Shown here: positions 1 to 32,963 of the stretch, in pieces
How the letters are laid out: each line of letters starts with the position of its first letter
Numbering within the stretch: the first letter of the stretch is position 1
DNA from: an uncultured bacterium
GTDB lineage: Bacteria; Bacteroidota; Bacteroidia; Chitinophagales; Chitinophagaceae
Length of the DNA: 32,963 nucleotides
Assembly: GCA_903826405.1 (NCBI GenBank)
Contig: CAIKEH010000041.1
Location: forward strand, 1 to 32,963
Direction of reading: 5' to 3'
Made by a program: the position numbers and the translations under genes
Notes under the pieces: generated by a model
What the model was told of the DNA's origin: nothing
The model's database searches: none
What the model saw: the letters and a program-made list of their open reading frames with translations, nothing else

Positions 1-54
1 GGCCACCTTGGCCTTGAATTCCGGACTGAATTTGCGACGGGTTTGCTTCTTCAT
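1..54 (-). CDS. IS3-family transposase OrfA, N-terminal fragment cut by window edge
   Basis: Read on the minus strand from the ATG at 54, the 18 visible codons give MKKQTRRKFSPEFKAKVA. This is the typical opening of the IS3/IS150-type OrfA helix-turn-helix protein, which binds the element ends and is joined to OrfB by programmed frameshifting. The rest of the gene lies outside the window, so it cannot be judged whether the element is intact. The assignment rests on this short but characteristic N-terminus only. Confidence 0.75.
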   Translation of the reverse strand, partial: MKKQTRRKFSPEFKAKVA

Positions 55-117
55 AATTGAGGTTTAAGTTAATCAAAAATGTTAACTAACCCTCTGGCCT
101 CAAATTAGGGGAGTATT
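1..117 (-). mobile_element. End of an IS3-family insertion sequence (boundary approximate)
   Basis: The OrfA start is followed outward by about 60 bp of non-coding sequence that includes a C-rich stretch on the minus strand near 100-115 (CTCCCCTAATTTGAGG). This is where an IS3-type terminal inverted repeat would be expected. The partner repeat and target duplication are outside the window, so the outer boundary near 117 is an estimate. Confidence 0.45.
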
Positions 118-239
118 ATAACGCATTATTTTGATCGTTTAAATGATCAGCATTTTGGCTATTTTAACGGTTTAAAAGTAATTTGGCTAAAACCCAAAAG
201 AAAGCAATTGAAAATTTATTTGGATTTATTTCCAATTAA

Positions 240-253
240 TTGAACTAGTTCAA
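240..253. promoter_or_regulatory. Perfect 14-bp palindrome TTGAACTAGTTCAA, candidate Crp/Fnr-type operator
   Basis: The site is a perfect inverted repeat with the TTGA-N6-TCAA layout used by FNR-like members of the Crp/Fnr family. It ends 54 bp before the start of the Crp/Fnr-like gene at 308, so autoregulation is plausible. The function is inferred; only the palindrome and its position are seen. Confidence 0.4.
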
Positions 254-307
254 GTTTTTTGAATATTTCTGTCGATAAATCTTTATTCCATCTACATTTA
301 ATGCACG

Positions 308-898
308 ATGAAAACCAAAATAAATAAGGAAAAGAAAATTTCAACAGTTTTGTTGAGCTATCACTTAAGTCCTGATTCAGTCAATAAATTATTGGAGATA
401 GCAAAAGTTATTTTTGTAAAAAACAAAACGAACCTTATTAATATTGGAGATGTAAATCAAAACTGTTATTTTATTTTAGAGGGAGGGTTTGTTGCAAGAA
501 GTTTTTATTTTGATTCCCAAAAAATAGCAGCGACCAATTTTTTCCTTAATGACTATTTTCCATTTATGGGAAGTCTCGACAGTTTTCTCACTGGAGTTAA
601 AACCAAAACAGAGTTGATTGCGGTAAAAAATTCATTGGTCTTGGCTTTTCACAAATCAGAAATTGAAAAACTCATGGTTGAAAAACAAGATATTTCAATG
701 TTCTATCTCCGAATGATGACTGAAATCCTGGGAAATGAAACTGAACTAAAAACCGTATTGATTGGATCCTCGAAAAAAGATATTTATGACTATTTAATTG
801 AAAAATGTAATCCTGTAATAAAGAATGTACCAGCCAAATATATTGCAGAGTTCATGGGCATCAGCGCAGAATGGTATAGTAAGTTGAAGAAGAGGTAA
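308..898 (+). CDS. Crp/Fnr-family transcriptional regulator
   Basis: This 196-residue protein has the length and layout of Bacteroidota Crp/Fnr-like regulators. An N-terminal cyclic-nucleotide-binding-like beta roll spans about residues 30-110, with the turn YFILEGG at 54-60. A dimerisation helix follows, around 115-145. The C-terminal helix-turn-helix is at 170-196, with the recognition segment VPAKYIAEFMGISAEWYSKL. No Fe-S cysteine cluster typical of true FNR is visible, so the effector is unknown. The gene is strikingly AT-rich (about 30% GC by eye) compared with the genes after 1302, and it lies beside an IS end and a recombinase relic, which suggests recent acquisition. A perfect TTGA-N6-TCAA palindrome upstream may be its own binding site. 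The start at 308 gives the standard N-terminus. Confidence 0.8.
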   Translation: MKTKINKEKKISTVLLSYHLSPDSVNKLLEIAKVIFVKNKTNLINIGDVNQNCYFILEGGFVARSFYFDSQKIAATNFFLNDYFPFMGSLDSFLTGVKTKTELIAVKNSLVLAFHKSEIEKLMVEKQDISMFYLRMMTEILGNETELKTVLIGSSKKDIYDYLIEKCNPVIKNVPAKYIAEFMGISAEWYSKLKKR

Positions 899-900
899 AA

Positions 901-1004
901 ATGTATTAGCAAAGTCTTAATCTGACAGTTTGGGGGTGAATGTTTGATTTGTTGTTACTTCAAATCTAGCCCCTAACTGTCAGATTAAGTCTTAGCTAAT
1001 ACAC
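901..1004. repeat. ~104-bp imperfect palindrome (long hairpin / possible MITE or element end)
   Basis: Arms 901-935 and 970-1004 are inverted copies matching at 31 of 35 positions. The centre holds a second small inverted repeat, GATTTG (946-951) and CAAATC (961-966). The structure starts 2 bp after the stop of the Crp-like gene and ends 6 bp before the in-frame part of the recombinase relic. It could act as a terminator, but it is far longer than an ordinary one and has no U-tract. A MITE, or a scar of the event that truncated the recombinase, fits better. Confidence 0.75.
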
Positions 1005-1010
1005 GTAAAA

Positions 1011-1295
1011 GTGAACAAAGAATTGAACAATGGAAAGGTGAAAATATCTAACCTCGAATCTGTGCTTAAAACTGCTTTGAATAAACTTGAAAAACTCAGT
1101 AAAATATGGGGTTCTGGCGAGTTGGAGGACAAAAGAGCACTTCAAAAAACCTTGTTTCCGGATGGAATTTTCTACGATGCGTAAAACAACCAATATCTAA
1201 CCCGAAACACAAACAAATTTATTGAGTTAGTCGATAGCTTATCAACGATTTGTGAGGGCATAAAAAAAGAGGATTCTTCAAATTTTCTTGAATAA
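1011..1295 (+). pseudogene. C-terminal relic of a serine recombinase, with an in-frame stop
   Basis: One reading frame encodes about 57 residues containing NLESVLKTALNKLEKLSKIW and TLFPDGIFYDA. A TAA follows at 1182-1184, and the same frame then runs on for 36 residues (NNQYLTRNTNKFIELVDSLS and onward) to a TAA at 1293-1295. The pattern of a coiled helix, then W-x-x-G-(D/E), then L-FP-G-I-YD is the usual tail of large serine recombinases (recombinase family proteins) in Bacteroidota. The catalytic and recombinase domains are missing. The relic starts at the edge of the 901-1004 palindrome, so it is both truncated and interrupted by a nonsense codon. It converges on the gene at 1302 with a 6-bp gap. 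Confidence 0.7.
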
Positions 1296-1301
1296 TCCTA
1301 T

Positions 1302-3734
1302 TCAGAACGGATAGCCAATAGCGAACTGGAAGGAAGGTTTGTACCATTTCTGAGAATCTTCATTCACAAACCATCCATTAGCATTGGGGGAGTAGAAACT
1401 TTTCTTTTCCGGGGTTGTATTTTGGGTGTTATATGGACCATAGCGTGGATCTTTCACAGGAAAACCAAAATCGAAGCGAAGCAGGAAATATTTGATATCG
1501 ACACGCAACCCCAGACCTGCGTCCACGGCCAGATCCTTGTAGAATCTGGAAAAGGTGAGGTCTGCAAGAGGAAGTGATCCTCCCAATGTGTTCCTGAACC
1601 AGATGTTGCCCGCATCCACAAAAGCCCCACCTCGTATCCACCATCCGAAGATCTGGAACATGTTGAACCTGTATTCCGCACTTGCCTCGAGTTTCGCATC
1701 AGCATATTTGTCGTTGAATTTTCCATTCAATACGGTGTCATAAAACAGATTGGACCCGATTCCCAACTTGCGCAATTGCCAGCCGCGCATGCTCAAGGGA
1801 CCTCCTGCGAAATAACTCTTGAAGAAGGGCAAGGTTACTTGCCCTTTTTTGGATTCCGTTTCGAAGGCGAATCCGGCACCTGCAAATGCATGAAAGACAA
1901 GACTGCTGTTTTTAAAATTGATATAGTGCCTGTAATCAACATCAAGTTTTATGAAGCGGAATAAATTCTCCATGATCTTACCTGTAGACGTCAGCTTCCG
2001 GAAAAGGGCACCGGAAACCAAACCCGATTCCTCAGCGAAAACCCTCAACGTATTCACGTGGCGGGCATTCACCGGATTGAAGGTGGCATTGAAACTTCCG
2101 TTCATTCCAATGATGAGTCCATTATTGTAGGTATAGGCCAGTAATGGAAAGTCCTTGATGGTCTGGTAAAACAGAAAATCGGGGTTCACTCTAGTGTATT
2201 CCAGATTGAGTGGCTTGAACTGTACGGTCCAATTATTCTTGGGTTTCCACTCATATCCCATGAACAGGTTGATGGTTTGGAGTTTGTAATACTGGAAACG
2301 GTCGATGAGGGAGAGGTCGGCACTGACGATGGTGCGTCCATTGCGGAATTTCTTTTTGAACTGATCATTGGCCGGCAAAACGATCCAGGGTATGGTCAAC
2401 CTGTTCGTGAGGGTGAATTCCGTGGAAAGGATCTTGCTGAAATCGTTGAATTCGATGCCTGTTCTCAGGTTATTCTCCAATTGGATGGCCTTGCGGCCCA
2501 AATTCCTGTTCTTCAGGGTGAAGTTCATGGCCAGTCCCACTTTCCCACTTCCCACCTGCGTCAATTGAGATGCATTGAGCAGGCTGCTTCCCTCCAGGTC
2601 CACACTGAAGAATTGGCGTTTGGAGGGCATCAGTTGCATGAGATAATTAACCTCGTTGATGCTGTCGATTGCCTTTGAAGTGATATTGATATTCTGCCAG
2701 GCACCCAGTTTGTTGAAGTTATTGAGTGTTTGGCTGTAATTCAGCAATGTATGGATCGTGCCCGGTTTGAGTTCCACATTACGGGCAATGAAATCTGCAT
2801 CGAATGATTTTTCGAAGGAAACGATCTTGATGCCACGTGACCATTCTACTGTGGTATCATGGTCGCTGATCCTGCCATCTTCCGGCAGATCGGGTATTAC
2901 CGTAAAATGACCAACACGGTATTGGTTCAAACGGGTGGGGTCCTTTGGGGTACGGAGTCTGATGTAAATGTCCACCTCAGGGTCCTTATTCTTGTTACCT
3001 AGCTCGGAAAGACGTCTGACATATTCGAAAGGGTCGAGTGTAGGGTCGATCAGTTCCTTGTAACTGGAATCCACATCTGCAATGACCTCATCCCTCGAAA
3101 ATTTATAATAGCCATTGTTCTGGAACAGAGTTACGATACGGTTCAGTTCCTGATCGACCATATTGTAATCGAAAGGTTCTCCTTTTTTCAACAGTGAGCC
3201 TGCCATGCCGGAAATGGCAAGTTTTTGAAGGTTGGAGTCGGTCATACCGGCAACGGGGTCAGGGAACTGAAAAACTACTGAATCAATATGGTATATTTTG
3301 CCGGGTGTGACCTCATATTTCACTTTGACTCGGACCTGGTCTTTTACGATGGACATGGAAGTGTCGTAGGTGACCACGGATCGCCTGTATCCCATGCTGT
3401 TCATCAGGTTCTTCATGTTCACTGCAGACTGCACCATGGCCATGCTGTCGTAACGGAGCGGGTGTTCCAAAACAGGTACCGGGATGAAAAACGGGAATTT
3501 CGGCCAGGGTAGTTTACTCGCGGGTCTGGCAGCTGCACTGTCCTCGATCTGTCCATCAAGTTTGGCCTTCAATGTTGACTTGTCTGTTTTCTCCGGATCG
3601 CCGTTGATATTTATAGTATTTTCGAAGAAGAAGGGTTTGGTCGGGTCATGATGTTTGACAACGGTCACCCTGCAGGAGAATAGAGCCGCCATCGAGACCA
3701 GTAGAAATATGGAGGGGATGGCTGGTGACTTCAT
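1302..3734 (-). CDS. TamL-like Omp85/BamA-TamA family outer-membrane protein
   Basis: The 810-residue protein starts with a signal peptide ending in a plausible lipobox (LFSC, Cys21), so it is probably a lipoprotein. POTRA-like segments follow, roughly at 110-350. From about 370 to the end there is a 16-strand-type barrel (Bac_surface_Ag region) with the conserved loop-6 motif MRGW at 649-652 and a terminal Phe (GYPF). Omp85 proteins insert or move proteins across the outer membrane. Lipidated TamA relatives (TamL) are a known Bacteroidota variant, and partners such as TamB are not in this window. It is divergent from the RNA methyltransferase, with only 31 bp between starts, so the two share a promoter region. 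An ordinary BamA is less likely because of the lipobox and the sequence preceding the POTRA part. Confidence 0.85.
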   Translation of the reverse strand: MKSPAIPSIFLLVSMAALFSCRVTVVKHHDPTKPFFFENTININGDPEKTDKSTLKAKLDGQIEDSAAARPASKLPWPKFPFFIPVPVLEHPLRYDSMAMVQSAVNMKNLMNSMGYRRSVVTYDTSMSIVKDQVRVKVKYEVTPGKIYHIDSVVFQFPDPVAGMTDSNLQKLAISGMAGSLLKKGEPFDYNMVDQELNRIVTLFQNNGYYKFSRDEVIADVDSSYKELIDPTLDPFEYVRRLSELGNKNKDPEVDIYIRLRTPKDPTRLNQYRVGHFTVIPDLPEDGRISDHDTTVEWSRGIKIVSFEKSFDADFIARNVELKPGTIHTLLNYSQTLNNFNKLGAWQNINITSKAIDSINEVNYLMQLMPSKRQFFSVDLEGSSLLNASQLTQVGSGKVGLAMNFTLKNRNLGRKAIQLENNLRTGIEFNDFSKILSTEFTLTNRLTIPWIVLPANDQFKKKFRNGRTIVSADLSLIDRFQYYKLQTINLFMGYEWKPKNNWTVQFKPLNLEYTRVNPDFLFYQTIKDFPLLAYTYNNGLIIGMNGSFNATFNPVNARHVNTLRVFAEESGLVSGALFRKLTSTGKIMENLFRFIKLDVDYRHYINFKNSSLVFHAFAGAGFAFETESKKGQVTLPFFKSYFAGGPLSMRGWQLRKLGIGSNLFYDTVLNGKFNDKYADAKLEASAEYRFNMFQIFGWWIRGGAFVDAGNIWFRNTLGGSLPLADLTFSRFYKDLAVDAGLGLRVDIKYFLLRFDFGFPVKDPRYGPYNTQNTTPEKKSFYSPNANGWFVNEDSQKWYKPSFQFAIGYPF

Positions 3735-3765
3735 GTAATTCAGGGCGCTTTAAAACGCGGCATGC

Positions 3766-4527
3766 ATGCTCAGCAAAGCACAGGTCAAATATATTCAATC
3801 TTTCGCCGACAAAAAATTCAGGGATGTTGAGCATGCTTTCATAGCTGAAGGCCCTAAGATCGTAGGTGAATTCCTCGAAGAGCGACCCGATGATGTCTTG
3901 TCCATCTTCGCAGATCCGGATTGGACAGCTCATCCCGGGATCTCTTCAAAGCAGAAAGTCCATGTACTTGAACCGGGCGACCTTGAGCGCATTTCCTTTC
4001 TGGCGTCCCCCAACAAGGTGCTTGCGGTCATCCGAAAACCTGTAATACCTGAAAAGGAAGACTTGACCAAGGGGTACACCTTGCTGCTGGACGATATTCA
4101 GGATCCCGGGAATCTGGGCACCATCATCCGTACCGCCGATTGGTTCGGAGTCCGCAACATATTCTGTAGCCACCATACTGCTGATGCGTACAATCCGAAG
4201 GTGGTGCAATCCACCATGTCAAGTATCTCGCGTGTCCAATTGCGGTATGTGGATCTTGCCGAATTCATCGCTGAACATTCAGGAATACCTGTTTGGGCTG
4301 CTTCATTGCAAGGGGATGACATCCGGGATATGTTACCGACAGACCCATTGATGTTGCTCATCGGGAATGAATCCAGGGGGATCAGCACTGGGCTCATGGA
4401 ACTTTGTACAAATCGTGTGACCATTCCCCGCATCGGTAAGGCTGAATCTTTGAATGCATCCGTGGCCACGGGCATTCTGCTTTCACATCTTTCTGAAGGC
4501 ATTCTGAGGCACTTTCAGCGGAATTGA
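3766..4527 (+). CDS. SpoU/TrmH-family RNA 2'-O-methyltransferase
   Basis: The 253-residue protein has an N-terminal substrate-binding domain (about 1-90, the SpoU substrate-binding type) followed by a SPOUT methyltransferase domain. Its three family motifs are visible: motif 1 around 108-128 (LLDDIQDPGNLGTIIRTADW), motif 2 LLIGNESRGIS at 197-207, and motif 3 at 219-237 (IPRIGKAESLNASVATG). The family uses S-adenosylmethionine to methylate ribose 2'-OH groups in rRNA or tRNA, and the knotted fold acts as a dimer. The exact target (23S rRNA like RlmB, or tRNA) cannot be told from sequence alone. Its 3' end overlaps the convergent permease gene by 13 bp, an antisense overlap of the two stop regions. 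Confidence 0.9.
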   Translation: MLSKAQVKYIQSFADKKFRDVEHAFIAEGPKIVGEFLEERPDDVLSIFADPDWTAHPGISSKQKVHVLEPGDLERISFLASPNKVLAVIRKPVIPEKEDLTKGYTLLLDDIQDPGNLGTIIRTADWFGVRNIFCSHHTADAYNPKVVQSTMSSISRVQLRYVDLAEFIAEHSGIPVWAASLQGDDIRDMLPTDPLMLLIGNESRGISTGLMELCTNRVTIPRIGKAESLNASVATGILLSHLSEGILRHFQRN

Positions 4528-5747
4528 ACTGCTTTGGCTGGACTGATCCTGCGGCTGATAATGGCGGGAATGAAGAGTACGGAAAAACAAACCAGGAAGG
4601 TACCCACCGCGACGGCCGCCACCTGCCACCATACGATCTCTATCGGCGCTCTGTCCATGTAATAGGCTTCTTCGTTCAGCCTGATGAAACCCGTTCGGAT
4701 CTGAAGCCAGCAAATGCCTAGTCCCAAAACCATTCCTCCCAGGATACCGGCTGCTGTGATAATGATCCCGTATTGCATGAAGATCCGTTGAATGGCTCCA
4801 TCCGTGGCGCCAAGCGATTTCAAAACACCGATCATACGGGTCCTTTCCAAAACGAGGATGATCAGGCAGGTAATGAGGTTGATGACGGCCACCACGGTCA
4901 TGACGGAAAGCAATATGACTTTGTTCGTATCCTGTAGATTCAGCCAGTCGAAGATGTCCGGATAAACTTCGCGCATGGTCTTGCTGTCCCATCCGGCTGG
5001 AAGTTGCTGATAGATGGTGGCCGAGGTAGTGTCCATTTTAGAATAATCATGGAGAACAACTTCATATCCACCGATCTGAGTGCTGTCCCATCCATTGAGT
5101 TTCTGGATCAGTCGCATGTCCCCGATCGCGAAATTCTTATCGTACAGGTCAATGCCAGTCTTGAAAATGCCACATACTTTGAGTTTTCTGGTCCGTGGTC
5201 TCTCCTCGCCAGGCTGGATGAAGTAGATCAGCAGGGGGTCGTTCAGTTTGAGACCGATCTCGTCGGCAACAGGTTGTGAAATAACGATCTCGGGACTGAA
5301 ACCGCTGTCACTATAGTCGGGCCAACGTCCTTGTTTAAGGAACGGTTGCAATTCATTGAAAGTATAGTTCCTTCCCACGCCTTTGAAAAGAATGCCTGCT
5401 ATCGTGGAATGGGCGTTGATGATCGCTGATTTCGTGTTGTAGGATTCTATATGCTTCACATTTACCATGGCCCGCACCGCCTGCTCTATCGTATCGTTCT
5501 TCTGGATGGGCGTTTCCTCGGCGATGCTTACTTTGAAAGGCTCCAAATGCTGTATGCGCACATGTCCCCAGAAACTGAATACCTTTTCACTGACCACCTT
5601 CTGGAATCCGTTCACGAAAGCAAGTGACAGGATCATTGCCGCCACACTGATGGTTGTTGCTGCTATGGCAAGGCGGATGATGAACCTGGAGAAGGAGCGC
5701 TCGCTGTTGAATGCGATCCTGCGTGCTATGAAGAAAGGTATGTTCAG
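4515..5747 (-). CDS. LolC/LolE-like FtsX-family ABC transporter permease, apparent CTG start
   Basis: The protein has a first membrane helix near residues 24-46, a large periplasmic domain, and three C-terminal helices (about 275-300, 322-345 and 365-390). The tail ISRRISPAKAVQF is typical of FtsX-like permeases. Relatives of this type extract lipoproteins (LolCDE) or act in MacB-like export, but the ATPase is not in this window. The N-terminus NIPFFIARRIAFNSERSFSR reads continuously upstream of the internal GTG at 5645 and matches the usual start of the family. In this frame there is no ATG, GTG or TTG between a TAG about 15 codons further upstream and that segment. The codon in the Met position is CTG at 5747-5745, preceded by AGGAT. 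Either CTG initiates or an ATG has mutated. The 3' end overlaps the convergent methyltransferase gene. Confidence 0.8.
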   Translation of the reverse strand: MNIPFFIARRIAFNSERSFSRFIIRLAIAATTISVAAMILSLAFVNGFQKVVSEKVFSFWGHVRIQHLEPFKVSIAEETPIQKNDTIEQAVRAMVNVKHIESYNTKSAIINAHSTIAGILFKGVGRNYTFNELQPFLKQGRWPDYSDSGFSPEIVISQPVADEIGLKLNDPLLIYFIQPGEERPRTRKLKVCGIFKTGIDLYDKNFAIGDMRLIQKLNGWDSTQIGGYEVVLHDYSKMDTTSATIYQQLPAGWDSKTMREVYPDIFDWLNLQDTNKVILLSVMTVVAVINLITCLIILVLERTRMIGVLKSLGATDGAIQRIFMQYGIIITAAGILGGMVLGLGICWLQIRTGFIRLNEEAYYMDRAPIEIVWWQVAAVAVGTFLVCFSVLFIPAIISRRISPAKAVQFR

Positions 5748-5838
5748 ATGATCCTGTTTGCGTGTATACCGGGGGTAAGCCTACCGGCAAGATAGCATGA
5801 ATATTTTAGCTTAAGTTTACGTTACTAAAAGAATTCGT

Positions 5839-7122
5839 ATGTCCATTCGGCTCTATCTTCTCTTAATCCTGTCTTCACCCGTCGGACGCCTATTTGCACA
5901 AAGAGAACCGGATCGGATATATCAGGAAAATATCCGTTCTGTGAAATTCAACATGTTCGGGGATCAATTGTCCTATCCAGTGATCGGGTTGAACAGTAAC
6001 GACCTTCTCCAATTGGATTTTGACGACATGCAGGGTGGCGTGAAATATTATTATTACCGATATGAATTGTGCAATGCGGACTGGACCCCAGCGCAGCTCA
6101 GCTATATGGATTATGTGCGGGGATTTTCACAGGTCAGGATCACTACTTACAGACAATCTTCACTTGCACTAACGCGCTATACACATTATCAGGCGACACT
6201 TCCGGACCGCAATGCCGTCCCAACCAGATCAGGCAACTATATACTCCGGGTTTTCCTGAATGGAGATACATCACAAGTCGCCTTCACGCGCAGATTGCTG
6301 GTTGTGGAAAAAGGGCTGTCTGTTGCAGCTCAGATCCTACAACCCTCATCACAGCTTTATTTCCGTACGCATCATCGGCTGCAGGTACAAGTAGGTACTC
6401 AGGCCATTGATATACGCTATCCTCAACAGCAGATCCGCCTCACCATCCTGCAAAATGACCGTTGGGACAGCAGGTTGGATAATATCCCACCGACATTTGT
6501 TCGACCAGACCGGTTAATATTCGATAATGAATCCCAGATGTTGTTTCCGGCGGGAAGGGAGTGGAGATGGGCCAATCTTCGTAGTTTTCGGCTTTTAGGC
6601 GATCGCGTGGCAAAGCAGTCCAATACGGATAACAGTTACAACCTATTCATGAAAGAGGAACAGCCCAGGAACCAGCAGGTATATTCCTATTTCCGGGATG
6701 TCAATGGCCATTGGATCAATGAGACAACGGAAAACATAAACCCTTTATGGGAGGCTGACTATGCACAGGTGCATTTTGCCTTCATTCCCCCGGGCGGGCG
6801 GCCTTATCCAGGCAAGGAACTTTATATTTTCGGCGAAATATCAGAATACGGAAGGAATAAAGAGGCCAGAATGGTGTTCAACCCGGATAATGGCATCTAT
6901 GAGGCCAACCTCTACCTCAAGCAAGGGTATTATGATTACGCATATGCATTACGAGGCCCGGATACTCAGGGATCCTTTTCGACTGGAATCACTGAAGGCG
7001 ATTTCTGGGAGGCCGAGGATACATATATGGTTTTGGTTTATTTCCGGGAATTGGGTGGGCGTTACGACCAGCTTATGGGGGTGACCAGGGTCAACTCCAT
7101 GACGAACCGACCAGGTTTTTGA
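5839..7122 (+). CDS. Type IX secretion system plug protein (DUF5103 family)
   Basis: The 427-residue exported protein has a signal peptide (MSIRLYLLLILSSPVGRLFA, then QREP). An N-terminal domain rich in Y/W and beta strands follows, with the family signature RYELCNADW and SYMDYVRGF near 75-100, and a C-terminal domain with YIFGEISEYG and VLVYFRE. This is the family formerly called DUF5103, now linked to the plug that closes the periplasmic side of the large SprA translocon channel of the type IX secretion system. That system is restricted to Bacteroidota. No other secretion gene lies nearby, which is usual because these genes are scattered. The gene is divergent from the permease at 5747, with 91 bp between. 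Confidence 0.85.
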   Translation: MSIRLYLLLILSSPVGRLFAQREPDRIYQENIRSVKFNMFGDQLSYPVIGLNSNDLLQLDFDDMQGGVKYYYYRYELCNADWTPAQLSYMDYVRGFSQVRITTYRQSSLALTRYTHYQATLPDRNAVPTRSGNYILRVFLNGDTSQVAFTRRLLVVEKGLSVAAQILQPSSQLYFRTHHRLQVQVGTQAIDIRYPQQQIRLTILQNDRWDSRLDNIPPTFVRPDRLIFDNESQMLFPAGREWRWANLRSFRLLGDRVAKQSNTDNSYNLFMKEEQPRNQQVYSYFRDVNGHWINETTENINPLWEADYAQVHFAFIPPGGRPYPGKELYIFGEISEYGRNKEARMVFNPDNGIYEANLYLKQGYYDYAYALRGPDTQGSFSTGITEGDFWEAEDTYMVLVYFRELGGRYDQLMGVTRVNSMTNRPGF

Positions 7123-7321
7123 TCTGGTGACCTGATTCTCAGCCATTCTTTAAAAATATAGTTGCTGGTTTCTTCCTTTTGCCATCATTTTTTCGGCGAT
7201 CCCGAATGGGAGTTAGGGGCCACAAGGAGATAAGGTGATCGATGGTTTTTGTTGGGCTCACCAGGTCATGGGTAAGATGCAATTATTTGTGTATCCGATC
7301 AACCCGAAGGCGGGAAAACCC

Positions 7322-7329
7322 TATCTTTG
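7322..7329 (+). promoter_or_regulatory. -7 promoter box TATCTTTG of the SRP RNA gene
   Basis: A perfect match to the Bacteroidota -7 consensus TAnnTTTG ends 5 nt before the predicted 5' end of the SRP RNA at 7334. No clear TTG element is seen at the usual -33 distance. It calibrates where transcripts begin relative to this box in this genome. Confidence 0.65.
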
Positions 7330-7333
7330 CTTC

Positions 7334-7428
7334 GGCAGGTCTTACACGACCAGCTCCTGCTGAACCCCCCCAGGGCCGGAAGGCAGCAAGGGTAGGTGGT
7401 TGAGCGGTGTGATGTAAATCACCTGCCA
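7334..7428 (+). ncRNA. ffs: Signal recognition particle RNA, small bacterial (4.5S) type
   Basis: The conserved apical domain is present around 7370-7394 (CAGGGCCGGAAGGCAGCAAG, then GGTA). It contains the GGAA-type tetraloop and the asymmetric internal loop bound by the Ffh M domain. The ends pair: GGCAGGT at 7334-7340 with ACCTGCC at 7421-7427, closing a rod of about 95 nt. A T-run follows directly (7429-7435) and serves as the terminator. There is no Alu domain, as in other short bacterial SRP RNAs. Exact ends are inferred from pairing and the promoter box. Confidence 0.93.
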
Positions 7429-7496
7429 TTTTTTTCCCCTTTTTCCGGGGATTTATTTTTCCCGCACCCCCATCCGCATCAAATCCTTTTCAGCAT

Positions 7497-8147
7497 ATGA
7501 AATTCTTCATTGATACAGCAAACCTCGCGCACATCAAGGAGGCTCATGATCTGGGTATCCTCGATGGAGTGACCACTAATCCCTCCCTCATGGCCAAGGA
7601 AGGCATCAAGGGAGAGGCGGCCATCCTTAAACATTACGAGACGATCTGTGAGATGGTGGATGGCGACGTGAGCGCAGAGGTCCTTTCGACCGATTTGGAA
7701 GGCATGATCGAAGAAGGAAAGAAACTCCATTCCATCCATCCGAACATCGTGGTCAAAGTACCCATGATCAAGGAAGGCATCAAGGCCTTGAAATGGTTTT
7801 CTGAAAACGGCATCAAAACGAATTGCACATTGGTATTCTCCGCAGGTCAAGCCATCCTTGCTGCCAAGGCCGGAGCGAACTATGTCTCCCCTTTTATCGG
7901 AAGGATCGATGACAGTAGTTGGGATGGAATGGAACTCATCGGTCAGATCTCCAATATCTATACTTTGCAGGGATTCAAGACCGAGATACTTGCTGCTTCC
8001 ATAAGGAGCGCATTGCATATTGTGAAGGCGGCAGAAGCGGGTGCCGACGTCTGTACCTGCCCATTGGACTCCATCCTGGGATTGCTAAAGCATCCATTGA
8101 CGGATCTGGGATTGGCAAAATTCCTGGAGGATGCCAAGAAAATGTGA
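7497..8147 (+). CDS. TalC/FSA-type transaldolase (fructose-6-phosphate aldolase-like)
   Basis: The 216-residue protein has the length of the short class-I transaldolases. It opens with FFIDTANLAHIKEA and carries the signature DGVTTNPSLMAKEG at 23-36. The Schiff-base lysine is in VVKVPMIKEG (Lys87), followed by TNCTLVFSAGQA and the SPFIGRIDD motif. Family members act in the non-oxidative pentose phosphate pathway, moving dihydroxyacetone units between sugar phosphates, or cleave fructose 6-phosphate. The sequence alone does not separate the two activities, though most Bacteroidota members are annotated as transaldolase. It ends 26 bp before a strong terminator and stands alone as a monocistronic gene. 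Confidence 0.9.
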   Translation: MKFFIDTANLAHIKEAHDLGILDGVTTNPSLMAKEGIKGEAAILKHYETICEMVDGDVSAEVLSTDLEGMIEEGKKLHSIHPNIVVKVPMIKEGIKALKWFSENGIKTNCTLVFSAGQAILAAKAGANYVSPFIGRIDDSSWDGMELIGQISNIYTLQGFKTEILAASIRSALHIVKAAEAGADVCTCPLDSILGLLKHPLTDLGLAKFLEDAKKM

Positions 8148-8173
8148 GGTGATCTCAGAAAATGATATTCAGT

Positions 8174-8202
8174 AAAAAGGCCGGGATTCGCCCGGCCTTT
8201 TT
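8174..8202. terminator. Bidirectional rho-independent terminator
   Basis: GGCCGGG (8179-8185) and CCCGGCC (8191-8197) form a perfect 7-bp stem with a 5-nt loop. It is flanked by A5 on the left and T5 on the right. It lies between the convergent transaldolase (stop 8147) and sialate esterase (stop 8211) genes and can stop both. Confidence 0.92.
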
Positions 8203-8210
8203 GTTTGTCT

Positions 8211-10181
8211 TTAGTCAAATCGATAATGCTTCCCTGCTGTGCGTTGGTCCCAATTGTCTGTCCGAAAAGGAACGGCAGGGAATCCTTCCCGGTTATACAG
8301 GTTGGCATCTCCAGGATCATCCGCCCATGCATAGCGAACTGCAACCGGGTTTGGAATGGCATCGGACTCAGCGACCACTTTATTGTCACCATCGATCCAT
8401 GCACGGGCATAATGGAATTGCTGATCTGCTCCAGCAAGCTCAAATCCGTTCAGGTACCCGTATTTGTTCCTGGCCATCATGCCGGAACCGGTTCTGCTGA
8501 ACGTGAGCACCATTTGTCTTCCTTTTTGGTCCATCTTTTCAAAAACGGGTCCACCTGAAACACCGGAGATGCCATAAACCTTATCCAGCGCCTGAGCGGC
8601 CAGACGTTTGCCCACATCCTGTTTATTCCGAGGATGAATGTCCTTTGATTCGCCAATGTCCACGGTAACTGCCATACCTGTATTGGGTAAGCGAAGAGTT
8701 TGGGTTTGTGCTTCTCGGAGTTCCGCCCATTCGCTGCCGCCGTTCTGGCTGGTACCTCCATTGGCCTCCCAGGCAGCAAGTTGAACGAAGAAGAAGGGAA
8801 GGCTGTCTTTGAAAGCCTTACGCCAGTCATTGATCATGAGTGGGAAGCTATGGCCATATTCCACGGCACGACCGGCGTTGCTTTCACCCTGATACCAAAT
8901 GGCTCCAGCCACACGATAATTAATGATGGGGTTCACCATGGCATTATAGAGCAGGGTGGGGTAACTGTTGGGACCGACACCGTCATCTGCAGGCTTTAGA
9001 TTTTCAATCCTGTACTTCCATATCCCGTGAAGTGGAGTACTGAATCCGCCTATGGTCAATTTCATGGATTGCTTATCTCCATAAATCCCTCCTGCTCCTG
9101 CTTCGTCAATGACCTTTACGGATATGGTATTGCTTCCAGGCTTGAGTAGGTTTGCAGGTAACAGGTAATTTCTTTCCTTGTTCCAGGAAGTCTCTGATCC
9201 TACGAATACACCGTTCACCCAAGTGGAATCCTTGTCGTCGATAGTGCCTAATTGCAGGCGGGCATTATTCAGATTCAAGTCGGCTGGAAGTTGAAATTCC
9301 TTTCTGAACCAGACCGTACCATCCACATCCGGTAATCCCTCATTTTCCCAATAGTTGGGCAATTCCATGGTTTTCCAGGAAGCATCATTTGTCTTTGCTT
9401 TGGAAAATTCTGCCCGTTCTGCAGCCGAAGGCAGCGACCCTTGGGTTTTTTTGAGCAGTTCATCCAATTTCGCTTGCTGCTGCTTGTTAATGGCATCGAA
9501 ACTCACAGGCATGCGTTCCTTCTGGTCTGTGAATAAAGGATCCCCAAAGAAGCCAGGTCCACTGATCCAGGTTTCTACCATGGTGCCACCCCAGGAGGTG
9601 TTGATCAGCCCGATGGGGACTTTCAATCTTTCATATAATTCTCTTGCGAAAAAATAACCTACTGCGGTGAAATCTCCCACCGTAGCCGGACTGGCCACCT
9701 GCCATTCGCCGGCCTCCAGATCGAACTTGGGTTCGAGGCTGGTTCGCAACGGCACTTTGAAATGACGGATCATCGGGTTGTTTGCGGAAGCCATCTCCAT
9801 ATCAGCATGCCTCACGTTCCTGACGATCCATTCCATGTTGGATTGCCCCGAGCAAACCCATACCTCTCCAATAAGTATATCGTTGAGAACAATGGAACCA
9901 TCTTTGCCGGAAACATAAAGTGTATAAGGACCACCAGCTTCCCGGGCAGGCAGATTGACGATCCATTTTCCCGACTTGTCCGCTTTGGTATAAACCCGCT
10001 TGTCACTCACATTTCCCATGACCACACCTATGGACTCATTGGGTGACGCCCAACCCCAGACAGCGATGGGTTTGTTTCTCTGAAATACCATATGGTCACT
10101 GAAGATCCTCGGCAACCTGGCACCGGCAAATGAAGTCAACCCGATCAGTGTGAGGTAAAAAGCGAATGAAATCCTTTTCAT
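8211..10181 (-). CDS. Sialate O-acetylesterase (SGNH-type, exported)
   Basis: The 656-residue protein begins with a signal peptide (about 1-21) and the family opener LPRIFSDHMVFQR. SGNH blocks are visible: CSGQSNMEW with nucleophile Ser114, the WGGT segment at 197-200, WYQGESN at 429-435, and DIHPRNK with Asp514 and His516 as the rest of the catalytic set. A beta-sandwich insert (about 280-380, sharing features with galactose-binding-like domains) sits between the two halves, as in the family. Such enzymes remove O-acetyl groups from sialic acids or from plant and other polysaccharides. With the GH20 and SGNH genes next door on the same strand it probably helps deacetylate and trim glycans in the periplasm. 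The substrate is not certain. Confidence 0.88.
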   Translation of the reverse strand: MKRISFAFYLTLIGLTSFAGARLPRIFSDHMVFQRNKPIAVWGWASPNESIGVVMGNVSDKRVYTKADKSGKWIVNLPAREAGGPYTLYVSGKDGSIVLNDILIGEVWVCSGQSNMEWIVRNVRHADMEMASANNPMIRHFKVPLRTSLEPKFDLEAGEWQVASPATVGDFTAVGYFFARELYERLKVPIGLINTSWGGTMVETWISGPGFFGDPLFTDQKERMPVSFDAINKQQQAKLDELLKKTQGSLPSAAERAEFSKAKTNDASWKTMELPNYWENEGLPDVDGTVWFRKEFQLPADLNLNNARLQLGTIDDKDSTWVNGVFVGSETSWNKERNYLLPANLLKPGSNTISVKVIDEAGAGGIYGDKQSMKLTIGGFSTPLHGIWKYRIENLKPADDGVGPNSYPTLLYNAMVNPIINYRVAGAIWYQGESNAGRAVEYGHSFPLMINDWRKAFKDSLPFFFVQLAAWEANGGTSQNGGSEWAELREAQTQTLRLPNTGMAVTVDIGESKDIHPRNKQDVGKRLAAQALDKVYGISGVSGGPVFEKMDQKGRQMVLTFSRTGSGMMARNKYGYLNGFELAGADQQFHYARAWIDGDNKVVAESDAIPNPVAVRYAWADDPGDANLYNREGFPAVPFRTDNWDQRTAGKHYRFD

Positions 10182-10218
10182 GTCTTTTGTTTTAAGGTGT
10201 GAAGGTCCCTAAACGGGA

Positions 10219-12339
10219 TTAAAATAAACCGAATTGTTTGGGTTCGGGAATGAGTTTTTTCTTCAGAAGTGACTCTATCTCGGGGATCATTGCAAGCTCA
10301 ACATCGCCAGAAGTATTCTTTTTTGCTTTATCGATGGCATCCTGGACTTTCTTCAGATCCTCTTCGCGGTAAGGGGTACCTGATTTAATGTTTTCCAGAA
10401 TGGACAGTCCCATCGTGCTGAGCAAATTGAGGTCTTCCGCGTGTGAGTTCACCTCGCTGAGTCTGGCGTTTCCCTGCGAAACTGAGGTATAAAGTTTAGA
10501 TACTTCCTGCCAACGGGCCAATTGTGTTCGTATGCGTTGTTCAGACAAGGGATTTTTTGTTTCCAGATAATCCTTGACGTTCATGCGGAATTCATATCTG
10601 GTTTCTGATTCCACTGGAATGACGTCGCTTATCTGTTTGATGGGCGAGGTAGGCATCATGTGCACGGCGGACTTGCTGAAGCGGCTGAACAATTTTTTAT
10701 AACCCTTGACAGGTGTCAGTAGATCTGTGATCGACCTGACTGTGGCGAGATCCGATCGATCGCATAGTGTACGAATTCCGGTTTCATACTGTGAAACCTG
10801 TTGAATGCCTTGTTCATCTAGTAATTTGTTAATGTTGAAGAGGCGTCGGTACATATCATCCACATCCTTTACAGATGCAGGTGACCATAGTCTTTCTGCT
10901 ATGGCTGCTGCCCTTGGCCATATGCGCAGTTCTGCGTTGTTTCGATCAGCGATCTCGGTCCATTGCGCTGCCTCGCCACCCAGATAATTGGAGTTGTTTT
11001 CGGAAGGGAAGTTCTCGTTCAAGTAATGTATATAAGCGGGGAGGAACCGGTCAAGATAGAATCCGGTGGAGATGATCACCCGATTCCCTTTTGCTGCTAT
11101 CTGTGCGGGAGAGCCGTGCGATTTCATCATGCCGCCACCTTCTTCAAGCCATTTGTGGACGATCACATCTTTTGGTAGTTCAGGCGAATTGAGTTCCTCC
11201 CAGCCTACCATGGTCTTGCCATATTTCTTGACTATCGTATAACACCTTGAAACGAAATAGGCTTGCAAAGCAGAGGGGTCCGCCATTTTTTTCTGTTTCA
11301 TGAATTCCACAATGGCAGGGTTGTTCTTCCATGCCGCACCATTATTTTCATCTGCCCCGATATGGAAATAGGGAGAAGGGAATAGTGCGATCATTTCCTT
11401 GAAAAGTTTGTCCAGAAAAGTGTATGTGCTTTCTTTGGTGGGATCTATAGTGGGACTGGGACTGGCCATGACCGCTGCAATGCTGATCTTGGTGTCTTTT
11501 TCAGGATCAATATCAAATCGGGGACCAGGCACATAGGGTCCTGGAGCACTTGCCAGCTCAGGATAACCCGCGAACCAACTTCGGCTGTGTCCGGGAAGGT
11601 CGAATTCAGGATAGACGACTATCCCTCTCGCTCTGGCATATCCGATCATCTCCTTGATCTGGCTTTGGGTGAAATATTGGCCATTGGATCCTTTCTCCTG
11701 GAGGAGGGGGTAGACTTTGGATTCAACCCGGAATCCCTCATCATCACTGAGGTGGAGATGCAACACATTCATCTTGACCGCAGCCATGGCGTTGATGTTG
11801 CGGAGCATGACGTCCATCGGGAGAAAATGCCGGGCCACATCGATCATGATGCCTCGCCAGGGAAATCTTGGTGAGTCCTGAATGTCCACCAGTGGAAAAT
11901 AATAGCCGGTGGAATCCCTCTGCAGTAATTGTTGCAGGGTTTCGATGCCGTGTAAAGCACCGAGTGTGTTCAGGGATGAAATTTTGATACCCGCTTCTGA
12001 AACGATCAGTGTGTAGGATTCATCCGCCCCAACTTCAGGTTCTGCTTTTTTGGAAACGTTGATCTGCAGAGGTGCATCACTTCGTTTGTCCGACGCCGTG
12101 ATCTGCTGTTGACGGAAGTAAAGACCGGTACGACGGTTGAGTGACTGGTACGCTCGGGTGAGCGCAGGATAGAGGATGTCATCCTTGGGGTCTGCCTGAA
12201 CGGCGATGCGAAATTGAGCATCCAGACGATACTTGCCGGGTGATACTTTCATGGAGGAGGGAACCGGCATCAAGGCGGGTTGACCCAATACCACCTGAAC
12301 AGTGATGATCAAGAGTAAGGTCAGGATGTTCCTTTTCAT
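10219..12339 (-). CDS. Beta-N-acetylhexosaminidase, GH20, exported
   Basis: From the ATG at 12339 the protein has 706 residues and a clear signal peptide (MKRNILTLLLIITVQVVLGQ). A longer reading start upstream would place 22 non-signal residues in front, so it was not used. A GH20b-type N-terminal domain (about 20-155) precedes the catalytic barrel. The barrel carries WRGIMIDVARHF, NVLHLHLSDDEGF and the catalytic pair Asp330-Glu331 in HIGADENNG. Catalysis uses the substrate acetamido group, releasing terminal GlcNAc or GalNAc. HIGADE replaces the commoner HIGGDE, a mild change. The C-terminal region after about 540 is helical. It sits 37 bp upstream of the sialate esterase gene and 29 bp downstream of the SGNH gene, consistent with one transcript. 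Confidence 0.92.
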   Translation of the reverse strand: MKRNILTLLLIITVQVVLGQPALMPVPSSMKVSPGKYRLDAQFRIAVQADPKDDILYPALTRAYQSLNRRTGLYFRQQQITASDKRSDAPLQINVSKKAEPEVGADESYTLIVSEAGIKISSLNTLGALHGIETLQQLLQRDSTGYYFPLVDIQDSPRFPWRGIMIDVARHFLPMDVMLRNINAMAAVKMNVLHLHLSDDEGFRVESKVYPLLQEKGSNGQYFTQSQIKEMIGYARARGIVVYPEFDLPGHSRSWFAGYPELASAPGPYVPGPRFDIDPEKDTKISIAAVMASPSPTIDPTKESTYTFLDKLFKEMIALFPSPYFHIGADENNGAAWKNNPAIVEFMKQKKMADPSALQAYFVSRCYTIVKKYGKTMVGWEELNSPELPKDVIVHKWLEEGGGMMKSHGSPAQIAAKGNRVIISTGFYLDRFLPAYIHYLNENFPSENNSNYLGGEAAQWTEIADRNNAELRIWPRAAAIAERLWSPASVKDVDDMYRRLFNINKLLDEQGIQQVSQYETGIRTLCDRSDLATVRSITDLLTPVKGYKKLFSRFSKSAVHMMPTSPIKQISDVIPVESETRYEFRMNVKDYLETKNPLSEQRIRTQLARWQEVSKLYTSVSQGNARLSEVNSHAEDLNLLSTMGLSILENIKSGTPYREEDLKKVQDAIDKAKKNTSGDVELAMIPEIESLLKKKLIPEPKQFGLF

Positions 12340-12368
12340 GTATGCTATTTTTAAGTTTAACAGGTTAT

Positions 12369-13091
12369 TCAAAGGTATTTTCCGGATTTCAGGTAAGCGA
12401 CCCATTTCTGGTATCCAGTCCCTTTTGGATCCAGGTGAAGGCCATCGGAAGTGTATTGCTGGTCGAGTTTCCCCTTGCTGTCCGTGAAGAGGTCATGGAT
12501 ATTCAAAAATTCAATCCCCCTTGCTTTGCAGGCTGCTTGGAGGAGAACATTGGTGTTCAGCACATGCCCCTGTTTATCATAATGCTGTGGAAAGCCGGGA
12601 ATGTCCGGATTCAACGGCAAAATACTTTGAATATATAATTTGGTGGAAGGGCTGCCCGACCTGATGTTGCCAGCGATCTTCATGATATTCTCGACGATCA
12701 CTGCATCTGGTATGTCCTTCCCAATATCATTGATCCCGATCAGTAAAAAGATCCGGGCAGGTTGATGCCTGATCACCTCAGGTAGCCGCAATAATAGGCT
12801 GAAAGTGATGTCCCCGCTGATACCCCTGTTCAGGACGGTGGAATCCCCTGTCAAAGTTTTCCAGTCACCCATTTCAGTGATGCTGTTGCCCACGAATATC
12901 GTCCTGCCCATAGTAACCGGTTCTGCATTCAATAGGGTTAACCTCGATTTCCCATAATCTGGAATGAAAGGGATGGTGTCTGAGAGTCGCTGATTGGTCG
13001 CATGAGATTGACCATGAACCTGAACGAGACTATTTGCTAGGCATAATGCTATGCTCAAGCTGAAATTTTGTAAAAAGGTCCCTTTGCTCAT
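12369..13091 (-). CDS. Exported SGNH/GDSL-family hydrolase
   Basis: The ATG at 13091 gives 240 residues with a signal peptide (MSKGTFLQNFSLSIALCLAN and onward). The upstream in-frame start adds 13 residues that spoil it. SGNH blocks are present: GNSIT with nucleophile Ser70, NRGISGD near 88-94, GINDIG with Asn121, and DGLHLDPKG with Asp216 and His219. The closest described group is the PAF-acetylhydrolase-like/sialate-esterase-like SGNH enzymes often found beside glycosidases. It probably deacylates a glycan, but the substrate cannot be read from the sequence. It is the first gene of a same-strand set with the GH20 and sialate esterase genes. Confidence 0.85.
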   Translation of the reverse strand: MSKGTFLQNFSLSIALCLANSLVQVHGQSHATNQRLSDTIPFIPDYGKSRLTLLNAEPVTMGRTIFVGNSITEMGDWKTLTGDSTVLNRGISGDITFSLLLRLPEVIRHQPARIFLLIGINDIGKDIPDAVIVENIMKIAGNIRSGSPSTKLYIQSILPLNPDIPGFPQHYDKQGHVLNTNVLLQAACKARGIEFLNIHDLFTDSKGKLDQQYTSDGLHLDPKGTGYQKWVAYLKSGKYL

Positions 13092-13358
13092 ATGGATGCA
13101 TATTATAAACTGTCCTGCTCGTCCATACATAATGGACTTCCCGAATGTAATTCAACAACCCATATCAGACAATTATTTGTAGTTCCCTAATCCTTTCTAG
13201 AATATACTTATGGGATGTAAAGGAATTATAGACAGTTTGTTCAAAAGTCTTAACTTTTCCCAACCCATAACCATTGTTACGATTCTGCCCTCCGAAGCGG
13301 AAGTAGAACCTGTCTGGTTAAGGTATGAACTTCATCGGCAGTTGAAAATTCCAAATAC

Positions 13359-14264
13359 ATGCAAACCAGAAGGCAATTCATCAGGAACGGTACAACCATG
13401 GCTGGCGGGATTCTTTTTGCCGGGAATTTCCGGTTAGGGCCAAGGCCTTTAGGTGTACAACTATTCACTTTTTTCAATGAAATAGACAACGATGTGGAGG
13501 GAACGATCAAGAGTATCGCGTCGATCGGGTATACGGAGATCGAGTCTGCTTTCAGCAAAAAAGGGGGATTTTATGGAATGAAAGTGAAGGAATTCAGTGC
13601 TCTTTTGAACAGGTACGGACTTTCATGGAAGGCACATCATGTGCTTGGGGCGCCATTCAAACTTCCACCCGGAGCAAAAATGCCTTCCGGGCCCGACGGC
13701 AAGCCTATGGTCATCCCGCCCATGCTAAATCTGAAAGAGAATATGCAGCAGTTGGTTGATGATGTTTCAGAGGCGGGGATCCCTTATCTGGTATGTGCGA
13801 ACATCCCGATTGGCAGCAAGTCAGAAGTGCTGGATGCGATCGAGATATTGAATAATACCGGAAAGGCTACAAAGAAAGCAGGGATGACCCTCGCTTACCA
13901 TAATCATGATGCGGAATTCAAACCCCTGGAAGATGGTATGATCCCTTATCAGTATTTCCTGGATCATCTTTCAACGGATATAAAAATGGAGTTGGATCTG
14001 GCATGGGCTGTCAAGGCGGGGGTCGATCCGGTGGAGTTGATCCGCAAACATCCTGGAAGATTCCCATTGTGGCATGTAAAGGATCTGGACAGAGATGGAA
14101 ATGTTTTGCCTGTTGGAGCCGGCAGCATCGATTTCAGGAATATTTTTTCCCATGCAGAAATTGCGGGTCTTGAACATTGCTTCATCGAGCATGATATGCC
14201 TAAAGATCCTCTTGTTAGTATTCAGGCCAGCTACAGATATATTCGGGAACGCTTGTCATTCTGA
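13359..14264 (+). CDS. Tat-exported sugar phosphate isomerase/epimerase-like TIM-barrel protein
   Basis: The 301-residue protein has a twin-arginine-type N-terminus (QTRRQFIRNGTTMAGGILFA). It then shows the xylose isomerase-like TIM barrel pattern (AP endonuclease 2 family): GVQLFTF, IASIGYTEIES, LAYHNHDAEF near 180-190, MELDLAW near 210, WHVKDLD near 237 and FIEHD near 280. The histidine and acidic residues in those strands are the usual divalent-metal ligands. Exported members are common in Bacteroidota sugar-use loci and are thought to isomerise or epimerise sugars or sugar derivatives; the substrate here is unknown. It is divergent from the SGNH hydrolase gene, with 267 bp between them. 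Confidence 0.82.
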   Translation: MQTRRQFIRNGTTMAGGILFAGNFRLGPRPLGVQLFTFFNEIDNDVEGTIKSIASIGYTEIESAFSKKGGFYGMKVKEFSALLNRYGLSWKAHHVLGAPFKLPPGAKMPSGPDGKPMVIPPMLNLKENMQQLVDDVSEAGIPYLVCANIPIGSKSEVLDAIEILNNTGKATKKAGMTLAYHNHDAEFKPLEDGMIPYQYFLDHLSTDIKMELDLAWAVKAGVDPVELIRKHPGRFPLWHVKDLDRDGNVLPVGAGSIDFRNIFSHAEIAGLEHCFIEHDMPKDPLVSIQASYRYIRERLSF

Positions 14265-14341
14265 TACCTGTATTTTGGAATGGGAATGGGTCTACAATTC
14301 CGCCCCTTTATTGTGAATGTGCCTTTTCTGATTTTTCATGC

Positions 14342-14776
14342 TCAAGGGAGCAGTGCATCAGATTTTTTTATTCCAAGTAATTCTACTTTGGCCAGGCCGC
14401 CATCGGGGAGATTGGATGCACTGTCATACCACAATGTAACGGATTCGAGTTTCCCGTCCATTTTTGAAATTTCAAGAGGCCTTGTCGTAAGTCCTGCGTG
14501 AAGTACCTCCGGACTGAGGCTGTAAACCTGAGTGCCACCATGTGATGTTCTGATTTCGATCTTCTTAATGCGTAATTCACCGGAAAGGCATCTCCATTTT
14601 ATTTGCCGTATCTCCGGATTTAGTGAAGCATAATAAATGACGGGTTGTTCTGAGGAAGTGGTGGAATATTCTGGCGAACTCATTCTTTGCCATCCATCCT
14701 TAGGCTCGATTTTTTTCAAACTCAAGTGAAGGACTATAATACCTATGAACAGGAAAACGAACTGGAGATGTTTCAT
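14342..14776 (-). CDS. Small exported protein of unknown function
   Basis: The 144-residue protein starts with a hydrophobic signal-type segment (KHLQFVFLFIGIIVLHLSL). The rest is predicted to be mostly beta strand, with alternating patterns such as IKWRCLSGELRIKKIEI and a weak likeness to small DUF2541-type beta proteins (residual-strand rhythm, a Tyr-Asp-Ser turn near the end). No catalytic motif is visible. It converges with the isomerase-like gene, 77 bp away. Codon rhythm and the signal peptide make it a likely real gene; the family link is tentative. Confidence 0.6.
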   Translation of the reverse strand: MKHLQFVFLFIGIIVLHLSLKKIEPKDGWQRMSSPEYSTTSSEQPVIYYASLNPEIRQIKWRCLSGELRIKKIEIRTSHGGTQVYSLSPEVLHAGLTTRPLEISKMDGKLESVTLWYDSASNLPDGGLAKVELLGIKKSDALLP

Positions 14777-14963
14777 AAAATATTAAAAATCAACAAGTTG
14801 TTATTTTTAGGAAGCCAAAGTTCCATTAAAGTCCCCGTAGCTTCAAAAAAATTGAAAGAAAGCATGTTCCCTATTACAAATGGAGACATTTGATTTTTCA
14901 GCAAAAGTTCAATAAAAGTTTGATTGACAAAACTTTGTGAAAGAAGATTGGAATGGCAAAAAT

Positions 14964-15779
14964 CTATAAATAGTCCAATGGGTCACCGCAGATGGCAAGG
15001 CCTTCATCAAATTGGGATATTGCTTTCAGATCAGCATTAGAAAGTTGAAAGTCGTCCACCCGAAAATTTTCCAATAAGCGATCATGGTTTACCGTTTTGG
15101 GAATAGGGCAAATTCCCATTTCGATCAGCCAGCGCAGGATGATCTGTGCTGTTGATCTTCCATATCGAGAAGCGATCTCGACCAATTTGGGGTCGGAAAG
15201 GCGACGTCCTCGGCTGAGTGGGGTGTAAGCTTGTAATATGATCCCGTCTTTACGGCATCTTTCCATCAAGTCCCTCCTATATAAATAAGGATTGAATTCG
15301 ACCTGGTTTACGGCAGGTGGAATATGTGCGTAAGTAGACAGTTCGTCTAAAAAGGGCTCCAAGTAATTCGCAACCCCGATGGCACGCACCCTTTTTTCAT
15401 CGAAGATCTTCTCTAATGCCTTCCAGCTATTTTTTCGCTGGCCCCGAATCGGCCAATGGATCAGGTACAGGTCTATATGTCCGATATCCAATGCTTTCTC
15501 ACTTTTTTCAAATGCACGAAGCGCTTCGTCATATCCATGGTCAGTATTGGCCAGTTTGGTGGTCACGAATACCTGATCACGTGGAACGGAAGAATTTCTT
15601 ATGGCCTGACCTACTTCGGCTTCATTCCCGTACATGGAAGCCGTATCGATCAATCGATAGCCGATGTTCAAGGCTTGTTCTACAGATCTTACTGCTTCTT
15701 CATGATGCATCTGATATGCTCCCAACCCGATATGGGGCATGGAAATTCCATTGTTCAAGGTCAGATGGGGGATGTGCAT
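14964..15779 (-). CDS. Aldo/keto reductase
   Basis: The ATG at 15779 gives 271 residues beginning MHIPHLTLNNGISMPHIGLG, the normal start of AKR5-type enzymes. The longer reading frame runs into the neighbouring gene and was rejected. The catalytic tetrad is complete: Asp45, Tyr50 (in GYRLIDTASMYGNE), Lys75 (FVTTKLAN) and His108 (DLYLIHWP). The C-terminal IPKTVNHDRLLEN region matches the NADPH-binding loop. It would reduce aldehydes, keto sugars or similar carbonyls in the cytosol. It lies 64 bp downstream of the PhyH dioxygenase on the same strand, so co-transcription is likely. Confidence 0.9.
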   Translation of the reverse strand: MHIPHLTLNNGISMPHIGLGAYQMHHEEAVRSVEQALNIGYRLIDTASMYGNEAEVGQAIRNSSVPRDQVFVTTKLANTDHGYDEALRAFEKSEKALDIGHIDLYLIHWPIRGQRKNSWKALEKIFDEKRVRAIGVANYLEPFLDELSTYAHIPPAVNQVEFNPYLYRRDLMERCRKDGIILQAYTPLSRGRRLSDPKLVEIASRYGRSTAQIILRWLIEMGICPIPKTVNHDRLLENFRVDDFQLSNADLKAISQFDEGLAICGDPLDYL

Positions 15780-15843
15780 GCTATTCAAATCCGGGTCCTG
15801 TTTTGACCCTTCGTTTGGGGTTCTTTCTTCATTTTTTATCTGT

Positions 15844-16836
15844 TCACCAACGGTCAACACCCAGAAGTTTCCTGCCCAGTTGACTGAGCTCAGCCGTCTG
15901 GTATTTCGTCTGTTCCCATTTCCTGGGATCACCAGGAAATGCATATCCTTCAGGGGCAATACGATCTCTCCAGGAATTGACTCTCCATTCCCGAAGTGTT
16001 TCATTCTCTTCCTGAGCTGGCATCATGGAGATATATTGGGCAATGCGCACTTTATCACCTGATAAGTTGGGTCGGATACCGTGAGCGAGCAGGCTGTTGA
16101 AGATCAGCATGTCACCTGCTTCCATCTTTACCTTGACCATGTTGAAACCTGTAGTATCAGGCTTGAATCGGTCTCGGTCTTCCGGCTGTGTGAGCTTCCA
16201 GGTATCGTAGTTCCGATAGAGTTCAGGAACACATTGGAATCCCCCCATATTCTCATCCATCTGGTCAGCAAGTGCCAATACTCCTTGGACCTGAACCGGT
16301 TTGGTTTCCGGGTCGTAATCCCAATGAATGAACCCCTTGAACTCAAAGCCGGGTCTCATGGGGAAATTCAGATTGGCCCTATCTATGGTCACCCAAAGTT
16401 TTTCTGTACCCCAGATGTCCACGAAAGCATCGTATATACGTTGGCTCTGCCTATTGTCCCATTCGTATTGGTGATTATACAATTCTACCATGCCACTTCC
16501 GATGAGTTCCTTCATCTGCATCTCCGCACGAGGAGCGGTGTACCAGGAGTCCTTGTCTGTTGGCGATTTTTCTTCGAATTCCCAAAGCAGGTCCGCCATT
16601 TTTTTTGCCTGCTCGATAGGAACGGCATTCTTGATGATAACATAACCATTTTCGATCCAAAATTTCCAATCTTCCTCGCTCAGCACCCGAAGTGATTTTC
16701 CATTGGAACGATCATTCAATTTATGAGAACTGCTTTTAGCGGTGGATGGATTACCCGGAATATCCTTATGCTGGTTATTAGGCACCATAGACGGGGTCAT
16801 GGTTGGTGTCATGGAAGGTCGGGGTTCTTGTTGCAT
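15844..16836 (-). CDS. Phytanoyl-CoA dioxygenase (PhyH) family oxygenase
   Basis: The 330-residue protein carries the Fe(II)/2-oxoglutarate dioxygenase facial triad: His171 and Asp173 (HWDYD), and His252 (LLAHGIRPN), with Arg264 placed to bind 2-oxoglutarate. LRVLSEEDWKFWIENGYVII near 49-68 is the usual PhyH entry motif. The first 45 residues are low-complexity (repeats of MTP/SM) and may be disordered, or the true start may be internal. Family members hydroxylate diverse small molecules, so the substrate is open. The gene is divergent from the AraC regulator (139 bp) and followed by an aldo/keto reductase, which suggests a regulated oxidation-reduction step on one compound. Confidence 0.85.
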   Translation of the reverse strand: MQQEPRPSMTPTMTPSMVPNNQHKDIPGNPSTAKSSSHKLNDRSNGKSLRVLSEEDWKFWIENGYVIIKNAVPIEQAKKMADLLWEFEEKSPTDKDSWYTAPRAEMQMKELIGSGMVELYNHQYEWDNRQSQRIYDAFVDIWGTEKLWVTIDRANLNFPMRPGFEFKGFIHWDYDPETKPVQVQGVLALADQMDENMGGFQCVPELYRNYDTWKLTQPEDRDRFKPDTTGFNMVKVKMEAGDMLIFNSLLAHGIRPNLSGDKVRIAQYISMMPAQEENETLREWRVNSWRDRIAPEGYAFPGDPRKWEQTKYQTAELSQLGRKLLGVDRW

Positions 16837-16975
16837 GGGTTTTGTTTTTCGATATCATCAAATGTACATTTTCATATTTCCTCATTCCAACACTCCCAAT
16901 GGCTAAAATTTATACTCTATTGATCGATTTGGATAAAATGACAGAGAAAAAGTATATTCAAGGATAAATTCAGGT

Positions 16976-17818
16976 ATGAAAGTCGTCAGGGAAAAAGTCA
17001 GGCCCGATACGGATAGTTCTTTCAGGATACTCCTTACTCCTCGATTAAATGATCTGTATTTCTGGCATTTCCATCCGGAGTATGAGATCGTATTTATTGA
17101 TGGTGCTACTGGAACCAGGCATATCGGAGACCATATTTCAAGGTATGAGGGCAGCGATCTTGTCTTCATAGGGCCTAATATCCCACACCTCAATTTTGAT
17201 TATGGTGTACGGACGGAATGTCGTCAGGTCGTGATACAGATGAAGGAGGATTTTTTGGGTAAGGAGTTCCTGCAACTGCCCGAGTTGTCTGAGGTAAGGG
17301 CTCTTTTTGAAAGGGCGCGTACCGGTATTTATTTCACGGGTGAAACCAAACTCAGGGCGGGAGAATTGTTGAGCGAACTTCCGGGTCTCGATCATTTCGA
17401 ACAGTTGATGGGTCTATTAAGGATATTCCGTCTGCTCGCGGGTTCTGCGGAGGCGGCGGACCTGAAAGTACGACCCATGCAGCGTGATGCCATGGGCAAG
17501 GAACAACAAAGAATGAGGAACATCTATCGATTCGTTGAGGAAAATTACCAGAGAAGAGCAGACAGTACTGAGGCTGCGGGTTTGGTTAATCTGACTCCAG
17601 CAGCTTTCTGCAGGTATTTCAAACGGATCACGGGGCAGACCTTCACGGATTTCATCAACCAGTATCGGATCAATCAGGCAAAGAAATTCCTGCTCATGGG
17701 AAAGAATGTGACCGAGACCTGCTTTGAATGTGGATTTGAAAATCTGTCTCATTTCAACAGGACCTTTCGCAAATATGCGGGGGAGAACCCTTCCGTTTTC
17801 CGAAGGTCTTCAAGATGA
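16976..17818 (+). CDS. AraC-family transcriptional regulator
   Basis: The 280-residue protein has an N-terminal cupin-like sensing domain (about 1-110) with FWHFHPEYEIVFIDGATGTR and the characteristic FIGPNIPHL. The C-terminal AraC DNA-binding domain (about 182-280) contains two helix-turn-helix units and the signature FENLSHFNRTFRKYAGENPS. AraC/cupin regulators of this sort respond to sugars or related small molecules. It is divergent from the PhyH dioxygenase/aldo-keto reductase pair, which is the likely target. No effector can be named. Confidence 0.92.
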   Translation: MKVVREKVRPDTDSSFRILLTPRLNDLYFWHFHPEYEIVFIDGATGTRHIGDHISRYEGSDLVFIGPNIPHLNFDYGVRTECRQVVIQMKEDFLGKEFLQLPELSEVRALFERARTGIYFTGETKLRAGELLSELPGLDHFEQLMGLLRIFRLLAGSAEAADLKVRPMQRDAMGKEQQRMRNIYRFVEENYQRRADSTEAAGLVNLTPAAFCRYFKRITGQTFTDFINQYRINQAKKFLLMGKNVTETCFECGFENLSHFNRTFRKYAGENPSVFRRSSR

Positions 17819-17851
17819 CTATCCATTTTCATTTACGGGTTCGTCCATCCC

Positions 17852-18925
17852 TCAGGCAGGGACGATTTGCCCCAACTTTTTCATGACGCGAATGTGCGAG
17901 GCAATAGCCTGAAAAAAGCCGGGATAATTGTGGTAAGGAAGGTTGAATTTCCTGCATTGCTCTTTCACGATCATACTAATGGCGGGATAGTGGATATGAC
18001 TTATTCGTGGAAAGAGATGATGCTCGATCTGGTAATTGAGGCCACCGACGAACCAAGTCAGCCACTTGTTACCCTGGGCAAAATCTGATGTGGTCATGAT
18101 CTCATGTACAGCCCATTCCTGCTGGATGACCGTGGGTTTTTCACCGGCCTTTTCGAAATGCGTATTCTCCACCACGTGTGCCAGTTGAAATACTACGGCC
18201 AAGGTCAGTCCCATCGTCAGATTCACTATAAGGTATCCGATCAGCCAGGGTAGGAAGCCAAGTATGCTGATGGGCAGAACGATATAAAAGAAAAGATATA
18301 AAAGCTTGCTGACCCAGAATAGGATATGCTCTGTCTTGGTCATCTTCAGTTCCGTGGATACGATCTTTCTGGAAAAATATTTCATATTGTCCGTGAGAAG
18401 CAGCCAAAGAATGGTGCTCAGAGAATATACGGCGAACATGTAAATATGCTGGAAGCGATGCATCCTTTTCCAGGGTTGGCTTTCGCAATGGCGAAGCAAC
18501 GGACTCTTGGCGATGTCATCATCAATTCCATCGATGTTCGTATAAGTGTGGTGAAGGATGTTGTGCTTCATCTTCCAAATGGTCGCATTGCTGCCGAGTG
18601 CATTCATGGTCAGGCTGAGGATGTTATTGACCCATTTGTGGCTGGAGAAACTGCCATGGCAAGCATCGTGCATCACATTGAATGCTATACCCACTAGCGA
18701 AAGACCGAGAATGAAAGAGGATGCCATTCCGGCCCATACCGGGTATTGCCCCATGAGCAGGAACAGGTATATGGATAAGGCCAATGGGATCAGAATCGCA
18801 GTTTTGTAATAAAGTCTCCAATCACCCGTCTTTTTCAGTTTTCTGGAATGGAAATAATCGTCAACCGAGGATTTCAGTGACTGATAGAAAGGCTGTGGAT
18901 GGTTTTGGAATGAGACTTTGGCCAT
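17852..18925 (-). CDS. Membrane fatty acid desaturase (acyl-CoA/linoleoyl-CoA desaturase type)
   Basis: The 357-residue integral membrane protein has the three histidine boxes of the di-iron desaturases: HDACH at 86-90, HNILHH at 121-126 and QIEHH at 299-303. It has four main hydrophobic segments (about 42-60, 65-85, 160-180 and 205-245). The QxxHH third box is the form found in front-end desaturases, though there is no fused cytochrome b5 domain. It introduces a double bond into fatty acyl chains, probably for membrane fluidity; the position is not deducible. It converges with the AraC gene (33 bp) and follows the GH16 gene on the same strand, 148 bp away across a nested palindrome at 18971-19012. 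Confidence 0.9.
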   Translation of the reverse strand: MAKVSFQNHPQPFYQSLKSSVDDYFHSRKLKKTGDWRLYYKTAILIPLALSIYLFLLMGQYPVWAGMASSFILGLSLVGIAFNVMHDACHGSFSSHKWVNNILSLTMNALGSNATIWKMKHNILHHTYTNIDGIDDDIAKSPLLRHCESQPWKRMHRFQHIYMFAVYSLSTILWLLLTDNMKYFSRKIVSTELKMTKTEHILFWVSKLLYLFFYIVLPISILGFLPWLIGYLIVNLTMGLTLAVVFQLAHVVENTHFEKAGEKPTVIQQEWAVHEIMTTSDFAQGNKWLTWFVGGLNYQIEHHLFPRISHIHYPAISMIVKEQCRKFNLPYHNYPGFFQAIASHIRVMKKLGQIVPA

Positions 18926-18970
18926 TATAGCATTTGTCGCGTAACCATGATTAAAATATGGGCCATGAAG

Positions 18971-19012
18971 TTAAGCTATTCAGAATCGGTAACTGATTCC
19001 GTTGAAGCTTAA
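18971..19012. repeat. Nested inverted repeats upstream of the desaturase gene
   Basis: An outer pair TTAAGCT (18971-18977) / AGCTTAA (19006-19012) encloses an inner pair GAATC (18983-18987) / GATTC (18995-18999). It lies 46 bp before the desaturase start and 62 bp after the GH16 stop on the same strand. With no U-tract in either direction, an operator or a weak terminator are both possible. Confidence 0.45.
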
Positions 19013-19073
19013 GTAGAAAAAATTTCACAGAATCATCACAAAACTGTCTTTGGGGCATGATCTTCCCTCCTGC

Positions 19074-19868
19074 TCAATGCTGGTAGACACGAACATAATC
19101 CACTTGCATATTCACCGGGTAAATACTTTCGTCCACCCCTTTTTGACCACCCCAATCTCCGCCGACGGCGATATTGAGTATCAGGTGCATGGGATTGTCG
19201 AACGGCCATGCGTCATAACCTGAATGTTCGTTGGTGATATGGAAGTAATTGTTCCCATCCACCCCGATGATTATGTTCTCTGCATCCCATTCCAAGCTAT
19301 AAACATGGAATTTCTCAGAGCAGTCCATTACCGGAATAGTTGCCGTTTTCTGAGTGCCTATAATGTGATAGTATTTCTTGCAGTGTGTGGATGCATGTAC
19401 TATCCCGTGATCATACCCCACATGTTCCATGATGTCGATCTCGCCATCGTCTGGCCACTGGTAAGGTTTGGTAGAGGCTAGCATCCATATAGCGGGCCAG
19501 GTGCCACGACCTTTCGGAAGTTTTGCACGCACTTCGATCTTTCCATACTTCCAATCCCCCTTGCCTCTGGAAACCAGTCGGGTGGATGTGTAGTTCATAT
19601 TCTCCCATTTCTCCCTTCTTGTCTCAATGATCAGGTTTCCCTTTTCCACCCGGGCATTTTCTTTTCTTGCATTGGTGTAATATTCCAGTTCGTGATTGCC
19701 CCAGCCATTACCACCCTCATCGTAACTCCATTTCGAAGTATCAGGAAGGCCATTGTAGTTGAACTCATCGGACCAGGCCAGTTTCCACTTTGCCTGAGCT
19801 TGGATATGGGTTGGAAGGTTCAGGACGAATAGGCAAACTGCCAGCGCGATCAATTCAGTTTTTCTCAT
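19074..19868 (-). CDS. Exported GH16 beta-glucanase (laminarinase/lichenase-like)
   Basis: The ATG at 19868 gives 264 residues with a signal peptide (MRKTELIALAVCLFVLNLPT and onward, cleaved after AQA). The upstream in-frame extension is not protein-like and was left out. The GH16 jelly-roll is complete: WSDEFNYNG at the start, and the catalytic motif GEIDIMEHVG with Glu143, Asp145 and Glu148. Conserved WPAIWML and WDAENIIIGVDG flank it, and the protein ends with VDYVRVYQ. It hydrolyses beta-1,3 or mixed beta-1,3/1,4 glucans outside the cytoplasm. No carbohydrate-binding module is attached. It stands alone. Confidence 0.92.
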   Translation of the reverse strand: MRKTELIALAVCLFVLNLPTHIQAQAKWKLAWSDEFNYNGLPDTSKWSYDEGGNGWGNHELEYYTNARKENARVEKGNLIIETRREKWENMNYTSTRLVSRGKGDWKYGKIEVRAKLPKGRGTWPAIWMLASTKPYQWPDDGEIDIMEHVGYDHGIVHASTHCKKYYHIIGTQKTATIPVMDCSEKFHVYSLEWDAENIIIGVDGNNYFHITNEHSGYDAWPFDNPMHLILNIAVGGDWGGQKGVDESIYPVNMQVDYVRVYQH

Positions 19869-20640
19869 GAGTATACATCTTTTGAAGAGTCTTTGTCCAA
19901 TGTTTCGCTGACTTTCTACTTTTTCGGCTTGAATAGGAGAAAATTGAGGAAACCATTGAGGAAGACCCAAGGTGAGAGGAACAAGATATAATAAATTGTT
20001 GTGAAGGTAGGATCGGCGGTCGAAGTTTTGAATTCCCTGCGCTGTGGCTCGATGAAATCGGGTCTGTCGAATTCGGCCAAGGGTCATTCTTCGATAAGAC
20101 GGTATAGCGTGTCTTTGAACGGTTCAACTTTCTTGCCTAATTGGAAATCGGGGGGTGCCCCACCGTACCCAATGGTGAGATTCTCCCGAGTATCCGGGAT
20201 CTCCAGGGCATATGATTACTGTATGTGATGCAGGTGGTCTGTGATCCCGATTAATGGGAGGATCCCCCGGACATTTAACTTAGTTCTGCCTGACTCCGGC
20301 AAAACCATCATATAGATTGATGTTCACTTGCGTTCGATCCAGACTGACCGCCCGTTTACTGGTCGGATCCGCCGGAACGATAATGGATTCACTTCCGGCA
20401 TTCCAAAGACCCCGGGAGACTGTTTTGTGCCTGGATGGTTGCATTCAGTTAGATGCAGAGGAATGATTGTAAAAGAAACTGATTCATGTGCAGGAACAAC
20501 GATATATCCTATGCACCTGAGAGGGGGCATGCGCCCGTACCTCGGTAACTGTAATCTACACATACTGCAGTTTTCAGGTGTAACTCAAAAGGTGATAAGC
20601 CACTTAAAAGAGGTTCAGCTTTTGATTTTTCCCGTTTCGG
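19869..20640. other. ~770-bp stretch with no recognisable gene
   Basis: No family is recognised on either strand. On the minus strand two short open stretches look more protein-like than chance: ATG 20444 to stop 20280 (54 codons, containing SIIVPADPTSKRAVSLDRTQ) and an ATG-less run 20215-20084 (43 codons, ending FKDTLYRLIEE). They could be small genes or decayed tails of lost ones. The right end leads into the his operon promoter. Confidence 0.4.
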
Positions 20641-20649
20641 GTTTCCCCT

Positions 20650-20657
20650 TATCTTTG
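20650..20657 (+). promoter_or_regulatory. -7 promoter box TATCTTTG of the his operon
   Basis: This is a perfect TAnnTTTG match, identical to the box before the SRP RNA gene. A TTTG at 20621-20624 is 25 nt upstream, longer than ideal for a -33 element. By the ffs calibration, transcription would begin at about 20662, the A of the leader-peptide ATG. Confidence 0.55.
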
Positions 20658-20661
20658 ACCC

Positions 20662-20706
20662 ATGAAGCGTACGGAGCATATCCATCATCACCATTTCTTG
20701 CCATGA
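20662..20706 (+). CDS. hisL: his operon leader peptide
   Basis: The ATG at 20662 encodes MKRTEHIHHHHFLP, 14 residues with five His, and the TGA is at 20704-20706. A His-rich short ORF directly before a terminator and hisG is the hallmark of histidine attenuation: a ribosome stalls on these codons when charged tRNA-His is scarce. No Shine-Dalgarno sequence precedes the ATG, and the -7 promoter box ends only 4 nt upstream, so the message probably starts at or next to the ATG. The peptide itself need have no function. Confidence 0.88.
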   Translation: MKRTEHIHHHHFLP

Positions 20707-20707
20707 G

Positions 20708-20751
20708 GTAAGCCGGGATTAATTATGCTGGACGCATGGATCAGGGCTTAC
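20708..20751 (+). promoter_or_regulatory. his attenuator antiterminator pairing
   Basis: GTAAGCC at 20708-20714 is exactly complementary to GGCTTAC at 20745-20751, the 5' arm of the terminator. Pairing of these two blocks terminator formation. The first arm begins 1 nt after the leader stop codon, so a ribosome reaching the stop covers it and allows termination, whereas one stalled on the His codons leaves it free. Confidence 0.82.
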
Positions 20752-20769
20752 GGAGGTGAGCCTTTTTTT
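20745..20769 (+). terminator. his attenuator terminator hairpin
   Basis: GGCTTAC (20745-20751) and GTGAGCC (20756-20762) form a 7-bp stem with one G-U pair and a GGAG loop, followed by seven T residues (20763-20769). It lies between the leader peptide and hisG. Confidence 0.88.
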
Positions 20770-20797
20770 ATTTTATACCCGCTCATATTTTATTTTC

Positions 20798-21655
20798 ATG
20801 ATGACACTCAGGATCGCGATACAGAAATCAGGCAGGTTATATGAGGATTCCGTTACTCTACTTAAAGAATGTGGGATCGACTTGCGCAATGTGAAAGACA
20901 GGCTTAGGACAGAATCGGATAATTTCCCCTTGGAAGTGTTCTTCCTCCGGGACGACGATATACCCCAGTATGTGGAGGATGGAGTGGCGGACATCGGGAT
21001 CGTTGGCGAAAATGTTCTTTTGGAAAAGAACAGGGATGTGGAGATAGTGGAAAAACTCGGCTTTGGTAAATGCCGTTTATCGATCGCCGTCCCCAGATCG
21101 ATGGTTTATGAAGGTGTTGCGTCACTGTCCGGTAAGAAGATAGCGACCAGCTATCCTTATCTGGTCGCTGGTTATTTGCAAGAGCGGGGGGTAAAGGCCG
21201 ACATCCATGAGATCAGCGGCTCTGTAGAGATCGCACCGGGTATAGGACTTGCTGATGTCGTGGCAGATCTGGTCAGTAGCGGGAGTACATTATTCATGAA
21301 CGGCCTAAAGGAAGTGGAAACCATACTGCAATCGCAATCGGTGCTGATCCGAAACCGGAACCTTGACTCGGATCGGATGGAATTACTTAACCGCCTGCTT
21401 TTTCGCGTTAAAGCCGTCAAAAAAGCAAAACGAAACAAATATGTCCTGCTGAACGCACCCAATGAAAAATTGCAAGAGATCATCTCGCTATTGCCTGGCA
21501 TGAAGAGTCCGACCGTGCTTCCACTTGCGGAGAGCGGATGGAGCAGTGTCCACAGTGTTCTCAGTGAAGATGAATTCTGGGACCGTATCGAAAAGCTCAA
21601 GGGGGCTGGTGCACAGGGCATCCTGGTCATTCCCATAGAAAAAATGGTGATCTGA
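20798..21655 (+). CDS. hisG: ATP phosphoribosyltransferase, long form
   Basis: HisG catalyses the first step of histidine synthesis, joining ATP and PRPP. The 285-residue size and the C-terminal segment after about residue 205 (ACT-like regulatory domain) mark the long, HisZ-independent form, which is feedback-inhibited by histidine. Seen motifs are LRIAIQKSGRL at the start, VADIGIVGENVL near 63-74 and the PRPP loop LADVVADLVSSGSTL near 151-165. The start is ATG 20798 or the adjacent ATG 20801. An in-frame GTG at 20756 lies inside the terminator hairpin and was rejected. The gene is controlled by the attenuator in front of it. Confidence 0.95.
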   Translation: MMTLRIAIQKSGRLYEDSVTLLKECGIDLRNVKDRLRTESDNFPLEVFFLRDDDIPQYVEDGVADIGIVGENVLLEKNRDVEIVEKLGFGKCRLSIAVPRSMVYEGVASLSGKKIATSYPYLVAGYLQERGVKADIHEISGSVEIAPGIGLADVVADLVSSGSTLFMNGLKEVETILQSQSVLIRNRNLDSDRMELLNRLLFRVKAVKKAKRNKYVLLNAPNEKLQEIISLLPGMKSPTVLPLAESGWSSVHSVLSEDEFWDRIEKLKGAGAQGILVIPIEKMVI

Positions 21656-21693
21656 TAGCAGACCCTATATTAATTGATATCAATTTGATCAGT

Positions 21694-22977
21694 ATGAAAG
21701 TCATTCGTCATCCGGACCGGAAAGATTGGCCGGTTTTACTGTCCAGGCCGGTCACGGAAATATCCAGACTGGAGAAGCCTGTGCGGAAGGTACTTGACCG
21801 TGTCCGGAAAAATGGTGATGCCGCCGTACGGAAATTCACCAGGGAATTCGATGGGGTTGCGTTACGCAAATTTTCGGTGAAGATCAAAGAGGTCAAGGCT
21901 GCGAAACTTTCTCTTTCCGAATCACTGAAAGAGGCCATCAAGTTGGCAGCGGCCAACATAGAAAGATTCCATCATGCCCAGTTGCATGGTCCTGAAGAAG
22001 TGGAGACCATGCCCGGGGTCAAGTGTTGGCGACGGGCGATTCCCATAGAGAAAATTGGACTTTACATACCGGGCGGGACAGCCCCTCTTTTTTCAACCGT
22101 TCTCATGTTGGGGATCCCGGCAAAGATCGCTGGTTGCCGTGAAGTGGTTTTGTGCTCGCCGCCTGACAAGGATGGCAACTTGAATCCTGCCATACTTTAT
22201 GCAGCGGATCTTGTGGGTATCACATCCATTTTCAAAGTGGGTGGTGTACAAGCCATTGCAGCCATGTCTTACGGTACCAATACCATTCCGAAGGTGGACA
22301 AGATCTTCGGTCCGGGAAACCAGTATGTGACCCTGGCCAAGATATTGGTACAGCAGGAAGGAGTTGCTATCGATATGCCTGCAGGCCCCAGTGAGGTATG
22401 CGTGCTGGCTGATGACACCTCTCATCCATCTTTTGTTGCGGCCGATCTGCTCTCTCAGGCGGAGCATGGTGTAGATTCCCAGGTTCTCCTCATTTCTGAT
22501 TCTGAAAGAATGATCAGCAGGGTCTTGGATGAATTGGATGGTCAATTACCCTTGCTTGCCCGCAGGGATATTGCTGGTGCAGCCCTGGCCAACAGCCACG
22601 CCATCCTCGTGAAAGACACTCGGGAAGCCATGGAAATGGTGAATACATATGCCCCGGAGCATCTCATACTCTCGTGTGCCCGCGCCGATGAACGTGTTTT
22701 GGAAGTAGTGAATGCAGGTTCGGTTTTCATTGGTGATTACTCACCTGAAAGTGCAGGGGATTATGCAAGTGGCACCAATCACACCCTGCCGACCAATGGA
22801 AATGCACGGGCTTACAGTGGCGTAAGCGTGGACAGTTTCGTCAGGAAAGTGACCTTTCAACAGATCAGCCTTGAGGGATTGAGGTCTATCGGCCCAGCCA
22901 TCGTGTCGATGGCAGAAGCGGAAGGACTTCAGGCGCATGCTGAGGCGGTGAGGATCCGATTGACATTAGGTAGGTAA
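21694..22977 (+). CDS. hisD: Histidinol dehydrogenase
   Basis: From the ATG at 21694 the protein has 427 residues (a TTG three codons upstream was not used). It oxidises L-histidinol to histidine in two NAD-dependent steps using a Zn site. Visible motifs are [18 protein letters not shown] (122-139), [12 protein letters not shown] (205-216), [14 protein letters not shown] (227-240), Zn ligands Gln255 and His258 in SQAEHG, catalytic Glu322-His323 in YAPEHL, and Asp356 in GDYASGTNH. It follows hisG after 38 bp on the same strand. Confidence 0.96.
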
Positions 22978-23017
22978 TGGCTCCTCAGATTCACGTAGAG
23001 AAAAGAAATCAAATACC

Positions 23018-24076
23018 ATGATCATGTTCGACCTTCCCTCATTGGTTCGAGAAAACGTGAAACACCTTGTGCCCTACAGTTCCGCGAGGGATGAATTCAC
23101 GGGCAAGGCTGATGTCTACATTGATGCCAATGAGAACAGTCTGGGCTCCCCACTCACGCGCTGGTATAACCGCTATCCTGACCCTCACCATCAGGCTTTG
23201 AAGGCAAAATTGGGTACGATAAAGGGTGTTTCACCAGAGCATATTTTTATCGGAAATGGCAGCGACGAGGCCATAGACATACTTTATCGCGTGTTCTGTG
23301 TGCCGGCAAAGGATAATGTCATCATTTGTCCCCCCACCTATGGTATGTACGAAGTTTCAGCTCATATCAATGACGTTGAATTGAGAAAAGTGGAACTTAC
23401 CCGTTCGTTTCAATTGGACTTGGAGGCTCTGGAACGTTCAATAGACGGACAAACTAAAATGATCTGGTTATGTTCTCCCAACAATCCGACCGGCAATGTA
23501 CTGGACCGAGCAGATGTTGAAATGGTGCTGAATAATTTCGAGGGTATCGTGGTGGTGGATGAGGCATATATCAATTTCTCCCGACAACGATCCCTCATAC
23601 CTGATCTGGCTGATTATCCCAACCTGGTCATCTTGCAAACCCTGAGCAAGGCATGGGGGCTGGCAGCACTTCGTCTGGGAATGGCCTTCGCTTCGCCTGC
23701 GATAATCGATTTCATGAACCGGGTCAAGCCTCCCTATAACATCAATCAAGCCACTCAGGAATTAGCCTTGCTGGCACTGGATGAAGTGGATCAGGTGAAT
23801 GACATGATCCGGCTTCTGGTGGAGGAACGGGAAAAATTGACTTCAGTGCTTTCAGGTATGCGCGGGATCAGAAAAGTACATGTCTCGGACACCAACTTCC
23901 TGTTGGTGGAGATGGAGAAAGCACATGAGGTTTATAGATTCCTGCTCGACAAAGGAATAGTGGTGAGGGACAGAAGCAAAACTCCACTGTGCGAGGACTG
24001 CCTACGCATCACCGTCGGCACACCAGCTGAAAATCAGAAATTGATCAATGCCTTGATGGCTTTCTCCTTTTCTTGA
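23018..24076 (+). CDS. hisC: Histidinol-phosphate aminotransferase
   Basis: The 352-residue class-I/II PLP aminotransferase converts imidazole-acetol phosphate to histidinol phosphate with glutamate as donor. Seen are DANENSLGSP near 36-45, FIGNGSDEAIDIL, SPNNPTGN at 153-160, DEAYINF at 181-187, the PLP lysine Lys211 in TLSKAWGLAALRLG, and the closing RITVGTPAEN. It lies 40 bp after hisD. ATG 23018 and a second ATG two codons later are both possible starts. Confidence 0.95.
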   Translation: MIMFDLPSLVRENVKHLVPYSSARDEFTGKADVYIDANENSLGSPLTRWYNRYPDPHHQALKAKLGTIKGVSPEHIFIGNGSDEAIDILYRVFCVPAKDNVIICPPTYGMYEVSAHINDVELRKVELTRSFQLDLEALERSIDGQTKMIWLCSPNNPTGNVLDRADVEMVLNNFEGIVVVDEAYINFSRQRSLIPDLADYPNLVILQTLSKAWGLAALRLGMAFASPAIIDFMNRVKPPYNINQATQELALLALDEVDQVNDMIRLLVEEREKLTSVLSGMRGIRKVHVSDTNFLLVEMEKAHEVYRFLLDKGIVVRDRSKTPLCEDCLRITVGTPAENQKLINALMAFSFS

Positions 24077-24100
24077 AATGATCGGGATAGTTTACATTTA
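24073..24100 (+). promoter_or_regulatory. Possible internal promoter at the hisC/dehydrogenase junction
   Basis: TTG (24073-24075), a 17-nt spacer and TACATTTA (24093-24100, one mismatch to TAnnTTTG) lie across the hisC stop, 18 nt before the dehydrogenase ATG. If real, it would let the dehydrogenase, cytochrome and hisB be expressed apart from the attenuator. Confidence 0.3.
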
Positions 24101-24118
24101 CGCACCAAAAAAACGGAT

Positions 24119-25402
24119 ATGCGCATATTGAATTTCTTGACGCTGGCTATTTTATTGTCTTCCGGAACGGCCGGCTTGGCGGGTGAAAAAAAACCGGTCA
24201 GATCCTCCAAACCAATGGTTTCAATGGAAGAGAATGGCGGTATAACCCTTCCCGCAGGATTCCAGGCTTCTATTTTGGCCGACGAACTCGGACGGGCAAG
24301 ACATCTCGCCGTGAATACGAACGGCGATGTTTATGTGAAACTCGACAAACTGAATGAGGGCAGGGGGATTTTGCGGCTGAGGGATGCCAATGGCGATGGC
24401 AAGGCCGAGGACATCAGTGGTTTCGGTAATTACAAGGGTACGGGCATCGCCATCAAGAATGGTTACCTGTATGCCAGTTCTAATGAACAGATATTCAGAT
24501 ATGCCCTTGATAAAACCGGTGTTGCCGATCCTGAAAATCCTGAACTCATCGCCACCGGACTTTGGGACAGGGGGGCTCATTCCTCCAAGTCGATCACCCT
24601 GGATAATGCCGGAAATATTTATGTCAACATAGGCGCTCCTTCAAACGTCTGTCAGGTCAAGGATTTCACCAAGGGATCTCCCGGCATCAACCCCTGCCCG
24701 CTCCTTGATTCCTCCGGAGGCATCTGGCAATTCAGGGTGGATGTTAAAGGACAATCCTACAATAACGGTAAACGATATGCGACCGGACTCCGCAACGTCG
24801 TTGGCCTCGACTGGAATGCTCAGGTTAACGACCTGTTCGTGATGCAACACGGAAGGGACATGTTCTTTCAGCATTACCCCGAGATGTACAGTCAGCAGGA
24901 TGGTGCATTGAACCCTTCAGAGGAGTTCTTTCGTATCAAACCGGGCTCTGATTGCGGCTGGCCATATTGTTATTACGACATGAACAAGAAGCAAAAATTG
25001 ATGAATCCTGAATATGGAGGAGATCGAAACAAAGTGGGTGATTGTGCAGGTAAGACCCAATCCATCCTCCAGTTCCCCGGCCATATGGCACCAGATGGAC
25101 TTCTTTTCTATACGGGTACTCAGTTCCCCGAAAAATACCGTAATGGTGCCTTCATCGCTTTTCATGGTTCTTGGAACAGATCCCCTGAACCACAGGAGGG
25201 TTATTTTGTGGTGTATGTCCCAATAAAAGATGGACTGCCTTCCGGTGATTGGGAGGTGTTTGCCAATGGCTTCGCTCAAGACCTGAAAGATCCCCGGAAA
25301 GCCCGTTTCCGTCCCTGTGGACTTGCTCAAGGACCGGATGGCTCATTATACATATCCGATGATCAGAAAGGACGTATCTGGAAGGTCACTTACGGAAAAT
25401 AG
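24119..25402 (+). CDS. Exported PQQ-type sugar (glucose/sorbosone) dehydrogenase family protein
   Basis: The 427-residue protein has a signal peptide (about 1-22, ending AGLAG). It then shows the six-bladed propeller signatures of the soluble glucose/sorbosone dehydrogenase family: ITLPAGFQASILAD, GRARHLAVNTNGDVYV, YATGLRNVVGLDWN, FMQHGRDMFFQHYPEMY-like strands, GSDCGWPYCYYD, FIAFHGSWNRSP and FRPCGLAQGPDGSLYISDD. Family members oxidise sugars or other alcohols with PQQ in the periplasm, though many Bacteroidota members have unproven substrates. It lies inside the his operon, 42 bp after hisC and 11 bp before a cytochrome c gene, which is a natural electron acceptor. No PQQ synthesis genes are in view, so cofactor supply is open. 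Confidence 0.87.
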   Translation: MRILNFLTLAILLSSGTAGLAGEKKPVRSSKPMVSMEENGGITLPAGFQASILADELGRARHLAVNTNGDVYVKLDKLNEGRGILRLRDANGDGKAEDISGFGNYKGTGIAIKNGYLYASSNEQIFRYALDKTGVADPENPELIATGLWDRGAHSSKSITLDNAGNIYVNIGAPSNVCQVKDFTKGSPGINPCPLLDSSGGIWQFRVDVKGQSYNNGKRYATGLRNVVGLDWNAQVNDLFVMQHGRDMFFQHYPEMYSQQDGALNPSEEFFRIKPGSDCGWPYCYYDMNKKQKLMNPEYGGDRNKVGDCAGKTQSILQFPGHMAPDGLLFYTGTQFPEKYRNGAFIAFHGSWNRSPEPQEGYFVVYVPIKDGLPSGDWEVFANGFAQDLKDPRKARFRPCGLAQGPDGSLYISDDQKGRIWKVTYGK

Positions 25403-25413
25403 ATCATCAAAAC

Positions 25414-25830
25414 ATGAGATACCACAAACCATTTTTTTCTGTTCTTTTGATGACGACTTGTTCATTCATGGTTTTAGCTCAGCAAGGCATGCCCAAGGAT
25501 GTAGCTGCTCGTGGTAAAACGATCTATGGAGCGGTCTGCATGGCATGCCACCAGTCCGATGGGGGAGGGGTTCCAAGATTGAATCCGCCCCTTTCCGGTT
25601 CCAAGACCGTCAATGGCCCCAAGGACAAATTGATCCCGATCGTTTTAAATGGGATGAGTGGTGTGGAGATAGAAGGGGAAAGCTACGGCAATGTCATGGC
25701 CTCACATGCCGATCTGAAAGATCAGGAGATCGCTGATGTGCTGAACTATGTGCGGAATAACTTTGGGAACAAGGCCTCACTTGTCTCTGCTGCGGATGTC
25801 AAGAAAGTGAGGATCAAATTGAAAAAATGA
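25414..25830 (+). CDS. Exported class I c-type cytochrome
   Basis: The 138-residue protein has a signal peptide ending VLAQ (about residue 23) and one haem-binding motif CMACH with Cys42, Cys45 and His46. Met95 in the [11 protein letters not shown] segment is the likely axial ligand, followed by the usual C-terminal helix [15 protein letters not shown]. It would carry electrons in the periplasm, most simply from the dehydrogenase encoded 11 bp upstream. Its stop overlaps the hisB start (ATGA, 25827-25830), indicating translational coupling with a histidine biosynthesis gene. Confidence 0.92.
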
Positions 25831-26996
25831 GTAATAATACCGAAGAGTCAACAGCGAAGAGGGTTTTATTCATTGACAGGGATGGTACCATGATCAATGA
25901 GGCCCCACCTACCTACCAGATAGATTCTTTCGCCAAATTGGAATTTTACCCGGAGGCTATTTCCTGTCTATCCCGAATTGCCATGGAAATGGATTACGAA
26001 CTGGTACTGGTGACCAACCAAGATGGATTGGGTACACCCAGCTTTCCCGAGGCCGACTTTCTTCCAGTACATGAATTGGTCATGAAGACATTTGCTGGCG
26101 AAGGTGTTGTTTTTGCTGCGGAACACATTGATAGGAGTTTTCCGCATGATCATGCTCCCACACGCAAGCCGGGAACGGCGATGCTCACCCGATATTTGAA
26201 TGATCCTTCGTATGACATCCCGAACTCTTTTGTCATCGGGGACCGCATCACCGATGTTCAACTCGCCAAAAACCTGGGTTGCAAAGCCATTTGGTTGAAC
26301 ACCGATCCCAGTCTGGGTGCTGCTGAAGTGAAGGACGATCTTGCTCAACTCCGATCTGTGGTGGCCTTGGAATCCCCATACTGGAATGAAGTGTATAAGT
26401 TCCTGAAAATGGGATTGCGCCACGTTGAACATGTCCGAGCAACCAACGAAACAGATATAAACATAAGGATCAATTTGGATGGCAGTGGGAAGTCTGATAT
26501 CCAAACTGGGTTAGGTTTCTTCGATCATATGCTCGATCAAGTGGCGCGTCATGGCAAGATGGATCTGTACATCAGGACGAAAGGTGATCTTCATGTTGAT
26601 GAGCATCATACCATTGAGGATACCGGCCTGGCGCTGGGCGAAGCCGTAGCAAAGGGATTATCTGATAAAAGAGGGATGGAACGATACGGGTTTGCCCTTC
26701 CTATGGATGAAGCACAAGCCAAAGTGCTGATTGATTTCGGGGGAAGGAGCTGGCTGGTCTGGGATACCGAATTCAAAAGGGATAAAGTGGGGGACATGCC
26801 CACTGAAATGTTCTTCCATTTTTTCAAATCCTTCTCAGATGCTGCTCGATGCAACCTCAACATTGAATGCAAAGGGGAGAACGAGCACCATAAGATCGAA
26901 GCGATTTTCAAAGCTTTCGCAAAAGCCATACGCATGGCTGTAAGAAGGGATCCCCTCAGCAATCACCTGCCGAGTACGAAAGGCTTCATCCTGTAA
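25827..26996 (+). CDS. hisB: Bifunctional histidinol-phosphatase / imidazoleglycerol-phosphate dehydratase
   Basis: The 389-residue fusion has an N-terminal HAD phosphatase (motif DRDGT with Asp17 and Asp19, VTNQDGLG near 56-63, [14 protein letters not shown] near 134-147) for histidinol phosphate. The C-terminal dehydratase starts at about 195, with its metal-binding motifs [13 protein letters not shown] and [10 protein letters not shown], and ends [13 protein letters not shown]. The dehydratase gives imidazole-acetol phosphate for HisC and the phosphatase acts on the HisC product. It overlaps the cytochrome c gene by 4 bp and converges with the DinB relic, with a 2-bp gap. hisH, hisA, hisF and hisI do not follow. 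Confidence 0.96.
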
Positions 26997-26998
26997 GC

Positions 26999-27490
26999 TC
27001 AGGGCAGTGCTTGCAATCCCATGCTTTCCCATTCTTCCCGGGCAGGCCCAAAAGTTCCAGGAACTTTTAATCCCGCTTGTCTCATGAGTATGGTCATCTG
27101 TGAGCGATGATGAATCTGGTGAGCAACCAAGACCCATAGTGCAAATGAATTTGTCCAGGTCTCACCGTACATGACTGTTTGATCAGTAAGTGTCTCATCG
27201 TTCTACTTTGTACGCAGGGCGTTCAAGAAATTCTTTTCCACGATCTTATAGCCATGGACGATATCCTGCACATTCTTCAGATCGGGTTTTTCTTCTTCAA
27301 TCCACAGATGCAATTTATGGGGCATCTCCGTTAAGGTTTCCATGATGTGATTGGCAAGCCTTCCTAAAGTTCGACCTCCGGGAACCACAGACTGGTCCAG
27401 TGAACTGTCTGTGAGATGTTCAAACACATTCAGTGTTGCCTTGGATTCCATTTCCCATATCTCGATAAAATCGCTAATTCGCTGGAACAT
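26999..27490 (-). pseudogene. DinB-family protein, interrupted by an in-frame TAG
   Basis: From the ATG at 27490 the frame runs 95 codons (MFQRISDFIEIWEMES and onward) to a TAG at 27205-27203. The same frame then continues another 68 codons (NDETLTDQTVMYGETWTNSF and onward) to a TGA at 26999. The rebuilt protein would be 164 residues including the stop position, the normal size of a DinB four-helix protein. The metal-ligand His in LANHIME lies before the stop; the HQIHH pair lies after it. TAG at a spot where TGG would fit points to a single nonsense change. DinB proteins are metal-dependent enzymes, some thiol transferases. A sequencing error remains possible. Confidence 0.78.
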
Positions 27491-27523
27491 GAAACAGGAT
27501 TGTGTAAGTTCAAATTGGAGTGA

Positions 27524-28633
27524 TCAAACTTTGAAGAATATACGTTTCTTATACAGAAACCAGCATATTCCCCATTCCAGGGCAAAAATAACGGCGGAGG
27601 CCATGATGTTTTTAATGATCGTGGTCATGCCCGTTGGACCCAGTAAGCCAAGTACCACTTCGTTGACATAGTCATTGAACCATCTGCTTGCCACGATCTC
27701 GAAGAAAAGGTAAATGAATAGGGCATTCATTCCCATCACGGTGAAGAACAGGAGATTTTTTCGATGACCCTGTACGTCCACCCACCAATAGCAAGCTGCA
27801 AGTCCAAGCAAACACCAGCCCAGCGAAGCCAGGGTGAAGGAAGATGTGGCGATGCGTTTGATTATAGGAGTTATTCCTGTCCAATCCAGGGAGAAGCCAA
27901 TTAGCAGGCATGCAGCAGCAGCGATCAAGAGAGTCCGAGTCTTTTTGTTGCTATTCCCTAATAAAAACTTTCCGGCCATGGCACCAGCAACCGTGTGCAC
28001 GGCAGTGGGTATGCAATTAATGGCCACCCATCCTCCACCGTTTATCTTGTTCATCAAGATGGTGTCCATGTAGTTTCCAAAGTTGTGCTGATCGGTGAAA
28101 GGTTGATCGAAACCGGGCACATGTGTAAAGCGGTACAGTATCTCCGTGAGCAAAAGTAGTCCGACGCAGAAAATGGCCTGGGTACGCAATTCCCAGCCGA
28201 ACACGAGAAAGGCTACGAGTGAAGTGAAGGACAGTTGGGTAAGGACGTCCCAAAGTTCGAAGGATAGACCATCCTTCCTTACGGCATAGTCTAAAACACC
28301 CCAGAAGAATAACCAAGCACTTCGTTTCAAGGCTTTTTTAAAGGAGCTTGTCCAGGAAACCCCAGCCTTATGTTGTTTATCCAACGAGAAGGCAAGGGCC
28401 ACGCCGGCAATGAACATGAAACCGGGTTGGATGAGGTCCCAGAAGCGCAGTCCATTCCAGGGATGGTGAAATAATTGACGCATGATCGGTTCCAATGGGC
28501 CATTACCCGTTGCCTCTGCGACATGTTCAAACATTCGTGTACTTTCCAGGCAGAGCAGCACCATGATGATGCCACGCATGAGGTCCAAAGAAAGCAGACG
28601 TTGGGGAAGCGGGTTTGTCTGATCCGGTGTCAT
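27524..28633 (-). CDS. DUF5009 / heparan-alpha-glucosaminide N-acetyltransferase-like membrane protein
   Basis: The 369-residue polytopic membrane protein has about ten hydrophobic segments. It starts with the family opener RLLSLDLMRGIIMVLLCLES and continues with IQPGFMFIAGVALAFSL near 68-84. It resembles bacterial relatives of lysosomal HGSNAT (YeiB/DUF1624/DUF5009 type), which pass acetyl groups across a membrane onto amino sugars. The human enzyme's activity is known; for the bacterial proteins the substrate is mostly untested. It lies 33 bp upstream of the broken DinB gene on the same strand. A link to the amino-sugar enzymes at 10219-13091 is only suggestive. Confidence 0.8.
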   Translation of the reverse strand: MTPDQTNPLPQRLLSLDLMRGIIMVLLCLESTRMFEHVAEATGNGPLEPIMRQLFHHPWNGLRFWDLIQPGFMFIAGVALAFSLDKQHKAGVSWTSSFKKALKRSAWLFFWGVLDYAVRKDGLSFELWDVLTQLSFTSLVAFLVFGWELRTQAIFCVGLLLLTEILYRFTHVPGFDQPFTDQHNFGNYMDTILMNKINGGGWVAINCIPTAVHTVAGAMAGKFLLGNSNKKTRTLLIAAAACLLIGFSLDWTGITPIIKRIATSSFTLASLGWCLLGLAACYWWVDVQGHRKNLLFFTVMGMNALFIYLFFEIVASRWFNDYVNEVVLGLLGPTGMTTIIKNIMASAVIFALEWGICWFLYKKRIFFKV

Positions 28634-28787
28634 GGGTCAATTTTGCAAGAAAATAGGTTTTTTTTTTGAATTGATCGAAATCGTATCTCTCCAAGATACT
28701 AAGTGTGCCGATCCTCCATTATACAGCTCCGGGTGGGATGATTTATTTAAATATATATTCGCGACACACCGAAGACTGAAAGTAAAT

Positions 28788-28820
28788 ACGCATCTTGTAT
28801 GCTGGCTCGGATGCGTTTTT
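28788..28820 (+). terminator. Orphan terminator-like hairpin between divergent genes
   Basis: ACGCATC (28788-28794) and GATGCGT (28810-28816) form a 7-bp stem with a 15-nt loop followed by T residues to 28820. It sits in the 295-bp gap between the acyltransferase start (28633) and the HPP gene start (28929), where no annotated gene ends. It may end a small transcript or act in the HPP leader. I see nothing else firm in this gap. Confidence 0.45.
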
Positions 28821-28928
28821 ATGTTCTTCTCGTACTTCCGGTTGTAATATTGATAAAAATGATATGCGGAGGTAAAAATTCATTTTTAATATCTTGTGTG
28901 GCCTTCAAAAGATTCATAATAAAAAAAA

Positions 28929-29537
28929 GTGATCAATAAAAGCATAAAACGAGGGGTGAAGTTCTCACTGAATGTCCTGTCCAGGGAAACTTCAGTTGAT
29001 GTTAAAGACCATTTTTGGTCTTTCCTGGGTGCATTTATTGGTATCAGTCTGATATCATTAGCCCAAATCCAGCTCTTGACAAGAGTGGAGAACATATTCC
29101 TGATTGCTTCCTTCGGAGCATCAAGTGTGCTCATATATGGTGCTGTTGAAAGCCCGCTTGCCCAACCCCGGAATTTCATTTTCGGGCCACTGATTTCTGC
29201 TATCATAGGTGTTACGGTATATAAGATGCTGCCAAACACGATCTGGTTATCTGCCCCTCTTGCTGTTTCGCTTTCTTTGGTGGCCATGCAGATCACGAAA
29301 ACACTACATCCTCCTGGCGGAGCGACAGCCTTGATCACCGTGATCGGTACTGAAAAAGTTAAGGCATTGGGCTACTTTTTTGTTTTGACACCCGTATTGA
29401 CCGGTACCCTTATACTTTTTGTGGTCGCCTTGATTTTCAACAATTTGACAACGCACAGAAGATATCCCAAGAGCGGCAGCCTGGCGGATCCCATCAGGCG
29501 GTTGTTTGTCAGAGATAAAATCAAGGACAAGGATTGA
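28929..29537 (+). CDS. HPP-family integral membrane protein
   Basis: The 202-residue protein starts at GTG 28929, since there is no in-frame ATG before the conserved region. It has four to five membrane segments (about 33-50, 58-78, 95-115, 118-135 and 150-180). The name-giving signature is LHPPGGATALI near 125-135, and WSFLGAFIGI and LIASFGASSVLIYG are also typical. Some cyanobacterial and plant HPP proteins have been linked to nitrite transport in plastids; the role in Bacteroidota is not established. It precedes the trp leader by about 150 bp and is probably a separate unit. Confidence 0.85.
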   Translation: MINKSIKRGVKFSLNVLSRETSVDVKDHFWSFLGAFIGISLISLAQIQLLTRVENIFLIASFGASSVLIYGAVESPLAQPRNFIFGPLISAIIGVTVYKMLPNTIWLSAPLAVSLSLVAMQITKTLHPPGGATALITVIGTEKVKALGYFFVLTPVLTGTLILFVVALIFNNLTTHRRYPKSGSLADPIRRLFVRDKIKDKD

Positions 29538-29650
29538 CTTTGATGAAGCCTGTGCAGCGGATGGGAAAGTGCTTCCACTCAAGTGGTTTCTATTGAATCT
29601 TTCAACAAATCGGCCGGCACTATCCATGGTGTCACACGAACGCAGATTTT

Positions 29651-29681
29651 TTGGTCAGTATTCAAAAATCCCTCATATTTG
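29651..29681 (+). promoter_or_regulatory. trp operon promoter (TTG-N20-CATATTTG)
   Basis: TTG at 29651-29653 (within a run of six T and G) and CATATTTG at 29674-29681 (one mismatch to TAnnTTTG) are 20 nt apart, matching the Bacteroidota -33/-7 layout. The box ends 6 nt before the trpL ATG at 29688. Confidence 0.65.
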
Positions 29682-29687
29682 TCATGC

Positions 29688-29738
29688 ATGACAAACTTGA
29701 TAGCAAATAAGATCTGGTGGTGGCATACTAAATCCTAA
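29688..29738 (+). CDS. trpL: trp operon leader peptide
   Basis: The ATG at 29688 encodes MTNLIANKIWWWHTKS, 16 residues with three consecutive Trp codons at 29715-29723, ending TAA at 29736-29738. Trp is rare, so three in a row directly before a terminator and trpE mark a trp attenuator leader. There is no Shine-Dalgarno sequence, and the promoter -7 box ends 6 nt upstream, so the transcript probably has almost no 5' UTR. A second ATG at 29684 is out of frame and leads to a stop after eight codons without Trp. Confidence 0.9.
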   Translation: MTNLIANKIWWWHTKS

Positions 29739-29784
29739 GGGGTCTGTAGCGTCACGTCTATGTCTTTCCAACATATCAGGCCCC
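29739..29784 (+). promoter_or_regulatory. trp attenuator antiterminator pairing
   Basis: GGGGTCTG (29739-29746), starting at the base after the trpL stop codon, can pair along 8 bp (one G-U) with CAGGCCCC (29777-29784). This removes the 5' arm of the terminator. A ribosome stalled on the Trp codons leaves the first arm free; one at the stop codon covers it. Confidence 0.83.
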
Positions 29785-29803
29785 GCTAATACCGGGGCCT
29801 TTT
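29779..29803 (+). terminator. trp attenuator terminator hairpin
   Basis: GGCCCCG (29779-29785) pairs perfectly with CGGGGCC (29793-29799) across a 7-nt loop, followed by TTTT and an AT-rich tract. It lies 33 bp before trpE and after no other gene, so it is an attenuator rather than an operon end. Confidence 0.9.
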
Positions 29804-29836
29804 AATTTTCAGGAACCAAGTTTACCAAAGCCTTTC

Positions 29837-31267
29837 ATGAAGAAGATCAAACTGCAGACGACCAGCAAGAGGATGATGGCCGACCTGTTCACTCCGGTCG
29901 GTATTTACCTTCGACTGCGTGACCGATTCCGCGATACCATCCTGTTGGAAAGTACGGATAGTCATGTCGCTGAAAACAGCTATTCCTTCATCTGCATAAA
30001 TGCCATTGCGGGGATGGAGATCACAGACACTCATCACCTGGAGTTCAAATATCCGGGTGAGGTGCCTCATCGGGTAGATATCAAAGAAGGGCAATCAGTA
30101 CCCGAACTGATCTGGTCTTTCATGAATCATTTTGAGGTGGTTTCTGAATCCCCTGAAGCTTCATTTGCACAGGGCTTATACGGCTATTCCAGTTTTGATT
30201 CCGTTCAGTTCTTCGACAGCATAAGATTCCGCGATAAAAGGATCGGGGGTGCTCCTGCCGATATACCACTCATGAGGTACAGGCTTTACCAGTACATCAT
30301 TGCCATCAATCATTACAAAGATGAACTTTATCTGCTGGAGAATAAGTTGGATGGACTGTCCGGTGAGCCAGGCTTGATCGAAAACCTCATTCTCAGTAGG
30401 GACTTACCTCAATATCCTTTTGCGCTGAATGGTCCGGAAACATCCAACTTGACGGATGATGAATACCGGGACATGGTCAGCAAGGGTATCGCCAGCTGCC
30501 ATCGCGGGGACGTTTTCCAGATCGTGCTCAGCAGAAGCTTCAGTCAGCCATTCACCGGTGATGATTTCAATGTGTACAGATCGCTGAGGAACATAAATCC
30601 ATCCCCTTATCTGTTTTATTTCGATTACGGCAGTTACAAGATCATGGGATCCTCACCGGAAAGCCAGCTCATCATCAGCAAAGGGAAGGCCATCGTCCAT
30701 CCCATCGCTGGAACATTCCGTAGGTCCGGCGACGACGAAATTGACAAGTTGGAAGCGGAGCGGCTGCTCGCCGATCCCAAAGAAAATGCAGAACATGTCA
30801 TGCTGGTTGACCTTGCCCGGAATGATCTCAGTCGGGTGTGTGATGAAGTGTCCGTAGTCCATTACCGGCAGGTCCATTACTATTCGCATGTCATCCATCT
30901 GGTCAGTGAAGTGGATGGTAAGGTCAGACCGGGTAGCAATCCTTTCGAATTGCTGGCACAGACTTTTCCTGCCGGAACCTTGAGTGGTGCACCCAAGTTC
31001 AAGGCAATGGAACTGATAGACAAGTATGAGCATACTTCACGGTCATATTATGGTGGTGCCATCGGTTTCATGGGATTCAACGGATCCTGCAACCATGCCA
31101 TCATGATCCGGAGCTTCCTCAGTCGGAACAACACCCTGCTTTGCCAGGCGGGAGCGGGTGTGGTCGCTGCCAGTAAGCCCGAGCATGAATTGCAGGAGGT
31201 CAACAACAAACTGGGAGCACTTAAAAAAGCCATCAGCTACGCGGAAAATGTAGGGCAATCCATTTAA
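29837..31267 (+). CDS. trpE: Anthranilate synthase component I
   Basis: The 476-residue chorismate-using enzyme makes anthranilate with ammonia from TrpG. The N-terminal LLES motif at 36-39 (tryptophan feedback site) separates it from PabB. The catalytic half has GSSPESQLI, the PIAGTFRR segment, DPKENAEHVMLVDLARNDLS, FPAGTLSGAPKFKAMELI and YYGGAIGFMG. It is first in the trp operon after the attenuator, 40 bp before trpG. Confidence 0.96.
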   Translation: MKKIKLQTTSKRMMADLFTPVGIYLRLRDRFRDTILLESTDSHVAENSYSFICINAIAGMEITDTHHLEFKYPGEVPHRVDIKEGQSVPELIWSFMNHFEVVSESPEASFAQGLYGYSSFDSVQFFDSIRFRDKRIGGAPADIPLMRYRLYQYIIAINHYKDELYLLENKLDGLSGEPGLIENLILSRDLPQYPFALNGPETSNLTDDEYRDMVSKGIASCHRGDVFQIVLSRSFSQPFTGDDFNVYRSLRNINPSPYLFYFDYGSYKIMGSSPESQLIISKGKAIVHPIAGTFRRSGDDEIDKLEAERLLADPKENAEHVMLVDLARNDLSRVCDEVSVVHYRQVHYYSHVIHLVSEVDGKVRPGSNPFELLAQTFPAGTLSGAPKFKAMELIDKYEHTSRSYYGGAIGFMGFNGSCNHAIMIRSFLSRNNTLLCQAGAGVVAASKPEHELQEVNNKLGALKKAISYAENVGQSI

Positions 31268-31307
31268 ACGACTTTCTGTACAGGACAGACCAATAAAACA
31301 TTGAACA

Positions 31308-31898
31308 GTGCCGAGAATCCTTGTTTTTGATAATTACGATTCCTTCACCTACAATCTGGTGCACATGGTGCAGCATATTCTGCATCAGAAAGTGGAGGTG
31401 TTCAGGAACGACAAGATCCCTTTGGAGGACGTAAAGAAATTCGACAAGATCATTCTGTCTCCGGGACCGGGCATTCCTGAAGAAGCTGGGTCGCTCCTTC
31501 CACTCATTGAAGAATATGCATCCAGCAAATCGATACTGGGTGTTTGTTTAGGGCATCAGGCCATCGGTCAGTCTTTCGGTGCTCGACTAGTGAACCTGGA
31601 CTCTGTTTATCATGGTGTGGCCACGCCGATCCATCTGAAAAATGATCTGGCAGATATTCCTGCCCAACACGACCTGTTCAAGGATCTGCCCAGGGAAATG
31701 GTGGTGGGACGTTACCATAGTTGGGTAGTGGATGACAAGGGATTCCCTGACTCGCTGGAAGTGACTTCTACGGATGAATGGGGATTCATCATGTCCCTTC
31801 GTCACCGTAAATACGACGTGCAGGGTGTACAATTCCATCCGGAAAGCGTATTGACCCCGATCGGAGTGAAGATCATGTCCAATTGGCTCGCTGAATGA
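31308..31898 (+). CDS. trpG: Anthranilate synthase component II (glutamine amidotransferase)
   Basis: The 196-residue class-I glutamine amidotransferase supplies ammonia to TrpE. It starts at GTG 31308 (MPRILVFDNYDSFTYNLVH). It has the SPGPG oxyanion loop near 51-55, nucleophile Cys80 in GVCLGHQAIG, and His177/Glu179 in FHPES. In some bacteria this subunit also serves PabB for folate synthesis; no pab gene is visible here. It lies between trpE and trpD with gaps of 40 and 21 bp. Confidence 0.95.
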   Translation: MPRILVFDNYDSFTYNLVHMVQHILHQKVEVFRNDKIPLEDVKKFDKIILSPGPGIPEEAGSLLPLIEEYASSKSILGVCLGHQAIGQSFGARLVNLDSVYHGVATPIHLKNDLADIPAQHDLFKDLPREMVVGRYHSWVVDDKGFPDSLEVTSTDEWGFIMSLRHRKYDVQGVQFHPESVLTPIGVKIMSNWLAE

Positions 31899-31919
31899 AA
31901 AAGAAAATGAAAAGAACTC

Positions 31920-32912
31920 ATGAAGAAGATCTTGCAATATTTGTTCGAACATAAATCCCTAAGCCGTAAACAGGCATATGAGGTTCTGCTGGATATCGGC
32001 AGGAGTCGCTACAATGATCATGAGATGGCGGCATTCATAACGGTATTTCTGATGCGAAGTATCACCATCGATGAATTGCTCGGCTTTCGTGATGCATTGA
32101 TCGAACTTTGTGTGCCGATCGATCTGGGTGGTATCCCCACTATTGATATCGTGGGTACGGGTGGTGACGGCAAGAATACTTTCAACATATCCACACTAGC
32201 CTGTTTCATTGTTGCCGGTGCAGGGCAACCTGTTGCCAAGCATGGGAACTATGGAGCCTCTTCTGTCAGTGGATCCTCCAACGTGATGGAACAATTGGGG
32301 TATCGTTTTAAAAATGACAATGATTCCCTGAAACGGGAGATCGATACGGCTAACATCTGTTTTTTGCATGCTCCTTTATTCCACCCTGCTCTCAAAGTGG
32401 TCGGCCCCATCCGGAAAAACATTGGCGTACGCACCTTCTTCAACATGCTGGGCCCGATGGTCAATCCTGCCCATCCAGCATTCCAATTGGTCGGAGTATA
32501 TAGCCTGGAAATGGCCCGTATTTACAATTACCTGTTGCAGTCGTTCAAAAGACCTTTTACCATCATACACAGTTTGGATGGATACGACGAGATATCGCTC
32601 ACGAACGATACCAAAGTGATCACCAATAGAGGCGAACAGGTGATGACACCTGAACAATTGGGGAAGCGAACTGTTTCTCCTGAGGATCTGTATGGCGGGG
32701 ATTCGGTCGAAGGGGCCGCGGACATCTTCAGGAAAATCTTGAAAGGGGAGGGTAGTTGGGCGCAGCAGGCCGTTGTGCTGGCCAATGCCGCAATGGCTCT
32801 CCACTGTACCGGGAACTATGCAGACTATGAAGATGCATATGCAGCAGCCATCATGAGTTTGGACAGTGGAGCTGCCCATGAAATATTGAAAAAACTGATC
32901 GCCTTGCAATGA
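31920..32912 (+). CDS. trpD: Anthranilate phosphoribosyltransferase
   Basis: The 330-residue enzyme joins anthranilate and PRPP. It has the N-terminal helical domain typical of the family. The PRPP/Mg motif GTGGDGKNTFNIST is at 79-92, KHGN at 107-110 and the SSNVMEQLG segment follows. RTFFNMLGPMVNPAHP near 171-186 and DEISLTNDT (metal acidic residues) are also present. It ends 27 bp before trpC on the same strand. Confidence 0.96.
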   Translation: MKKILQYLFEHKSLSRKQAYEVLLDIGRSRYNDHEMAAFITVFLMRSITIDELLGFRDALIELCVPIDLGGIPTIDIVGTGGDGKNTFNISTLACFIVAGAGQPVAKHGNYGASSVSGSSNVMEQLGYRFKNDNDSLKREIDTANICFLHAPLFHPALKVVGPIRKNIGVRTFFNMLGPMVNPAHPAFQLVGVYSLEMARIYNYLLQSFKRPFTIIHSLDGYDEISLTNDTKVITNRGEQVMTPEQLGKRTVSPEDLYGGDSVEGAADIFRKILKGEGSWAQQAVVLANAAMALHCTGNYADYEDAYAAAIMSLDSGAAHEILKKLIALQ

Positions 32913-32939
32913 AAGGTCAATGACCACCAGAGCGCAGAT

Positions 32940-32963
32940 ATGAATATCCTGGATCGTATCATA
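32940..32963 (+). CDS. trpC: Indole-3-glycerol-phosphate synthase, N-terminal fragment at window edge
   Basis: The ATG at 32940 opens MNILDRII, eight codons to the end of the window. This is the usual start of Bacteroidota TrpC, and trpC is the expected next gene after trpD. Only position and these residues support it; the active-site region is outside the window. Confidence 0.7.

Follow-up and report, generated by a model that had tools for sequence, protein, structure and literature searches.

Where does RNA polymerase start in front of the his and trp operons of this genome, and how would a ribosome enter the leader peptides found there? The question is raised by a stretch of 32,963 nt from an uncultured Chitinophagaceae bacterium (the window), in which hisG and trpE are each preceded by a short leader ORF. 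A sequence-only reading of the window had proposed that both leaders are translated from leaderless RNA, in attenuators that depart from the enterobacterial four-segment model. Bacteroidota are a phylum without Shine-Dalgarno pairing, in which about 4-13% of the mRNAs have a 5′-UTR of about 10 nt or less.

The comparison of leaders in the genus, in named relatives and in the phylum leads us to regard the hisL and trpL regions as, probably, ribosome-mediated attenuators whose RNA starts at the leader start codon or 1-3 nt before it.

Anatomy of the two leaders

The features of both operons are collected in Table 1. Two properties place the leaders among the ribosome-mediated attenuators: a run of codons for the matching amino acid (HIHHHH before hisG, WWW before trpE) and, following the ORF in his as well as in trp, an antiterminator and an intrinsic terminator that exclude each other. 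Downstream of trpE lie a trpG-type gene and then trpD. The antiterminators of the window, at -18.7 kcal/mol (his, z -4.33) and -14.5 kcal/mol (trp, z -2.21), are more stable than their dinucleotide shuffles.

Table 1. Coordinates of the discussed features in the window; start sites (+1) are predictions
Feature	Position	Strand	Remarks
ffs -7 box	7322..7329	+	yardstick of the sequence-only reading
his -7 box TATCTTTG	20650..20657	+	sigma-ABfr type; ends 4 nt before hisL ATG 20662
hisL leader ORF MKRTEHIHHHHFLP	20662..20706	+	HIHHHH; stop TGA 20704-20706; predicted +1 = 20662
his segment 1 CTTGCC	20697..20702	+	able to pair with 20707-20712, bracketing the stop codon (1:2 hairpin)
his segment 2 GGTAAGCC	20707..20714	+	antiterminator 5′ arm
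his segment 3 GGCTTAC	20745..20751	+	common to antiterminator and terminator
his segment 4 GTGAGCC and T-run	20756..20769	+	intrinsic terminator
hisG	20798..21655	+	first gene of the his operon; TIGR00070 match
trp -33 TTTG	29650..29653	+	20 nt 5′ of the -7 box
trp -7 box CATATTTG	29674..29681	+	TAnnTTTG with one mismatch; 6-nt gap to trpL ATG
trpL leader ORF MTNLIANKIWWWHTKS	29688..29738	+	WWW; stop TAA 29736-29738; predicted +1 = 29686 or 29687
trp segment 2 GGGGTCTG	29739..29746	+	antiterminator 5′ arm
trp segment 3 CAGGCCCC	29777..29784	+
trp terminator GGCCCCG..CGGGGCC and T-run	29779..29803	+	intrinsic terminator
trpE	29837..31267	+	first gene of the trp operon; best match TIGR00564, 391.2 bits, under the curated cut-off of 517.7

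In both leaders the antiterminator arm (arm 2) begins 0-2 nt after the stop codon, as had been noted before, and 12-15 nt beyond the last regulatory codon. The terminator arms pair at 7/7 positions in all 25 motif-anchored his leaders of the genus; since arms were located by motif in the genus, the 2:3 and 3:4 pairing counts are partly a matter of construction. Among trp leaders of named relatives, a terminator was found in 76 of 77. Arm 2, for which the search there began 9 nt past the final regulatory Trp codon, starts 12-16 nt beyond this codon in 73 of 76 leaders, and in 71 of 76 its start precedes the stop by 8-12 nt. By this comparison a ribosome at the stop codon would cover arm 2, which agrees with its proposed role as the switch. 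Such coverage of segment 2 is the textbook enterobacterial mechanism.

A possible hairpin around the stop codon

The sequence-only reading saw no separate pause hairpin in either leader. In the his leader, CTTGCC pairs at 6/6 positions with GGTAAG across the stop codon, and at least 5/6 pairs are kept in 24 of the 25 anchored his leaders of the genus (shuffle mean 4.9, max 13), a count which omits L011 and L025, both without the arm-2 motif. Because this possible 1:2 hairpin is conserved in the genus, the his leader gives no support to the proposed departure from the four-segment model. For trp, at least 5/6 pairs were counted in 24 of 28 genus leaders by the same shuffle-judged 6-mer test (mean 6.1, max 13), the leader of the window having 4/6. 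Beside arm 2 of 76 named relatives, complementarity was not above chance (5/76; shuffle mean 10.5, max 18), and these leaders do fit the proposed departure from the enterobacterial model. Row-shuffle tests gave no covariation in the 1:2 stem, 775 and 1285 of 2000 shuffles reaching the observed pairing, and the 1:2 region of the window is no more stable than shuffled sequence (z 0.15 for his, 0.92 for trp).

The idea that a longer 5′-UTR goes along with a stronger 1:2 hairpin was rejected in the phylum set, where leaders with short and with long UTRs alike had mean z scores between -0.25 and -0.05. This comparison is weak either way, because the duplex test missed the 1:2 hairpin of E. coli trp (z 0.86); that of E. 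coli his was detected (z -2.38).

These results bear on a rival reading, a true three-segment switch, which is the sequence-only proposal in its strong form. Lacking a 1:2 hairpin, such a leader would be ON by default when no ribosome is present and would need fast 5′-terminal loading to be turned OFF. The chance-level pairing in named trp relatives fits this reading, as do the four pairs and the z value of the window trp leader. It is opposed by the pairs retained in most his and trp leaders of the genus and by the lack of a relation between UTR length and 1:2 pairing, the latter judged by a test that overlooks E. coli trp. We regard a three-segment switch as less likely than not.

Promoter boxes and predicted start sites

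The gaps between -7 box and leader ATG, 4 nt in his and 6 nt in trp, and the absence of any SD-like stretch from these intervals in both operons are as the sequence-only reading described them. It had further taken ffs as a yardstick, with a box exactly 5 nt before the RNA 5′ end. The 5-nt gap was recovered, measured to the helix start at 7335, but the RNA end itself is deduced from that helix, and the Rfam match to ffs (7326-7432) opens within the promoter box, so that ffs was rejected as an exact yardstick. Applied literally, its gap puts the his start on the U of AUG (20663) and not on the A, as had been predicted. By published spacings, 4 or 5 nt between promoter and start in Flavobacterium johnsoniae (PMC6847099, excerpt) and -12 to -5 for the box of F. 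psychrophilum (PMC9723704, excerpt), the his start would fall on the A of AUG (at 4 nt) and the trp start 1-2 nt upstream of AUG. The conserved box thus predicts a 5′-UTR of 0 nt for hisL and of 1-2 nt for trpL. As hisL has no spare base, an error of 1 nt in the predicted start matters.

How often such a box would occur by chance was estimated from 349 kb of the same genome. Counting both strands, there are 164 copies of TAnnTTTG, or 0.235 per kb, near the 0.244 expected from its six fixed bases; chance alone would therefore seldom place a box at any particular gap. A count of box-to-ATG gaps over these 349 kb was too sparse for any leaderless peak to show. Among 233 control ORFs of the genome, scored like the shuffle null by the same box scoring as the leaders, a gap of -2 to 6 nt was seen in 22/139 at a score of at least 5 and in 6/35 at a score of at least 6, and intergenic subsets gave 10.5-18% at these cuts. 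The score grants half credit for C at position 1, which was chosen after the trp boxes had been seen, and takes the most downstream box in case of ties.

Spacing in relatives

An alignment of leaders upstream of hisG and trpE had been suggested as a check, and the box-to-ATG spacing proved to be conserved in the genus and in the named trp relatives. Of 41 genomes searched in the genus, 34 matched hisG and 40 the TrpE family; 30 loci were taken for each operon, including the window, and 29 (his) and 30 (trp) had a leader. Leaders in these counts required a start codon, TTG not being accepted as first start, and the rule that predicts the RNA start is blind to the position of the start codon. 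The predicted 5′-UTR was 0 nt in 28/29 his leaders and 0-3 nt in 29/30 trp leaders (1 nt in L041, L042, L043, L046 and L047); in the shuffle null, 17.5% (his) and 11.4% (trp) fell at -1 to 6 nt. The counts are not independent, as the sequences share kinship. A his leader is missing from L003, the predicted UTR of the his leader in L011 measures 51 nt, and the trp leader of L060 stands at 19 nt. For the alignments, the near-duplicates L013, L023, L046 and L056 were omitted, leaving 27/29 his and 28/30 trp leaders. Most genus leaders carry TTTG 18-22 nt upstream of the box; it was sought at this distance from the his box of the window and is absent.

Among the best 80 of 352 named TrpE relatives, 78 had enough upstream DNA (L306 and L307 had too little) and 74 a leader, four loci being without. 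The predicted UTR is 0-5 nt in 71/74, with 49 at exactly 3 nt and three outliers at 17, 31 and 54 nt. These 74 leaders compare with 77 in the terminator scan because the leader rules for spacing and terminators differ slightly. The named and genus sets overlap, since L298 and L324 encode the same leader peptides as L036 and L034.

The phylum search covered 109 genomes, with HisG matches in 97 and TrpE-family matches in 101. Upstream DNA came from 70 his and 50 trp loci, counting the own genome; loci were chosen in order of similarity, and some distant his loci were added. Leaders were present at 50/69 other his and 42/49 other trp loci. Outside the genus, longer distances occur: for his 13-31 nt in 9/10 loci of family f5 and 17-29 nt in 7/10 of family f14, for trp 12-16 nt in 7/10 f5 loci. 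Of 14 families sampled that have a trp leader, 13 include at least one at 6 nt or less. In family f21, 11/14 his leaders have a UTR of 0-1 nt, mostly with GTG starts; we do not call them attenuators because the terminator scan found no intrinsic terminator in them.

Other amino acid operons of the genus were also considered. A pheL leader was found in 11/12 loci at -1 to 3 nt, in a set where L242 is incomplete and L255 was left out; L245, overlooked by the pheL scan, shows an ORF rich in Phe and Tyr at a gap of 5 nt. For thrL the distance is 10-12 nt (3/6 aspartokinase loci called, the window's own genome giving none). Inspection of 14 ilvD loci by eye revealed no leader.

The short distances have to be weighed against the possibility that the same attenuators belong to ordinary leadered transcripts, with the true start further upstream, an incidental TTTG box or secondary promoter, and the usual SD-less Bacteroidota initiation. 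Leaderless or nearly leaderless mRNAs are a minority elsewhere in the phylum, with 5.5% in F. psychrophilum (PMC9723704, excerpt), 3.7% with a 5′-UTR below 10 nt in B. thetaiotaomicron (PMC7366714) and 13% without a leader above 10 nt in F. johnsoniae (PMC6847099, excerpt). The 12-31 nt leaders on the same operons in some families and the his box of the window, without a -33 TTTG, point in the same direction. Against this stand the near-uniform distances that the genus gave although the start codon plays no part in the prediction, and the upstream TTTG of most of its leaders, so that we consider leadered transcripts unlikely. Translational coupling or an RNA-binding protein acting in place of ribosome-mediated transcription attenuation is highly improbable in view of the terminators in genus his and named trp leaders and of codon runs that agree with the amino acid of the operon; nothing speaks positively for it, although the f21 his leaders may work differently.

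By comparison, then, the proposal of leaderless initiation is supported in so far as the leaders start at or within a few nucleotides of the predicted RNA 5′ end; for his, a mechanism distinct from the four-segment model is not supported.

A model for attenuation in his and trp

For the attenuators with near-terminal starts we infer the following course. RNA polymerase would start at the leader start codon or 1-3 nt upstream of it, and the ribosome would then have to enter at a 5′ end that is practically leaderless. When His or Trp is scarce, it would stall on the regulatory codons and leave arm 2 free to pair with arm 3, and transcription would proceed into hisG or trpE. With ample His or Trp, the ribosome would move on to the stop codon, which adjoins or overlaps arm 2, and would cover this arm, so that the 3:4 terminator forms. 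If no ribosome is present, the short 1:2 hairpin of the window his leader and of most genus leaders may hold arm 2 in the enterobacterial manner.

A more far-reaching view is conceivable, to which we give somewhat less than an even chance: that His, Trp and Phe leaders were selected in this lineage to start 0-5 nt from the RNA 5′ end, with 5′-terminal loading as the starting gun of a race between ribosome and polymerase and the fixed 12-16 nt between the last regulatory codon and arm 2 as the sensing ruler. Without a 1:2 hairpin, the ribosome alone would keep the operon off. Leaderless loading, the putative timing device, is not required, because leaders of 12-31 nt precede the same operons in several families.

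If the near-terminal starts are true, these leaders offer a natural test of ribosome loading on leaderless RNA in bacteria that initiate without Shine-Dalgarno sites. They would also imply that transcription and translation are closely coupled in this branch of Bacteroidota, because such an attenuator can work only when a ribosome has arrived at the leader stop by the time the terminator is completed. Spacings of 4-7 nt between -7 box and start codon and of 12-16 nt between regulatory codons and arm 2 might serve as a simple search key for unannotated attenuators in these genomes.

Comparison with known systems

The attenuators of enterobacteria (E. coli trpL and hisL) resemble those of the window in the codon-run peptide, the 2:3 antiterminator, the 3:4 terminator and, for the window his leader, a possible 1:2 hairpin. 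They differ in that the E. coli leader start lies behind a Shine-Dalgarno site, whereas the window leaders start at the predicted RNA 5′ end. The window trp leader matches the Trp_leader model RF00513 from end to end, with 28.6 bits (E 3.8e-4), under the gathering threshold of 41, and several of its pairs, in part within the 1:2 stem, are non-standard; 1 of 14 relatives tried was listed (L284, 33.3 bits), and the E. coli control scored 93.1 bits. The His_leader model RF00514 (gathering threshold 49 bits) matched neither the stretch in the window nor any of 12 loci tried, among them the own locus; its E. coli control scored 131.6 bits.

In F. psychrophilum, structured 5′ regions gave clues to leader-peptide attenuation upstream of amino acid operons, and the elements upstream of pheA and hisG are conserved in other Flavobacteriaceae; the excerpt of this source does not mention leaderless leader peptides (PMC9723704).

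Leaderless attenuators have already been published from other bacteria. For leaderless mRNA we follow the limit of 0-3 nt 5′-UTR that is used in PMC8079986 (excerpt). The trp attenuator RNA of Sinorhizobium meliloti, rnTrpL, begins with the ATG of trpL (PMC7298713, excerpt); S. meliloti is not a member of the Bacteroidota, its trpL also gives rise to a trans-acting sRNA and a peptide, and we liken it by description, not by sequence. The cysteine-rich uORFs of mycobacteria are leaderless and carry a regulatory codon run upstream of matching genes (PMC4633059, excerpt; Canestrari et al. 2020, cited in PMC13236596, excerpt), but they concern cysteine, belong to Actinobacteria and are termed translation attenuation (PMC13236596). 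Leader peptides described as leaderless are also LeuL1, LeuL2, ThrL and MetL of Streptomyces lividans (PMC8079986, excerpt) and the ilvBNC leader of Corynebacterium glutamicum (PMC11857589, excerpt). They serve other amino acids; in S. lividans a typical terminator is missing from LeuL1, and for ThrL and MetL termination is unclear (PMC8079986, excerpt). The his and trp leaders of this Chitinophagaceae bacterium thus appear as a known theme carried to another phylum and not as a new mechanism.

Leader operons and predicted RNA starts

The his and trp leaders are, judged by sequence, attenuators beyond reasonable doubt, and very probably they are near-leaderless. The window (contig C41) is part of a 3.58 Mb genome, in which hisL is followed by hisG, hisD, hisC and hisB, and trpL by trpE, a trpG-type gene and trpD. 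Between hisC and hisB (24119-25830) lie two non-his genes, one for a GSDH-like protein (PF07995), the other for a cytochrome c (PF00034).

Leader ORFs and -7 promoter boxes of the his and trp operons
Feature	Positions	Sequence	Remark
hisL	20662-20706	MKRTEHIHHHHFLP	leader ORF upstream of hisG
trpL	29688-29738	MTNLIANKIWWWHTKS	leader ORF upstream of trpE
his -7 box	20650-20657	TATCTTTG	4-nt gap to hisL ATG
trp -7 box	29674-29681	CATATTTG	6-nt gap to trpL ATG

The box-to-ATG gaps of the sequence-only reading (4-6 nt) are confirmed. The trp box is preceded at 20 nt by a TTTG motif; none was found 18-22 nt upstream of the his box. Extracts of a study on Flavobacterium psychrophilum place the box at -12 to -5 (PMC9723704), and for F. 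johnsoniae a spacing of 4 or 5 nt is published (PMC6847099). With these spacings the predicted start of the his RNA is the A of the AUG, that of the trp RNA 1-2 nt upstream of its AUG. The ffs gene, earlier used as yardstick, is compatible with these starts but is not an independent one. In the region 7322-7335, the Rfam Bacteroidales_small_SRP match starts within the ffs -7 box, so this model may contain promoter sequence at its 5' end.

Spacing in the genus and beyond

Among 41 genomes of the genus, HisG was matched in 34 and the TrpE family in 40; 30 his and 30 trp loci, the window included, were compared. The best-scoring box was chosen blind to the start codon. The predicted 5'UTR is exactly 0 nt in 28/29 his leaders and 0-3 nt in 29/30 trp leaders, under a score which gives half credit for C at the first position (decided after the trp boxes had been seen) and resolves ties toward the start codon, null and control being scored likewise. 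The box-to-ATG distance is conserved in the genus. When the upstream DNA was shuffled, 17.5% (his) and 11.4% (trp) of trials gave a start codon at -1 to 6 nt; for ordinary ORFs of the window's genome the share at -2 to 6 nt was 22 of 139.

The best 80 of 352 TrpE relatives from named genomes (66-73% identity) include Pseudobacter, Terrimonas, Niastella, Puia and Sediminibacterium; many are titled Chitinophagaceae and the remainder are mostly unassigned Bacteroidetes or Sphingobacteriales. The window is accordingly assigned to the Chitinophagaceae or their close surroundings. Among these 80, a leader was found at 74 of 78 usable loci, 71/74 lying 0-5 nt from the predicted start and 49/74 at exactly 3. 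In the remaining phylum sample, 27/42 trp leaders (null 10.7%) and 20/50 his leaders (null 12.1%) are at -1 to 6 nt. Family f5 has longer spacings (trp 12-16 nt in 7/10, his 13-31 nt in 9/10), and in family f14 his leaders lie at 17-29 nt (7/10) and trp leaders at 2-4 nt (5/6); the near-leaderless trait is therefore common without being universal, and it depends on the lineage. In family f21 (L151-L166, upstream of hisG), 11/14 his leaders start at 0-1 nt, mostly with GTG. A scan of these His-rich leaders found no intrinsic terminator, and possibly they represent another regulatory design; hairpins are seen inside the ORFs.

Within the genus, pheA is preceded by a Phe/Tyr-rich leader whose predicted UTR measures -1 to 3 nt in 11/11 called cases (12 loci; 3 nt in the window's genome). 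At these loci (L243-L254) the ORF is followed by a terminator-like hairpin and a T-run, an apparent attenuator. The Thr/Ile leader upstream of aspartokinase lies at 10-12 nt in all 3 called of 6 loci. At five such loci (L214-L217, L235) Thr/Ile-rich ORFs end near a conserved AACCCGTTAAGGGTTG, a hairpin holding the stop codon in its loop, and a T-run terminator is not obvious there. Upstream of ilvD, no comparable leader was seen by eye at 14 genus loci.

Attenuator structure

Both antiterminators fold better than shuffled sequences (his 20704-20753, -18.7 kcal/mol, z -4.33; trp 29736-29786, -14.5 kcal/mol, z -2.21), as do the terminators (z -2.48 his, -2.61 trp). The antiterminator 5' arm (arm 2) starts 15 nt past the last regulatory codon in the window's trp leader and 12 nt in its his leader (to GGTAAGCC). 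In the 76 named trp leaders this distance is 12-16 nt in 73, with a search region opened 9 nt past the last regulatory Trp codon, and arm 2 starts 8-12 nt ahead of the stop in 71. A ribosome stalled at Trp would leave arm 2 free; one at the leader stop, given its upstream footprint size, would cover it. Downstream of the stop codon the ribosome reaches up to 12 nt, according to a passage of PMC4833913. That timing is set by 5'-terminal ribosome loading is a good idea, still hypothetical.

Many genus trp leaders (L034-L059) sense by a single Trp codon, then His (GWH or SWH). In related trp leaders (L256-L335) the last codons RGL, RGK and RGM look conserved because arm 2 is encoded there. An apparent long inverted repeat precedes the trp leader of Terrimonas ginsenosidimutans (L258, 939-1032) and gives microRNA model matches below threshold on each strand.

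The sequence-only reading had seen no fourth segment, yet CTTGCC in the window's hisL has GGTAAG as a possible pairing partner on the other side of the stop codon. At least five of the six pairs of this possible 1:2 hairpin are kept in 24/25 his and 24/28 trp genus leaders, compared with means of 4.9 and 6.1 leaders in 300 shuffles (maximum 13 each). We read the mechanism as classical; for the his leader, the proposed departure from the enterobacterial four-segment model is not supported. The genus stem shows no covariation beyond column composition, and the window's 1:2 regions fold no better than shuffles (z 0.15 his, 0.92 trp). Among the 76 named trp leaders the pairing is not above chance (5/76, shuffle mean 10.5); set against the genus counts, this makes the genus leaders look four-segment, whereas related trp leaders look three-segment. 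By its pairing potential, the window's trp leader (4/6 pairs) is between the two.

Comparison with known leaders

An end-to-end match of the window's trp leader to the Rfam Trp_leader model, with several non-standard pairs, scores 28.6 bits and so stays below the gathering score of 41; the his leader has no Rfam match; E. coli controls score 93.1 (trp) and 131.6 bits (his). Mycobacterial Cys uORFs are reportedly leaderless (Canestrari 2020). Excerpts of published work describe leaderless attenuator leaders for S. meliloti trpL (PMC7298713), S. lividans (PMC8079986) and C. glutamicum ilvBNC (PMC11857589), and leaderless mycobacterial Cys uORFs (PMC4633059). For Bacteroidota, leader-peptide attenuation is suggested in F. 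psychrophilum, in the portion consulted of PMC9723704, and no report of leaderless attenuator leaders was found in open-licence PMC papers among the matches listed.
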